Source of the DNA: Terriglobia bacterium
GTDB taxonomy: Bacteria; Acidobacteriota; Terriglobia; JAJPHL01
Direction of reading: 5' to 3'
Assembly (NCBI GenBank): GCA_021325275.1
Contig: JAJPHL010000052.1
Location: 1 to 51,589, forward strand
DNA length: 51,589 nt
Shown here: piece by piece, positions 1 through 51,589 of the stretch
How positions within the stretch are numbered: the first letter of the stretch is position 1
How the letters are laid out: the number at the start of each line of letters is the position of its first letter
Notes under the pieces: generated by a model
Database searches by the model: none
Seen by the model: only the letters and a program-made list of their open reading frames with translations
What the model was told of the DNA's origin: nothing
Position numbers and translations under genes: made by a program

Positions 1-112
1 CCTTTTGCCTTTTGCCTTTTGCCTTTTGCCTTTTGCCTTTTGCCTTTTGCCTTTTGATTTTTGATTTTTGATTTTTGATTTTTGATTTTTGATTTTTGAT
101 TTTTGATTTTTG
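1..112. repeat. Two adjoining heptamer microsatellites
   Basis: Eight perfect copies of CCTTTTG (1-56) run directly into eight perfect copies of ATTTTTG (57-112). The two units differ only at their first two bases, so one array probably arose from the other by substitution and slippage. The tract lies downstream of the terminator of the receptor gene at 210-3761 and is cut by the window edge, so it may extend further left. Confidence 0.95.
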
Positions 113-154
113 ATTTCGATTCCCGTCCGGGGCGCTGGTCGGCAGCCCAGGCGC

Positions 155-200
155 CAAAACAAAAAGGGCGCGGTCCGTGAGGTCCGCGCCCTTTCTGTTT
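155..200 (-). terminator. Rho-independent terminator of the receptor gene at 210-3761
   Basis: A GC-rich stem pairs GGGCGCGG (166-173) with CCGCGCCC (184-191), lengthened by an A/T stretch, around a short GTGA-type loop. Read on the minus strand it is followed by a T-rich tail, and it sits just past the TAA of the receptor gene. Confidence 0.85.
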
Positions 201-209
201 TAAGGGTGT

Positions 210-3200
210 TTAGAACGTAAGACGCGCCCCGACTTGCAACTGACGCTGCGTGCACAAGCCGCATTGCGACGTGATCACGCTGTAGCCGTTGTAGTTGGTC
301 TGGCCGGTTGACGTCACGCTCTGATTGGCAAACGTGGCGCCGGGATTGCCGAAGTTCGGGTGATTGAACAAGTTGAACGCATCACCCAGAAGCTGGAACT
401 TCAGGCGGCCTTCCCTCAGTAAGTCGAAGGTACGAGCCACGCGGAAGTCGATATTCAGGAAACCCGGCCCCGTTAGGATGTTGCGTTGCGTGTTTCCGAG
501 CGTGTTGGTCGCCGGATTGGCAAAAGCCGTGCCGTCGAAGTACGGCGAATTGGCATCGTGCCCACCGTAGACTTTAACCACCGGATTCACTTGGTTGGCG
601 CTCTGGCTTTGTCCGCCGCAATTGCACGTGATCCCCGATCCCACCGTGAACGGGAGTCCCGTGTACCGGACGAAGGTGCCACTAAGTTGCCAGCCGCCCA
701 GCAGCAGCGCCGGCACGCCGTTTTGCGCCCACTTGTGTCCGTGACCAAAAGGCACTTGGTAAATCTCGGACAGCGTGAACGTTTGTCCGCGATTGAATCC
801 CGAGTTGCCCCAGGATTGCAGCGCGTTGTACGGCCAAGTGCGCCACAGCGTACCGTCGCCATTGTCGCCGTTGATGTTGTCCTGCGCGTGCGAGTACGTG
901 TAGGCGATGATGACCTGCGACGATCCCCAGCGCTTCTTCGTTTGGGCCTGCAACGATTCGTACTTCGTGCCGCCGTACGGATAGTACGAGTTCATGTCAT
1001 TGGTATCAAACGGCGCCAGCAAGCGGCCGTTGTTGCCGGTTCCCGGCAGTGATCCGTTGATGTTGGCTTGCATCATCAACCGCAATCCGTGCGAACCGAC
1101 GTAGCCGACTTCCCCGACCCAGCTCGACGAGAATTCATGCTGGATAAACAAGTTCCAGGCCTGAATGTATCCGCGATCCTGGTTCTGCTGGAAGGTTCCG
1201 GTCGACAGCGAAGGCAAGAAGTTCGTGGTCGTCTGCACCAGCGGGCCGGTGCACGCGGCGTTCGGGCAAGCCGAAGTGAATACGCCTTTGGAAATGTCCG
1301 GATAGGTCGGCGTCGGAATACCCGTAACCAGCGTGGAGCCGCCCAGCGAACCGGCCGCCGGCGTGACACCGGCGTTGGTGATGAACTGGCCGCTGTTGGC
1401 CGGCGAAAAGTCCTGATTCACGACTGACGGGAACTGGTTGCGCTGATTGCGGAAGTTGTCCGGATCAATTGTGATTCCATAACCGCCGCGGACCACCGTC
1501 TTTTCCGTCAAGCGATACGCCAAGCCCAAGCGCGGCGCGAAACCCTTCTTCGTGGCGTTGGCGCCGGTGTCGCAGGGCGTTGATGCTTCGCAGCCGATCA
1601 AGATCGTATCGGTGACCGGATCGAAACGGTTCGCGCCGTAGTGATCGTGCGCATAGATCGGGTAATACTCCCAGCGGATTCCGTAGCTGATGGTCAGCTT
1701 GGAGTTGAACTGCCACTGATCGCGCGCGTAAAAACTGTAATCGGAAAAGCGCAGCGAGTTGGGATCGGTGAACTGCGTCACCTTGCCCATGTGCGACGGG
1801 TCGCCCAACAGGAAGGCCGCCCACGAGTTGTAGGCTCCACCCGCAAAATTGACGGTGTTAAACGTTCCGCAAGAAGCGGCCGACGCGCCGCCGTTCACAC
1901 ACAGGTCGGTGAGGAGGCCGTCGAAGCCGAACGTACCGCGCGCCGTACCGAACGTTCCGCCTTGCGGCTGGAAGTGGTTCAACGCGTAGTGATCGTACTG
2001 GACTCCGAATCGCAGGTTGTGCGAGCCGTGAACCTTGGTCAGGTTGTACGACGTGGTGTATTGATTGTCGCGGAACAGGAACGGGCTGCCCGTATTGGTG
2101 TTGCCAATGTTGGCGAATCCGCTCACCTGAAATCCGGGGACGCCTTGGTAGTCGAGACCCGGACCGTTGGTTCCCGGAATGTTCAACTGCGAGCTTCCGT
2201 AGTCCCCGTTGGACTCGTCACCGTCGGCGCCAATGTGCTGGCGCGTATAGCCGACGTTGCCGTCCAAGAACAGCGTGTTGCTGATGGCGTACGTGAACCC
2301 GATCGCGGTGGTCTGCACTTTTCCGCCCGCATGACCGGGGTTGCCGCCGTTGAACGCATCGCCGCCGGCGATCGGTCCCAGAACGAGCGGAGTGAAGATG
2401 TCCATAGGAAGGGCGCTATAACGGCCCCAAACGCCAATCTTGTCGTTGACGTTGTAGTTGATCTTCGCGTCGTAGTTGTTGCGATGCGAGTAGGTGAATC
2501 CGTACGCGTCGTAATTGACAGTGGTTTGATTCGGGCGCGTCAACGCCGGCAACTGCCCTGTGAGAGTGGCGGCTGCCGCGCTGATGCGCGCCCCAGGAAT
2601 TGTGTTGCTCGGGAACGGAATGCGTCCCGTGCCGTTGACGTTTCCGGTGAGCGGGTCCCAAATGCACTGCTGCGGCGCCGAATTGGTGGACGTGATGGCC
2701 GCCGGGTTGCAGTTCAGCGCACTAAAGTTGCCCGTGCGCCAAGGCGCCACCGGCAGCGTCAGGTTGGGCGATTGTCCGAACTGATTGCGCTTCGTATCTT
2801 GCCAATCGAAGAAGAAGAACAGCTTGTTGCGGCCGTTGTAGAGTTTCGGAATCCACACGGGACCGCCGACGAACAATCCATATTGATTGAAGACGTTCTT
2901 GGGCGGAGGCGCGGTGTTGGTGTGGCTGAAGTAAGCGACTGCGGTCTCGGCGTTGTTCTGGTTGTATTCGAAGAGTCCGCCATGCAGTTGGTTAGTGCCG
3001 CTCTTGATCGCCACGTTCACCGCCGCGCCGCCTGCCGTTCCCTGCTCGGCGTCGAAGCTATTGGTGACGATGTTGACGGTCTGGATCGCGTCGGTCGGAG
3101 GAATGTAGGCAACGTTCACCGGCAGCCACGGATAGGAAATAGTGGCGCCGTCGAGACGCGTCTGATTGCCTTGCGACGACTGGCCGTTCACAAACACGGT

Positions 3201-3761
3201 CTGCGCGCCCGCCGGATTTCCGGCTTCGGAGTTCGCTTCGCGCGAGCCGTTGTTACCTGCGCCCGGCAACAGATACAGAAGGCCTTGGAAATTGCGGCCG
3301 TTGCGTCCGTTCTCGGGCAGATCGGTGACTTCCTGGCTGGTGATGACGCGCTCGACGTCGCCTTTATCCGTCTGCAGCGCGATCGCTTCCGCGGAAACCT
3401 GCACGCTCTCCGTCGTTTTGGCGATCGTCAGCGCGACGTTGACGCGGCGCAGTTCGTTGTTGCTGATTTGGAGATTGTCTTCCACCACGGTAGCGAAAGA
3501 TGCCGCTTTCACCGTGAGTTTATAGGTGCCCATCTGAAGATCGGTAAAACGATAAACGCCTCGTTCGTCGGTCGTCGCGGATTTGGTCTGCGACGTTCCC
3601 ACGTTGAGGAGATCAACTTTCGCTCCCGGCACTGCCGCGCCACTCGGATCGGTGACGTTGCCGGTTAACGATCCATAAAGTACCTGGGCGCTCGCACCGC
3701 CCACCAAAAGCGCTGCCGCAAGCAGCACTACACCCCACCGGAGCGTTGTCCGTGTGCTCAT
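210..3761 (-). CDS. TonB-dependent receptor, Oar-like, with carboxypeptidase-regulatory-like domain
   Basis: Probably an outer-membrane beta-barrel that takes up large substrates, possibly oligosaccharides, using TonB energy. The 1183-residue protein begins with a signal peptide ending near ASAQ. An Ig-like carboxypeptidase regulatory domain follows (about residues 27-110, GxVTDPSGAAVPGA), then a plug region (ENGRNGRNFQGLL, VFVNGQSSQGNQTRLDGATI) and a long barrel ending in an aromatic terminus (QLQVGARLTF), the usual outer-membrane insertion signal. I chose the ATG at 3761 because a GGGAGGGAG ribosome site lies 8-10 bases upstream and the signal peptide starts there; an in-frame ATG at 3812 has neither. 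It diverges from the receptor at 4158. The substrate cannot be read from sequence. Confidence 0.93.
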   Translation of the reverse strand: MSTRTTLRWGVVLLAAALLVGGASAQVLYGSLTGNVTDPSGAAVPGAKVDLLNVGTSQTKSATTDERGVYRFTDLQMGTYKLTVKAASFATVVEDNLQISNNELRRVNVALTIAKTTESVQVSAEAIALQTDKGDVERVITSQEVTDLPENGRNGRNFQGLLYLLPGAGNNGSREANSEAGNPAGAQTVFVNGQSSQGNQTRLDGATISYPWLPVNVAYIPPTDAIQTVNIVTNSFDAEQGTAGGAAVNVAIKSGTNQLHGGLFEYNQNNAETAVAYFSHTNTAPPPKNVFNQYGLFVGGPVWIPKLYNGRNKLFFFFDWQDTKRNQFGQSPNLTLPVAPWRTGNFSALNCNPAAITSTNSAPQQCIWDPLTGNVNGTGRIPFPSNTIPGARISAAAATLTGQLPALTRPNQTTVNYDAYGFTYSHRNNYDAKINYNVNDKIGVWGRYSALPMDIFTPLVLGPIAGGDAFNGGNPGHAGGKVQTTAIGFTYAISNTLFLDGNVGYTRQHIGADGDESNGDYGSSQLNIPGTNGPGLDYQGVPGFQVSGFANIGNTNTGSPFLFRDNQYTTSYNLTKVHGSHNLRFGVQYDHYALNHFQPQGGTFGTARGTFGFDGLLTDLCVNGGASAASCGTFNTVNFAGGAYNSWAAFLLGDPSHMGKVTQFTDPNSLRFSDYSFYARDQWQFNSKLTISYGIRWEYYPIYAHDHYGANRFDPVTDTILIGCEASTPCDTGANATKKGFAPRLGLAYRLTEKTVVRGGYGITIDPDNFRNQRNQFPSVVNQDFSPANSGQFITNAGVTPAAGSLGGSTLVTGIPTPTYPDISKGVFTSACPNAACTGPLVQTTTNFLPSLSTGTFQQNQDRGYIQAWNLFIQHEFSSSWVGEVGYVGSHGLRLMMQANINGSLPGTGNNGRLLAPFDTNDMNSYYPYGGTKYESLQAQTKKRWGSSQVIIAYTYSHAQDNINGDNGDGTLWRTWPYNALQSWGNSGFNRGQTFTLSEIYQVPFGHGHKWAQNGVPALLLGGWQLSGTFVRYTGLPFTVGSGITCNCGGQSQSANQVNPVVKVYGGHDANSPYFDGTAFANPATNTLGNTQRNILTGPGFLNIDFRVARTFDLLREGRLKFQLLGDAFNLFNHPNFGNPGATFANQSVTSTGQTNYNGYSVITSQCGLCTQRQLQVGARLTF

Positions 3762-4157
3762 TTTGTTGTACTCCCTCCCAAACGCCACGTAGTTTGTTGT
3801 GGCCTCAAACAAAGTGTTCTCTAAAGCTATTCAAAAGTCAAGAAGTTCGTAGGAAAAATTTTGAGCGTTCATCACTGAGATAAAGTCGGCGTGATCACAC
3901 TCCAGCAAACGGCAGGCGCGCGGACACAGCAGGTTGGAGTAGCGTCTGTTACGGTTTGCTACGGTGTCAACACCCCCAAGAATCGCCTTGACAAAGGCTT
4001 AAGAAGTGGACAAAGCTTTGTTGGGAAACGCTGGGGTACGGGTTGGCCTCTTGAGCCTTGCGAGAGGGTAACAAGATTTCCTCACGGCATAGAGATGTAG
4101 CCCGCCCGGATGTGATAACGTTTCCAGCGCTTCTGAAATTTGGGGAGGGTTCTTACT
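3762..4157. other. Divergent intergenic region between two TonB-dependent receptor genes
   Basis: This 396-base stretch has no convincing gene. It must hold the promoters of both receptors. A TTGACA (3988-3993) and, on the minus strand, a TTGACT near 3840 could be -35 boxes, but neither has a good -10 at normal spacing. A LacI-type operator lies at 4113-4126 and a GGTGT/ACACC inverted repeat at 3963-3974. Confidence 0.6.
4113..4126. promoter_or_regulatory. LacI/GalR-family operator-like palindrome
   Basis: TGATAACGTTTCCA matches the LacI/GalR consensus TGNAANCGNTTNCA at nine of ten defined positions, with the typical central CG flanked by AA and TT. It lies 32 bases upstream of the receptor start at 4158. 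Position and motif fit sugar-responsive repression, but no regulator gene is in the window. Confidence 0.5.
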
Positions 4158-7100
4158 ATGAACCGACGCTTCTTGGGTGCGCCGGCTTGTGCCGGTGCGT
4201 TTGTGTTAGTGACCGTAATGCTCTGCGCGGCGGGACTCAGCGCGCAGGCCGTGGCCGTCGCGGAAATCGACGGCGTCGTGACCGACGCTTCGGGAAAGGT
4301 GGTTCCCGGCGCGCAAGTCATCGCGACTGAAATCGACAAGCATCTGATTCGTCAAACGACGTCCGGCGCGGAAGGGCGCTTTAGCCTTCCCGACCTGCCG
4401 ATCGGCCCGTACACGCTGGAAGTGAAGGCGCCGGGCTTCAAGGATTACCGTCAGACCGGCATCGAATTGCGTACTGCGCAGAACACCGAGATCAACATTC
4501 AGTTGACGGTGGGCGCGGTGACCGAATCGGTGGAAGTGGTCGCTAATGCGGCGATGGTGGAAACCAAGGACGCGGCGCTCGGCCAAGTCATGGATCAGCG
4601 CAAGATCGAGGAGCTGCCGCTTAACGGCCGCAATCCGATCTCCTTGATCACACTGACTGGCGCGGGCACGCAGGACACGCCGTCCGGCGGCGATCTCACC
4701 GGATCGAAGAACATCCAAGGATCGAACGGCTCGGTGACTTATTCAATCGGCGGCAGCCAAGCCAACGGCATCAGCTTCCTGCTGGACGGCGGCGATAACA
4801 ACGACTCGTTCAGCAACGTGAACATGCCGATCCCGGTGCCCGACATGCTCGCCGAATTCAACGTGCAGGCCAACGCGCTGCAAGCGCAGTATGGATTGCA
4901 CCCCGGCGCGGTGGTGAACATCGTCACCAAGTCCGGATCGAACGCGTTCCACGGCGATCTTTTCGATTATCTCCGCAATTATGAGTTGAATGCGCGTCCC
5001 AAGGGCTTGGTGCAGACCAATGCGGCCGGCGCCATCACGTCGAACCTCCAGACAGGGCGCGACTCGTTGAAGCGCAATCAGTACGGCGGCGTCGCCGGCG
5101 GACGAATCATCCGCGACAAGCTGTTCTTCTTTGCCGGATATCAGCAGACCACACAACGCCTGACGCCAACCACGACCACGGCGCACGTGCCCACGGCGCT
5201 GACCCTCGCCGGCAACTTCCAGGTGGAAGACGCCGCGACATCGACCGGCGGCTGCCAGTCGAAGGCGATCACCCTGAAGGATCCGCTCACTGGATTGGCG
5301 TTCCCGAACCAAACGATTCCCTCGACGCGCATGGACCCGGCGTCGATGAACTTGCTGAAGAATTACATTCCCGTGTCCACGGACAATTGCGGTGTGTTCT
5401 TCTACGGCCAGCTCGCCAACAACCCCGACTGGCAGTTGATCAGCCGCATCGACTTCGTGAAGAGCGACAAGCACGATATGTACGCGCGCTGGTACACCTA
5501 CAATTACACGGCGCTGACCTTCTTCGACGGCAAGAACGCTTTGACCACCGGCCCGAATCCCGGCAACAAGGACGAAACGAACTCGATCACGTTCGGCGAT
5601 ACCTACACGGTCAGCCCGACGCAGGTGAACAGCTTCCACGCTACCTGGAATCGTCGCGCGGACAATCGCGGCGCGCCGCCCAACCTGTTCGGACCGAATA
5701 CGCTGGGCATCAAGCCCTTTGCCGAGAACATGCCGGATAACTACATCCAGATCTCGGTATCGAACTACTTTAACGTGGCGTGCGGAACGTGCGCTCCCGG
5801 ATACTTCAACATCAACACGTATCAGTTGTCTGACGACTATCAGATGACCAAGGGCCGCCACCAGCTCTCCTTCGGTTTCGACTTCCGCAAGCAGCAGTTC
5901 AATTCCACTAACAACCAGCAGTCCAACGGACAGTGGGCGTTCGGAACGGCGGAGACCGGCGACGGACTCGGCGACACCGAGATCGGCGCCTTGAGCTCGT
6001 TGACCGACGGCAACGCGCTTTCCGATTACATGCGGCAAACCGTGTTCGCCGCCTACGCGCAGGATAGCTGGCGCATCACGCCGCATTTGACGATCAATTA
6101 CGGACTCCGCTGGGAGCCGTTGCAGCCCGCGGTCGACAAGCAGTGCCGCGGCAATCAGGTCTCGGTGGCGGCGTTTCTCTCCGGTTTCCACAGCGCGCAG
6201 TATCCCGCCGCGCCGGCCGGCTTGCTGTTCGGCAACGACGGCTTGAACAAGAACGGCTGCCAGTTCGCCGACTCGCACTGGCTCGACGTTTCCCCGCGCT
6301 TCGGCGCGGTGTGGGATCCCTTCGGCGATGGCAAGACCTCGATCCGGATGGGCGTCGCTTTGATGCACGATTCCACTGAGTTGTTCTATCCGGAACGCTG
6401 GACAACGAATCCGCCGTACGCGTCTTCAGTGTCTCTCGGACAAGGAAAAGGCATCGGCGCCCCGGGCGCACAAGGTATCTCGGGACCGTTCTCCAACCCC
6501 TGGCTGGGCGTTCCGGGCGGCGATCCGTTCCCGGGCGCGGCCACCTTCCCGCTCTCCAGCGCCTACGTGAGCATTCCGCCGGATGTGCCGGCCACCTACC
6601 TGATGAACTGGACGATGAGCATTCAGCATCAGTTCGCGAAGGACTGGCTGGCGTCGATCACCTACTTGGGGAACCACTCGGTCCATCTCTACGGACAGTA
6701 CGACCTCAACGTGGCATTGCCGGTCGCGAATCCCAATTCGACGAATGAAAACTCGTCGAATGAACCGCAACGGCGCACCTTGGCCTTGCTGAATCCAGCA
6801 CAGGGCGCGTACTACGCCGTCGTTGGTCAAACCGATCCGGGCGGCACGTCGTTCTACAACGCGATCCTCGGCAAGGTGGAGAAGCGTTTTTCCACCCACT
6901 ATACGATCCTGATGAATTACACGTATTCGCATTGCATCAGCAACGTGGACTTCACGGGTGAGTTGACCGGCAACGCGTACCAGAATCCGCACGACCGCCG
7001 GGCCGAAACCAGCAATTGCGCTTCGGATCGCCGCCAGATCTTCAACACGTCGTTGGTGGCGTCGAGCCCGGGCTTCGGCCATGGCTTCGCGAAACAACTC

Positions 7101-7655
7101 ACCAAGGATTGGCAAGTCGCCCCGCTGATTACACTGCAGAGCGGTTCGCCGCTCACCGTGACCGACGGCGCGGACGTTTCGCTCTCCGGTGAAGGTACCG
7201 GCAGCGATCGCCCGAACGTGGTTCCGGGCGTCAGCCTCTATCCCAGCAATCGAAGCCTCACCGCGTGGTTCAACACTGGACTGAACGGTACACCGGCGGT
7301 CTTCTCAGCGGGCTGCAACGTGGCCTCGCCTCCGGGATTCTCGGCTCCGGCGGCGGGCGCGAACTTCTATGCTCCGTTGTCCACGAATCCCTACTGCGTG
7401 CCACTCGGGACTTTCGGCAACGCAACGCGCAATCTCCTGTTTGGACCGGGCACGATCCAGTGGGATATGTCGATCACGCGTCAGTTCGTGATGAAGGAGC
7501 GCTACAAACTCGACCTGCGCGCGGAGTTCTTCAACTTCATGAACCACGCGAACTGGAACAACCCCACAACCGGTATGACCAGTGCTAACTATGGTCAGAT
7601 CACCGGATTCGGTGGCCCGCGCTTGATCGAAATGGCGCTGAAGTTACACTTCTAG
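4158..7655 (+). CDS. TonB-dependent receptor, Oar-like, with carboxypeptidase-regulatory-like domain
   Basis: A 1165-residue outer-membrane receptor: signal peptide (MNRRFLGAPACAGAF... to LSAQ), carboxypeptidase regulatory domain (DGVVTDASGKVVPGAQV), plug with ELPLNGRNPISL and LLDGGDNNDSFSN, then a large beta-barrel ending MALKLHF. The ATG at 4158 is preferred over an in-frame TTG at 4140 because GGGGAGGG (4142-4149) is well spaced before it and the hydrophobic signal starts there. A strong terminator follows at 7678. It belongs to the same family as the genes at 210 and 39524, but the barrels differ widely, so they probably take up different substrates. The LacI-like operator upstream hints at carbohydrate control. 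Confidence 0.94.
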   Translation: MNRRFLGAPACAGAFVLVTVMLCAAGLSAQAVAVAEIDGVVTDASGKVVPGAQVIATEIDKHLIRQTTSGAEGRFSLPDLPIGPYTLEVKAPGFKDYRQTGIELRTAQNTEINIQLTVGAVTESVEVVANAAMVETKDAALGQVMDQRKIEELPLNGRNPISLITLTGAGTQDTPSGGDLTGSKNIQGSNGSVTYSIGGSQANGISFLLDGGDNNDSFSNVNMPIPVPDMLAEFNVQANALQAQYGLHPGAVVNIVTKSGSNAFHGDLFDYLRNYELNARPKGLVQTNAAGAITSNLQTGRDSLKRNQYGGVAGGRIIRDKLFFFAGYQQTTQRLTPTTTTAHVPTALTLAGNFQVEDAATSTGGCQSKAITLKDPLTGLAFPNQTIPSTRMDPASMNLLKNYIPVSTDNCGVFFYGQLANNPDWQLISRIDFVKSDKHDMYARWYTYNYTALTFFDGKNALTTGPNPGNKDETNSITFGDTYTVSPTQVNSFHATWNRRADNRGAPPNLFGPNTLGIKPFAENMPDNYIQISVSNYFNVACGTCAPGYFNINTYQLSDDYQMTKGRHQLSFGFDFRKQQFNSTNNQQSNGQWAFGTAETGDGLGDTEIGALSSLTDGNALSDYMRQTVFAAYAQDSWRITPHLTINYGLRWEPLQPAVDKQCRGNQVSVAAFLSGFHSAQYPAAPAGLLFGNDGLNKNGCQFADSHWLDVSPRFGAVWDPFGDGKTSIRMGVALMHDSTELFYPERWTTNPPYASSVSLGQGKGIGAPGAQGISGPFSNPWLGVPGGDPFPGAATFPLSSAYVSIPPDVPATYLMNWTMSIQHQFAKDWLASITYLGNHSVHLYGQYDLNVALPVANPNSTNENSSNEPQRRTLALLNPAQGAYYAVVGQTDPGGTSFYNAILGKVEKRFSTHYTILMNYTYSHCISNVDFTGELTGNAYQNPHDRRAETSNCASDRRQIFNTSLVASSPGFGHGFAKQLTKDWQVAPLITLQSGSPLTVTDGADVSLSGEGTGSDRPNVVPGVSLYPSNRSLTAWFNTGLNGTPAVFSAGCNVASPPGFSAPAAGANFYAPLSTNPYCVPLGTFGNATRNLLFGPGTIQWDMSITRQFVMKERYKLDLRAEFFNFMNHANWNNPTTGMTSANYGQITGFGGPRLIEMALKLHF

Positions 7656-7677
7656 GCCACTCCGAGTAGGGTTCACC

Positions 7678-7717
7678 GGCCCGCGAGAGGCGACACCTCT
7701 TGCGGGCCTTTTCTTTT
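7678..7717 (+). terminator. Rho-independent terminator
   Basis: GGCCCGCGAGAGG (7678-7690) pairs with CCTCTTGCGGGCC (7696-7708) around CGACA, with a single G-T wobble, and is followed by TTTTCTTTT. It closes the receptor gene at 4158-7655. Confidence 0.93.
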
Positions 7718-7733
7718 GGGCGCAATGAACAGC

Positions 7734-7739
7734 TATAAT
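7734..7739 (+). promoter_or_regulatory. Consensus -10 box (TATAAT) of the methyltransferase gene
   Basis: A perfect TATAAT ends 11 bases before the ATG at 7751. Transcription would start about 4-5 bases before the start codon, and no Shine-Dalgarno is visible, so the mRNA may be nearly leaderless. No good -35 is seen. Confidence 0.55.
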
Positions 7740-7750
7740 CAACCTCTTCG

Positions 7751-8527
7751 ATGATTGGCGCCATCAGAAAACTTCTCGCGCATCCCGACACTCTCGATCT
7801 CAGCATCGACGATCCGCGCACCACCGAGCGGCGGCAAGGCATCATCGAGAGCAATCGGTTTTTGTGGCGAATCTACGACGAGTGGTACCGTGCAATCGCC
7901 GATTCGGTTCCGCTGGGGCCAGGCGGCGCGCTGGAACTGGGTTCGGGAGCGGGTTTTCTGACGCGATACATACCGGGACTCATTACGTCGGAGATTTTCA
8001 CGTGCCCCAACTTACAAATTGTCCTCGACGCCCGCCGATTGCCCTTCGCCGACGCGGCTTTGAAGGCCATCGTGATGGTCGACGTGTTTCACCACATTCC
8101 CGATAGCCGGTCGTTTCTCGAGGAAGCGCGCCGGTGCCTGCGGCCGGGTGGCCGCCTCGTGATGATTGAACCGTGGGTTTCCACTTGGTCGCGGCGGATC
8201 TATACGAACCTGCACCACGAGCCCTTTCTCCCCGAAGCCAAAGAGTGGAGCTTTCCGGAACGCGGTCCACTTTCGGGCGCCAACGGTGCACTTCCCTGGA
8301 TTGTTTTCGAGCGCGACCGGCGCGAATTCGAGTCGCGCTTCCCGGAATTCACGATCCAAACGGTGCGGCCCTTCATGCCCTTCCGCTATCTCGTCTCGGG
8401 CGGAGTGTCGATGCGCCAACTGATGCCGGCGGCGACATTTGGTCTGTGGCGCGGGATTGAGTCAATGCTGGGCCCGTGGCGGCAGCATTGGTCAATGTTC
8501 GCCTTCGTTCAGGTTGAGAGGCATTAG
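7751..8527 (+). CDS. Class I SAM-dependent methyltransferase (Methyltransf_11 type)
   Basis: Transfers a methyl group from S-adenosylmethionine to an unknown acceptor. The 258-residue protein shows the SAM-binding glycine loop LELGSGAGF (about residues 60-68), then VDVFHHIPDSRSFLEEARRC and LRPGGRLVMIEP, the motif order of the Methyltransf_11 group often involved in lipid, quinone or glycan modification. No signal peptide or membrane segment is seen. It stands alone on the plus strand between a terminator and convergent minus-strand genes. A TATAAT 11 bases before the ATG suggests its own promoter and a very short leader. The substrate is unknown. Confidence 0.88.
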   Translation: MIGAIRKLLAHPDTLDLSIDDPRTTERRQGIIESNRFLWRIYDEWYRAIADSVPLGPGGALELGSGAGFLTRYIPGLITSEIFTCPNLQIVLDARRLPFADAALKAIVMVDVFHHIPDSRSFLEEARRCLRPGGRLVMIEPWVSTWSRRIYTNLHHEPFLPEAKEWSFPERGPLSGANGALPWIVFERDRREFESRFPEFTIQTVRPFMPFRYLVSGGVSMRQLMPAATFGLWRGIESMLGPWRQHWSMFAFVQVERH

Positions 8528-8650
8528 ACCGAAAACACGCGACCTCAGTGCAGTCCTAGCAAAATCTGCACCAGGCGATGCACGATCAGTTCGTGGAGCG
8601 TCAATAGTTCGCGATTGGCGCGCGCGATCAATTCGGCCAGTTTCCGTGTG
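8528..8650 (-). pseudogene. Decayed C-terminal fragment of a xylose-isomerase-like gene
   Basis: Minus-strand translation gives ELIARANRELLTLHELIVHR and then LVQILLGLH, a stop, and GRV. This closely matches the last 40 or so residues of the isomerase at 10845-12083 (ANRELLTLHELIAHR, LVQILLGLHRGRV). By eye about 79% of bases are identical over some 113 positions. The arginine codon CGG after LLGLH is TGA here. The fragment has no start, abuts the methyltransferase stop, and lies directly downstream of the SBBP gene, so that gene sits between an intact and a broken isomerase tail. Confidence 0.85.
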
Positions 8651-8660
8651 ATGGTCAGAT

Positions 8661-10736
8661 CTATTTCGCCGGTACGGCCAACGGGAAGCGCAGCGCCACG
8701 CCGTCGATTGTCACCGTGAATTCCGGGAACAGCACTGGCGCAGCGGTGGAATTCACAACCGAAGGCAACCGAACCCGCAATACGGCGACAGCGCCGCTGG
8801 AATCAAACGACACTAAATCCGCGCCGTTTACGGCGACCGAATGCGGTCCCGGCGCGCCCAGACCGTTCAGATACACGCTCACAACCGAGCCGCCGGCGGC
8901 GGGATTCGTGCAACTGACAAGCGTCAAGTCGGGATTCAACGCCACCGCAGGCAGCCCCGGCGCCGTCAACGCGCCGGGACACGTGGCATACGCGTCGGCC
9001 TGCACAAAAGGCGCCGGTTGCTGCGACGCCGCGAGGAAAGTCTGCTGACCCACTAACGTTCCGCTTGCGCCTTGATGAATCTCCATGGAAACCGTCGCGG
9101 CACTTCCGAGGGCATAGGGAACCTGTGCGTTCACTTGCACCCCGGACGCATAGAGGAGCGGCGCGGGCGTGCCGTTGAAGGTCACCGAAACGCTGTCGGG
9201 AGCGAAACCATCGCCGAAAAGCGTCACCAATTGACCCGGCGCGACGTGCGAGAGCGGCGTATAGTCGGCAGCGTCGGTGACGCAGGTGAGCGGCGCCTTC
9301 GGCGCGTCCTGCAGATCGATCTCGGCGATGATGCTTCCGTCTTGCACGGTGGCCCGGCCGCTCGCGTCAACGGTGGTCACATGGGCCGCCGCGCCGATGC
9401 CCGCGCTGGTGTTGGGCCGCGGGGTAATCGCCGGAAGCGCGAACGCCAATCGCGTGGACGTCAGCGCGCTGCCGTCGGCGGTGAGCCGCGTAACGAAGGG
9501 AATGGGATTGATGTAATTCGGGCGGCACGCGTTCGCGACACCCGAGACTCCCGGAAAATCCGGCGAAGCGGCCATGCCTGCGATCACAACTTGGCCCGAT
9601 GCGTCGAGCGCCAGCGAGCTGATCGAGTCGTCTGAGGATCCGCCGAGAAACGTCGAGAAAATCAGCCCCGTGCCAGTGGCATTTAGCTTCGTCACGTATC
9701 CACTGTTCGGCGGAGCCTGAACGGCGAACGAGTTCGTGCTGGGCGGATTTTGCGCGGCGATCGTGGTTTGATACGCGCCTGCCGTCACCGGATAGTTGCT
9801 CGACCCGGTGGATCCGCCGAGGATCGCGTTGCCACCCGCGTCCACCAGCAGCGCGGCCACGCCTTCGTTTCCCCGGCCGGACAGCCACGTGGAGTAGATC
9901 AGTTGGGACGCAGCGCTATCGAGTTTCGCAACATATTGATGCGAGCAAAGAATACCGAAACCAACCCCGGGACCATTGGAACCGCCGCATATCGCCAGTT
10001 GGATCGTGCTTTGCAACGCGCCGGCAGGCACGGGAATCGTGGGAGATTCGGCGGAACCCGCCACGTAAATCGCGCCGTCCTGACCGAGAGCAATGCGATT
10101 GCCGCCGATTGCATTGCTGGAGAACACAAGCTTTCCGGATGGATCGAGCTTCAAGACAAACAGAGCCGCGGGCATTCCGGTATTTGCGAGCGCGCCGCCG
10201 GCCGCCGCGAACGCTCCGCTGCCAGTGATGAAAGCGGCTCCGCTCGAATCGAGCGCGACGTCGAGCGGCGCGACGCCGCCGTTTGTCGTGAAATCGCCGT
10301 TCAAATAACTGGCGTAGGAAACATGGCCGCCGGAATCGAGTTTGGCCACAAAACCCGGTCCCGAAGGTTGATTCAGCGGATACAAATTCAGTTTCTCGGC
10401 GGCGTCGGCGGTCACGGGGAAATCAAAAGAGTTTGTGCCGCCCACCGCCACAACCGAACCGTCTGCCGTCAGGGCGAACGCCGTTATCGTCTCCGATCGC
10501 GTGCCGCCGAACGTCGTGAAGTACGCGAGCGTGCCGTCGCTCGCGACCTTCGCCACAAATGCGTCGAACGCCCGTCCGGAAACTAGCAGATCGCCCGCCA
10601 AGTAGACGTTGCCCGCGGCGTCGCGCTTGATCGTGTACACCGTTGGATTGCTGGGAAGCTGAACAGCGGGTCCCGCGCTCGCGGAAATGGATAAGCCAAA
10701 GCAGAGAACAGCGAAGTAGCGCCCCGGAAGTGACAT
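8661..10736 (-). CDS. Secreted SBBP-repeat beta-propeller protein with Solibacter-type C-terminal domain
   Basis: A 691-residue exported protein of unknown function. After a signal peptide (MSLPGRYFAVLCFGLSISASA) come repeated units of the SBBP type: GNVYLAGDL, DAFVAKVASDGTLAYFTTFGG, FVAKLDSGGHVSYASYL, YVTKLNATGTGLIFSTFLGG. These are predicted to form a beta-propeller. The C-terminal part (HVAPGQLVTLFGDGF, VQVNAQVPY) is the Ig-like domain (TIGR03437 type) known mainly from Solibacter relatives. The start at 10736 is chosen over an in-frame ATG at 10805 because the signal peptide and a purine-rich site (AAGGGAAGAG) lie there. It follows the isomerase gene on the same strand after a 108-base gap and may not share its operon. 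Confidence 0.88.
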   Translation of the reverse strand: MSLPGRYFAVLCFGLSISASAGPAVQLPSNPTVYTIKRDAAGNVYLAGDLLVSGRAFDAFVAKVASDGTLAYFTTFGGTRSETITAFALTADGSVVAVGGTNSFDFPVTADAAEKLNLYPLNQPSGPGFVAKLDSGGHVSYASYLNGDFTTNGGVAPLDVALDSSGAAFITGSGAFAAAGGALANTGMPAALFVLKLDPSGKLVFSSNAIGGNRIALGQDGAIYVAGSAESPTIPVPAGALQSTIQLAICGGSNGPGVGFGILCSHQYVAKLDSAASQLIYSTWLSGRGNEGVAALLVDAGGNAILGGSTGSSNYPVTAGAYQTTIAAQNPPSTNSFAVQAPPNSGYVTKLNATGTGLIFSTFLGGSSDDSISSLALDASGQVVIAGMAASPDFPGVSGVANACRPNYINPIPFVTRLTADGSALTSTRLAFALPAITPRPNTSAGIGAAAHVTTVDASGRATVQDGSIIAEIDLQDAPKAPLTCVTDAADYTPLSHVAPGQLVTLFGDGFAPDSVSVTFNGTPAPLLYASGVQVNAQVPYALGSAATVSMEIHQGASGTLVGQQTFLAASQQPAPFVQADAYATCPGALTAPGLPAVALNPDLTLVSCTNPAAGGSVVSVYLNGLGAPGPHSVAVNGADLVSFDSSGAVAVLRVRLPSVVNSTAAPVLFPEFTVTIDGVALRFPLAVPAK

Positions 10737-10844
10737 GCGACTCTTCCCTTCTTGTCGCGATCCGGTTGGCGCGTACCGGACGAACTGAAGCACAGGATAC
10801 CACAATGTGACGCCGCCCCAAGCTACTACGCGGCCCGCGCGCAG

Positions 10845-12083
10845 CTACACCGAGTACACGCGACCCCGGTGGAGTCCGAGCAAAATCTGCACCAGGCGAT
10901 GAGCGATCAGCTCGTGCAATGTCAGTAGCTCGCGGTTCGCTCGCACGATCGCCTCGGCGTCGCGATAATCTGTCGCGCCGCCGCCGGCCTTCAGTGCGTC
11001 GGTGGCTTCCTTGATGATCGGATCGGCGATCGCTTCCCCGGCCATCTCCCACAGCGTAATGAAGCGATCGACGGCCGTCGGGAAACTCACTTCGAAAACG
11101 CCGAAGAGACTCGTGGTGCGCGGCGGCTTGTAGTCCAAATTGAACGGACCGTTGTATCTGTGACTGCGCAACAGCACCAGCACGTTCAGCCAATCGAGCG
11201 GATTCACAAGGCCCACGCCGATATCGACGTCGTGCTTCAGGCGATAACCGTCGTTGATGTCGAAGTGGAAAAGTTTTCCCGCCAGTAACGCGCGAGCCAA
11301 CGCCGCGCGCGGCGCCCCGCCCCACATCAATTCGTGCAAGTATTCCGGATTCAGCCCCACCATCTCGGGATGCGTGAGTAATCCCGAAGCGATAAACGCC
11401 AGCATCGCATCGGAAGTCGGCAATAGGATCTCGGCCTGCGGCTCGAACGGCTTCGCTTCCAGGCAATGCTTTAACGTCGGGCGCTTCTTGGCCGCCGCGA
11501 CCTCGATATCGCGATCGCAAGCCGCGTTCAGCGCTTCAGCGTACCAACGCAACGTCTCGGTTTCCTCCACCGCGCCCTGCACGTAATATCCCAGCGACCC
11601 CGGCCAATACACCGCGAAGCCCGCGCCGAGATCGTGGCCGATCTCCACCGTATTGCGCACGCGAAACTTGGCATACTCGCGAACTTCCGGTGCTTCCGCC
11701 GCGGGACTGCCGGCCCAGACCGCGTGATAAAACGTTTCGGTCGTCACCATCGAGCACTTCAGATCGTGCTTGCGCAACGCCCCCGCGATCTTTCCAACGA
11801 TTTCCGCCTGCTGATTCTTGCCCAGCGCCTCGGTGGGAATTACGTCGGTGTCGTGGGTGGTCCAATGACCAATGCCGATCTCCGCATACCTTTCGATGAC
11901 CTGCTCGAACCCAAGCGCCTCGCGCGTGGGCGCGTGAAACAGCGCTTGACCCTGATACGCGGCCGCCCACTGCGGACCGGAAAGGTAATATTTGCGGCGA
12001 ACGGCAGGCGCGTAGCTGCCGCCGCACGCTTTCATCAATCGCGATACGAGGGACTGCTGTTGGTTTTCAGGTATCGGTTTCAA
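10845..12083 (-). CDS. xylA: Xylose isomerase-like sugar isomerase
   Basis: Probably interconverts D-xylose and D-xylulose in the cytoplasm. The TIM-barrel protein retains the metal and catalytic signatures of actinomycete-type xylose isomerases: THDTDVIP (base-catalysing His and Asp), EAKPFEP (Glu/Lys), NPEYLHELM (Glu/His), KLFHFDINDG, KHDVDIG and LDYKPPRT. The start is probably TTG at 12083, since AAAGGGAG lies five bases upstream; a GTG at 12107 in the same frame has no such site. The extreme N-terminus differs from the family. It is last in a minus-strand series with GH3, the symporter and a small membrane protein, fitting xylose use. Xylulokinase is absent here. A broken second copy of its C-terminus lies at 8528-8650. 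Activity on another aldose cannot be excluded. Confidence 0.85.
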   Translation of the reverse strand: MKPIPENQQQSLVSRLMKACGGSYAPAVRRKYYLSGPQWAAAYQGQALFHAPTREALGFEQVIERYAEIGIGHWTTHDTDVIPTEALGKNQQAEIVGKIAGALRKHDLKCSMVTTETFYHAVWAGSPAAEAPEVREYAKFRVRNTVEIGHDLGAGFAVYWPGSLGYYVQGAVEETETLRWYAEALNAACDRDIEVAAAKKRPTLKHCLEAKPFEPQAEILLPTSDAMLAFIASGLLTHPEMVGLNPEYLHELMWGGAPRAALARALLAGKLFHFDINDGYRLKHDVDIGVGLVNPLDWLNVLVLLRSHRYNGPFNLDYKPPRTTSLFGVFEVSFPTAVDRFITLWEMAGEAIADPIIKEATDALKAGGGATDYRDAEAIVRANRELLTLHELIAHRLVQILLGLHRGRVYSV

Positions 12084-12100
12084 AGATCTCCCTTTCGCGC

Positions 12101-12128
12101 TCAGCACTCAGGACTCAGCGCTCAGGAC
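12101..12128. repeat. Two tandem 14-base units
   Basis: TCAGCACTCAGGAC (12101-12114) is followed at once by TCAGCGCTCAGGAC (12115-12128), one mismatch apart. The pair lies between the small membrane protein gene and the isomerase, just upstream of the isomerase ribosome site. Confidence 0.85.
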
Positions 12129-12134
12129 TCTGTT

Positions 12135-12338
12135 TTACTTCGGCCGATTCGCGACGATGTAAACGACACCGACAACGGTCATGATGGCGCCCCACCAAAC
12201 CGGCGCGTGCAGTTCCGCGAGCACCGTGTTCGGCAGATGCGAGTATTCGCTGATACCGCTGAAGCAAATCAGCGCGCCGTAAATCGCCAAGAGCAAGCCG
12301 ACGAAGAACCAGACCGGAATGATGTGATGTTTTTCCAT
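12135..12338 (-). CDS. Small two-helix membrane protein beside an SSS symporter
   Basis: A 67-residue protein with two predicted membrane helices (WFFVGLLLAIYGALICF and PVWWGAIMTVVGVVYIV) joined by a short loop and ending NRPK. An AAAGGACGG ribosome site precedes the ATG. It lies 41 bases downstream of the symporter gene and upstream of the isomerase on the same strand, so it may be an accessory subunit of the transporter or stabilise it. I do not recognise a named family. Confidence 0.75.
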   Translation of the reverse strand: MEKHHIIPVWFFVGLLLAIYGALICFSGISEYSHLPNTVLAELHAPVWWGAIMTVVGVVYIVANRPK

Positions 12339-12379
12339 TTTCGTTTACCGTCCTTTCTGGACGCAGCGCTCTCGCGCTG

Positions 12380-14074
12380 CTACCAGAAGATCACTTGCAA
12401 CAGGGCGAAAATCGCCAACGATACGCAGGCCCACACGATCGGCTTGCCCCAGAATCCCGTGTCTTCTTCCTTCGGGATCGCCGTCGCGCCATAGACCAAG
12501 CCTTCGAGTTCCTTGTCGGACTTGGGCTGAGTCATCAGGCTCACCACCACCGTCACGACCACGCAAATCAATCCGGCCCAAAGAGCCTGATACATGTCGC
12601 GCGCCAATCCCTGCGCTTTGTCCGATAGCGCGATGATCGCGATGCTCGACGGAACATACTTCATCGTGAAAAACATCGATACGGACGAAACCACGCCCGC
12701 CAGAAGCCCTAGGAATCCGCCGGCGCCGGTGGCGCGCTTCCACAACATGCCGATCAATACCGTGGGGAACAGCGGTGCGATGAAAAATCCGAAGAGCGCC
12801 TGCACGTAATCCATGATGGAAGCGAATCCCATCACCAGATACGCTGTACCGATACTGAGCACCAAGCCCACGATCGTGCACCAGCGTCCCATCGACACGT
12901 AGTGCGCGTCCGAGGCGTTCTTGTTGAAGAAGTGGCGATAAATGTCGTAGGTCCAAACGGTGCCGAAGGCGCTGGTGTTGCCCGCCATGCCCGCCATGAA
13001 TCCCGCGATGAGGGCGGTGACGCCCAATCCCAACAAGCCGGGACCGAAGTAGCGCACCATGATCAGCGGCAACACATCGTTGTAGCTATGTTGTCCGGCG
13101 AGCAGCGCGCTCTCGGGGCCGAGCGGATGCGGCATCGCCAGACTGGGCAGCACCGCCAAGCCGATCAAGCCGGGGAGAATCACGATCAGCGGCACGGCCA
13201 TCTTGAAAAACGATCCGAGCACCGGCGCCATCTTCGCCGAACGCATGTCTTTCGCCGAAAGCACGCGTTGGACGACGAGAAAATCCGTGGTCCAGTATCC
13301 CATCGAGAGCATCGCGCCTAATCCGAACACGATGCCTGTCCAATGCATGCCCATCGGGTTGTCGCCGAAATGTCCCAGCGTGCTCCAAGCGTGCGTGAAA
13401 TCCTGGCCGGGAAAGTTTTTCTGAATGCGCGCGACCATGCCATCCCAGCCGCCCGTTTCGATCAGTCCGAGCACGGGGATCAGCAGCGCGCCGAACCAGA
13501 TCAAGAAAAACTGAAGCACTTCGTTGAAAATCGCGGAGAACAATCCGCCCGCGACGACGTAGAGTCCAACGGTAACCGAAGACACCCAAATACTCAGGTG
13601 AATGTTCCAACCGAGAAGCACGCGCATCACCGAAGCCATCGCGAACATGTTTACGCCGGACATCAGAATCGTCATGAACGCGAAACTGATCGCCGACAAT
13701 CCGCTGGCGGCCGGACCGTAGCGAAGCTCCAGGTAGCCGGGCACCGAGTGCGTCTTGCAGATGTAGTAGAACGGCATCATCACGATGCCCAGGAAAATCA
13801 TCGCCGGAATTGCACCGATCCAATACCAGTGCGCGGCGAGAATGCCGTATTGATAGGAGGCCCCGGCCCATCCGAGCAGTTCGAGCGATCCCAGGTTGGC
13901 GGAAACGAAGCTCAGGCCCGCGACCCACGCGGTCATTTCTCGGCCGGCCATGAAAAAATCTTCGCCGCTCTCGGCGAATCGCTTCAGGTAAAATCCGATG
14001 CCCACAACCGCGACGAAGTAGATGGCGATGATCGCCATGTCCACGCCGCTCAGTGCAATCAGATGGTCATTCAT
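12380..14074 (-). CDS. Sodium:solute symporter (SSS/SGLT family)
   Basis: An inner-membrane transporter that probably co-imports a sugar with sodium. The 564-residue length and many hydrophobic segments fit the SSS family. Family-like features include VGIGFYLKRFAESGEDFFMAGR near the N-terminus, the SANLGSLELLGWAG stretch, VPGYLELRYG and GLTALIAGFMAGMAGNTSAF-like helices. GGGGAGAG stands before the ATG at 14074. It lies between the GH3 glycosidase (49 bases upstream) and a small membrane protein, with xylose isomerase following. Xylose or a xylo-oligosaccharide breakdown product is therefore the likely cargo, but specificity is not visible in sequence. Confidence 0.92.
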   Translation of the reverse strand: MNDHLIALSGVDMAIIAIYFVAVVGIGFYLKRFAESGEDFFMAGREMTAWVAGLSFVSANLGSLELLGWAGASYQYGILAAHWYWIGAIPAMIFLGIVMMPFYYICKTHSVPGYLELRYGPAASGLSAISFAFMTILMSGVNMFAMASVMRVLLGWNIHLSIWVSSVTVGLYVVAGGLFSAIFNEVLQFFLIWFGALLIPVLGLIETGGWDGMVARIQKNFPGQDFTHAWSTLGHFGDNPMGMHWTGIVFGLGAMLSMGYWTTDFLVVQRVLSAKDMRSAKMAPVLGSFFKMAVPLIVILPGLIGLAVLPSLAMPHPLGPESALLAGQHSYNDVLPLIMVRYFGPGLLGLGVTALIAGFMAGMAGNTSAFGTVWTYDIYRHFFNKNASDAHYVSMGRWCTIVGLVLSIGTAYLVMGFASIMDYVQALFGFFIAPLFPTVLIGMLWKRATGAGGFLGLLAGVVSSVSMFFTMKYVPSSIAIIALSDKAQGLARDMYQALWAGLICVVVTVVVSLMTQPKSDKELEGLVYGATAIPKEEDTGFWGKPIVWACVSLAIFALLQVIFW

Positions 14075-14123
14075 TCAAACTCTCCCCGTCACCCGCGCCC
14101 TCGCAGCGGCGCGTAGCGATGCT

Positions 14124-16850
14124 TCAGTGTACTCTTTTCGCGGTTCCTGTCACCTGGAGATTTGCGTGCGCGACGCCGGTCGATTCCGCACCTAGCGATC
14201 CCGAAAATCCCGGCTGAACGCCGCCCACGGAAATCTCGATGGTCCCCGGCCACACAACGGATTCACCCAACGCGTTGACCAAGGCGAGTTGGCGCGCGGT
14301 CAGCGTGAACTCCACCGTCTTGTGCTCTTTCGGCGCCAGCGTCACGCGCCGGAATCCCGCGAGCGAGCGGATTGGCGGCGTGCCGTACTCGCCCGCGCGC
14401 GTGAATCGCGCCGGCGGAACTTTCACGTAAAGCTCCACAACTTCGTCGCCCGCGCGATCGCCCACGTTCGAGACGTCGACCGAGATTTTCACGTCTTCAC
14501 CGGCGACACTCTTTTCCGGAACCATCAGCTTGCTATACGCGAATTTCGTGTAGCTCAATCCATAGCCGAACGGGAACAGCGGCTCACCCGTGAAGAAGCG
14601 ATACGTTTTCCCTTTCATGCTGTAGTCGGTGAACGGCGGAAGATCGTTCGCCGATCGATAAAACGTCACCGGCAGGCGGCCGCCGGGATTGTAGTCGCCG
14701 AACAAGACGTCCGCGATCGCCGTGCCGCCCGCCTGTCCCGGATACCACGCCTCGACGATCGCGGGCACGTAGTCGCGGGCCCAATTCACGGCCAACCCGC
14801 TGCCGTTCATCAGCACCAGCACTGTGGGCTTGCCGAGCGCGACAACTTGCGACAACAAATCTTCCTGCACCTTCGGAAGATTCAAACTCACGCGATCGCC
14901 GCCGGCGAATCCTGCCACGGGAACTTTCATTTCCTCGCCTTCCAGGCGCGGCGAGAGGCCGAGCACCATGATGACGGCGTCGGCTTGCTGGGCTGCTTGG
15001 AGCGCCGCGGGCGCCGGATTTTCTCCCGGCTTCGACCAAACAAGCTGGATGTCCGCATCGCCGACGTACTCGTGATAATCCACGCGGATCGGATAGAGAT
15101 TCCCTGCTTCCAGATCAACCGCCTCATAGCGAAACGCCCGCTCGTGAATGTTGTTGAAGTCGACGATCTTCTTGCCGTCGAGATAAATCTCGAACGCGTT
15201 CATGCCGGTCGCGCCAATTTGATATTTTCCGCTGACCGGTGCGATCAGAAAGCCGGTCCAACGCACGCCGAAGTCGTCGTCCTTCATTCCCGCGCGCGGC
15301 GCACCATCCCACCACTGAAACTTGATCTGCGGATCGATGCGCGTGAACAACGGTTGCGGGTTTTCCGGAATCGTGCCGGTCATTTTTCCCGAGCCGGGGT
15401 ACGTCAGCTCCGCGGGCTGATGGAGCATGCCGTCGAAATTGCTGACGTTGTAATACGCGCCGTTCAATCCATTCTTGCGATCCGCTCCGTTCGACGTGAA
15501 CAGCGCCGACGACGGAATCGTCTCGAAGTTCGGCGTCCCTTCGGCGAAATCGCTGCCGCGCGCGTAGATCACTTTCGTGTTCGCGCCGAGCTTGGCCTTG
15601 ATCCCCGCCAGCGGCGTAATGGGATGCGAGGGCTCGCCATTGTAGTTGCCCACCAGGGAATCGAAATCGTCAGCGTTCGGCCCAATCACCGCGATCGTCT
15701 TGAGCGTTTTCTTCAGCGGCAGCGTGTGATTTTCGTTCTTCAGCAGCACGATTGCTTTGCGCGCCGTCTCGAGCGCCAGTTGCCGATGCGCGGGGCTGTC
15801 GTTTTCGCTGAGCGGAATGCTGGCGTACTTAACCATCGCCGGCGGATCGAACAACCCAAGCTTGAATCGCGCCATGAACAGGCGATGCACGGCGGTGTCA
15901 AGATCTTTGTCGGTGACAAGTCCCGCTTTGTACGCGGCTTGCAAGTTTGTATACTCGGTGCCGCAGTTCAGGTCCGTGCCGGTCTTCAGCGTCGCGGCGA
16001 CTCCGTGTTCAGCATCCGGTTCCACCTTGTGATTCTTGTAGACGTCGCCGACCGCGCCACAGTCGCTCACGACGTAACCGGAAAATCCCCAATCGCGGCG
16101 CAGCGTTTCTTGCAAGAGTTTCGGACTCGCGCACGCCGCCTTGCCATCGACGCGATTGTAGGCGCACATCACCGAGTATGCGCCGCCTTCCTTGATGGCC
16201 ATTTCGAAATGTGGCAAGTAGCTTTCCTGCAAATCCTCTTCGCTGATCACCGCATCGAACGTATGGCGCGACGGCTCGGGTCCCGAGTGCACGGCGAAAT
16301 GCTTAGCGGTGGCGACGGTCTTCAGGTATTTCGGATCGTCGCCTTGCAGTCCTTTGATGAACGCGACGGCCATTTTCCCTGTGAGAAACGGATCTTCGCC
16401 GTAGGTTTCCATGCCGCGTCCCCAGCGCGGATCGCGAAACAAGTTGATGTTCGGCGTCCAGAACGTGAGTCCTTCGTAAATGTTGCGTTTGCCGCGGAGC
16501 GTGAAGTCATTGAACTTGGCGCGACCTTCGTCGGAGATCGCCGACGAGACACGATGGAGCAACTCGGTGTCCCAGGTGGCGGCGAGCCCGATGGTCTCCG
16601 GAAAAACGGTGGCGCGTCCGGCGCGCGCAACGCCGTGGAGGCATTCGTTCCACCAGTTGTACGCCGGGACGTCGAGGCGCGGAATCGCCACGGAGTCGTT
16701 CATGAGCTGCGAGATTTTTTCCTCCGCCGTCATGCGCGAGACGAGATCGTCGACGCGTTTTTCGAAAGGCAGCTTGGGATCTTTGTAGGGCGCTTGCGCG
16801 AATACGGACGCAGCCAACAACACACAAGACACTCGCAGGTAGAAGTTCAT
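14124..16850 (-). CDS. Secreted GH3 glycosidase with PA14 insert (beta-xylosidase or beta-glucosidase)
   Basis: Hydrolyses terminal beta-linked sugars, probably outside the cytoplasm. The 908-residue protein has a signal peptide (MNFYLRVSCVLLAASVFAQA) and the GH3 N-terminal barrel with KHFAVHSG (183-190) and the nucleophile in VVSDCGA (Asp263). A PA14 domain (roughly 445-595, YQIGATGMNAFEIYLDGKKI) is inserted in the second domain; the GH3 C-terminal domain (AWYPGQAGGTAIADVLFG) and a fibronectin-like tail follow. I chose the ATG at 16850 because GAGG lies six bases upstream; ATGs at 16862 and 16901 are alternatives. The SDCGA form and the neighbouring isomerase and symporter favour beta-xylosidase. 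It diverges from the VapBC pair. Confidence 0.9.
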   Translation of the reverse strand: MNFYLRVSCVLLAASVFAQAPYKDPKLPFEKRVDDLVSRMTAEEKISQLMNDSVAIPRLDVPAYNWWNECLHGVARAGRATVFPETIGLAATWDTELLHRVSSAISDEGRAKFNDFTLRGKRNIYEGLTFWTPNINLFRDPRWGRGMETYGEDPFLTGKMAVAFIKGLQGDDPKYLKTVATAKHFAVHSGPEPSRHTFDAVISEEDLQESYLPHFEMAIKEGGAYSVMCAYNRVDGKAACASPKLLQETLRRDWGFSGYVVSDCGAVGDVYKNHKVEPDAEHGVAATLKTGTDLNCGTEYTNLQAAYKAGLVTDKDLDTAVHRLFMARFKLGLFDPPAMVKYASIPLSENDSPAHRQLALETARKAIVLLKNENHTLPLKKTLKTIAVIGPNADDFDSLVGNYNGEPSHPITPLAGIKAKLGANTKVIYARGSDFAEGTPNFETIPSSALFTSNGADRKNGLNGAYYNVSNFDGMLHQPAELTYPGSGKMTGTIPENPQPLFTRIDPQIKFQWWDGAPRAGMKDDDFGVRWTGFLIAPVSGKYQIGATGMNAFEIYLDGKKIVDFNNIHERAFRYEAVDLEAGNLYPIRVDYHEYVGDADIQLVWSKPGENPAPAALQAAQQADAVIMVLGLSPRLEGEEMKVPVAGFAGGDRVSLNLPKVQEDLLSQVVALGKPTVLVLMNGSGLAVNWARDYVPAIVEAWYPGQAGGTAIADVLFGDYNPGGRLPVTFYRSANDLPPFTDYSMKGKTYRFFTGEPLFPFGYGLSYTKFAYSKLMVPEKSVAGEDVKISVDVSNVGDRAGDEVVELYVKVPPARFTRAGEYGTPPIRSLAGFRRVTLAPKEHKTVEFTLTARQLALVNALGESVVWPGTIEISVGGVQPGFSGSLGAESTGVAHANLQVTGTAKRVH

Positions 16851-16869
16851 TCGCAGCCTCATTCGGGAC

Positions 16870-16914
16870 CGTATCGTATCATTTGTTTTGTTGTGCAACA
16901 ATATGGACGATACG
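16870..16914. promoter_or_regulatory. Nested inverted repeats in the divergent GH3 / VapB intergenic region
   Basis: CGTATCGT (16870-16877) and ACGATACG (16907-16914) form a perfect inverted repeat. Centred between them is a second one, TTGTTG-TG-CAACAA (16888-16901). GTATC/GATAC cores recur at 16871, 16876, 16909, 16921 and 16941. Clustered short palindromes are typical operators of ribbon-helix-helix antitoxins, so autoregulation by the VapB-like protein is likely; the inner repeat could instead serve GH3. Confidence 0.5.
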
Positions 16915-16970
16915 ACACCAGTATCTGTATTACAGTCTGTGATACGCTGGACTCTGTCGAGGAGAATCCG

Positions 16971-17234
16971 ATGACATCCCCTGTCGCCATCCGCCTAGAC
17001 CGCGCCCTTCGGCAGCGTGTCGAGCGCCTGGCTCGCCAGCGCGGCAAGACCAGAACGGAAATCATGCGCGAAGCGCTCGAAGCGGGTCTACGAGAGCAAG
17101 AGAAACAGAAGGTGCGCCCGTATGAGTTGATGAAGGGAGCACTCGGAATCATCCGCACAGGTGACCCTAAAGGATCCGAGGACATGGGCCGCAAATTGAC
17201 GGAGTTTGTGCGGAAAAAACACAACCAGTCATGA
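16971..17234 (+). CDS. Ribbon-helix-helix antitoxin (VapB-like)
   Basis: An 87-residue DNA-binding antitoxin. The N-terminus (VAIRLDRALRQRVERLARQ, then RGKTRTEIMREALEAGL) has the beta-strand/helix/helix pattern of MetJ/Arc-type ribbon-helix-helix proteins. The C-terminal half (KGALGIIRTGDPKGSEDMGRK) would bind and neutralise the toxin. The start is set by GAGGAG (16959-16964). Its stop overlaps the next gene's ATG by four bases, so the two are translationally coupled. It probably represses its own promoter through the GTATC/GATAC repeats upstream. Confidence 0.88.
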   Translation: MTSPVAIRLDRALRQRVERLARQRGKTRTEIMREALEAGLREQEKQKVRPYELMKGALGIIRTGDPKGSEDMGRKLTEFVRKKHNQS

Positions 17235-17635
17235 TCCTTGTCGACGCGGGCCCATTGAAGGCGTTTTTTGCTGCCGATGACCAACATCACACTGCCTGCG
17301 TTGCAGCGCTCCAAGAGATCGATGAGCCGCTTGGCACTGTCTGGCCAGCGTTGACGGAAGCCATGCATCTGCTCATGGGCTATCCCGAAGCCCAAGAAGA
17401 ATTGTGGAAAATGCTTGAGTCGGGCGCCATTGAACTGCTGGCTCTCGGTCGCGGCGATTTGGCACGAATGCGTGAACTGATGCGCAAATACGCAGATCGT
17501 CGAATCGACATGGCGGATGCCGCATTGCTCTGCGTTGCGGAACGCGAAGGCATTCATACGATCTTCACGGTCGATCGCCGCGATTTTACCGTCTACCGCC
17601 TGCAGGGGCGCGCCCGGCTGAATACAATTCCCTAA
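17231..17635 (+). CDS. PIN-domain ribonuclease toxin (VapC-like)
   Basis: Probably an RNA-cleaving toxin of a type II toxin-antitoxin pair. The 134-residue protein keeps the acidic PIN residues: Asp5 in MILVDAGPL, Glu43 in LTEAMHLL, Asp93/Asp96 in RIDMADAALL and Asp115 in FTVDRRDF. It starts inside the antitoxin stop (ATGA overlap). Its TAA overlaps by four bases the end of the convergent minus-strand gene at 17632-17961, leaving no room for an ordinary terminator. The RNA target is unknown. Confidence 0.88.
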   Translation: MILVDAGPLKAFFAADDQHHTACVAALQEIDEPLGTVWPALTEAMHLLMGYPEAQEELWKMLESGAIELLALGRGDLARMRELMRKYADRRIDMADAALLCVAEREGIHTIFTVDRRDFTVYRLQGRARLNTIP

Positions 17636-17961
17636 ACTTCCAGGAATACCGCGCCGTCCTCCACCGACAGCGCAACGCCCGCGGATTTCGCCGCTTCCTG
17701 CAACGCGGCGTCGAGCATGACCACGGGATCGGGGCTTACGTCCAGGCGCCGCATCAAGCCTTCGCCCTTGCGATCACCCACCGTCAGCATAATCTTCAGG
17801 CCGCGACGCTTGGCGCGCACTTGCGTGCCGTCTTCGAGCTTCGCGTTCATCGGCTTGAGATAGGCGTCCACGTAATGCACACCGATGCCGGACTTGTCGC
17901 CGGTTTGCGCGGGAAGTTTTTCGGTGGCCGCCGCGTTCATGTCGCAGAGTTTCATCTTCAT
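17632..17961 (-). CDS. Small unknown protein at the end of the corrinoid methyl-transfer operon
   Basis: A 109-residue protein I do not recognise. The start at 17961 overlaps the stop of the homocysteine methyltransferase gene (ATGA), so it is translated as part of that operon; a longer frame starting at 18036 lies inside that gene and is unlikely. Visible features are a basic central segment (VRAKRRGLKIMLTVGDRKGEG) and an acidic C-terminal half (SPDPVVMLDAALQEAAKSAG). No signal peptide or membrane helix is seen. Position suggests a role in methyl transfer or corrinoid handling, but that is context only. Its end overlaps the VapC-like toxin gene tail to tail. Confidence 0.7.
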   Translation of the reverse strand: MKMKLCDMNAAATEKLPAQTGDKSGIGVHYVDAYLKPMNAKLEDGTQVRAKRRGLKIMLTVGDRKGEGLMRRLDVSPDPVVMLDAALQEAAKSAGVALSVEDGAVFLEV

Positions 17962-18884
17962 GCTTTCGGTACCAGTGTAAAACTGTCGATCGCCGCGCGG
18001 AACGCACGGATGTGATCGGGCGTCGAGCCGCAGCACGCACCGATAATGTTCGCACCCGCCTCGAGCAACGCCCTGACGCCCTGCACCATTTCCTCCGGCG
18101 TTTCGTCGTACACAACTTTCATGTTGATCAGCTTCGGCTGACCCGCGTTCGGCTGCGCCATCACCGGCAGCTTGGTGACTTTCTTGTAGCGCTCCACGGC
18201 CTGGCGCGCGCGTTCCATGTCCATGCGCGTACCGCAGTTCAGCGCCACGATGTCAGCGCCGTTTTCTTCCATGAAGAGCGCGGCGCGCTCAGGGTCGATA
18301 CCCATCATCGTGCGAAACGTCTCGCCGTCGTGCGTCACATCATACGCCATCGACCCGATGATGCACGGCGCGCCGGCGCGCTTCGCTGCTTCCAAACCAA
18401 GCTGCAATTCCTCAAGTGCCGTTTGCGTTTCGATGATGATCGCGTCCGCGCCCGCATCCACCAGCGCCCCCGCCTGCTCGTTGAACGCATCACGAACTTG
18501 GCTGGAGGTGAACTCGCCGTACGGTTCCATCAATCCGCCAAACGGACCAATGTCGCCGATTACGTAACCGGATCGATCGCCGAACGCCTGTCGCGCGATT
18601 TCCACGGCGGCGCGATTGATTTCCACAACCTTGTCGGCGTTGCCGTGACGATTCAGCATCAGCCGCGAGCCGCCGAACGTGTTGGTGATGATGCAATCGG
18701 AGCCCGCTTGCACGTAACGCCGCTGGATCGCCAGCACGCGATCCGGCTCCGAGAGATTCCACTGCTCCCCGCAGCCGCCGGACTCGAGTCCCGCCAGCAT
18801 GAGTTGCGTGCCCATCGCGCCATCGCACAACAAAGGGCGTTCGCGGCAGGCGTCCTGCAATCGAACTTGTGGTCTACTGTTCAT
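17958..18884 (-). CDS. Zinc-dependent homocysteine S-methyltransferase (MetH N-terminal type)
   Basis: Probably moves a methyl group from the cobalt of the operon's corrinoid protein onto homocysteine, giving methionine. The 308-residue protein is a single homocysteine-binding barrel: CDGAMGTQLMLAGL (about 20-33), TNTFGGSR, and the three zinc cysteines Cys217 (ALNCGT) and Cys284/Cys285 (GACCGSTPDHI). It lacks the folate, cobalamin and activation modules of full MetH, which here are replaced by separate genes of the operon. Its start overlaps the preceding gene by 11 bases and its stop overlaps the next by four. Alternative: an S-methylmethionine-dependent enzyme, less likely in this setting. 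Confidence 0.88.
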   Translation of the reverse strand: MNSRPQVRLQDACRERPLLCDGAMGTQLMLAGLESGGCGEQWNLSEPDRVLAIQRRYVQAGSDCIITNTFGGSRLMLNRHGNADKVVEINRAAVEIARQAFGDRSGYVIGDIGPFGGLMEPYGEFTSSQVRDAFNEQAGALVDAGADAIIIETQTALEELQLGLEAAKRAGAPCIIGSMAYDVTHDGETFRTMMGIDPERAALFMEENGADIVALNCGTRMDMERARQAVERYKKVTKLPVMAQPNAGQPKLINMKVVYDETPEEMVQGVRALLEAGANIIGACCGSTPDHIRAFRAAIDSFTLVPKA

Positions 18885-20085
18885 TCGCTAGAGCGTAGTG
18901 AATTGTTTCGAGCACTAATCCCCATTTGTGTTTTCGACTATCTTCATCGCAGTAGCAACCCGGCGCAAACGTGGATCGCTGCCAGCTTAGCACTTCATCC
19001 AAACGCTTGCCGACAAGCGGATGATCCTGCGCGATCGCCGCCATCAAGTGGTCGCGGCGATCAATGTAGGCGCACATATACGTGTGACCCGTATCGCCCG
19101 GCGCGGGCGCACATTGCTGCTCGCGAATCGGATACCCCTGATCGCGCGGTCCAAGTTTCACGCGATACAAGAATCTCAGCGGACGTCCCATGTTGGTACA
19201 CGTGGTGCCTTCGTATACGAACATCGCGTCGGTGGTTCCGTCATCGCGACGCTCCAACGTCAAGCGCTCCCCGACCCAGCGGCGCAACGCTTTCGTGTTG
19301 ACGTTGTATTTGGCGTTTGGATCGAGAGCGTTCGACTCCGCAGGCTCCTCCGCCGCGGTTTCCATCCAACGCGCGTATGGCGCGCGGCGATATTGGCACG
19401 GCGAATACGAACAACTTTCACAAGGCATCAATTCCGTCAGCGGACGCATGCGATCGACATTTCGCGTGACGCCGAACGCCGCGAGCAGCGACTTTTTCGG
19501 GCGCAGCGCGCCGGAGTCAAGCGCTTCCACTCGGGAGGCGAGTTCATGATGGCCGCCGCGAATCAACTCGAGCAGGCGCGCTTGCTCGGCGATGTCCCAT
19601 CCGACATAGCCGGGGCTATCGTGCGGCAGCACCGCCATGCCGCGATCTTCTGCCCACGCACAGAGTCGCGCGCCGGTGGTGGTGACAAGATGCTCGACGA
19701 CCGCAGATCCGTACATTTCGAGGAAAAAATATTCGTCCGGTTTTTCTTCCAGCCAAAGTTGCTGGGTGCGTTCTTCCAATTCCGGTCCCGCGCTGATTGC
19801 CGCGATCACCACGGCGTGACCGCCCGAGAGTTCCAGGGTCTTGCGCAAGCGTTCGCCGTGAAACATCGTGCCGCCGAGTTCGACGCCGTCGGTGCCGGCG
19901 CGAGGATTCTCGATCGTTCGCGCATACACCCACGGACGCCCGTTCGTCGCGTACCAATCGCGCGCCGCGCCGGCTAGCTCGCGGGCGCGATCCTGCAGAG
20001 CGTGGCCGCGCGGATATCCGAGCAGACGCAGATATTCGGCGTCGGCAACGGCGATCGACGGTGCGGTGTCGGCGATCTCGATCAT
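18874..20085 (-). CDS. MetH-activation-domain-like protein with cysteine-rich C-terminal extension
   Basis: A 403-residue protein. Its first half resembles the activation domain of cobalamin-dependent methionine synthase: YPRGHALQDRARELA, GSAVVEHLVTTTGARLC (126-142) and SPGYVGW (157-163), the counterpart of the family's SPGYPGW. Cysteines 222, 225 and 230 (PCESCSYSPCQYR) resemble the CxxCxxxxC motif that ends similar proteins in corrinoid methyltransferase clusters. The remaining 170 residues, with further cysteines (GTTCTNMG, APGCYCDED), are unfamiliar. It probably helps reactivate oxidised cob(II)alamin, perhaps binding a metal centre. It starts within the reactivase stop (ATGA). Confidence 0.78.
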   Translation of the reverse strand: MIEIADTAPSIAVADAEYLRLLGYPRGHALQDRARELAGAARDWYATNGRPWVYARTIENPRAGTDGVELGGTMFHGERLRKTLELSGGHAVVIAAISAGPELEERTQQLWLEEKPDEYFFLEMYGSAVVEHLVTTTGARLCAWAEDRGMAVLPHDSPGYVGWDIAEQARLLELIRGGHHELASRVEALDSGALRPKKSLLAAFGVTRNVDRMRPLTELMPCESCSYSPCQYRRAPYARWMETAAEEPAESNALDPNAKYNVNTKALRRWVGERLTLERRDDGTTDAMFVYEGTTCTNMGRPLRFLYRVKLGPRDQGYPIREQQCAPAPGDTGHTYMCAYIDRRDHLMAAIAQDHPLVGKRLDEVLSWQRSTFAPGCYCDEDSRKHKWGLVLETIHYALANEQ

Positions 20086-21650
20086 GCGGCGGTAGCTCCG
20101 TGGAATGAATGGAGCGGCTTGAACTGGCAGCCCTCCACGAAAAAGTCGAAGAAATTCGGGTGCGTTTCCAAGCGGCAGTGTTCCACGCGCTTCACCATCT
20201 CTTCAAGTTCGCGCCGTTTCGCCTGGGAAAGCAGCGCCATCGACGCGCCTTCAATCGCCATGTTTCCCGCAGCGACGAATTTCGCCTCCGGCAAATCGGG
20301 AATCAGTCCGATTCGCCTTGCGGCCTCGACACGCATGTGCTGGCCGAATCCGCCGGCGAGGTAGAACAGGTCCACGTCTTCAAAATCGAGTCCGAATTGA
20401 TGGAAGACCGCCTGCAATCCGGCGGCGTTAGCGCCTTTGGCTTGCGCGAGTTCGTTCACGTCGCTTTCGGTGAAGAAGATTTCGTGCTTACAGTCGATAT
20501 CGAAGCGCGCGTTTCCGTCGGTGAAGCGCCCCATCTCGTTCATCAGCCCGGTGCGGAGCAGTTCGCTGAGCAAATCGATCAATCCCGAGCCCGCGATTCC
20601 CGCCGGCGCGGCATTTCCGATTACGTCAACGTGAAACTGGTTGCAGTCAAGCCGCACGCCCTCGATCGCGCCGTCCAGCGCGGGCATTCCGCATGAAATC
20701 GCGCCGCCTTCAAAGGCGGGACCCGCGGGGCACGACGCCGCGAGAATCCGGTGACGATTTCCCACGATCAACTCCGTGTTCGTGCCCAGGTCCATGATCG
20801 CGATCATGCGATCTTCGTGCGCCAGATCGCCCGCCAACATGCACGCCGCGGCGTCGGCGCCCACATGTCCGCTGATGACCGGCGCGCCGTAGACGCGCGC
20901 ATCGGGATCGATCGGCAGCAGGCAGTGACGGCCGGTGTCGAAAAGACTCGTGGTCGAGCGCTTCCCTGCTTCCATCTCCAGTTCGGTGATCGAGCGATAG
21001 GGGCTCTGCCCGATCGTGTAAACACTCTGCCGGAAAAACAAATCGCGCATCGTCGAATTGCCGACGACCACCATCTCTTTGATCTCGCGCGGATCGACGG
21101 GAAATTCTTCGATGGCGTGCGTGAGATATCCGGCCAGCGTGCGCATCAGCAACCGGCCGGCATGTTCGGTGTCGTATTGAATGCGCGACATCACTTCGCT
21201 GCCGCCGAAACGCTGGGGATTCTCAAACGACGTCGCAGCGACTTGCTCGCCCGTAAATAAATGGAAGAGCCGCAGCACCACGGTGGTGGTGCCCAGGTCC
21301 ATCGCGATACCGTAACCGGTGCGCGGCTCGTGCGCCGGCGAAGCCAGTCGGACGCCGCTTTGCTCGATGCGCATTTGTCCACGGCGCATGGTGTGGCAAC
21401 GAACTTCACCCGCACCCACAACCTGCGTTTGGCACGAGAGGCGGAAACGATCCTTCAAGTGATCTTCCGCCGCGGTGCGAGGCGAAAGGAATTCCATCCC
21501 GGCGGTCACTTCCACCATGCACTCCTTGCACTTTCCTTGCTTGTGGCACGACGTGGGCACGCGCACGCCGAGATTCTCGGCGGCGTCAAAAACCGATTCC
21601 CCGCCGGAAATCGGCGTGGTCAGTCCATTGATTTGCAGAGTAGCAGCCAT
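20082..21650 (-). CDS. Reductive activator of corrinoid proteins (2Fe-2S plus ASKHA ATPase, RACE/RACo type)
   Basis: ATP-driven reducer that restores cob(I)alamin in the methyl carrier. The 522-residue protein opens with a plant-type ferredoxin domain with ligands Cys35, Cys41, Cys44 and Cys73. A linker leads to an ASKHA ATPase core with DLGTTT (118-123), a second phosphate motif in MDLGTNTELIVG, and AGGFGQHM near the C-terminus (the DUF4445-type region). This order is that of RACE proteins such as RACo. Its ATG follows the corrinoid protein stop with no gap. Its presence means the operon runs a true cobalt redox cycle rather than merely binding B12. Confidence 0.92.
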   Translation of the reverse strand: MAATLQINGLTTPISGGESVFDAAENLGVRVPTSCHKQGKCKECMVEVTAGMEFLSPRTAAEDHLKDRFRLSCQTQVVGAGEVRCHTMRRGQMRIEQSGVRLASPAHEPRTGYGIAMDLGTTTVVLRLFHLFTGEQVAATSFENPQRFGGSEVMSRIQYDTEHAGRLLMRTLAGYLTHAIEEFPVDPREIKEMVVVGNSTMRDLFFRQSVYTIGQSPYRSITELEMEAGKRSTTSLFDTGRHCLLPIDPDARVYGAPVISGHVGADAAACMLAGDLAHEDRMIAIMDLGTNTELIVGNRHRILAASCPAGPAFEGGAISCGMPALDGAIEGVRLDCNQFHVDVIGNAAPAGIAGSGLIDLLSELLRTGLMNEMGRFTDGNARFDIDCKHEIFFTESDVNELAQAKGANAAGLQAVFHQFGLDFEDVDLFYLAGGFGQHMRVEAARRIGLIPDLPEAKFVAAGNMAIEGASMALLSQAKRRELEEMVKRVEHCRLETHPNFFDFFVEGCQFKPLHSFHGATAA

Positions 21651-22292
21651 CTAGCTCGAAGATTTCGCCAGGCGCAGGAAAAGATCGACGGCAGCCGACG
21701 CGTTTTGACCGTATCCGTCCGCGCCGATTTCATCGGCGTACATTTGGCTGATCGGCGCGCCGCCGACAGCCATCTTGATGTGCGTGAGTCCCGCTTTTTC
21801 GAATCCGTCGATCACCACTTTCATGTACGTCATGGTGGTGGTGAGCAGCGCGCTCATGCCGATAATCGTGGGATTGCATTTGGCGGCGGCGGCCATGAAT
21901 TTGTCCACGCTTTGATCCACGCCGATGTCGTGGACTTCGAAACCGGCGCCTTCCGCCATCATCAACACCAGATTCTTGCCGATATCGTGAAGATCGCCGC
22001 GCACGGTTCCCATCAGCAGCACGCCGACCGGCTTATCCGCGGCGTGAGCGGTCAGCAACGGCTTCAGCACGGCCATGCCGGCTTTCATCGCGCGCGCCGC
22101 GATCAAGACTTCCGGCACATACACCACGTTGTATTTGAAATCCTCGCCCACCACGCTCATGCCGGCGATCAGGCCTTCCTGCAAAACTTCCTGCACGGAT
22201 CGCCCTTCGGCGAGCGCTTCTTTGGTCATGCGCTCCACGTCGGCGGCCTTGCCTTCGTAGAGACATTGATTCATGAGGGCGTAATCGACCAT
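21651..22292 (-). CDS. Methyltransferase cognate corrinoid protein (MtaC/MtbC type)
   Basis: The 213-residue methyl carrier. A helical cap (1-85) precedes a Rossmann-like cobalamin domain with the base-off motif GTVRGDLHDIG: Asp100, His102 (lower axial cobalt ligand) and Gly105. SALLTTTM and GGAPIS complete the B12 pocket. AGGAG five bases before the ATG sets the start. It sits between the UroD-like methyltransferase (17 bases upstream) and the reactivase (contiguous). It should accept a methyl group from the former and donate it to the homocysteine methyltransferase. Confidence 0.93.
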   Translation of the reverse strand: MVDYALMNQCLYEGKAADVERMTKEALAEGRSVQEVLQEGLIAGMSVVGEDFKYNVVYVPEVLIAARAMKAGMAVLKPLLTAHAADKPVGVLLMGTVRGDLHDIGKNLVLMMAEGAGFEVHDIGVDQSVDKFMAAAAKCNPTIIGMSALLTTTMTYMKVVIDGFEKAGLTHIKMAVGGAPISQMYADEIGADGYGQNASAAVDLFLRLAKSSS

Positions 22293-22309
22293 TTCTCTCC
22301 TACAACCGG

Positions 22310-23371
22310 CTAGGCGGCAATCACCACGCGCCGCGCGTTGAATTCCGCCAGCGCTTCCTGCATCGCCACCACGTTCTCGCGCGGCATCCCGGGACTCACT
22401 CCGCCGCCCACCGACAGAATGATTCCCTCGCCGCCCGATGCCTCCAACACTTCCAGCGTCGCTTCACGTACTTCCTCGGGCGTTCCGCGCACGGCAATCT
22501 CCAGCGGATTCACATTACCCATCAGACACATTCGATCGCCCACGCGCGCTCTCACTTCACTGATGTGTTTCTGCTTGCCCCAATTCAACACGTGAAATCC
22601 GGCGTCGGGCAAGTGATTCAGGCAGGCGTCGACTTCCGCGTCGTTGTGGTAAATCTTCACCCAATCGGCGGGAAACGCGTCGCAAATGCGCTTCAAGTAG
22701 GGATGCGCGAACTCCAGGTAATGCTCCTCGTTGATGAATCCAACGATGTCGTCGAGGATGAAAATGCCCTCCACCGTGTCGCCCATCACTTTGTGCTGCG
22801 CCTTCAGCCAGTCGATGATCACGCGCGTGCACAAATCGATCAGGCGATGCGCGCCCGCGGGATCTTCCACCAAATCGATCATGAAACGCGTGGTCGACCG
22901 CACGAATCCCGCCGTACAAAGCGGTCCCCGCGACGTCACGATCGGCAAAATGTAGCCGTGATCCAAAATGCGCTGCTTGTGCATGCCGATGCGATGCAGC
23001 GTGAGCGCGGCGAAGCCGTCGGCTTCCACTTCGTAATCGGGAAACTCATCGATGTCCTCAATGCGCTGCAGCGTGTGATACTCGCTCGGCGTGTTGTCCT
23101 GCCAAAACTTGATCTTCGCGCCCAACACGCTCGGCTCGGCGGCCATTCCGTACTCCATCCACCACGACGGAACGAAGATGATGTCGGGATATTCCCGCAT
23201 GATCTTCAAGTTCGAGTTGAACCAAAGCTCCGGATCGAGGAAATAGTCGAGGTGCTTGATGCCGAGATAGCCGGGAATCCACGGGCTATCGATGATCATG
23301 GCCATCGGAACTTTCTCGAGTTTCTCCCGCCGCGCGGCGCGCTTAAATGTCTCCCACTGTTCCGGACGCAT
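22310..23371 (-). CDS. UroD/MtaA-superfamily corrinoid methyltransferase, substrate unknown
   Basis: First gene of the corrinoid operon and probably the substrate-specific methyltransferase I. The 353-residue barrel shows the UroD-superfamily ending (GNVNPLEIAVRGTPEEVREA, then GEGIILSVGGGVSPG). Thiol-methylating members such as MtaA/MtbA bind zinc through an HxC motif and a later Cys in a GCG-like loop. Here these regions read KIYHNDAE (His242, no Cys) and SVGGGVSPG (Gly instead of Cys). The zinc-thiol site is therefore missing, which fits a methyl-donor demethylase rather than an acceptor thiol enzyme. AAGGTGAG precedes the ATG. Context points to a methoxylated sugar acid, possibly 4-O-methylglucuronate. 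Confidence 0.85.
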   Translation of the reverse strand: MRPEQWETFKRAARREKLEKVPMAMIIDSPWIPGYLGIKHLDYFLDPELWFNSNLKIMREYPDIIFVPSWWMEYGMAAEPSVLGAKIKFWQDNTPSEYHTLQRIEDIDEFPDYEVEADGFAALTLHRIGMHKQRILDHGYILPIVTSRGPLCTAGFVRSTTRFMIDLVEDPAGAHRLIDLCTRVIIDWLKAQHKVMGDTVEGIFILDDIVGFINEEHYLEFAHPYLKRICDAFPADWVKIYHNDAEVDACLNHLPDAGFHVLNWGKQKHISEVRARVGDRMCLMGNVNPLEIAVRGTPEEVREATLEVLEASGGEGIILSVGGGVSPGMPRENVVAMQEALAEFNARRVVIAA

Positions 23372-23453
23372 CGACCCGACTCACCTTTCTGCTACCATTA
23401 AGTGCTTTGTCTTGTGGCGAAACCGGGCTTGCGGAACCCAGCCCGCCGATATT

Positions 23454-23468
23454 GTTGTATCATACAAC
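23454..23468. promoter_or_regulatory. GntR-type operator between the corrinoid operon and the uronate genes
   Basis: GTTGTAT-C-ATACAAC is a perfect 7+1+7 palindrome in the 103-base divergent gap. Its shape matches operators of FadR-subfamily GntR regulators, which commonly control uronate and sugar-acid genes. It overlaps a likely -10 (TATCAT, 23458-23463) that ends 11 bases before the ATG at 23475, so a bound protein would block that promoter. It could also affect the opposite operon, whose start is at 23371. Confidence 0.65.
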
Positions 23469-23474
23469 TAAATC

Positions 23475-24728
23475 ATGCAAAGTGCCAGAATTAGGGACAT
23501 CCGGGCAACAACGGTCACTGTACCATTGCTGGCCCCTTTGCGTCACGCCAACGGATGCCATTGGGGACGCTTCGTGCGCACCATCGTGGAAGTGGAGACG
23601 GACGACGGCGCGATTGGTCTTGGAGAAATGGGCGGCGGCGGAGAGTCGGCCGAGGCCGTTTTTCGCGCGATGAAATCGTATTTGTTGGGACATGAAGTCG
23701 CGCGGCTTGAGGAAATGCGCTTCCTGATCGCGAATCCCACGGCGAGTCTGTACAACAATCGGACACAGGTGCTGGCGGCGCTCGAATTCGCGTGCCTCGA
23801 CATTTTGGGTCAACGCTGGGGCGTACCCGTGTGCGACATTTTGGGCGGGCGCCTGCGCGATCGCGTGCCGTTCGCGGCGTATTGCTTTTTTCGCTATCCC
23901 GATCCGCGGACCGGCGCCGGTGAAGTTCGCACGGTCGATCAAGTGGTGGCGAACGCGGTCGCGTTGAAGAAGGATTACGGATTTACCAGTTTCAAAATGA
24001 AAGCCGGCGTCTTCCATCCCGACTGGGAATTGGAAGCGTATCGGGCTTTGGCGGCTGCGGTGCCCGGATGCAATGTACGATTCGATCCCAACGGCGCGTG
24101 GTCGACCGAACAAGCGATCCGCTTCGGCCAGGCCATCGAAGGATTGCGCAACGATTACCTCGAAGACCCTGTATACGGACTGGCCGGCATGCGCCGCGTG
24201 CGGGAATTCGTCCGCGTGCCGCTGGCGACGAACACGGTAGTCGTGAACTTCGAGCAACTCGCGGCGAATGCGCTCGACACGGCGTGCGATGTGATCCTGC
24301 TCGACACCACTTTTTGGGGCGGCATTCGGGCATGCGTGAAAGCGGCGGGCGTTTGCGAAACGTTTCAGTTAGGCGTGGCCGTGCACTCGTCGGGCGAACT
24401 TGGAATTCAGTTGGCGACGATGTTGCATCTGGGCGCGGTGATCCCGAATCTCTCCTTCGCTGCCGACGCGCACTATCATCACTTGACCGACGACATCATC
24501 GAAGGCGGATTGCTTCCCTACGAAAGCGGATCAATCGCCGTGCCGACCGGGCCGGGTCTCGGAGTGCGTTTGAATCGCGAGAAGTTGCGCGAGTACGCGG
24601 AGCTCTACAAGCGCCTCGGCGGTTATCCGTACGACCAAGATCCCGCGCGTCCGGGCTGGACGCCGCTCATTCCCAATGACCGCTGGGCCGATCCCTTGGA
24701 TGCGAGCGAAGTGAAAATCCCTTATTGA
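23475..24728 (+). CDS. Enolase-superfamily dehydratase, glucarate dehydratase-like
   Basis: Probably dehydrates an aldarate or aldonate in the cytoplasm. The 417-residue protein keeps the glucarate-dehydratase set: the KxK bases Lys174/Lys176 (SFKMKAG), metal ligands Asp204 (FDPNGAWS), Glu230 (LEDPV) and Asn253 (ATNT), and the Asp277/His304 dyad ([19 protein letters not shown]). Glucarate dehydratase removes the C5 proton and the C4 oxygen, the position that carries the methyl group in 4-O-methylglucuronate. There is no Shine-Dalgarno. A palindromic operator with an embedded -10 lies just upstream. The stop is one base from the SDR start, so genes 23475-28007 form one operon. Confidence 0.87.
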
Positions 24729-24729
24729 T

Positions 24730-25503
24730 ATGGCAAATCTATTGGACTTATCGGGACGCGTCGCCGTGGTGATCGGCGGAACCTCGGGGCTCGGCCGCGC
24801 GATCGCCTTGGGTCTCGCGGAACATGGCGCGGACGTTGTGCCGACGGGTCGCCGCGTCGCGAACATCGAAGACGCGTGCCGCGAAATTGAAGCGCGCGGC
24901 CGGCGGACGTTCTGTCACTCGACCGATGTGACGTCGCGGGAATCTCTCGACGCCCTGCGCGACGCGGTGGTCGCGCACTTTGGCCACGTGGATATTCTCG
25001 TGAATTCGGCCGGGCACACGTTTAAGCAAGCAACCGTCGAAGTCGGCGACGCGCAATGGCTGGCGCTGTTCGACATCAATCTGAATGGCGCGCTGCGCGC
25101 ATGTCAATCGTTCTACGAGCCGCTAAAGGAAAGCGGTCACGGCCGCGTGATCAACATCGCATCGCTCGGATCGTTTTTGGCGTTCCACGAAGTCGCTGCG
25201 TACTGCGCCGCGAAGGCCGCCCTGATGTCGCTGACCAAAAGCTTGGCGTGCGAGTGGGCACAGGACGGAATTTGCGTGAACGCGCTGGGTCCCGGCGTGT
25301 TTCCCACGGAAATGAATATGAGTTTGATTTCCGGAACGCCGCGCGGTCAGGAATTATTGAAACGCACGCCGATGGGTCGATTCGGCCACGCTGAGGAATT
25401 GGTGGGCGCGGCGGTCTTGTGCGCGAGCGACGGCGCGAGTTTCTTGACGGGTCAATGTATTGTGGTCGACGGCGGATATCTGGCGTCGGGAGTGAATTCA
25501 TGA
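24730..25503 (+). CDS. Classical short-chain dehydrogenase/reductase
   Basis: A 257-residue NAD(P)-dependent oxidoreductase with GGTSGLGRAI (about 16-25), a DV and NSAG motif region, catalytic YCAAK, and a PG-containing C-terminal segment (ALGPGVFPTEMNMSL). The C-terminus VVDGGYLASG is typical of gluconate 5-dehydrogenase-like SDRs. It lies between the glucarate-dehydratase-like gene and the alpha-glucuronidase, overlapping the latter by four bases. It probably interconverts a keto and a hydroxy acid in uronate breakdown. It does not look like the shorter-motif uronate dehydrogenases. Exact substrate unknown. Confidence 0.9.
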   Translation: MANLLDLSGRVAVVIGGTSGLGRAIALGLAEHGADVVPTGRRVANIEDACREIEARGRRTFCHSTDVTSRESLDALRDAVVAHFGHVDILVNSAGHTFKQATVEVGDAQWLALFDINLNGALRACQSFYEPLKESGHGRVINIASLGSFLAFHEVAAYCAAKAALMSLTKSLACEWAQDGICVNALGPGVFPTEMNMSLISGTPRGQELLKRTPMGRFGHAEELVGAAVLCASDGASFLTGQCIVVDGGYLASGVNS

Positions 25504-28007
25504 TCGCGAAACAATTTGGAGTGCGGCGACTTGTCGCCGCTTTGTCTTGGCGTACGCGCAAAGCCGGAGGACCAAAGCGGCGACAAGTCGCCGCACTCCA
25601 AATGGCCGTTCTGCTCATCACGCTCGCCGCTCATGCCGAGGACGGACGCAACGCGTGGCTGCGCTATGCACCGATCGACAATCCGCCCGCGCTGCCGGCG
25701 GTGATCTATACGAAAGGCGATTCGCCCATCCTCAAGAATGCGCAAGCGGAAATTGTGCGCGGCGTTGCGAGCATGACAGGGCGCACGCTGCGGATCGAAT
25801 CGTCGATACCGAAGGAACCGGCCATCGTTATCGACCCGACTTCGTCGGGCGTTCCCACCGACGGCTTCGTCTTGAAGAACTTCACGATCTCCGCGTCGAG
25901 CGATCGTGGCGCGCTGTACGGCGCGTTCGCGTTCCTTCGCAGAATCGCGCTCGGTGAAACACTCGACGACCAACAGCAACCATACGCGCCGGTGCGTTGG
26001 GTCAACGAGTGGGACAACTTGAACGGAACAATCGAGCGCGGCTATGGCGGACGCTCGATCTTCTGGGAAGACAATCACGCCCGCGCGGACCTCTCGCGCG
26101 TCGGCGAATACGCCCGCCTGCTCGCGTCGCTCGGCATCAACGGCTGCGACATCTCGAACGTCAACGCGAATCCCCTGCTGCTGTCGCCAGGATTCGACAA
26201 GGAAATCGCGCGCGTCGCCGAGCAATTTCGTCCGTGGGGCGTGCATGTCGCGATTTCGATCGCCTTCGGCAGCCCGAAAACCATCGGCGGACTCGACACG
26301 TTCGATCCCGCCGATCCCAAAGTGATCGAATGGTGGAAAGCGACAATCGACCGCTTGTACGCGACGGTACCCGATCTCGCGGGCATCGTGGTCAAGGCCG
26401 ATTCCGAAGGACAACTCGGGCCGTCGTTCTACAAACGCAGTCACGCCGATGCCGCCAATGTTGTGGCGCGCGCGCTGAAACCACACGGCGGAATCCTTTT
26501 CTATCGCGGATTCGTCTACGACAATCACATGGACTGGCGCAATCTGAAAAACGATCGGGCCCGCGCCGCCTACGACAATTTCCACGACCTCGACGGCAAG
26601 TTCGACGACAACGTAGTGATTCAGATCAAGCACGGTCCCATCGATTTTCAGGTGCGCGAGCCGGCGTCGCCGCTTTTCGGCGCGCTCGAAAAAACAAATC
26701 AAGCGATCGAACTGCAAATCACGCAGGAATATTTCGGCCAAGCGCGGCAAACCGTCTTTCTGCCGACGATGTGGAAAGAAGTTCTCGATTTCGACATGCA
26801 CGCGGCGCTTGGATCCAACGGCAGCGACAACACGCCGGTGAAGGCGCTCGTCGCCGGAAAAGTTTTTCATCGTCCGCTGGGAGGATTTGTCGGCGTGTCG
26901 AACGTGGGCCTTGACGCAAATTGGTACGGCAATCACATGTCGCAGGCCAATCTTTATGGATTCGGAAGACTCGCGTGGAATCCCGACTTGAGCGCCAAAC
27001 AAATCGCCGAAGAATGGACGCGGCTCACCTTCAACGCCGATCCGCAGGTGATGAAAACGGTGGCGGGGATTCAGTTGCGTTCGTGGAGTGTCTTTGAACA
27101 TTACACAGGACCACTTGGTTTGCAGACGCTCACCGAAATCGCTGGCAATCACTTTGGACCATCGGTGGAATCGAGCGAACGCAACGGTTGGGGACAGTGG
27201 CATCGCTCCGACGAGCACGGCTCGGGCATGGACCGCACATCGGCGACGGGCACGGGCTTCATCGGGCAGTATCGACCAAAGGTTGCGGCAATGTATGAAT
27301 CGCTCGAAACCTGTCCCGACGATTTGCTGCTGTTCATGCATCACGGCCCATACACCTACAAACTGCACAACGGCAAGACGGTGATCCAGTACATTTACGA
27401 CGTGCATTACCAAGGCGCCGAGGAAGCCGCGCAATACGTGCGCGATTGGAAAACGCTGCGCGGCCGCATCGACGACGATCGCTACGCGGCCATCCTGGCG
27501 CAACTTGAGTATCAAGAAGGCGTGGCGCAATTATGGCGTGACGCGATCACAATTTGGTTTTGGAAAACGTCAGGAATCGCCGACGCGCAGAATCGCGTGG
27601 GGAAATATCCCGGCCGCCAGGAAGCCGAGTTCATGAAGCTCGACGGCTATACGCCGGTGGACGCGCGCCCCTGGGAGTCGGCGTCAGGTGGAAAAGGCGT
27701 GGAGTGCAAAGCGGCAAAGTGTGCCGCAAGTTTCCGCTACGACGGCGCCGCGGGATGGCACACGTTGAACGTGCGCTATTTCGACATGCCCCAAGGCGTC
27801 GCGCATTTCCGCTTGTTCGTCGGCGATCAGCAAATCGCCGAATGGGCCGCCGACGATCATTTCCCCGCCCGCAAGCTCGATGGCGCGGCGTCGACTCGGA
27901 TTCTGGTGCATGGAATCGCGCTACGCCCCGGTGACGAAATCCGCGTGGAAGGTACGCCGGACAATCAGGATCACGCGGCGTTGGACTATATTGAGATTTT
28001 GCCGTAG
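25500..28007 (+). CDS. GH67 alpha-glucuronidase with a repeat inserted at its N-terminus
   Basis: Releases (4-O-methyl-)glucuronic acid from xylo-oligosaccharide ends. The 835-residue protein carries GH67 signatures: Glu303 in VVKADSEGQLGPS, Asp382 in KHGPIDFQV and Glu410 in ITQEYFGQ, with the 28-residue spacing of the last two as in known GH67 enzymes, plus FVGVSNVG and NWYGNHMSQANLYGFGRLAWNP. The ATG at 25500 overlaps the SDR stop (ATGA). An 87-base in-frame inverted repeat (25515-25602) follows codon 5, pushing the short hydrophobic signal (MAVLLITLAAHA, from residue 35) inward. The internal ATG at 25602 could be the working start. An extra C-terminal beta domain follows the catalytic part. 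Confidence 0.92.
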   Translation: MIAKQFGVRRLVAALSWRTRKAGGPKRRQVAALQMAVLLITLAAHAEDGRNAWLRYAPIDNPPALPAVIYTKGDSPILKNAQAEIVRGVASMTGRTLRIESSIPKEPAIVIDPTSSGVPTDGFVLKNFTISASSDRGALYGAFAFLRRIALGETLDDQQQPYAPVRWVNEWDNLNGTIERGYGGRSIFWEDNHARADLSRVGEYARLLASLGINGCDISNVNANPLLLSPGFDKEIARVAEQFRPWGVHVAISIAFGSPKTIGGLDTFDPADPKVIEWWKATIDRLYATVPDLAGIVVKADSEGQLGPSFYKRSHADAANVVARALKPHGGILFYRGFVYDNHMDWRNLKNDRARAAYDNFHDLDGKFDDNVVIQIKHGPIDFQVREPASPLFGALEKTNQAIELQITQEYFGQARQTVFLPTMWKEVLDFDMHAALGSNGSDNTPVKALVAGKVFHRPLGGFVGVSNVGLDANWYGNHMSQANLYGFGRLAWNPDLSAKQIAEEWTRLTFNADPQVMKTVAGIQLRSWSVFEHYTGPLGLQTLTEIAGNHFGPSVESSERNGWGQWHRSDEHGSGMDRTSATGTGFIGQYRPKVAAMYESLETCPDDLLLFMHHGPYTYKLHNGKTVIQYIYDVHYQGAEEAAQYVRDWKTLRGRIDDDRYAAILAQLEYQEGVAQLWRDAITIWFWKTSGIADAQNRVGKYPGRQEAEFMKLDGYTPVDARPWESASGGKGVECKAAKCAASFRYDGAAGWHTLNVRYFDMPQGVAHFRLFVGDQQIAEWAADDHFPARKLDGAASTRILVHGIALRPGDEIRVEGTPDNQDHAALDYIEILP
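25515..25602. repeat. REP/BIME-like double hairpin inside the alpha-glucuronidase reading frame
   Basis: A perfect 29-base inverted repeat: arms at 25515-25543 and 25574-25602 around a 30-base centre. Each arm is itself a hairpin with GCGGCGAC-TT-GTCGCCGC. Removing 25515-25601 leaves MIAKQ joined in frame to MAVLLITLAAHA, so the element looks like a later insertion of 29 codons. Paired mirrored hairpins of this kind resemble REP elements mobilised by RAYT transposases. No RAYT gene is in the window. Confidence 0.9.
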
Positions 28008-28020
28008 CCCGCAAATCCTC

Positions 28021-28191
28021 TCACCGACCTTTTACTTCGCTGAATAGAAAATCTAGTTTGCCGCCATCGCTATCGCGATACATCTGTTCGTCCCAACGAG
28101 CGCTATCATGCCCACCGAGCCAGCGCGAAAGGTCGCTATATTCATCCGGCGACAACGCTTCAATTGCGGTCTGGATTTCTTGGACGCCCAT
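28021..28191 (-). CDS. Orphan addiction-module antitoxin-like small protein
   Basis: A 56-residue reading frame (MGVQEIQTAIEALSPDEYSD to KLDFLFSEVKGR). Its pattern, V.EI..AI..LSPDEY.DL..WL...D..RWDEQ...D...GKLD.L..E, is that of the small antitoxins paired with RelE/ParE-type toxins. No toxin gene follows: the frame ends 14 bases from the convergent alpha-glucuronidase stop. It is therefore an orphan, a solitary regulator or a relic. No clear ribosome site is seen before the ATG at 28191. It lies next to the large NTPase gene, in a patch that looks horizontally acquired. Confidence 0.75.
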   Translation of the reverse strand: MGVQEIQTAIEALSPDEYSDLSRWLGGHDSARWDEQMYRDSDGGKLDFLFSEVKGR

Positions 28192-28267
28192 TGCAGAATC
28201 GCAGCACGTTCGGCGTCGTTCCTGCTAAACGAGGGCGAGTTGCCGGACAAGGTGCTATGGTGTCCCA

Positions 28268-31200
28268 ATGTCCCCTAAGTATCCGTGGCGCCGTTTCTGG
28301 TTTCCGACCGATGAGGAAATTCAGCTCGACGGCGGCTACCTGATCGACCCAGAAAACGAATATGGCAAATATTACAATCAGCGCGGCAAACCGCTGGAAA
28401 GCTTCAGCCAGATCAAGTGCCTCGTGCTATTAGGGGAGCCTGGCATAGGCAAGTCAACTGAAATTTCGTTCGAGGAAAGCGTTGATCATACGGGTGATCT
28501 GCACGTCACGAAGAACTTAGCGGTGTATCAAACGATCAGCGACCTGCGACAGGACATTTTCGATAGCACAGAGGTTGCCGAATGGAAGACAGGCAGCCGC
28601 CTACTGTTTCTGTCTCTCGACAGCCTAGATGAAGCCTTGTTATCTATCGAGGTTCTGGCGCTTCGGCTACCTGAACTTCTTAAGACGCTCGCTGTTGACA
28701 GACTGCGCTTGCGGATCGCGTGTCGGCCTGCTGTTTGGCCCCAAGCGCTTGAAGACTCCCTGCGCCAACTCTGGAAAGAAAAACCGACAGTGCTCCAACT
28801 CGCGCCGCTGCGGCGAGGGGATGTCCTAGCTACGGCGCGAGAGCGTGGCCTTGATGCCAACGCATTTCTCTCCAAGGTCGACGAGCTCGGCGTTTCACCG
28901 CTTGCAGCCCGACCAATAACGCTAGAGATGCTACTCAAAATGGCCGAAAAAGGCCGTTTGGGAAGGAACTGCACTCAAAGACAGGTATACCAAGAAGGTT
29001 GCCAGTGGCTTGCCGAGGAGACGAGCAAGAACAGGCGTGCGGCGAACCGTATCGGGGATCTCAGCGGCGAGCAACGATTTGCCGTCGCGACACGAATCGC
29101 TTACATCGTAACGCTGTCGGGCATGTCTTCGGTTTGGATCGCCAGCCCCGTCGAAGATCGGCCCGAATCGGCGATACAGGTTGCCGAACTCGTTGGTGGG
29201 GCGGAACCTTTAGAAACCGGTGCTGTAGTGGTTGACGAAGCCGGTGTGCGGGAAACGCTCGACACCGCGCTCTTCGCCGCCGGGTCAACGAATGCGATCC
29301 GTTTGGCTCATCGATCCTACGGTGAGTTTCTGGCGGCCAAATACGCTGCAAGCCATTTAACCTTCGACCAGATCCGCGACGTTTTACTTCATGCGACGCC
29401 GGACGGCAGAATTGTGCCGCCCCAGTTATACTCGGTCGCCGCATGGCTGGCTGTCATGCGACCGGACGTCCTGAGATACCTGATCGGCGCGCAACCTCGC
29501 GTGCTCGTAGATGGCGACGCACTGGACTTTCCGGAGCCGGCTCGCGCGCAAATTGTGGACCGCCTGCTGGATCTCGCGCGCCGTGGTGACCTCCATTTTC
29601 ATTCCATACCTTACAATCGCTACTCGAAGCTAAAACACACCGGACTCGCCGCACAGCTCGAGCCCACGCTGCTCGACAAAGCAAGCCCGGCGGGAACCAG
29701 AGAGATCGCCTTTGGCTTGGCAATGGCTTGCGATGTTGAAGCGCTCGGCGACTGCGCCGCGACAATTTGCCTGGACGTGAAGGAGAAAACCGAGATCAGA
29801 ACGCGCGCGGCCTACGCGGTGCGACGGATCGGGAACGCTGCGGCCAAGGAGCGCTTGAAGGCGCTGGTTCAAACTGGTGCTGATGATCCGAACGATGAGA
29901 TTAAGGGCTGTGCGCTCGACTGCTGCTTTCCACTCTGCATGAATGTGGAGGAACTCCTGGCCGCGCTGCAGCCTCCCAAAACAAACTCCTTCATCGGAGC
30001 GTACAGAGGATTCTTGCAGGATCTTGCAACAAGGCTTGCGCCAAACGAGTTGCCGACTTTACTCCGGTGGATCGTAAGCGAGACACCACCCTACACCAGC
30101 CCGTTCCGAGAATTGGCCGGCGCGTTGTGCCTGCGCGCATTAGAGAATCTCGATACAACCGCCGTGCCCGATGCACTAGTCGCATTTCTAGCGACCGATT
30201 TCGGGATGTACACCACCGTTGATCGAGACATCAGGGAGGAATTTCGTGCCGCGAGTGGCCATAAGCGCCTCCTTCCTCATCTCCTGTCGAGCCTGCGCGA
30301 ACCGAAGGATCTTGTACAACACTACTATCCGCTGTTCGATAGCTCGGATGTCCCGTGGCTCATTCAGGAGCTTCAGATCGCGAGCTCATCGGCAGCCCGC
30401 CAAGCTTTAGCTAAGTTAATTGCACCGTACGCTACAACGCAATCGGACGCCGTTATCGTTGCTTGCCAGTGGAGCGCCGAATTGGCATCCGCATTGTCGC
30501 ATCTGATCGATCCAATTGAGATCGCTTCAGACGAAGCCCGTCGGCAAAGGGAATTCTGGGAACAAGGAAAGCGTCGCGAAGAAGAACGTCAACCTCTTCG
30601 GAGCCCAACGCCGCGGGAATGCGTTCTCGCTCGTCTGGAGGCTTCCGAAAGGGACTCGCCATTCGCCTGGTTGCGACTTGTTGAAGACCTTAGTCTGAAG
30701 CCAAGAAGCATCCGGCCTCAGCACGGGTGGGATGTTGCGACGATGCCTGGGTGGATCGAAGCCGATGCCGCCCTGCGTGAGCGAATTCTAAGTGGCGCAG
30801 TACGGTTCCTGGAAAACGCGGATTCTGTCTGGCGAAAATTTGTAGGCACGAATAAAATCGCAACCTCAACGCTCCGAGCTTATCAAGCGCTACGGCTCTT
30901 ATATGTCGTCGATCGCCCGAGATTGAACGCCCTAGGGACTGCGACTTGGACGAACTGGGCTGGAGACCTCTTATTCGTCTACCTTGATCGTGAAGAAGAA
31001 GCCATTCGTGGCGAACTGCTCAAGCTGACGCTTGAGAAGTCACGCGACGCATTTCTCGAACCGTTATTGCTCACAATTCGCTGCCCCAATGCGATGATTA
31101 GCTATAATTCGGCCCGCGATCGCATCAATGCGTGCTGGAGCGATGACATGGCGAAGGGCCTCAAGAAAGCTCTGCGATCCGGCCATTGCCGCGCATCGGC

Positions 31201-32371
31201 TGCTGGCATCGTCGTAGCTGACCTACTGGTGCACCGCGTCGATGGATCGGAAGCCCTCGCGCGGTCTCTCCTCCGCTTCCCTCTTAGAAAGGGTGGGTGC
31301 CGTCGGATTCGCACAACCGCGATTGTCCGCGCGCTCTTGCAGCAGCGGCCTAGCCTAGGCTGGGCGCTGGTGAGGCCTCATCTCGAAAACGATCCTGATC
31401 TGCTCGCTGGGATAACGGCGGATGAGATTTGGCAACACTCCTGGAAACTAGACGGCCTCTCAGAGGAGCAAGCAGGCAACTATTTCGAGTTGCTCGTCAA
31501 GGCCTTCCCTGGTGGCGATGATTTGGGTGAGAGCGAGGCGGCAGTCGTGCTGGGATCGCGACAGGACATGGACCGCTACAGCTACAGCGTTCTGGAGCAC
31601 ATTCAGAACCGGGGGACATGGAAGGCAGTTGAGGTGTTAGCAGGAATTCGAGACCGCCACCCTGAGTTGCCTTGGCTGGCCCAAGCCACATTGAGCGCTC
31701 GAAGGGTCGCTGCCGAGCGCCAGTGGACTCCGCCGCGGCCGAGTGAGCTTCTGGCTCTGGCGGAACCGAAGAATCGCCTCGTGCAAGATGGAGAAACGCT
31801 CTTGGATTTGATTACGGAATGTCTCAAGCGGTACGAGACACAGGTTCTCCATGGAGACACACCAAGAGTGGCGCGACTTTGGAGTGATGTGCAATTCAAG
31901 CCCGAGTTCAAGGCGAAGCCCAAGGACGAAGCTGAGTTGTCTGATGAGCTTAAGGTTTACCTTGAGCGCGAACTTCGCGATGCAGGGATCGTTATTAATC
32001 GCGAGGTGGAGGTGAGCCGCAACTCCAAAACAGGTTTCTATCCAGACATCTATGTGACAGCAACTCTAGCGCCTCAGTTGGGTGGAGATCAAATCAGGGC
32101 AGCTGTTGAGGTAAAAGGCAACTGGAACGATGAACTAATGACGGCCATACCAGAGCAACTGGTTCGCAAATACTTTAACGCATCCTGTTGTCATGGACTC
32201 TATGTGGTCGGGTGGTATAACTGTCCAAGTTGGGATAGCGACGACTACAGGCAAAAGCTCTGCGCTAAACTCGACCGTGAAGCGATTACGTTGGAGCTTA
32301 AGCGGCAAGCGAAAGAGGCCTCGAAAGATGGCCGACAGGTAAGAGTGCTGATTCTCGATACCAGCCGCTAG
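28268..32371 (+). CDS. Large STAND/NACHT-like NTPase with C-terminal PD-(D/E)XK nuclease-like domain
   Basis: A 1367-residue protein, probably an antiviral or abortive-infection sensor. Near the N-terminus are a Walker A (GEPGIGKST, 56-64) and a Walker B (LLFLSLDSLDEAL, 112-124) of the P-loop NACHT/STAND kind. The long middle (roughly 350-1180) is alpha-helical and reads like HEAT/armadillo-type sensor repeats. The C-terminus has a restriction-endonuclease-like core: Asp1260 (FYPDIYV), then Glu1281 and Lys1283 (VEVKGNW), and QLVRKYF. Known Avs proteins carry the nuclease at the N-terminus, so the order here is reversed. Codon use looks less GC-biased than its neighbours. It is flanked by an orphan and a truncated antitoxin. 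No partner gene is evident. Confidence 0.8.
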   Translation: MSPKYPWRRFWFPTDEEIQLDGGYLIDPENEYGKYYNQRGKPLESFSQIKCLVLLGEPGIGKSTEISFEESVDHTGDLHVTKNLAVYQTISDLRQDIFDSTEVAEWKTGSRLLFLSLDSLDEALLSIEVLALRLPELLKTLAVDRLRLRIACRPAVWPQALEDSLRQLWKEKPTVLQLAPLRRGDVLATARERGLDANAFLSKVDELGVSPLAARPITLEMLLKMAEKGRLGRNCTQRQVYQEGCQWLAEETSKNRRAANRIGDLSGEQRFAVATRIAYIVTLSGMSSVWIASPVEDRPESAIQVAELVGGAEPLETGAVVVDEAGVRETLDTALFAAGSTNAIRLAHRSYGEFLAAKYAASHLTFDQIRDVLLHATPDGRIVPPQLYSVAAWLAVMRPDVLRYLIGAQPRVLVDGDALDFPEPARAQIVDRLLDLARRGDLHFHSIPYNRYSKLKHTGLAAQLEPTLLDKASPAGTREIAFGLAMACDVEALGDCAATICLDVKEKTEIRTRAAYAVRRIGNAAAKERLKALVQTGADDPNDEIKGCALDCCFPLCMNVEELLAALQPPKTNSFIGAYRGFLQDLATRLAPNELPTLLRWIVSETPPYTSPFRELAGALCLRALENLDTTAVPDALVAFLATDFGMYTTVDRDIREEFRAASGHKRLLPHLLSSLREPKDLVQHYYPLFDSSDVPWLIQELQIASSSAARQALAKLIAPYATTQSDAVIVACQWSAELASALSHLIDPIEIASDEARRQREFWEQGKRREEERQPLRSPTPRECVLARLEASERDSPFAWLRLVEDLSLKPRSIRPQHGWDVATMPGWIEADAALRERILSGAVRFLENADSVWRKFVGTNKIATSTLRAYQALRLLYVVDRPRLNALGTATWTNWAGDLLFVYLDREEEAIRGELLKLTLEKSRDAFLEPLLLTIRCPNAMISYNSARDRINACWSDDMAKGLKKALRSGHCRASAAGIVVADLLVHRVDGSEALARSLLRFPLRKGGCRRIRTTAIVRALLQQRPSLGWALVRPHLENDPDLLAGITADEIWQHSWKLDGLSEEQAGNYFELLVKAFPGGDDLGESEAAVVLGSRQDMDRYSYSVLEHIQNRGTWKAVEVLAGIRDRHPELPWLAQATLSARRVAAERQWTPPRPSELLALAEPKNRLVQDGETLLDLITECLKRYETQVLHGDTPRVARLWSDVQFKPEFKAKPKDEAELSDELKVYLERELRDAGIVINREVEVSRNSKTGFYPDIYVTATLAPQLGGDQIRAAVEVKGNWNDELMTAIPEQLVRKYFNASCCHGLYVVGWYNCPSWDSDDYRQKLCAKLDREAITLELKRQAKEASKDGRQVRVLILDTSR

Positions 32372-32553
32372 CCCTTTCCCTCCGACGAGCCCAGCAGGAA
32401 GGCGCGTACTCGCTTCGCTGCTACTGCTTCCGCGGCCGCGCGAATTCCTTGCGTTTCAAGGAATCCGTCGAAGCTCGAGCCGCTGTGATCGAATCTTCGC
32501 TGCCGAATGACCCGCGGTTTCTGCCGAATGCGCTTGTGCCGCTTTCGCTGCAT
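32368..32553 (-). pseudogene. Truncated XRE/HigA-type antitoxin fragment
   Basis: The minus frame encodes DHSGSSFDGFLETQGI and then RAAAEAVAAKRVRAFLL. This matches the conserved opening (GSSFDDFL.EEGI...E..A.KRV.AW) of XRE-family antitoxins, but stops after GSSEGKG before any helix-turn-helix could form. The stop lies within the last bases of the convergent NTPase gene, so arrival of that gene may have cut the antitoxin. No cognate toxin is present. Confidence 0.6.
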
Positions 32554-32630
32554 AGCTACGATTCTATCGCGATAGCTCCTCTCGACGATTGTCTCTCACG
32601 TGGCCAACCGCGCTCGTGTAATATCCACAC

Positions 32631-33890
32631 ATGACCTCGGTCAATCGCCGCCATTTCCTGGGACTCCTTCCCGCGACCGCGCTCCTCGCCGAGACGCCGC
32701 CGCTCAAGATCACCGCCGTCGAGGTTTGGCAATATCACGGGCATCACGACACGACGCCCGGCGTCGATCAGCAGTACCAAGTGAATCCGCTGTACATCTA
32801 CGACGAATTGCGGCCCGCGCCGTATCGCGACAATCCCAATCCCACGCCCGGAAAATCCGCGATCAGCGCGTATTACTTGAAAATCAAAACGGCCGAGGCC
32901 GAAGGATTCTACGGGCCGATCGACAAAGAAGTCGCGATCGTGGTGGAGCAGCAATTGCGCCCGTTCCTCATCGGAAAGGACGCGCTCGCCGGAGAAAAAC
33001 TGTGGGACCAGATGTATCGCTCCAATCGCCTCTCGCGCCGCGGACTTTTTCTGATGGCCATCAGCGCCGTCGACAACACGCTGTGGGACTTGCGCGGGCG
33101 ATATTTCAAAACCCCGGTCTATCGCCTGCTCGGTGGACCGTCGCGCGCGTCGGTGGAGGCGTACGCGAGTTGCCTGGGATATTCGATCGAGCCGGAAAAA
33201 GCGCGCGCCCGCGCCATCGCCGTGAAGAACGAGGGATTCCGCTATCAAAAGTGGTTTCTCGCCTACGGTCCCGGCGACGGCTACGAGGGCTTAAAGAAAA
33301 ATGTGGAACTGGTGCGCGTGGTCCGCGAGGCGGTCGGCGAAGAAACGGAACTCATGTTCGACGTTTACTCCGGCTGGGATCTGACCTACGTGCTCGAATG
33401 GGCCAAGCTAGTAGAACGCTACCGGCCGCGCTGGATCGAGGAAGCGACGCAAGCGGAAAAAATCGGCGCGTTCGCGGAGTTGCGCCGCAGCACCACGATC
33501 CCCGTGGCCAGCGGCGAGCACATTCAAGGACGCTGGGAAGTTTACGACTACATGAAGGAAGGCGCGCTCAGCGTGATCCAATGCGATCCCGAGTGGTGCG
33601 GCGGCACTTCCGAGCTCGTGAAGATTTGCACGCTCGCGTCACTCTACGACGTGCCGGTGATCCCGCACGGGCACAGCATTCACGCGGCGCTGCACGTCAT
33701 CGCGAGTCAATCGCCGGCGGTGTGCCCGCTGGCGGAATATCTCATCTTGAAAATGCGCTCGTACTATCACTTCGAGAAAAATCCGCCGAAGGTCGAGCGC
33801 GCGCACCTGAAATTGCCTGAAACGCCGGGATACGGCATCGAGATCGACGACGCCAAAGCCGAGTCGCGCGAACTGGTGCGTTGGAACTAA
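32631..33890 (+). CDS. Enolase-superfamily dehydratase (rhamnonate-dehydratase-like) with a Tat-type signal
   Basis: A 419-residue acid-sugar dehydratase relative. The N-terminus MTSVNRRHFLGLLPATALLA has twin arginines (6 and 7) before a hydrophobic stretch, as in Tat signals. The catalytic part shows KWFLAYGPGDGYEG, MFDVYSGWDL, RWIEEA, ASGEHIQGRW and PHGHSIHAALH, the order of metal and base residues seen in L-rhamnonate dehydratase. Export of such an enzyme would be unusual, as most relatives are cytoplasmic. No Shine-Dalgarno is seen; TGTAAT (32617-32622) ends eight bases before the ATG, suggesting a leaderless transcript. Its stop overlaps by four bases the end of the convergent peroxiredoxin gene. 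Confidence 0.85.
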   Translation: MTSVNRRHFLGLLPATALLAETPPLKITAVEVWQYHGHHDTTPGVDQQYQVNPLYIYDELRPAPYRDNPNPTPGKSAISAYYLKIKTAEAEGFYGPIDKEVAIVVEQQLRPFLIGKDALAGEKLWDQMYRSNRLSRRGLFLMAISAVDNTLWDLRGRYFKTPVYRLLGGPSRASVEAYASCLGYSIEPEKARARAIAVKNEGFRYQKWFLAYGPGDGYEGLKKNVELVRVVREAVGEETELMFDVYSGWDLTYVLEWAKLVERYRPRWIEEATQAEKIGAFAELRRSTTIPVASGEHIQGRWEVYDYMKEGALSVIQCDPEWCGGTSELVKICTLASLYDVPVIPHGHSIHAALHVIASQSPAVCPLAEYLILKMRSYYHFEKNPPKVERAHLKLPETPGYGIEIDDAKAESRELVRWN

Positions 33891-34351
33891 CTCAAGGCGT
33901 CGAGAGCGGCCAGCACCGCTTCGGTGTGTCCCTCGATTTTCACTTTGGAAAAAATCTTGGCGATCTTGCCGCCGGGCGCGATGACGAACGTCGAGCGTTC
34001 GATGCCCATCACGATCTTGCCGTACATGTTTTTCTTTTTCCACACGCCGTACTCCTGCGCGACTTTCTTTTCCGTGTCGCACAGCAGCGTGAACGGCAAA
34101 TGGAATTTCTCGTGAAATTTCTTCTGTGCCGCGGGCGCGTCGGGGCTCGCGCCCAAAATCACGGCGCCGCGCTTTTCAAATTCGTCGAATGCATCACGGA
34201 ACCCGGATGCCTCACTCACTCAACCGGGCGTATTGGCTCGCGGATAGAAATAGAAAACCACGGGCTGTCCCTTGAACTGCGCGAGCGCCACCGGCTCGCC
34301 GTCCTGGTTCAGCAATTTGAAATCGGGCGCCTTTTTGCCTTCCTGCACCAT
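33887..34351 (-). CDS. bcp: Probable selenocysteine-containing BCP/PrxQ-type peroxiredoxin
   Basis: Thiol- or selenol-dependent peroxidase. The frame runs from ATG at 34351 to TAG at 33887 with one internal TGA at 34220-34222. Upstream it reads GKKAPDFKLLNQDGEPVAL and then VVFYFYPRANTPG; downstream VSEASGFRDAFDEF... to the family's normal end. In BCP proteins the peroxidatic cysteine occupies exactly the TGA position (TPGCT.EA.GFRD; Cys45 in E. coli), so TGA most simply encodes selenocysteine at residue 44. A SECIS-like hairpin follows (34191-34210). The resolving Cys of E. coli BCP is Ser here. With Sec the length is 154 residues, normal for the family. It starts five bases after gatB. Alternative: a nonsense mutation or sequencing error. 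Confidence 0.8.
34191..34210 (-). promoter_or_regulatory. Bacterial SECIS-like hairpin for the in-frame TGA
   Basis: In the mRNA, GCAUC-CGG-GUU-CCG-U-GAUGC folds into an 8-bp stem with a three-base loop starting with G and one bulged U. The loop lies 17 bases after the UGA, within the 16-37 base window usual for bacterial SECIS elements. It lies inside the coding region, as expected for SelB-dependent decoding. Confidence 0.6.
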
Positions 34352-34356
34352 TCGTT

Positions 34357-35808
34357 TTATTCCAGCGCTTTCCTTAGAAGTTCGTTCACCGCCGCGGGAT
34401 TCGCTTGACCGCGCGTCGCCTTCATCACTTGACCCACCAGGAATCCGATGACCGTGGTTTTCCCGCCCTTGTATTGTTCCACCTGCTTGGGACTCGCCGC
34501 AATCACTTCGGCCACAATCTTTTCGAGCGCGGCGGTGTCGCTGATTTGCGCGAGACTTTCGCTGTCCACAATCTCGCGCGCGCCGCGGCCCGTTTCGAAC
34601 ATTTTCAGAAACACGTGCTTCGCGATTTTTCCGGAAATCGCGCCAGAGGATTGCAGTTTCAATAATTCGCCGAGCGCCGGCGCGCTCACCGGCGACGCTT
34701 CAATCGTTTTGCCGGCGGTGTTCAGTTGACCCAACACGTCGCCCATCACCCAATTCGCCGCCGCGCGCGCGTCGCCGGAGGATTTTGCGGCTTCCTCGAA
34801 GTAATGCGCGATGGCCTTCGACGACGTGAGCACGCCGGCGTTGTATTCCGTCATGCCGTACGACGCGATGAAGCGCGCGCGCCGCGCTTCCGGTAATTCC
34901 GGAATGGTCGCGCGGATTTCCTCGCGCCACGCGTCGCCGACCACCAGCGGCGCCAGGTCCGGCTCGGGGAAATAGCGATAGTCGTGTGCTTGCTCCTTGC
35001 TGCGCATGCCGATGGTGCGTTGCTCGGCGGTATTCCACAGCCGCGTTTCCTGATGAATCGTGCCGCCCGACTCGAGCACTGCGATTTGCCGATCGATTTC
35101 GTAGTCGAGCGCCTGCTTGAGGAAGCGAAAGGAATTCAAGTTTTTCACTTCCGCCTTGGTGCCGAGCTTTTCCGCGCCGCGCAGGCGTACGCTGACGTTG
35201 GCGTCACAGCGCAAGCTGCCTTCTTCCATGTTGCAATCGGAAACTTCCAGGTACAGCAGAATCTCTTTCAGCCGCGTAAGGAACTCGTGGGCCTCATTCG
35301 ATCCACGCATGTCCGGCTCGGTGACGATTTCCGCCAGCGGCGTGCCGGAGCGGTTGAGATCCACATACGAACGTTTTGCGGAATCGCCGAAACCGTCGTG
35401 AACGCTCTTGCCGGCATCGTCTTCAAGGTGCAGTCGCGTGATGCCGATGCGCTTGGGCGCGCCGCCTTCGCGAATGTCGATCCATCCATGCTCCGCGAGT
35501 GGTTGATCGTACTGCGAAATCTGGTAGCCCTTCGGCAAGTCGGGATAAAAGTAATTCTTCCGCGCAAATCCCGACACGCCGCGCACTTCGCAATTCAACG
35601 CCAGCGACGCTTTCACGCCCAGTTCCACGGCGCGCCGATTCAGTACCGGCAGCGCGCCGGGCAATCCCAGGCACACGGGACACGTTTGCGAATTCGGCGG
35701 CGCGCCGAAGCGGGTGGAGCATCCGCAAAACGCCTTCGATTGCGTGAGGAGCTGCACGTGCACTTCAAGCCCGATCACCGGCTCGTATTTTTCCAGCAAC
35801 GCTGTCAT
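34357..35808 (-). CDS. gatB: Asp-tRNA(Asn)/Glu-tRNA(Gln) amidotransferase subunit B
   Basis: Subunit of the GatCAB complex that converts mischarged Glu-tRNA(Gln) and Asp-tRNA(Asn) by amidation. The 483-residue protein starts with the hallmark [11 protein letters not shown] and shows [14 protein letters not shown]-type and [12 protein letters not shown] motifs, the activation-site region (MEEGSLRCD), and a C-terminal GatB/YqeY tail ([20 protein letters not shown]). A TATAAT box ends 11 bases before the ATG. The peroxiredoxin gene follows after five bases and is probably co-transcribed. gatA and gatC are not in the window. Confidence 0.97.
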
Positions 35809-35819
35809 TGCGAAATGCG

Positions 35820-35825
35820 ATTATA
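35820..35825 (-). promoter_or_regulatory. Consensus -10 box (TATAAT) of gatB
   Basis: On the minus strand GATATAATC contains a perfect TATAAT ending 11 bases before the gatB ATG. The same GATATAATC string lies upstream of uvrA. The transcript leader would be only a few bases long. Confidence 0.55.
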
Positions 35826-35899
35826 TCAGCCCTTTACTTTCGCCTAGCGCGCCGGCGGGTGGTGTGCCATGCTAATTCGTGGAGGACACACCGACCCCC

Positions 35900-36136
35900 A
35901 TGAAGAAAGTTCATAAAGCTATCATCTATTGCGCGCTGCTCGCGCTCGGCGCGACTGCCGGTTATGCCGCGGAAAAATATCCGCACATCCGCACGGCCCT
36001 GCGCGAACTCGAAGGCGCGAAAATAGAATTGCAGAATGCTTCGACCGATTTCGCCGGACATCGCGTCTTGGCGCTGCAATCCGTGGACGAAGCGCAGAGG
36101 CAATTGAATTTGGCGCGTAATTCAGCACCGCGCTAG
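35900..36136 (+). CDS. Small secreted helical protein, paralogue of the gene at 36237
   Basis: A 78-residue protein with a signal peptide (MKKVHKAIIYCALLALGATAGYA) and a mature part EKYPHIRTALRELEGAKIEL then LQNASTDFAGHRVLALQSVD, probably a helical hairpin. It shares the pattern PHIR.A.RE.EGAK.EL..A..DF.GHR..A....D.A..QL with the next gene. The ATG at 35900 is preferred for the signal peptide, although the GGAGG at 35881 is rather far; a GTG at 35879 is an alternative. It lies on the opposite strand just upstream of gatB. Function unknown. Confidence 0.75.
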   Translation: MKKVHKAIIYCALLALGATAGYAAEKYPHIRTALRELEGAKIELQNASTDFAGHRVLALQSVDEAQRQLNLARNSAPR

Positions 36137-36185
36137 CCCGGCGGATCTACGCGTCCGGCCTAAACGCCGGGGACCACTCGTACCG

Positions 36186-36212
36186 TTGACTTTCCACAAC
36201 CCGCTCCATAAT
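36186..36212 (+). promoter_or_regulatory. Possible sigma-70-like promoter for the small secreted protein
   Basis: TTGACT (36186-36191) and CATAAT (36207-36212) each match five of six consensus bases, but the 15-base spacer is short. It lies 24 bases before the ATG at 36237, which has its own GAGGAGG ribosome site. Confidence 0.35.
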
Positions 36213-36236
36213 CCTATTGCGAGGAGGACGTAACGA

Positions 36237-36479
36237 ATGAAAAAGAGCATCACTTACATCGCGGTATTTGTTTTGGGCGCAGTCCTGAGCTTCGGCGTGC
36301 AAGCCGTGTACGGCGCCGAGCGTCATCCGCACATCCGTGTGGCGATTCGCGAAATCGAGGGAGCCAAGGAAGAGCTGCGCACGGCCGCGCACGATTTCGG
36401 CGGCCATCGCGTGGAAGCCATGGAAGCGCTCGACAGAGCCAAGCATCAGTTGGAAGAATGCTTGAAGTTCGACCGCTAG
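36237..36479 (+). CDS. Small secreted helical protein, paralogue of the gene at 35900
   Basis: An 80-residue protein with a signal peptide (MKKSITYIAVFVLGAVLSFG to YGA) and a mature part ERHPHIRVAIREIEGAKEEL followed by AHDFGGHRVEAMEALDRAKHQL. GAGGAGG eight bases before the ATG sets the start. Sequence conservation with its upstream paralogue is concentrated in the mature part, so the shared motif, not the signal peptide, is under selection. It probably acts in the periplasm or outside. A bidirectional hairpin follows at 36492. Function unknown. Confidence 0.8.
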   Translation: MKKSITYIAVFVLGAVLSFGVQAVYGAERHPHIRVAIREIEGAKEELRTAAHDFGGHRVEAMEALDRAKHQLEECLKFDR

Positions 36480-36491
36480 AAATTCCGGCGG

Positions 36492-36515
36492 GCGCCGGGA
36501 GCATAGGCCCGGCGC
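36492..36515. terminator. Bidirectional hairpin between the small secreted protein gene and uvrA
   Basis: GCGCCGGG (36492-36499) and CCCGGCGC (36508-36515) form a perfect 8-bp stem with an eight-base loop in the 39-base gap between convergent genes. There is no clear T-run on either side, so it may work with Rho or simply block read-through. Confidence 0.6.
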
Positions 36516-36518
36516 TCG

Positions 36519-39419
36519 TCATCCCTTCGCTAAGACTTGCGCCAGATGCCGGCCGGTGTGCGACTCCTTCACCTTCGCCACGGCTTCAGGAGATCCCTGC
36601 GCGACGAGCTTCCCGCCGTGCAATCCGCCCTCGGGCCCCAGGTCGATGACCCAATCGGCCGTCTTGATCACGTCGAGGTTGTGCTCGATGATGAGAATGC
36701 TGCCGCCATCGTCGATGAGCTTGCGAAACGCCGCGAGTAATTTGTTGATGTCGTCAAAATGCAAGCCGGTCGTAGGTTCGTCAAAGAGATAAAGCACGCG
36801 CTCGCTCGAACCTTGCGTGAGATGCGCGGCGAGTTTCACACGCTGCGCTTCCCCTCCCGATAGCGTCGAGGCCGGCTGGCCGAGCCGCAAGTATCCGAGT
36901 CCGACCTCATCCAAAACTTTCAGCCGGCCCGCGACCTTCGGGACATTTTGGAAAAACCCGATCGCTTCGCGCACGGTGAGTTGCAGCACTTCGTGAATAT
37001 TCTTCCCGCGATAGCGCACTTCCAACACGCCGTGTTTGAAGCGCGTACCCTGGCATTCTTCGCAAACGAGTTCCACGTCGGCGAGAAATTGCATTTCTAC
37101 GGTCACCGTGCCGTCGCCTTGACACGCTTCACAGCGGCCGCCCGGAATGTTGAACGAAAAATGACCGTTATTGTAGCCGCGTTTCACGGCTTCGGGCTGC
37201 TGCGCGAAAAGCTCGCGGATGGAATCGAACGCCTTGATGTAGGTCACGGGATTCGAGCGCGGCGTGCGGCCGATTGGCGATTGGTCCACCAACACGATTT
37301 CCTTTACGAGTTTCGACCCTTCGAGTTTGCGGCATCGCAGGCGGGTGGCTTGCGCGGCGGCGGCTTCATCGCCGGATTGCGCCGCGGCGGCCGCGCCCAA
37401 CAGCGGTCCCGCGTCGGGCTTGGCGCCCCATCCCACGCCGAGCGATTTCAACCCCTCGTAAATCACTTGATGCACCAGCGTCGACTTGCCCGATCCCGAA
37501 ACGCCGGTCACCGCGACCATCATGCCGAGCGGAATGGTCACGTCGAGTCCGCGCAGGTTGTGGATCGTCGCGCCGACGACACGAAGTTGATTTTTTGCGT
37601 TTGGGGTGCGCCGCGTTTCCGGCACTTTCACGCGCAGTTCGTTGCGCAGATACAAACCGGTTAGCGAATTCCCGCGCATGAGTTGCGGAAATGTCCCCGA
37701 GAAAACCACGCGGCCGCCGTTTTCACCCGCACCGGGGCCGAGGTCGAGGATGTAATCGGCGGAGTTCATCACTTCGCGATCGTGCTCCACCACCAGGATC
37801 GTGTTGCCGAGATCGCGCAGGTCGTGCAAGATGCGAATCAGGCGCGAGGTGTCGCGCGGATGCAAGCCGATCGACGGTTCGTCGAGTACGTAGAGCGCGC
37901 CGACCAAGCGCGATCCCAGCGACGTGGCGAGTTGGATGCGCTGCGCCTCGCCGCCGGAGAGCGTCGCGGTGAGGCGGTCGAGCGTGAGGTACTCCAGTCC
38001 CGTGTTGCTCAGAAATCGCAAGCGGTCACGGATTTCGTCGAGCACTTTTCCGGCGATTTCCGCCTGCATCGGCGTCAATTGCAGCTCGTTGAAGAACGGC
38101 GCGGCTTGTTCGATGGTCAAGCGGCACGCTTCGCCGATATTTTTTCCGCCCACGCGCACGTGCAGCGCCGGTTTCGACAAGCGCCAGCCTTGGCACTCCG
38201 GGCACAGCGTATATCCGCGATAGCGGCTCAAAAAAACGCGCACATGCAGCTTGTATTTCTTGCGCTCCAGGTAATCGAAAAATCCTTTGATGCCGGGAAA
38301 CTTCCCGCGGCCGTTGTGCAGGATGTTCAACTCGTCGGCGGTGAGATCGCAGTACGGGACGTCGGTGCGAATGCCCAGCGATTTCGCGCTGCGTTTCAGT
38401 TCCGTGTAGTACGCCTTATACTTTGGCTTGGTCCACGGCTCGATCGCGCCCTCGTCGAGTTTCAGCAGGCGGTCGGGGATCACAAGGTCCATGTCGAAAT
38501 CGACGGTATTGCCGAATCCTTGGCAGCGCGTGCACGCGCCGAACGGCGAATTGAAGGAAAAAAGGTGCGGCTCGGGATCGGGCGCCGGCGTGCCGCAATT
38601 TTTGCACTCGAAGCGCTCGTTGAAACGCAGGCGCGCGTCGTCCATCTCCCAAATCGACTCGCCGCCTTCGCGATAGCACGACTCCACGGCATCGATCAAG
38701 CGCTGGCGGAACGCGGGATCATTGCGAACGTCGTCGTTGATGGCAAGACGATCGGCGAGAACGAAAACCGGTTCCTTGAAATCGATTTCCAGCAGCGATT
38801 CCGGCGTGGAGAATTCGAAGACGCGGCTCTTCTGAAAAAGCCGCGAGAATCCACGCTTGCGAAGATCGAAGAGGCGCTCCTTCAGAAGCTTGTCATCCGC
38901 CAAATGCGTGCCGTGACGCTCCACGGGAAACAACACTTGGACGCGGCGCGTTTCACCGGGCTTCCCGCACGACAAAATCCGCTGCGCGACTTCATCGACC
39001 GAGTCGCGGCGGACTTCGCTGCCGCATTTCGTGCAATACGTCCGCCCGACGCGCGCGTAGAGCAAGCGCATGTAGTCGTATATTTCCGTGGCCGTCGCGA
39101 CCGTGGATCGCTGGTTGCGTGTCGTATTCTTCTGCTTGATCGCGATGGCCGGCGCGATGCCGGTGATCTCGTCAACGTCCGGCTTTTCCATGCGTTCGAG
39201 GAACTGCCGCGCATACGCCGACAGCGACTCCACGTAGCGGCGCTGGCCTTCGGCGTAGATCGTGTCGAACGCCAGGCTCGACTTGCCCGATCCCGAGACG
39301 CCGGTGACAACGGTGAGCGCGTTGTGCGGAATCTCGAAATCGATGTTCTTGAGATTGTGAACACGCGCGCCACGGACGGAAATGGCGTCGGGCGAAGCGA
39401 AGAGGGGCTGTGCGGACAT
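36519..39419 (-). CDS. uvrA: Excinuclease ABC subunit A
   Basis: DNA-damage recognition ATPase of nucleotide excision repair. The 966-residue protein has two ABC modules: Walker A motifs [14 protein letters not shown] and [14 protein letters not shown], signatures [12 protein letters not shown] and [12 protein letters not shown], and Walker [11 protein letters not shown] and [10 protein letters not shown]. Zinc-finger cysteines are in [12 protein letters not shown]...CTRCQGFG and CEACQGDG...CEECQG. The length is normal. A TATAAT lies 24 bases upstream of the ATG. It is divergent from the receptor at 39524 with about 100 bases between them. Confidence 0.98.
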
Positions 39420-39442
39420 CGTTGGTGACGGCTGAACTTTTG

Positions 39443-39448
39443 ATTATA
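39443..39448 (-). promoter_or_regulatory. Consensus -10 box (TATAAT) of uvrA
   Basis: Minus-strand TATAAT inside the palindrome TTGAT-TAT-ATCAA (39440-39452). A second inverted repeat, TCAAC-GCTTGCG-GTTGA (39449-39465), overlaps it. On the plus strand a TTGACA (39462-39467) could be the -35 of the receptor gene at 39524, but its -10 is poor. Confidence 0.5.
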
Positions 39449-39523
39449 TCAACGCTTGCGGTTGACACGGCCACGCCACAAGTCGTAGGTTGGTAACAGA
39501 GTAATCGGGCTATGGGGGAAACT

Positions 39524-42500
39524 ATGAAGATCTGGGCAGGCTTTTGCGTTGCTGTCTTTTTGACCTTTTCCGCAACTCCGGTGTTCAGCCAGGAAGTTCG
39601 CGCTTCCCTCGGCGGACGCGTCACCGATGCGCAAGGATCGGCGGTGCCTAACGCCGAAGTCGTCGTCATTTCCGACGATACCAACGTCCAGCAACGGGCG
39701 CACACGAACGATCAGGGCAACTGGCTGGTGCAATTTCTCTTGCCGGGACACTATCGCTTCACCGTAACCGCTCCAGGATTCAAGGTGGCCGAGCGCACCA
39801 GCATCCAGTTGCAATCTTCGGACGAAAAGTTCATCGACACCACGCTCACCGTCGGCGGTGTATCCGAGAAAATCACCGTGACCGCCGAGGTGCCGCTCAT
39901 CGACACCACGTCGGCGACATCGGGCACCGTGATTACGCAGGACCAATTGAACGAAATCCCGTCGATGACGCACATTCCGACGCTGTTGGCGACGCTGTCG
40001 CCCGGAGTTCTGGCGCAGGATCAGAACAACAATATCGGGCACCTGTGGTCGTACAATGCGGCATCGCAGATCACCGCCGATGGCGGGCGCAACAACATTT
40101 ACTCCAACAATTTCGTCTTGGATGGCCTGCCCAACACCAAGAGCGGCGGCGACATCGCGTTCATTCCTCCGCAGGACTCCCTCCAGGAATTCCGCGTGCA
40201 AACCAACGCCTACGATGCATCCATCGGGCGGCAGGCCGGCGCCACGCTCAACATGCAAACCAAGAGCGGGACGAAGGACTATCACGGCGTCCTCTACGAG
40301 TACAACCAGAACAGCGCGCTGAATGCCAATCTGTTCCAAACGAACCTGGTTGGCGGCGGCATCGCTCCGGTGCATTTCAACGAATATGGCGGCACGTTCG
40401 GTGGTCCAGTGTGGATTCCGAAGGTCTACAAAGGCAAGAACCGCACCTTCTTCTTCATCTCCTGGGACGGAACCCGAAATCTGAATCCCCTCGGCACGGG
40501 ACCGAAATCGCTGCCGACCATGCTCGAACGCGGCGGAGATTTCAGCCAGTCGTACACGACGCAGACGATCAACGGCCAAGTGGTGCGCTTTCCCATCCAG
40601 ATTTTCGATCCCACACAGGTGGATTCCAAGGGCAATCGCCAGCCGTTCCCCAACAACGTGATCCCCAAGGCTCGACTCAGTTCGATCGGCCAGAACATTT
40701 TGACGTACTTGCCCGCGCCGAATGTTCCGAGCGACGGCACCAGCGACATTTCCAACAATTACGTACCGCCTTCGGTCCGTCAGGATAAATTTCCCACGCT
40801 CTCCATCCGCGGCGACCAAAACTGGAACGATCGCCATCGCAGCTTCGTTACCGTTCGCTGGAATCATTTGGTAGAACACACCGACGACACGTTCGGCTTG
40901 ACAAACATCCTGGCCGGAACGTACATGGAGCGCGGATCGCGGCAATTGGGTCTCGATCACGTGTGGACGCTGGGCAATAACAAGGTTCTCGACTTGCGCA
41001 CGGGTGTCAATCGCTACGAGGAACCGTCGTTTAGCGCGGGCGCGGGCTTCGATCCTGCGACGTTGGGCTTTCCGCAAAGTCTCGTTTCGCAGTTGGACAA
41101 ACCGTCGTTCCCGTACATCACCGGATTTGCCGGCGCGCCCAGCGATAGCCCGCAAGCGATCGGTTCATCGCAGGCGGGGACTTTCACCAACACCACGTAT
41201 TACAACTGGGCCGGGACGATGACGCAAGTTCACGGCAATCATACCTGGCACTACGGCGCAGAGTATTTGGTGTTGCAGCAGGCCGGCTCGAATCTCGGTG
41301 CGCAACCGCGATTCGATTTCAACGGCAACTGGACGCGGCAGAACAACGCGGTCAGCGGCGGCACCGGCGTTGGCTCGACATTCGCATCGTTTCTCCTGGG
41401 ACTGCCCTCGGGAGGCAGCATGCCGCGCAACGCCTCCAGCTTCTACTCGCAGCATTACACCGGCATTTTTTTCCAAGACGACTGGCGCATCACGCCGCGT
41501 CTGACCGTGAATCTGGGATTGCGCTGGGATTTGGAGCAAGAACCCACGGAGCGCTTCAACCGCCTGACCGATCGCTTCGATCCCACCGCGATCAATCCGA
41601 TTAGCGCGTCCGCGCAGTCGGCGTATGCGGCGATCCTGGCGGATCCGGCCAACAATAGCAACACAGGCGTGCAGTTGCTGAGGCAAATTGTTCCCGCCAG
41701 CGCCTTCCAGGTTCCCGGCGCGCAGCTCTTTGCGGGCGTGAACGGCGTTTCGCGCACACCGGTAAACAACGATTACCACGAGTGGCAGCCACGTATCGGA
41801 TTCGCGTACAAGATCGCCCCAAATACCGTTTTGCGGGGAGGGGTCGGGCGCTTCACGCAAGCCGGCTTCGTAACGGGAGGCCAAAACGGTTTTAGCCGCA
41901 CCACTTCGCTCATCGCCACCCAGGACAACTATCTAACTCCCTACGACACGCTGGCCAATCCCTTCCGCAACGGAATTCTGCCGCCGACGGGCTCGTCGCT
42001 GGGCGCGCTCACCAATCTCGGCTCGGGACCGAACTGGGATGATCCCAACCTCGGCCGCTTCTATTCCTGGGAATACAGCTTGCATTTGCAGCATCAATAC
42101 AAGTCGTGGCTGTTCGAGATTGGATATTCGCACAACAAGACGTATGACATCTCCTGGGGCTGGAACGCCAACGAGCCGCCCTTGCCCTTGTGGCAGAAAT
42201 ATCTGGCGCCGCAATTCGATTCGACCGGGCGGCCGCTAGATATTTTGCTATGGAACGTGCAAGTACCCAATCCGTTCTTTGGTCTGCCCGCCGTGACCGG
42301 CGGTTCCATCGGCAGCAATAAGACGATCGCGCTCAATCAACTCTTGAATCCGATTCCGCTGCTCGGTTCGATCACCGAGAACAAGCCCACCGGAAAGAAT
42401 CAGTTCGACGCGGGCCTGGGAAAGGTGGAGCATCGCTTCAGCAAAGGCCTCAGCGTGATCGGCGCGTTTACGTGGTCGCGGTTGTTCGAGGACACGTCGT

Positions 42501-43192
42501 TCCTGGGAAATCAGATTATTGGCCCAGTGATCGAGCATAAGCCGGGTGGGGAGGATCGTCCGTTCCACTTCAGCATCGCGCCGATCTACGAACTGCCGTT
42601 TGGACGGGGCAAAACGTTCGGCCGGTCGGCGTCGCGCCTGCTGGATGCGTTCATCGGCGGCTGGGAGCTGGCAGGCAACTACACGGTGCAGTCGGGCGTG
42701 CCGGTGGCTTTCACCACCGACTCCTTCTTCACCGGCCACGACGTCGCGCTGCCGCACGACAAGCAATCGCTCAACGAGTGGTTCGATACGACACAATTCG
42801 CGCCGTTCCCCTCGAAGAACACCGATATCTCCACTTATCCGTCGTGGACCGGCATTCAAAACTTGCCGGGATACAGCTACAAGCCCGCGGCGAACGACAC
42901 CATCAAGAACGGTGTGTATCAGGACTTCTCGAACTACGTGCGCAACTTCCCGACGCGCTGGAACGACGTTCGCGCCAGCCGTGTGAATGAAGCCAACATC
43001 GGTTTGTACAAGACGGTTTCATTGACGGAAAGCGTACGATTCCAATTGCGCTTCGACACATTCAATACTTTCAATCACCCGCGCTTCCCCGCGCCCGATA
43101 CGAATCCCGGCAGCGCGACGTTCGGACGCGTGTCGCCATCGCAACAAAATCAAGCTAGGTCGGTGGAACTGGCGGCGAAGCTATACTTCTAA
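39524..43192 (+). CDS. TonB-dependent receptor, Oar-like, with carboxypeptidase-regulatory-like domain
   Basis: A 1222-residue outer-membrane receptor: signal peptide (MKIWAGFCVAVFLTFSATPVFS), regulatory Ig-like domain (LGGRVTDAQGSAVPNAEVVV), plug (VITQDQLNEIPSMTHIP, NNFVLDGLPNTKSGGDIAF) and a barrel ending VELAAKLYF. GGGGGA immediately before the ATG at 39524 favours it over the ATG at 39512. The next gene, a double-thioredoxin protein, begins 14 bases after the stop and is probably co-transcribed, an uncommon partner for a receptor. Substrate unknown. Confidence 0.94.
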   Translation: MKIWAGFCVAVFLTFSATPVFSQEVRASLGGRVTDAQGSAVPNAEVVVISDDTNVQQRAHTNDQGNWLVQFLLPGHYRFTVTAPGFKVAERTSIQLQSSDEKFIDTTLTVGGVSEKITVTAEVPLIDTTSATSGTVITQDQLNEIPSMTHIPTLLATLSPGVLAQDQNNNIGHLWSYNAASQITADGGRNNIYSNNFVLDGLPNTKSGGDIAFIPPQDSLQEFRVQTNAYDASIGRQAGATLNMQTKSGTKDYHGVLYEYNQNSALNANLFQTNLVGGGIAPVHFNEYGGTFGGPVWIPKVYKGKNRTFFFISWDGTRNLNPLGTGPKSLPTMLERGGDFSQSYTTQTINGQVVRFPIQIFDPTQVDSKGNRQPFPNNVIPKARLSSIGQNILTYLPAPNVPSDGTSDISNNYVPPSVRQDKFPTLSIRGDQNWNDRHRSFVTVRWNHLVEHTDDTFGLTNILAGTYMERGSRQLGLDHVWTLGNNKVLDLRTGVNRYEEPSFSAGAGFDPATLGFPQSLVSQLDKPSFPYITGFAGAPSDSPQAIGSSQAGTFTNTTYYNWAGTMTQVHGNHTWHYGAEYLVLQQAGSNLGAQPRFDFNGNWTRQNNAVSGGTGVGSTFASFLLGLPSGGSMPRNASSFYSQHYTGIFFQDDWRITPRLTVNLGLRWDLEQEPTERFNRLTDRFDPTAINPISASAQSAYAAILADPANNSNTGVQLLRQIVPASAFQVPGAQLFAGVNGVSRTPVNNDYHEWQPRIGFAYKIAPNTVLRGGVGRFTQAGFVTGGQNGFSRTTSLIATQDNYLTPYDTLANPFRNGILPPTGSSLGALTNLGSGPNWDDPNLGRFYSWEYSLHLQHQYKSWLFEIGYSHNKTYDISWGWNANEPPLPLWQKYLAPQFDSTGRPLDILLWNVQVPNPFFGLPAVTGGSIGSNKTIALNQLLNPIPLLGSITENKPTGKNQFDAGLGKVEHRFSKGLSVIGAFTWSRLFEDTSFLGNQIIGPVIEHKPGGEDRPFHFSIAPIYELPFGRGKTFGRSASRLLDAFIGGWELAGNYTVQSGVPVAFTTDSFFTGHDVALPHDKQSLNEWFDTTQFAPFPSKNTDISTYPSWTGIQNLPGYSYKPAANDTIKNGVYQDFSNYVRNFPTRWNDVRASRVNEANIGLYKTVSLTESVRFQLRFDTFNTFNHPRFPAPDTNPGSATFGRVSPSQQNQARSVELAAKLYF

Positions 43193-43206
43193 TTGGAGGG
43201 TATACC

Positions 43207-44385
43207 GTGCTGAACCGCCCACTCGCCCCTGCGTTGCTTGTTTGCGCCTTGCTTGTTTGCGCCTCGTGTCTGGCTCTCGCTCAAGAGCCCGCGCCAAAAT
43301 CTTCGCCCGCCCATCCGATTCTCGCGACCGGCTCGCCCGCGCCGGATTTCTCTCTGCCCGGCATCGACGGCAAAACGCACACTCTCGCCGAGTACAAGGA
43401 CAGTCCGCTGCTGATGGTGATGTTCATCTGCAACCACTGTCCCACGTCGCAGCTCTACGAGGGGCGCATCAAGAAGCTGGTAGACGATTATCGCGGCAAG
43501 GGCGTGGCCTTCGTGGCAATCGAGCCGAACGATCCGAAAGCGATTCAGCTCTCTGAACTCGGTTACACGGATGTGAGCGACGATATGGAGGGCATGAAGA
43601 TTCGCGCGGAGTATCGGCATTTCGATTTTCCCTACTTGTACGACGGCGCAACGCAAGCCGCGGCGCAAGCGTACGGCGCGCAAGCCACGCCTCACGTTTT
43701 TCTCTTCGACCGCGAGCGCAAACTGCGCTACGAAGGACGCATCGACGACTCGCAGCGCGAGTCGCTGGTGAAAACGCAGGATGCCCGCGCGGCGATCGAC
43801 GCATTGCTCGCCGGAAGACCCGTCGCGGCGGCACACACGCCGTCGTTTGGGTGCTCGACGAAGTGGAAATCGAAGATCGACGGTCAGCTCGCGGAAATGC
43901 GCAAGATCGAAGCCGAGCCGGTGAACGTGGAGATGGTTTCGGCTGACGAGTTGAAGAAGCTGCGCGCGAATCCCACGAACAAAGTACTGCTTGTGAGTTT
44001 CTGGGCCACGTGGTGCGGTCCTTGCGTGACGGAATTCCCGGATCTCGAGACGACGTTCCGAATGTTCCGCCGCCGCGACTTCGACATGGTGACGGTGTCG
44101 GCGAATTATCCGGACGAAAAAACGGGCGTGCTGAAGGTTCTGAATGAGCAGCACGCCTCGGGACGCAATTTGCTTTTCGGATCAACAGAAACGTACGCGC
44201 TGCAAGCGGCGTTCAATCCCAAATGGCAAAGCGCCGTGCCGTACCTGATGGTGATCGCGCCGGGCGGCCGTGTGATCTTCGAGTCGCAGGGTGAGATGAA
44301 CGTGTTGGAATTGCGCCGGGCGATTTTGGCGAATCTTGAGAACGATACGTACGTGGGACATCCGGGGTATTGGGCTACGAAGTAG
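43207..44385 (+). CDS. Exported protein with two thioredoxin-like domains
   Basis: A 392-residue periplasmic redox protein. After a signal peptide come an AhpC/TSA-like domain (GSPAPDFSLPGIDGKTHTL) with Cys75-x-x-Cys78 (ICNHC), and a second thioredoxin fold with WATWCGPC (Cys270, Cys273). It could pass reducing power or make and correct disulfides. A GTG start at 43207 is set by GGAGGG. The signal-peptide region has an internal 15-base duplication (CTTGTTTGCGCC repeated), giving LLVCALLVCA. It follows the receptor at 39524 in what looks like a two-gene operon; the partner substrate is unknown. Confidence 0.87.
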   Translation: MLNRPLAPALLVCALLVCASCLALAQEPAPKSSPAHPILATGSPAPDFSLPGIDGKTHTLAEYKDSPLLMVMFICNHCPTSQLYEGRIKKLVDDYRGKGVAFVAIEPNDPKAIQLSELGYTDVSDDMEGMKIRAEYRHFDFPYLYDGATQAAAQAYGAQATPHVFLFDRERKLRYEGRIDDSQRESLVKTQDARAAIDALLAGRPVAAAHTPSFGCSTKWKSKIDGQLAEMRKIEAEPVNVEMVSADELKKLRANPTNKVLLVSFWATWCGPCVTEFPDLETTFRMFRRRDFDMVTVSANYPDEKTGVLKVLNEQHASGRNLLFGSTETYALQAAFNPKWQSAVPYLMVIAPGGRVIFESQGEMNVLELRRAILANLENDTYVGHPGYWATK

Positions 44386-44442
44386 CGGATCAGTAGATGG
44401 TTGCGCTCTCGGAAAACAAAGAACGGAAACAAGATCACTGCT

Positions 44443-44673
44443 TCAGCGAGTCGCCTTAGCAGACCTGATCGTCAAGCCAAGGAATAGAAGCGATGCACTG
44501 AAAGACAGAACTGCTATCGCTTCTATTCCGGCGCGACTCAAAAAGTACTGATCGTAAAACAAGAAGCTAACCCTACCTTGGCAGAAGCAGGCGAGGATCG
44601 AAGCAACCGTGCCAACTCCTGAGGACACCAAAGCGACGATACCAGCAATCCATGCCTTCGCCCTGGTAGGCAT
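44443..44673 (-). CDS. Small hypothetical membrane protein
   Basis: A 76-residue frame with two hydrophobic segments (IAGIVALVSSGVGTVASILA and IEAIAVLSFSASLLFLGLTI) and a basic end (RSAKATR). No strong ribosome site precedes the ATG. It lies between the convergent redox gene and the divergent HicB-like gene. I do not recognise a family, and the gene could be spurious. Confidence 0.45.
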   Translation of the reverse strand: MPTRAKAWIAGIVALVSSGVGTVASILACFCQGRVSFLFYDQYFLSRAGIEAIAVLSFSASLLFLGLTIRSAKATR

Positions 44674-44790
44674 GCCTTGAGGGTAGCAGATTCCGTTTCA
44701 ATGGTAAAAATGAGTCATGACCCGAAAACTCAAAAGACCCCACTACCAACGGATCGCTTGCTTGCCACGCAGGCCCAAGGGTGCCATGAT

Positions 44791-45030
44791 ATGACGATGA
44801 ACGAGATTACGTTCCAGGTGAGTCGCGATCAGGAATCGGGATGGCTGACGGCTTCCTGGGACGATCCGGCGGGAGGCGGTATCACGACCCAGGCCAAGGA
44901 TCTGCGAGAGTTGCAACAGCAGGTCGTTGAAGCGACGCAATGTCACTTCGATCCAGGAAATGCTCCGCGACAAATTCGTCTGCATTTCATGGAGGACCCG
45001 GTTCTCGTCGCAACTGAGGAAGTTGCGTGA
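44791..45030 (+). CDS. HicB-like antitoxin
   Basis: A 79-residue protein (MTMNEITFQVSRDQESGWLTA, with ASWDDPAGGGITTQAKDLRELQQQVVEA) matching the partial RNase-H-like fold of HicB antitoxins, though without an obvious C-terminal DNA-binding helix. AAGGGTG six bases before the ATG at 44791 sets the start; upstream in-frame ATGs have none. Its stop overlaps the GTG of the HicA-like toxin by four bases. Antitoxin-first order is the reverse of the classic hicA-hicB arrangement. Confidence 0.8.
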   Translation: MTMNEITFQVSRDQESGWLTASWDDPAGGGITTQAKDLRELQQQVVEATQCHFDPGNAPRQIRLHFMEDPVLVATEEVA

Positions 45031-45242
45031 AGCTGCCGCGTGACGTCTCAGGCGAGCGAACCGTCAAAGCCCTTCGACGCCTTGGATTCTCCGTTGAACG
45101 TCAAGTCGGCTCTCATATTCGAATGGCAAAGGCCGGGCTCCGCGTGACCGTGCCCAACCATTCGGCGATCGCGCCGGCTACTTTGTTGAGCATTCTTCGG
45201 CAAGCCGGCATTTCGCTCGAAGAGTTTCTATCCGTCCTCTAG
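45027..45242 (+). CDS. HicA-like mRNA interferase toxin
   Basis: A 71-residue HicA/YcfA-family protein: ALRRLGFSVERQVGSHIRM with the active-site His in GSHIRM, then VTVPNHSAIAPATLLSILRQAGISLEEF, the double-stranded-RNA-binding-like fold. It starts at GTG overlapping the antitoxin stop. Its end overlaps by four bases that of the convergent rsmB-like gene. Predicted to cleave mRNA when not bound by the HicB-like partner. Confidence 0.87.
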   Translation: MKLPRDVSGERTVKALRRLGFSVERQVGSHIRMAKAGLRVTVPNHSAIAPATLLSILRQAGISLEEFLSVL

Positions 45243-46450
45243 GAGTGTCCAATGATCGCCGCAAAAAACCCGTCCGATCCATGGGGCGACGGCGCGACCT
45301 TGAAATAAGGATCACCTAACAGCGCAAGACCCGCGGGCGTGAGCGCGTCGCGTAGGCGGTCGCGTTCCGCCGAGCATGGGTGCAGGCCAATATTCCTGCG
45401 GCGCGCAAGTACGCTTTCCACCACGCGCTCGTTTTCTTCCGCCTCGATTGAGCACGTCGAATAGACTAAACGTCCGCCGGGCGCCAGCGCGTCGAGTGAG
45501 GTTTCGAGCAGCTTCGTTTGCCGCGCTGGGAGCTCAGTCAAATCAGAAAGCTGCAAGCGCCACTTGATTTCAGGATTGCGACGCACGGTTCCCGTGCCGG
45601 AGCACGGCGCGTCGAGCAAGATTCGATCGAACTTGCGGCTCAAGGGAATTCCCGACACCGCATCGAACGCTACGCGCAGGCCGGCGGTGACCATACGCAA
45701 CCGAGCGGGATACAAATCGCCGGCGACGATGCGCGCGCCCGGCGCAATCTCGGCGATCGCAGCAGTCTTGTTGCCGGGCGCGGCGCAAACATCAAGGATC
45801 CAATGGGAGTCGCGGGCGTCGAGCAGGCATGGAACGATCTGTGCAGCTTCATCCTGAATGGGAAATGCCTGCGACACGCCGGCCGGCGCAATCGCGCATT
45901 GCTTGACGAAGACGCCGCGCGGTAAATCGCTCGACATTCCCGGCGGCAAGCGCAGAAACGTCACGGGACGCTCGAGATTCCGCGCCGCGATCTCGGGACC
46001 CCAGCGATCGAGCAACCATTGCGGCGTCGAGAGTCGCGCGGTATCGGGCATGTCGAGCGGATCCCGCGTGACTTTGCGTAGCACCGCATTGACCATCGCC
46101 GCCGCCGAGGACTTGCGGGCGTGTCGAACTAAATCCACGGATTGTCCAACGGCTGCGTGCGCGGGAATGCGCTCGAGACAGCGCAGTTGATACACGCCGA
46201 GCCGCAGGATCACGCGAATCTCGGCGTCGAAGCGCGCCGGGTCTTTCCCGCTGAAATGCGCGATCAACCAATCGAGCTCGCCTTGCCGCCGCAGGCAACC
46301 CATCACCAACTCTTGCGCCAGCGCGTGGTCGGCCGGAGACAGTTCGCTCGCCGGCGGCGCGTTCAGCAACTCGATCGCGTACGCGGCGCGCGTTTCCACG
46401 CGAAGCAAAATGCGAAACGCTGCGAGTCTAGCCGGAGAGAGTTTGGCCAT
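45239..46450 (-). CDS. rsmB: 16S rRNA m5C methyltransferase RsmB-like, with NusB domain
   Basis: Methylates a cytosine of 16S rRNA (C967 in E. coli). The 403-residue protein has an N-terminal NusB-like RNA-binding domain (1-140), the SAM site VCAAPGNKT, and the two RsmB cysteines: Cys283 (DAPCSGTG) and Cys333 (YSTCSIEAEENE). The usual partner genes fmt and def are not here. It is convergent with the HicA-like toxin and divergent from the ceramidase-like gene, 36 bases away. Confidence 0.92.
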   Translation of the reverse strand: MAKLSPARLAAFRILLRVETRAAYAIELLNAPPASELSPADHALAQELVMGCLRRQGELDWLIAHFSGKDPARFDAEIRVILRLGVYQLRCLERIPAHAAVGQSVDLVRHARKSSAAAMVNAVLRKVTRDPLDMPDTARLSTPQWLLDRWGPEIAARNLERPVTFLRLPPGMSSDLPRGVFVKQCAIAPAGVSQAFPIQDEAAQIVPCLLDARDSHWILDVCAAPGNKTAAIAEIAPGARIVAGDLYPARLRMVTAGLRVAFDAVSGIPLSRKFDRILLDAPCSGTGTVRRNPEIKWRLQLSDLTELPARQTKLLETSLDALAPGGRLVYSTCSIEAEENERVVESVLARRRNIGLHPCSAERDRLRDALTPAGLALLGDPYFKVAPSPHGSDGFFAAIIGHS

Positions 46451-46486
46451 GATTGAAGGGGCGCATCTAAATGGTACTCTAGCAAC

Positions 46487-47779
46487 ATGCGATTCCGTTC
46501 GATCCTACTTGCGAGCGTTCTTCTTGTCGCGCTCGATGCACGCGCCCAGTTTCTCGCCGGCGCCGGACGCGCCGACATCACCCCGAAAGAGCCGGTTCCC
46601 ATGTGGGGATACGGCGAGCGTCACGCGCTGCTTTCCATCGGCGTGCAAGATCCGCTCTATGCCGAGGCGCTGGTGCTGCAATTCGGAACGAAAAAACTCG
46701 CCGTCGTCGGCATGGACATGGGCCGCGCGCCCGCCGAGCATTCGCTGCAAGCGATTCGCAAGCGCATCAAAGACGACGCCGGCATCGAGTGGTCCTTCAT
46801 CGCGGGATCGCACTCCCATCACGGGCCGGTGCTCGAACTGACCGACGCACCGGGCAAAGGCCAAGGCAAGTACGACGCGGCGCTGCGCTATTACAAGCAA
46901 ATGGAAGACGGCATCGTCGCGGCGATCGAAGAGGCGAACACGCACCTTGTGCCCGCGCGCATGGGCGTGGCGAAAACCACGCTCGATGGATTCAATCGCA
47001 ACCGGCACACGAAAATCGAGCCGAAGCCGGTCGATCGCGACCTGCAAGTGATGCGCTTCGACACCGTCGACGGCAAACCGATCGCGGTGCTGGTGAATTT
47101 CACCGCGCATCCCACGATGACCAGCGCGATGATCCTGAAGTTTTCCGCCGACTGGGTCGGCGCGATGAAAAACACGGTTCGCGATGAGCTAAAATGCAAC
47201 GTCATCTTCATGCAAGGGGCTTCCGGGGACCAATCCGTGAATGAAGGGCCGCCCGAACTCGGCCGCAAAGGTCCGCAGAATTTCGGCGCAGCGGTGGGAC
47301 GCGAAGTGATCAAGATCGCGCAACCGCTCGAGACGGCGGTGCCGCCGAAACCGTCGCTTGAGATCAAGGAAGACCGCTTCACGTTCTCCTCGCGCGTGAA
47401 TTTCAAGGACGGCTTCGTGCTGGCGCAATATCAGGCGGCGTTTTTTCCGGAACTGATTCCGAATTTCGTCGACGAATATGCCGACGGCGTACGCCCGCGG
47501 CTAACGGTAGCGATTCTCAACAACGAGATTGCTCTCGTCGGCGTCAGTGGCGAGTTCTTCGCGAATCACGCGATCCGGTTGAAAGAGCGCGCGCGTGTGA
47601 AACAGCTTTTCTTCTTCGGGTACTGCAACGGATACCATCAGTACTTCCCGACGATCGAAGCGGTGGCCGAAGGCGGCTACGGCGCCGATCCCGGCGTGTC
47701 GCCGGTGGCGGTGGGTGCGGGCGAGCAGATCATGAACACGGCGCTCATGTGGATTTACGACATGTTGAAGAAGAAGTAG
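46487..47779 (+). CDS. Secreted neutral/alkaline ceramidase-like hydrolase
   Basis: A 430-residue exported protein related to the N-terminal domain of neutral/alkaline non-lysosomal ceramidases. Signal peptide (MRFRSILLASVLLVALDARA), then AGAGRADITP, a histidine cluster in GSHSHHGP (108-114) likely to bind zinc, NFTAHPT and QGASGDQSVN near the catalytic region. The C-terminal Ig-like domain of full ceramidases is missing, as in many bacterial relatives of unknown substrate. Little space is left for a promoter before the ATG. The membrane glycosyltransferase starts 10 bases after its stop, so the two probably form an operon. Confidence 0.85.
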   Translation: MRFRSILLASVLLVALDARAQFLAGAGRADITPKEPVPMWGYGERHALLSIGVQDPLYAEALVLQFGTKKLAVVGMDMGRAPAEHSLQAIRKRIKDDAGIEWSFIAGSHSHHGPVLELTDAPGKGQGKYDAALRYYKQMEDGIVAAIEEANTHLVPARMGVAKTTLDGFNRNRHTKIEPKPVDRDLQVMRFDTVDGKPIAVLVNFTAHPTMTSAMILKFSADWVGAMKNTVRDELKCNVIFMQGASGDQSVNEGPPELGRKGPQNFGAAVGREVIKIAQPLETAVPPKPSLEIKEDRFTFSSRVNFKDGFVLAQYQAAFFPELIPNFVDEYADGVRPRLTVAILNNEIALVGVSGEFFANHAIRLKERARVKQLFFFGYCNGYHQYFPTIEAVAEGGYGADPGVSPVAVGAGEQIMNTALMWIYDMLKKK

Positions 47780-47789
47780 CGCACCTTTC

Positions 47790-49205
47790 ATGATTCAGAT
47801 CCGAAACGCATGGGACCGGCGGACGGGCGCACATGTCGTCGCGGCATTGCTCATCGGACTGGCGCTCAGGTTGTTTTTCGTCTTTTGTTACCCAGCCGCG
47901 GACCTCGATTCGGAACTTTACCAAGACCTCGGCCGGTCGCTGGTGGAGAAGCACACTTACGTCTACGATTTCGGAAGCGGGCTTGTACCCACCGATATCC
48001 GCGTGCCCGGCTATCCGCTATTTCTCGGTTTCATCTATCTCTTCTCGCACTCGCCGAAAGCGATCCTTGTCGTGCAGGCATTGGTGGACCTCGGCGGATG
48101 TTTGTTGCTGGCGGTTCTGGCCGCTGTGCTGGCGCCCGAGGAGTCAAGAAAGCGCGTGGCGATTGTCGCGCTTTGGCTGGGCGCCACATGTCCGTTTGTT
48201 GCGAACTACGCGGCCCTGGCACTCACCGAGGTCCTGGCGACATTCCTCACAACGGCGGCCCTTTTGATTCTCGTTTGCGCGAATCGGCGCGAATTCGAAA
48301 CGGCGACGGGTGAAGGATCGTGGAAATTTTGGTTTCTCGGCGGTGTGCTGGTTGGTTTGGGCGCGTTGGTGCGCCCGGAGACTCCGATCATGCTGGCCGC
48401 GCCGGCGATCGCGCTCGGACTAAGGTGGTTCAAGCCCGCCCACTGGCTGCTCCTGATCCGCACCGGACTTCTGTTGGCCGCGGGACTTCTGCTCGCGCTG
48501 CTGCCGTGGGCGGCGCGCAACTGGGTCAGCATGAATAAGGTGCAGTTTCTTACGACCCGCTACTTTCAGTCGCCTGGATCGTACATCCCAGAGGGTTTTT
48601 ATGCCTGGACACACACTTGGCTGACTTCGTATGGAGACGGCGAGCGCGTCATGAATCGCTTGGAAGAAGGACCGCTGCAGGTCGCGGACTTTCCCTCGTC
48701 GGCCTTTGACTCTCCGCAGGAAAGCGAACAAGTGGCGTCGCTCTTGGAGGGGCAACATACGGAACCTTACGTGATTGGCGAGGAGCCTGACGCCCAATTC
48801 GCCGCGCTGGCGCGCGAGCGCACCGCGCGCCGTCCCGTTCGGACGTATCTAGCGGTGCCGCTGCGGCGCATGCTGACGCTGTGGTTCACTCCGCGCACCG
48901 AGTTGTTACCCCTCTCGGGCAACTGGTGGCCCGCGCAGCTCGCGTGGACAGAGGTCGACGCGGATTGGGCTTTCGGATTTCTCTTTGCGACGCTCAACTT
49001 CCTCTATCTTGGACTGGCGTTGGTCGGTGGAATCCGTTTGTGGAAGGCGAATGGTGTCGCGCTACTGGTGGCCTTTGTGGTTGTGCGAACGATTTTCATC
49101 GCGGTGGAGCACAACAGCGTGGAGCCACGGCTCGTGCTGCCGTGCGTGCCGGCCGTGCTTGCGCTAGGAGCGTTAACATGGTCGGCGCGGGTGAGTGGAT
49201 CATGA
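47790..49205 (+). CDS. GT-C-fold membrane glycosyltransferase (ArnT/PMT-like)
   Basis: A 471-residue inner-membrane protein with about ten hydrophobic helices and an early acidic loop (ADLDSELYQDLGRSL, around residue 40), as in dolichyl- or undecaprenyl-phosphate-sugar-dependent GT39/GT83 enzymes, followed by VPGYPLFLGF. It would attach a sugar to a lipid or protein on the periplasmic side. Its acceptor is unknown. It follows the ceramidase-like gene by 10 bases, which may link both to lipid remodelling. Confidence 0.82.
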   Translation: MIQIRNAWDRRTGAHVVAALLIGLALRLFFVFCYPAADLDSELYQDLGRSLVEKHTYVYDFGSGLVPTDIRVPGYPLFLGFIYLFSHSPKAILVVQALVDLGGCLLLAVLAAVLAPEESRKRVAIVALWLGATCPFVANYAALALTEVLATFLTTAALLILVCANRREFETATGEGSWKFWFLGGVLVGLGALVRPETPIMLAAPAIALGLRWFKPAHWLLLIRTGLLLAAGLLLALLPWAARNWVSMNKVQFLTTRYFQSPGSYIPEGFYAWTHTWLTSYGDGERVMNRLEEGPLQVADFPSSAFDSPQESEQVASLLEGQHTEPYVIGEEPDAQFAALARERTARRPVRTYLAVPLRRMLTLWFTPRTELLPLSGNWWPAQLAWTEVDADWAFGFLFATLNFLYLGLALVGGIRLWKANGVALLVAFVVVRTIFIAVEHNSVEPRLVLPCVPAVLALGALTWSARVSGS

Positions 49206-49276
49206 ACCGCGCTCATATGGCTTTACGGCCTGCCGAAGAAAAAGTAGCCGCCCGTCAGAGCGCTAAGAAGTTATGA
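49202..49276 (+). CDS. Possible 24-residue ORF overlapping the glycosyltransferase stop
   Basis: ATG overlaps the preceding TGA (ATGA), encoding MNRAHMALRPAEEKVAARQS and four further residues. The coupling is suggestive, but the peptide is short and has no recognised motif; it may be chance. Confidence 0.2.
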   Translation: MNRAHMALRPAEEKVAARQSAKKL

Positions 49277-49307
49277 TTAAGAGGTACGTTATCCAAGGGG
49301 AGGTCAA

Positions 49308-49538
49308 GTGAGCGACATTTCAAACGTGATAGCTAGGCTGGAAAAGCAACGCGCCAATATCGACAGCGCGATTGCTGCACTGCGGACTCTAGAGGGGTCC
49401 CACGCGCCCGCACCGAAAGTGGCGGCGCCCCGAAAGAAAAGCCGCTTCAGTGCCGAGGCGCGCAAGAGGATTGCGGACGCGGTTCGCAAGCGTTGGGCCG
49501 AGAAGAAGGCGGCCGACGCGAAGAAGGTGAAGAAGTAG
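49308..49538 (+). CDS. Small basic protein with coiled-coil start and lysine-rich tail
   Basis: A 76-residue protein from a GTG with GGGGAGG well spaced before it. The first 30 residues (ISNVIARLEKQRANIDSAIA) look like a coiled coil. An alanine/proline linker (HAPAPKVAAPRKK) leads to FSAEARKRIADAVRKRWAEK and a KKVKK end. The SAEARKRIADAVRKRW motif recurs at the C-terminus of many small bacterial proteins and suggests nucleic-acid binding. It is followed by a terminator-like hairpin at 49588. Function unknown; a histone-like or regulatory role is possible. Confidence 0.75.
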   Translation: MSDISNVIARLEKQRANIDSAIAALRTLEGSHAPAPKVAAPRKKSRFSAEARKRIADAVRKRWAEKKAADAKKVKK

Positions 49539-49587
49539 ATGCCTCGTGCGGTCTCGCAGTTTTAGGAGAGATTTTCTCCGAGAAGAA

Positions 49588-49612
49588 GGGCGATCCCCTC
49601 GAAGGATCGCCC
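49588..49612 (+). terminator. Terminator-like hairpin after the small basic protein
   Basis: GGGCGATCC (49588-49596) pairs perfectly with GGATCGCCC (49604-49612) around CCTCGAA. The downstream sequence is only moderately T-rich (GAGGTCTTTCT), so termination may be partial. Confidence 0.7.
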
Positions 49613-49630
49613 GAGGTCTTTCTAGGTCAT

Positions 49631-49676
49631 CGCTTCATGGTTCGCCAAGGATCAACGCTTCATTGGTCCGCCAAGG
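49631..49676. repeat. Imperfect direct repeat
   Basis: CGCTTCATGGTTCGCCAAGG (49631-49650) is repeated as CGCTTCATTGG followed by TCCGCCAAGG (49656-49676), five bases apart. No gene covers it; a duplication or a remnant of a larger repeat is possible. Confidence 0.6.
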
Positions 49677-50000
49677 CTTCCCGATTCAGGAAGTCTTCCG
49701 AAATAGTCCAAATCAGGTTGAGGTTCCGCCAAGAATGGGAATCATCGCACGCACGTCGTAAACCGTGCGTTGCGATTCTGCACGCCTCGTGCAGCGTGAT
49801 GCAGCGCCGCCGACTGGGCGGTAACCGCAAGCAAATCCTACCCGTTTCGCGCTAAGGTCGCGCAACCCACAAAGCTCTGTCGAAGCCTTTCTCTCAAGAA
49901 CCTCCGCAGGAACCCCCATCCTGTTTCGGCACATGAATTGCTTAATTACGAGACGAGCGCGACAAAGGCCACTTCACCTAAGAACGCGCCGGGACTTTAG

Positions 50001-51589
<1,589 letters not shown>

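Follow-up and report, generated by a model that had tools for sequence, protein, structure and literature searches.

A NACHT-type protein with a C-terminal PD-(D/E)XK nuclease domain in a Terriglobia bacterium: a probable antiphage receptor related to EruA and HyoA, from a branch with varied C-terminal modules

The DNA analyzed here, referred to below as the window, is a stretch of 51,589 nt from contig JAJPHL010000052.1 of a Terriglobia bacterium (assembly GCA_021325275.1). It contains a complete gene at positions 28268-32371 of the forward strand, on which all features described below lie unless stated otherwise. A preceding sequence-only reading had seen a single 1367-residue protein here, and the gene is indeed one intact, uninterrupted ORF, with an ATG start and 1367 codons without a stop. 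The encoded protein of 1367 aa consists of a short N-terminal lead, a NACHT NTPase, a HEAT solenoid, and a C-terminal PD-(D/E)XK nuclease domain. The ORF is not a chance product, since full-length homologues occur in many phyla and the motif residues (G59, G61, K62, D118, D121, and E1221/D1260/E1281/K1283/Q1297) are invariant or nearly so across them. The lead (residues 1-45, 28268-28402) carries a conserved YxWxRFW...GFLxDP motif and is too short to hold an effector domain. Scans for promoters, terminators, Rfam families, and repeats at the gene yielded nothing above chance.

The NACHT module, formed by a P-loop NTPase with helical and winged-helix parts, occupies approximately residues 46-400 (28403-29467). 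In an alignment of residues 1-560 from 52 sequences, G59, G61, and K62 of the Walker A motif GEPGIGKST (residues 56-64, 28433-28459) are invariant, as are D118 and D121 of the Walker B motif LFLSLDSLDE (residues 113-122, 28604-28633), while E122 is retained in at least 90% of the homologues. Walker A is thus accompanied by a Walker B of the acidic DxxDE type (DSLDE, residues 118-122) that characterizes NACHT/STAND proteins, and a sensor-1-type CR is found at residues 152-153. The winged-helix part contains the motif AHRSYGEFLAA (residues 347-357, 29306-29338), with H348, E353, and L355-A357 being at least 90% conserved; this motif with its histidine is a NACHT signature. The sequence-only reading had placed a NACHT/STAND P-loop ATPase at this end and had proposed AlphaFold modeling of both ends of the protein. 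The N-terminal model (m37849df1c187) has a pLDDT of 93.3, and Foldseek matches it to NOD2 (4.9e-8), NLRC4 (2.1e-7), Avs4 (5.6e-7), and NLRP3 (2.1e-6), as well as to Avs3. The Pfam NACHT family is detected at E<=0.1 in 36 of the 52 family members (best 1.5e-7); the scan of the window protein itself gave no match at this threshold. Family profiles, model, fold comparison, and the conservation of H348 therefore agree on a NACHT fold.

The central part of the protein (approximately residues 401-1152, 29468-31723) is a HEAT-type helical solenoid, presumed to be the sensor. HEAT repeats are detected by Pfam in the window protein weakly, and the family profile aligns with alphaRep/HEAT proteins; the model is all-helical over residues ~385-560. 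The long helical-repeat center expected from the sequence alone is accordingly present.

The terminal domain (approximately residues 1170-1367, 31775-32368) has the fold of a PD-(D/E)XK nuclease. Its model (m47b6aead8b0b, pLDDT 89.9) shows the core order H-E-E-E-H-E (helix-strand-strand-strand-helix-strand), as in PD-(D/E)XK enzymes. Nearly all VIA-align rows are PD-(D/E)XK proteins, many of them restriction enzymes, with Z between 5 and 7.8 (EcoT38I 7.8, PaqCI 7.4, BstYI 7.1, then McrC, EcoRV, EndoMS, and MspJI), the best value being in the range reachable by a common arrangement. The top Foldseek rows, none with a significant E-value, include PspGI, Hachiman HamA, Mus81, MspJI, and PaqCI. 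A search of the PDB with the nuclease sequence profile gave no match, and a Pfam scan of the domain gave no consistent one.

The active site is conserved throughout. Among 54 C-terminal domains (that of the window protein and 53 others, 25-42% identical to it), Glu1221, Asp1260, Glu1281, Lys1283, and Gln1297 (31928-32158), together with Tyr1302, are invariant. The E and K columns are partly ascertained, some loci having been fetched with a search pattern containing E-x-K; this pattern excludes Glu1221, Asp1260, and Gln1297, and the EruA and HyoA sets and the later profile searches were pattern-free. The D...(D/E)XK arrangement is complete in the window protein. The three residues named in the sequence-only reading (Asp1260, Glu1281, and Lys1283) were exact, with Glu1221 and Gln1297 now added to the set, and the terminal nuclease that it proposed is borne out by the family profile, the restriction-endonuclease-like model, and the fold comparison.

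The closest curated relatives are two NCBIfam families, EruA (NF058535) and HyoA (NF058534), both titled NACHT domain-containing antiphage proteins. The window protein matches EruA at 3.5e-74 and HyoA at 2.9e-47, with scores far below the equivalog cut-offs (250.7 bits against 1000 and 161.1 bits against 1200, respectively), and both models match 30 of 31 members of the window family. Profile-profile alignment (hhalign) of the window family with EruA-like (6.2e-77) and HyoA-like (1.3e-58) sets extends over the full length, namely columns 41-1405 and 16-1404 of 1405. A family-profile search found relatives in 27 of 398 Pseudomonadota genomes, including proteins that pass the cut-offs for EruA (L203 and L218) and HyoA (L213). 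All 18 wholly fetched Pseudomonadota relatives carry a PD-(D/E)XK tail recognized by the window-family nuclease profile, and the EruA-like and HyoA-like alignments have the same invariant active-site residues. EruA shares with the window protein the leading NACHT, the long helical middle, and the C-terminal PD-(D/E)XK domain with its E/D/ExK/Q set, and HyoA has the same domain order and active site. By sequence, the window protein belongs to the EruA/HyoA superfamily as a separate branch and is an equivalog of neither. The putative defense role is supported by this full-length homology to curated antiphage families. PADLOC has no model matching the window protein, and its relatives gave chance-level matches only.

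The window branch differs from EruA in its tails: a terminal nuclease is present in every EruA-like member sampled, and effectors of other kinds occur as well in the window branch. Searches with either the receptor body or the full protein as query retrieved relatives that run parallel to the window protein up to a junction, W.P..P.E.L (residues 1153-1166, W.PPRPSELLAL in the window protein, 31724-31765), and then diverge. CHAT tails were found at three loci (L037, L059, and L221), with L151 added by sequence likeness to L037. The other tails are a PNP_UDP_1 domain (L047), a GT4-conflict domain (L016), a weakly matching hydrolase-like domain (L048), two TM helices (L004) or one (L157), and a short module (L138 and L152-L154) without a Pfam match where scanned. 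A tree of 74 bodies (1191 columns), built by a quick method and containing several long branches, requires seven changes of the nuclease label, at least six of them forced by well-supported branches. Within the window branch, the C-terminal domain was therefore exchanged six times or more at this junction. The cyanobacterial sisters L138 and L151 illustrate this, being 61-86% identical per 100-residue block up to approximately residue 1200 and 15-22% identical beyond it, with unrelated tails, and in one Scytonema genome (G426) a CHAT form occurs alongside a short-module one. Exchange of a tail on a retained body is the behavior expected of an effector, and the body is accordingly interpreted as the receptor.

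The family is rare within groups and broad across them. Matches were found in 10 of 396 genomes of the bacterium's own phylum and, with seeds included, in 14/292, 9/294, and 3/251 genomes of the phyla of Cylindrospermum, Singulisphaera, and Ktedonobacter, respectively. Homologues also occur in ANME-2 and other archaeal bins, and on conjugative plasmids of Bradyrhizobium, Rhizobium, and Dolichospermum. This pattern fits horizontal spread, as is typical of mobile defense genes. The gene was found in none of the phage records. One IMG/VR contig encodes a remote homologue whose tail is similar. The foreign base and codon use noted from the sequence alone is a fair description of a moderate effect: the GC3 of the gene is 0.60, whereas sampled genes of this genome average 0.72 (SD 0.06), and its codon-use score is the seventh lowest of 130 genes in ~0.25 Mb of genome samples.

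In the window, the neighbors are ordinary metabolic genes (GH67, SDR, enolase-superfamily, redoxin, and GatB), and no defense island was seen among them. The sequence-only reading had described flanking antitoxin relics, of which one stands: a 56-aa antitoxin-like ORF without a toxin lies upstream, divergent to the gene (28024-28191, reverse strand), whereas nothing recognizable was found downstream. This ORF has no Pfam match; the ORF most similar to it elsewhere in the genome (38% identity over 52 aa) stands ahead of a RelE-like ORF. The upstream ORF is probably an unrelated remnant. Around the homologues, 144 neighbor genes matched 142 PADLOC models vs. 44 for 144 control genes, most of which were drawn from these genomes or related ones; since the counts are of models, which are redundant, this enrichment is at most suggestive. 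For an empty-site comparison, relatives of the enolase neighbor (60-64% identical) were located, but GH67 and the other neighbors do not adjoin them, and hence the insertion could not be dated. A fumarate lyase considered as a relative was rejected as a chance match (phmmer E 0.22).

Avs proteins carry the effector at the N-terminus and the sensor at the C-terminus. The same order is described for bNACHT proteins, as for all STAND NTPases (PMC12169576), and the contrast with Avs drawn in the sequence-only reading, with nuclease first and sensor last there, is right according to this source. The window protein shares the NACHT/STAND fold with Avs1-Avs5 (AVAST), of which Avs4 and Avs3 were among the Foldseek matches, but only ~45 residues precede its NTPase, and its nuclease is terminal. 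The clade 6 proteins bNACHT25 and bNACHT32 (PMC12169576) likewise combine a NACHT NTPase and a PD-(D/E)XK nuclease in a single gene; their nuclease is N-terminal and their C-terminus is the sensor, whereas in the window protein this order is reversed. The protein is, in other words, a bacterial counterpart and relative of the NOD-like immune receptors of animals that bears its presumed DNA-cutting weapon at its end rather than at its start.

The label of a possible new defense protein, given to the gene from its sequence alone, holds for the kinship with defense families and fails for the novelty of its architecture. The reversed order, NACHT first and nuclease last, is not new, being already present in EruA and HyoA, and GT4 effectors C-terminal to several STAND types are already described by Kaur et al. 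(2021; PMC8195603). In the STAND-GT4 conflict proteins described there, the effector likewise follows the STAND module, and the relative L016 carries exactly the GT4-conflict domain. The available part of the same paper makes no mention of the window family with nuclease, CHAT, PNP-type, or TM tails. What looks new is the modular tail in a separate branch of a known group.

We consider it probable that this one gene specifies a complete antiphage system, an immune receptor of the bacterial NACHT (STAND) type whose effector is C-terminal and in which infection would trigger oligomerization and thereby activate DNA cleavage. In the resting state, the NACHT module would hold ADP. The HEAT solenoid would sense a product of the infection, probably a protein of the phage, and exchange of ADP for ATP would let the protomers oligomerize. 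The oligomer would bring the C-terminal PD-(D/E)XK domains together, so that DNA is cut and phage production stops, the outcome probably being abortive infection. The trigger, the oligomerization, DNA as the substrate, and the protection from phages are proposed by analogy with Avs and bNACHT25 (PMC12169576) and from the naming of EruA and HyoA as antiphage proteins.

A different reading of the nuclease and solenoid is that of a modification- or structure-dependent restriction enzyme, whose solenoid would bind foreign DNA and whose NTPase would drive McrBC-like cleavage with the host spared. HEAT repeats can bind DNA, and McrC, EcoT38I, and MspJI are among the VIA-align matches of the nuclease domain; we nonetheless regard this reading as unlikely, the NTPase being NACHT-receptor-like rather than McrB-like and the exchange of tails for CHAT, GT4, PNP-type, and TM modules not fitting such an enzyme. 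If the protein were instead a STAND regulator of the MalT type or a housekeeping switch, its nuclease fold would serve for binding only, which is at odds with catalytic residues invariant in 54 domains. MalT does have a C-terminal effector, and the metabolic neighbors in the window would suit a regulator, whereas the kinship with curated antiphage families and the patchy spread speak against one, and we hold this reading to be very improbable. MalT is described as a STAND transcription regulator (PMC10427625). Finally, the gene might be an acquired one in decay, without a present role in its host, as its foreign codon use, the lack of a defense island, and the orphan antitoxin-like ORF nearby could suggest; with 1367 codons free of stops and all motif residues intact, this is hardly to be expected.

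Beyond the reading of the window protein as an antiphage receptor, we tentatively suggest, with somewhat less than even confidence, that the family as a whole represents a "tail-armed" NLR-like chassis of wide occurrence with a modularity rule of its own, in which a fixed NACHT-HEAT receptor would carry varied killing domains at one C-terminal junction. It would mirror the layout of Avs and bNACHT proteins, the signal having to pass through or around the solenoid to reach the effector. The lineage shows that the usual order of NLR-like proteins, effector first and sensor last, is not kept in a large group of bacteria and archaea, and it carries the EruA/HyoA antiphage group well past the range that PADLOC detects. 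With one receptor body and weapons swapped at a fixed joint, it is also a ready-made series in which to study the activation of a distal effector by a STAND switch.

Between its SDR and GH67 genes, the window contains a near-perfect palindrome (25514-25603) with arms of 30-odd nt and a DNA fold z of -7.9. Because related copies are found at dozens of sites in the genome, with 99 matching stretches, its sequence probably represents a dispersed REP- or MITE-like repeat. The palindrome also casts doubt on the GTG codon annotated as the beginning of the GH67 ORF. The gene adjoining GatB (36519-39419), which encodes a UvrA-like ABC ATPase of 966 aa, is ordinary.

A 70-aa antitoxin-like ORF followed by a RelE-like ORF was observed at another locus of the same genome (L107, 1492-1991); the 70-aa ORF is an intact-looking relative of the orphan antitoxin-like ORF at 28024-28191 of the window.

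Among relatives of the 1367-aa protein, a distant NACHT-HEAT protein with a PD-(D/E)XK-like tail is encoded on an IMG/VR viral contig (L017, 9962-14002), and its gene may be a copy borne by a prophage. Divergent family members (L158-L161) come from small genomes (1.7-2.1 Mb) within the Cyanobacteria sample; in two of them (L158 and L159) the C-terminal end is a single hydrophobic segment and the nuclease is absent. The 2170-aa protein encoded at L221 (1295-7804) consists of a NACHT-HEAT body, a CHAT domain, and a second NACHT NTPase, in that order; this single chain holds two receptor modules.

Follow-up and report, generated by a model that had tools for sequence, protein, structure and literature searches.

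A BCP/PrxQ-type peroxiredoxin gene with an in-frame TGA at the peroxidatic position is a probable selenoprotein gene in Acidobacteriota

Introduction

Peroxiredoxins classified under COG1225 are taken here to be Bcp proteins. Selenocysteine (Sec)-containing BCP/PrxQ peroxiredoxins have been an already known kind since 2005, because COG1225-type Sec peroxiredoxins with a TXXU motif were in print in that year, 43 of them being listed in passages of PMC1088965. The same type is treated in passages of PMC1794560, PMC5029168 and PMC13188914, and those of PMC5029168 give 91 Sec peroxiredoxins in 78 organisms. The locus described here resembles the entries of PMC1088965 in being of the COG1225 type, in having Sec in a TxxU motif and in having widespread Cys homologues. 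However, the passages of that source name no loss of the resolving cysteine, which is absent here from more than half of the Sec sequences compared. A table of 2006 counts five Cys-to-Sec changes and no Sec-to-Cys change among peroxiredoxins, whereas here one Cys-encoding relative keeps a Sec-type hairpin. PrxU of Eubacterium acidaminophilum, as cited in a passage of PMC13188914, is likewise a peroxiredoxin whose peroxidatic residue is Sec, but the protein studied here is of the BCP/PrxQ type; its membership in the PrxU family was rejected by NCBIfam model NF040737 (46.4 bits versus a cut-off of 270). Xanthomonas campestris PrxQ (5iiz) and a Burkholderia ambifaria protein (5enu) resemble the present protein in fold and in sequence (40% identity). 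The present protein differs from both in its peroxidatic residue, Sec instead of Cys, and in the Ser five residues after it (Cp+5), although 5enu, a Cys enzyme, is likewise without Cys at Cp+5. Neither the loss of the resolving cysteine in Sec-containing BCPs nor Sec peroxiredoxins in Acidobacteriota were named in the titles and abstract openings found, among which subscription journals were little covered.

Here, a gene in the window (the whole stretch of DNA analysed, 51,589 nucleotides) is described that, with a probability of about 0.96, encodes a functional selenoprotein: a BCP/PrxQ-type peroxiredoxin whose peroxidatic UGA is read as Sec by the organism's own SelA, SelB, SelD and tRNA-Sec, steered by a hairpin. 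This interpretation, first proposed in a first-pass annotation made from the sequence alone, is supported by the analyses below.

A complete peroxiredoxin frame interrupted by one TGA

Translation of the minus strand yielded a complete BCP/PrxQ peroxiredoxin of 154 amino acids, in which the TGA at residue 44 was the sole internal stop (Table 1). The first-pass annotation had located the gene correctly without giving its strand, and had claimed that both halves lie in one frame broken by TGA alone, exactly at the peroxidatic Cys; both claims hold. Residue 44 sits in the motif TPGU, flanked by ANTPG and VSEASGFRD, and the aligned residue of relatives is Cys. The read-through protein matched Pfam AhpC-TSA with 133.8 bits and passed NCBIfam NF006960 ('thioredoxin-dependent thiol peroxidase') with 161.3 bits at a cut-off of 140, and it did not pass a second PrxQ model, NF053650 (149.9 of 260 bits). 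An AlphaFold2 model with Cys placed at position 44 had a mean pLDDT of 96.4 and shared the fold of solved BCP/PrxQ structures, with TM-scores of 0.94 (5enu_A) and 0.91 (5iiz). The PxxxTxxC active site was present, with P37, T41, residue 44 and R119 (presumably the conserved Arg of BCP/PrxQ peroxiredoxins) invariant in a 37-row alignment if U is counted as equivalent to C. The list of open reading frames (ORFs) contained in this frame only a 110-aa piece (33887-34219) that starts at the GTG directly after the TGA, confirming the expectation that standard gene calling would report the C-terminal piece from GTG 34219 alone. Taken as a stop, the TGA leaves only this fragment, and the 36 other TGA rows described below would be affected likewise, so that a peroxidase and its active site would be hidden.

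Table 1 Coordinates of the features of the locus and of related genes. Positions are those of the window unless a contig or row is named; motifs are given with U for the TGA codon.
Feature	Position	Strand	Basis or remark
Predicted Sec-containing BCP/PrxQ peroxiredoxin gene	33887..34351	(-)	ATG 34351-34349, stop TAG; frame, profile matches, structure comparison
UGA, predicted codon for selenocysteine, peroxidatic position, residue 44	34220..34222	(-)	Translation and alignment of relatives
TCC codon, Ser49	34205..34207	(-)	Resolving-Cys position of the 60 Cys rows compared
SECIS-like hairpin, 8 bp and one bulged U	34191..34210	(-)	Folding; covariation in Sec rows
Apical loop GUU	34200..34202	(-)	Opens with the third base (G) of the Gly50 codon GGG
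gatB-like gene	34357..35808	(-)	5 bases between its end and the peroxiredoxin ATG; ORF list
TGA-bearing AhpC/TSA gene L043	C32:62467-62838		Motif TGGU
TGA-bearing AhpC/TSA gene L044	C27:118498-118866		Motif TPGU
TGA-bearing AhpC/TSA gene L045	C44:5823-6212		Motif WUPYC
TGA-bearing AhpC/TSA gene L046	C71:6655-6993		Motif WUGC
Cys-form relative with Sec-type hairpin	row L144 (G584), 591-632	(-)	TGT at codon 44
Corrinoid-activating-protein-like ORF	20082-21650	(-)	AcsV-like, under the curated cut-off
MtaA/CmuA-type methyltransferase-like ORF	22310-23371	(-)	Under the curated cut-off
ORF region with two successive AhpC/TSA matches	43330-44274	(+)	One 408-aa open frame; neither match with TGA

Exchange of TGA and Cys codons among relatives

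Homologs were collected by protein searches of 396 genomes of the phylum (253 matched at 1e-25) and 399 genomes of the class (335 matched at 1e-35), the two draws overlapping. At least 41 other genomes were flagged for a TGA within the match, and in 36 genomes beyond the window's own, among the matches listed, it fell at codon 44; rows with the TGA elsewhere in the match (L108, L110, L113, L119 and L125) were counted as Cys rows. As a result, codon 44 was TGA in 37 and TGC or TGT in 60 of the 97 phylum rows compared, the window's included, a ratio that gives no frequency estimate, the query being a Sec form and all listed TGA-flagged rows having been taken but the others only in part. The exchange of TGA with TGC/TGT at this codon, which the first-pass annotation had suggested looking for, was thus found. 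A further 20 rows from other phyla, mostly Kaistella/Chryseobacterium and other Bacteroidota, had Cys at both residues 44 and 49 and were kept out of the 60. In a quick tree of the compared rows the best arrangement needed nine Sec/Cys changes, two of them forced by well-supported branches.

The selA gene was found in all 37 TGA genomes and in 31 of the 43 Cys genomes examined (Fisher p 0.0003, kinship ignored), and all 12 genomes lacking it carried the Cys form. selB scored above its cut-off in 35 of the 37 TGA genomes and 30 of the 43 Cys genomes; the two TGA genomes in which it was not found above the cut-off are 88% and 82% complete. These counts omit 17 of the 60 Cys genomes, eight from outside the class and nine from genera already represented. 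In nine genomes (G593, G646, G661, G599, G714, G697, G730, G734 and G084) the selA model matched only from about position 134-140 of open frames of about 490-545 aa, and the N-terminal part of the protein is perhaps divergent there.

Selenocysteine machinery and further candidate selenoproteins

The window's own assembly comprises 6.86 Mb in 75 contigs and is 97.6% complete. tRNA-Sec, selA, selB and selD, whose complete absence the first-pass annotation had named as evidence against its reading, were all present in this genome. The tRNA-Sec, with anticodon TCA, scored 69.4 bits with the Rfam model (cut-off 47), which by itself is unspecific, two tRNA-Ser genes of the same genome also exceeding the cut-off; ARAGORN separated them and called the gene tRNA-SeC. 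Matches to selA (523.5 bits), selB (333.8 bits) and selD (365.1 bits) were obtained, and scores above the cut-offs occurred in only one, two and two of 14 control genomes for the three genes. The SelD frame carries one TGA of its own, at AAGU.

Four more AhpC/TSA-domain genes of this genome contain a single in-frame TGA, located at the redox Cys position or next to it (Table 1), and two of them, L043 and L044, have a common hairpin downstream of it. With the window's gene counted, TGA occurred in 5 of 18 AhpC/TSA matches, and six selenoprotein genes, SelD included, are likely in the genome. The next-best matches to the peroxiredoxin within the genome were 36-37% identical and likewise contained one TGA each; the protein search revealed no close Cys-form BCP there. 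Since 13 further AhpC/TSA matches were without TGA, other peroxidases may exist in this organism.

A SECIS-like hairpin with signs of constraint in TGA rows

The hairpin that the first-pass annotation had placed 17 bases after the UGA, with a G-initial loop, was present as described: the sequence GCAUCCGGGUUCCGUGAUGC folds with -8.8 kcal/mol as a 20-mer, and the first loop base is the 18th after the UGA. Published criteria for bacterial SECIS (bSECIS) elements, in the passages of PMC13188914, comprise a loop of 3-9 nt with G within its first two positions, a stem of 4-16 bp, 16-37 nt from the UGA, and an energy of at most -7.5 kcal/mol. The window hairpin fits this model with its GUU loop, 8 bp, 17 nt and -8.8 kcal/mol. 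Scanning the window against Rfam with gathering cut-offs gave no match. Single-sequence folding was not used as support, the 46-nt stretch folded alone having a stability mildly above that of shuffled sequences (-14.6 kcal/mol; z -1.61, with 14 of 200 shuffles at least equally stable). That the hairpin stands above chance follows from the comparison with relatives rather than from its own folding.

Among the 37 Sec rows, of which 34 are distinct, covariation scores of 0.209 and 0.172 were obtained in two registers, each with none of 500 shuffles as high, and no shuffle of 500 reached the number of paired cells and of cells changed on both sides in either register. Two other measures lay within the range of the shuffles: 39 and 49 of 500 had at least as many pairs changed on both sides (four), and 106 and 122 had at least as many additional pair types. 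In contrast, the same helix in the 60 Cys rows was at the shuffled mean, its score being reached by 258 of 500 shuffles, so that the covariation check singled out the TGA rows only. Because the helix was drawn from the Sec rows, and related rows can beat shuffles without structure, the covariation is strong support and not proof. The clearest sign of constraint at the RNA level is a synonymous choice, since GGG at Gly50 supplies the G of the loop: the codon was GGG in 25 of 27 Sec rows versus 2 of 20 Cys rows with Gly there (kinship ignored); across 17 other window ORFs, GGG accounts for 93 of the 909 Gly codons. Whatever the residue, codon counts showed the loop beginning with G in 32 of the 37 Sec rows and in 19 of the 60 Cys rows, and the mean energy of the 27-nt stretch was -9.9 kcal/mol in Sec rows versus -6.0 kcal/mol in Cys rows.

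The common hairpin was missing in five Sec rows. Two of these (L118 and L123) have a different hairpin with the loop GGA, and in the other three (L114 in G716, L121 in G700 and L117 in G415), which have TGA and selA, none compatible with the bSECIS model was identified. Conversely, row L144, one of the two GGG exceptions among the Cys rows, retains the whole Sec-type hairpin with a Cys codon in a genome that has selA, and its sequence makes a Sec-to-Cys reversal with a fossil SECIS likely.

Absence of the resolving cysteine on the Sec side

Residue 49 (Cp+5), which we take to be the position of the resolving Cys of E. coli BCP, was Cys in all 60 Cys rows, whereas in the Sec rows it was Cys in 16, Ser in 12, Arg in 7 and Ile in 2. 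Cys49 is therefore missing from 21 of 37 Sec rows versus 0 of 60 Cys rows. The window's Ser49 is among the 21, and by this residue its protein is not a two-Cys BCP. The earlier statement that the resolving Cys is Ser thus stands as to the residue. In the quick tree, the kept or lost state of Cys49 needs ten changes at best, and kinship-aware pairs for the residue-49 and GGG patterns numbered only two on well-supported branches, too small a number for testing, and nine and five on all branches.

Among the 21 Sec rows that lack Cys49, 13 had no other Cys; Cys91 was present in five, the window's included, Cys98 in two and Cys151 in one, a count that covers the aligned stretch, beyond which some rows extend by a few terminal residues. 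Many of these proteins would accordingly be one-Sec enzymes as judged by sequence. The 1-Sec mechanism that the first-pass annotation had proposed is thus strengthened for the group, and the window protein may be such an enzyme unless Cys91 acts as its resolver. Because a Cys enzyme may also lack Cys at Cp+5, as 5enu does outside the group, the loss of Cys49 together with Sec appears to be a strong tendency of the group and not a law.

Proposed mechanism and alternative explanations

In the proposed mechanism, the hairpin, starting 10 nt after the UGA, would direct Sec insertion by way of SelA, SelB, SelD and tRNA-Sec. The resulting selenolate, located close to where helix 42-53 of the model begins, would attack the peroxide and become a selenenic acid. 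Given Ser in place of the resolving Cys, this acid would be restored by an outside thiol or reductase, a 1-Sec cycle in place of the Cp-Cr disulfide route of two-Cys BCPs. These steps are drawn from peroxiredoxin chemistry.

An ordinary Cys peroxiredoxin could be turned into a pseudogene by a recent nonsense mutation, or appear as one through a sequencing error, and TGC and TGA differ by one base in an organism represented here by one assembly. However, 36 other genomes share the TGA at this codon, with the remaining frame intact over the aligned stretch, which makes chance or a sequencing slip very unlikely, and both the full Sec machinery of the genome and the hairpin constraint in Sec rows argue against decay. 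The observation of a peroxiredoxin frame with TGA at the peroxidatic codon is confirmed as real. Slightly less probable still is that a suppressor tRNA decodes the UGA, inserting cysteine or some other amino acid. Such tRNAs exist, and Cys is the aligned residue of relatives, but the genome has a tRNA-Sec reading UGA along with selA, selB and selD, the hairpin fits the bSECIS model, and selA accompanies the TGA in every TGA genome compared.

Least probable of all is termination at the UGA with a restart at the adjoining GTG, producing two cooperating pieces or a separate C-terminal protein. The adjacency of the two codons and the 110-aa ORF given by gene callers would accord with it, but the catalytic residue 44 would be absent from either piece, the codon after the TGA is not a start in most Sec rows (ACC or ACG, for example), and the sign of selection falls on the hairpin. 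Sec insertion at the UGA is thus the preferred reading.

The two-Cys to one-Sec pattern is the part worth keeping. We lean, by a narrow measure, towards a broader scenario in which Sec removes the need for a resolving Cys, so that Sec-containing BCPs of the phylum would have passed repeatedly from a two-Cys to a one-Sec state with another donor, some having reverted to Cys and left a hairpin remnant. If so, the group would serve as a natural experiment for asking why lineages retain or lose Sec. The 37 Sec and 60 Cys rows, with Cys49 loss on the Sec side only, provide a comparative system for the benefit of Sec over Cys in a peroxidase.

Genomic context

The peroxiredoxin gene is preceded by an ORF that we name gatB-like from its sequence and whose end is separated from the start codon by 5 bases, which suggests that the two genes are likely co-transcribed. 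The C-terminal part of the gatB-like gene was also found at 15 other loci examined (six Sec and nine Cys; stretches of 1.0 to 3.5 kb, scored for presence only, in any order or strand), and its occurrence beside both forms speaks for their orthology. Genome-wide recoding of TGA was considered and rejected, as TGA is the ordinary stop of 5 of 17 other window ORFs checked, a UvrA-like one among them.

Elsewhere in the window, two successive AhpC/TSA matches lie in one open frame, and the corrinoid-activating-protein-like and methyltransferase-like ORFs (20082-23371, minus strand) together look like a corrinoid methyl-transfer locus (Table 1). Two further features suggest an acidobacterial origin of the DNA. 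A Solibacter C-terminal domain was detected in the window (TIGR03437, 73.3 bits, cut-off 29.05). The model of the acidobacterial duplicated orphan permease had 44 matches in the window's own genome, the best with 977.7 bits at a cut-off of 622.3, which none of 14 control genomes and 4 of 9 genomes tested exceeded.
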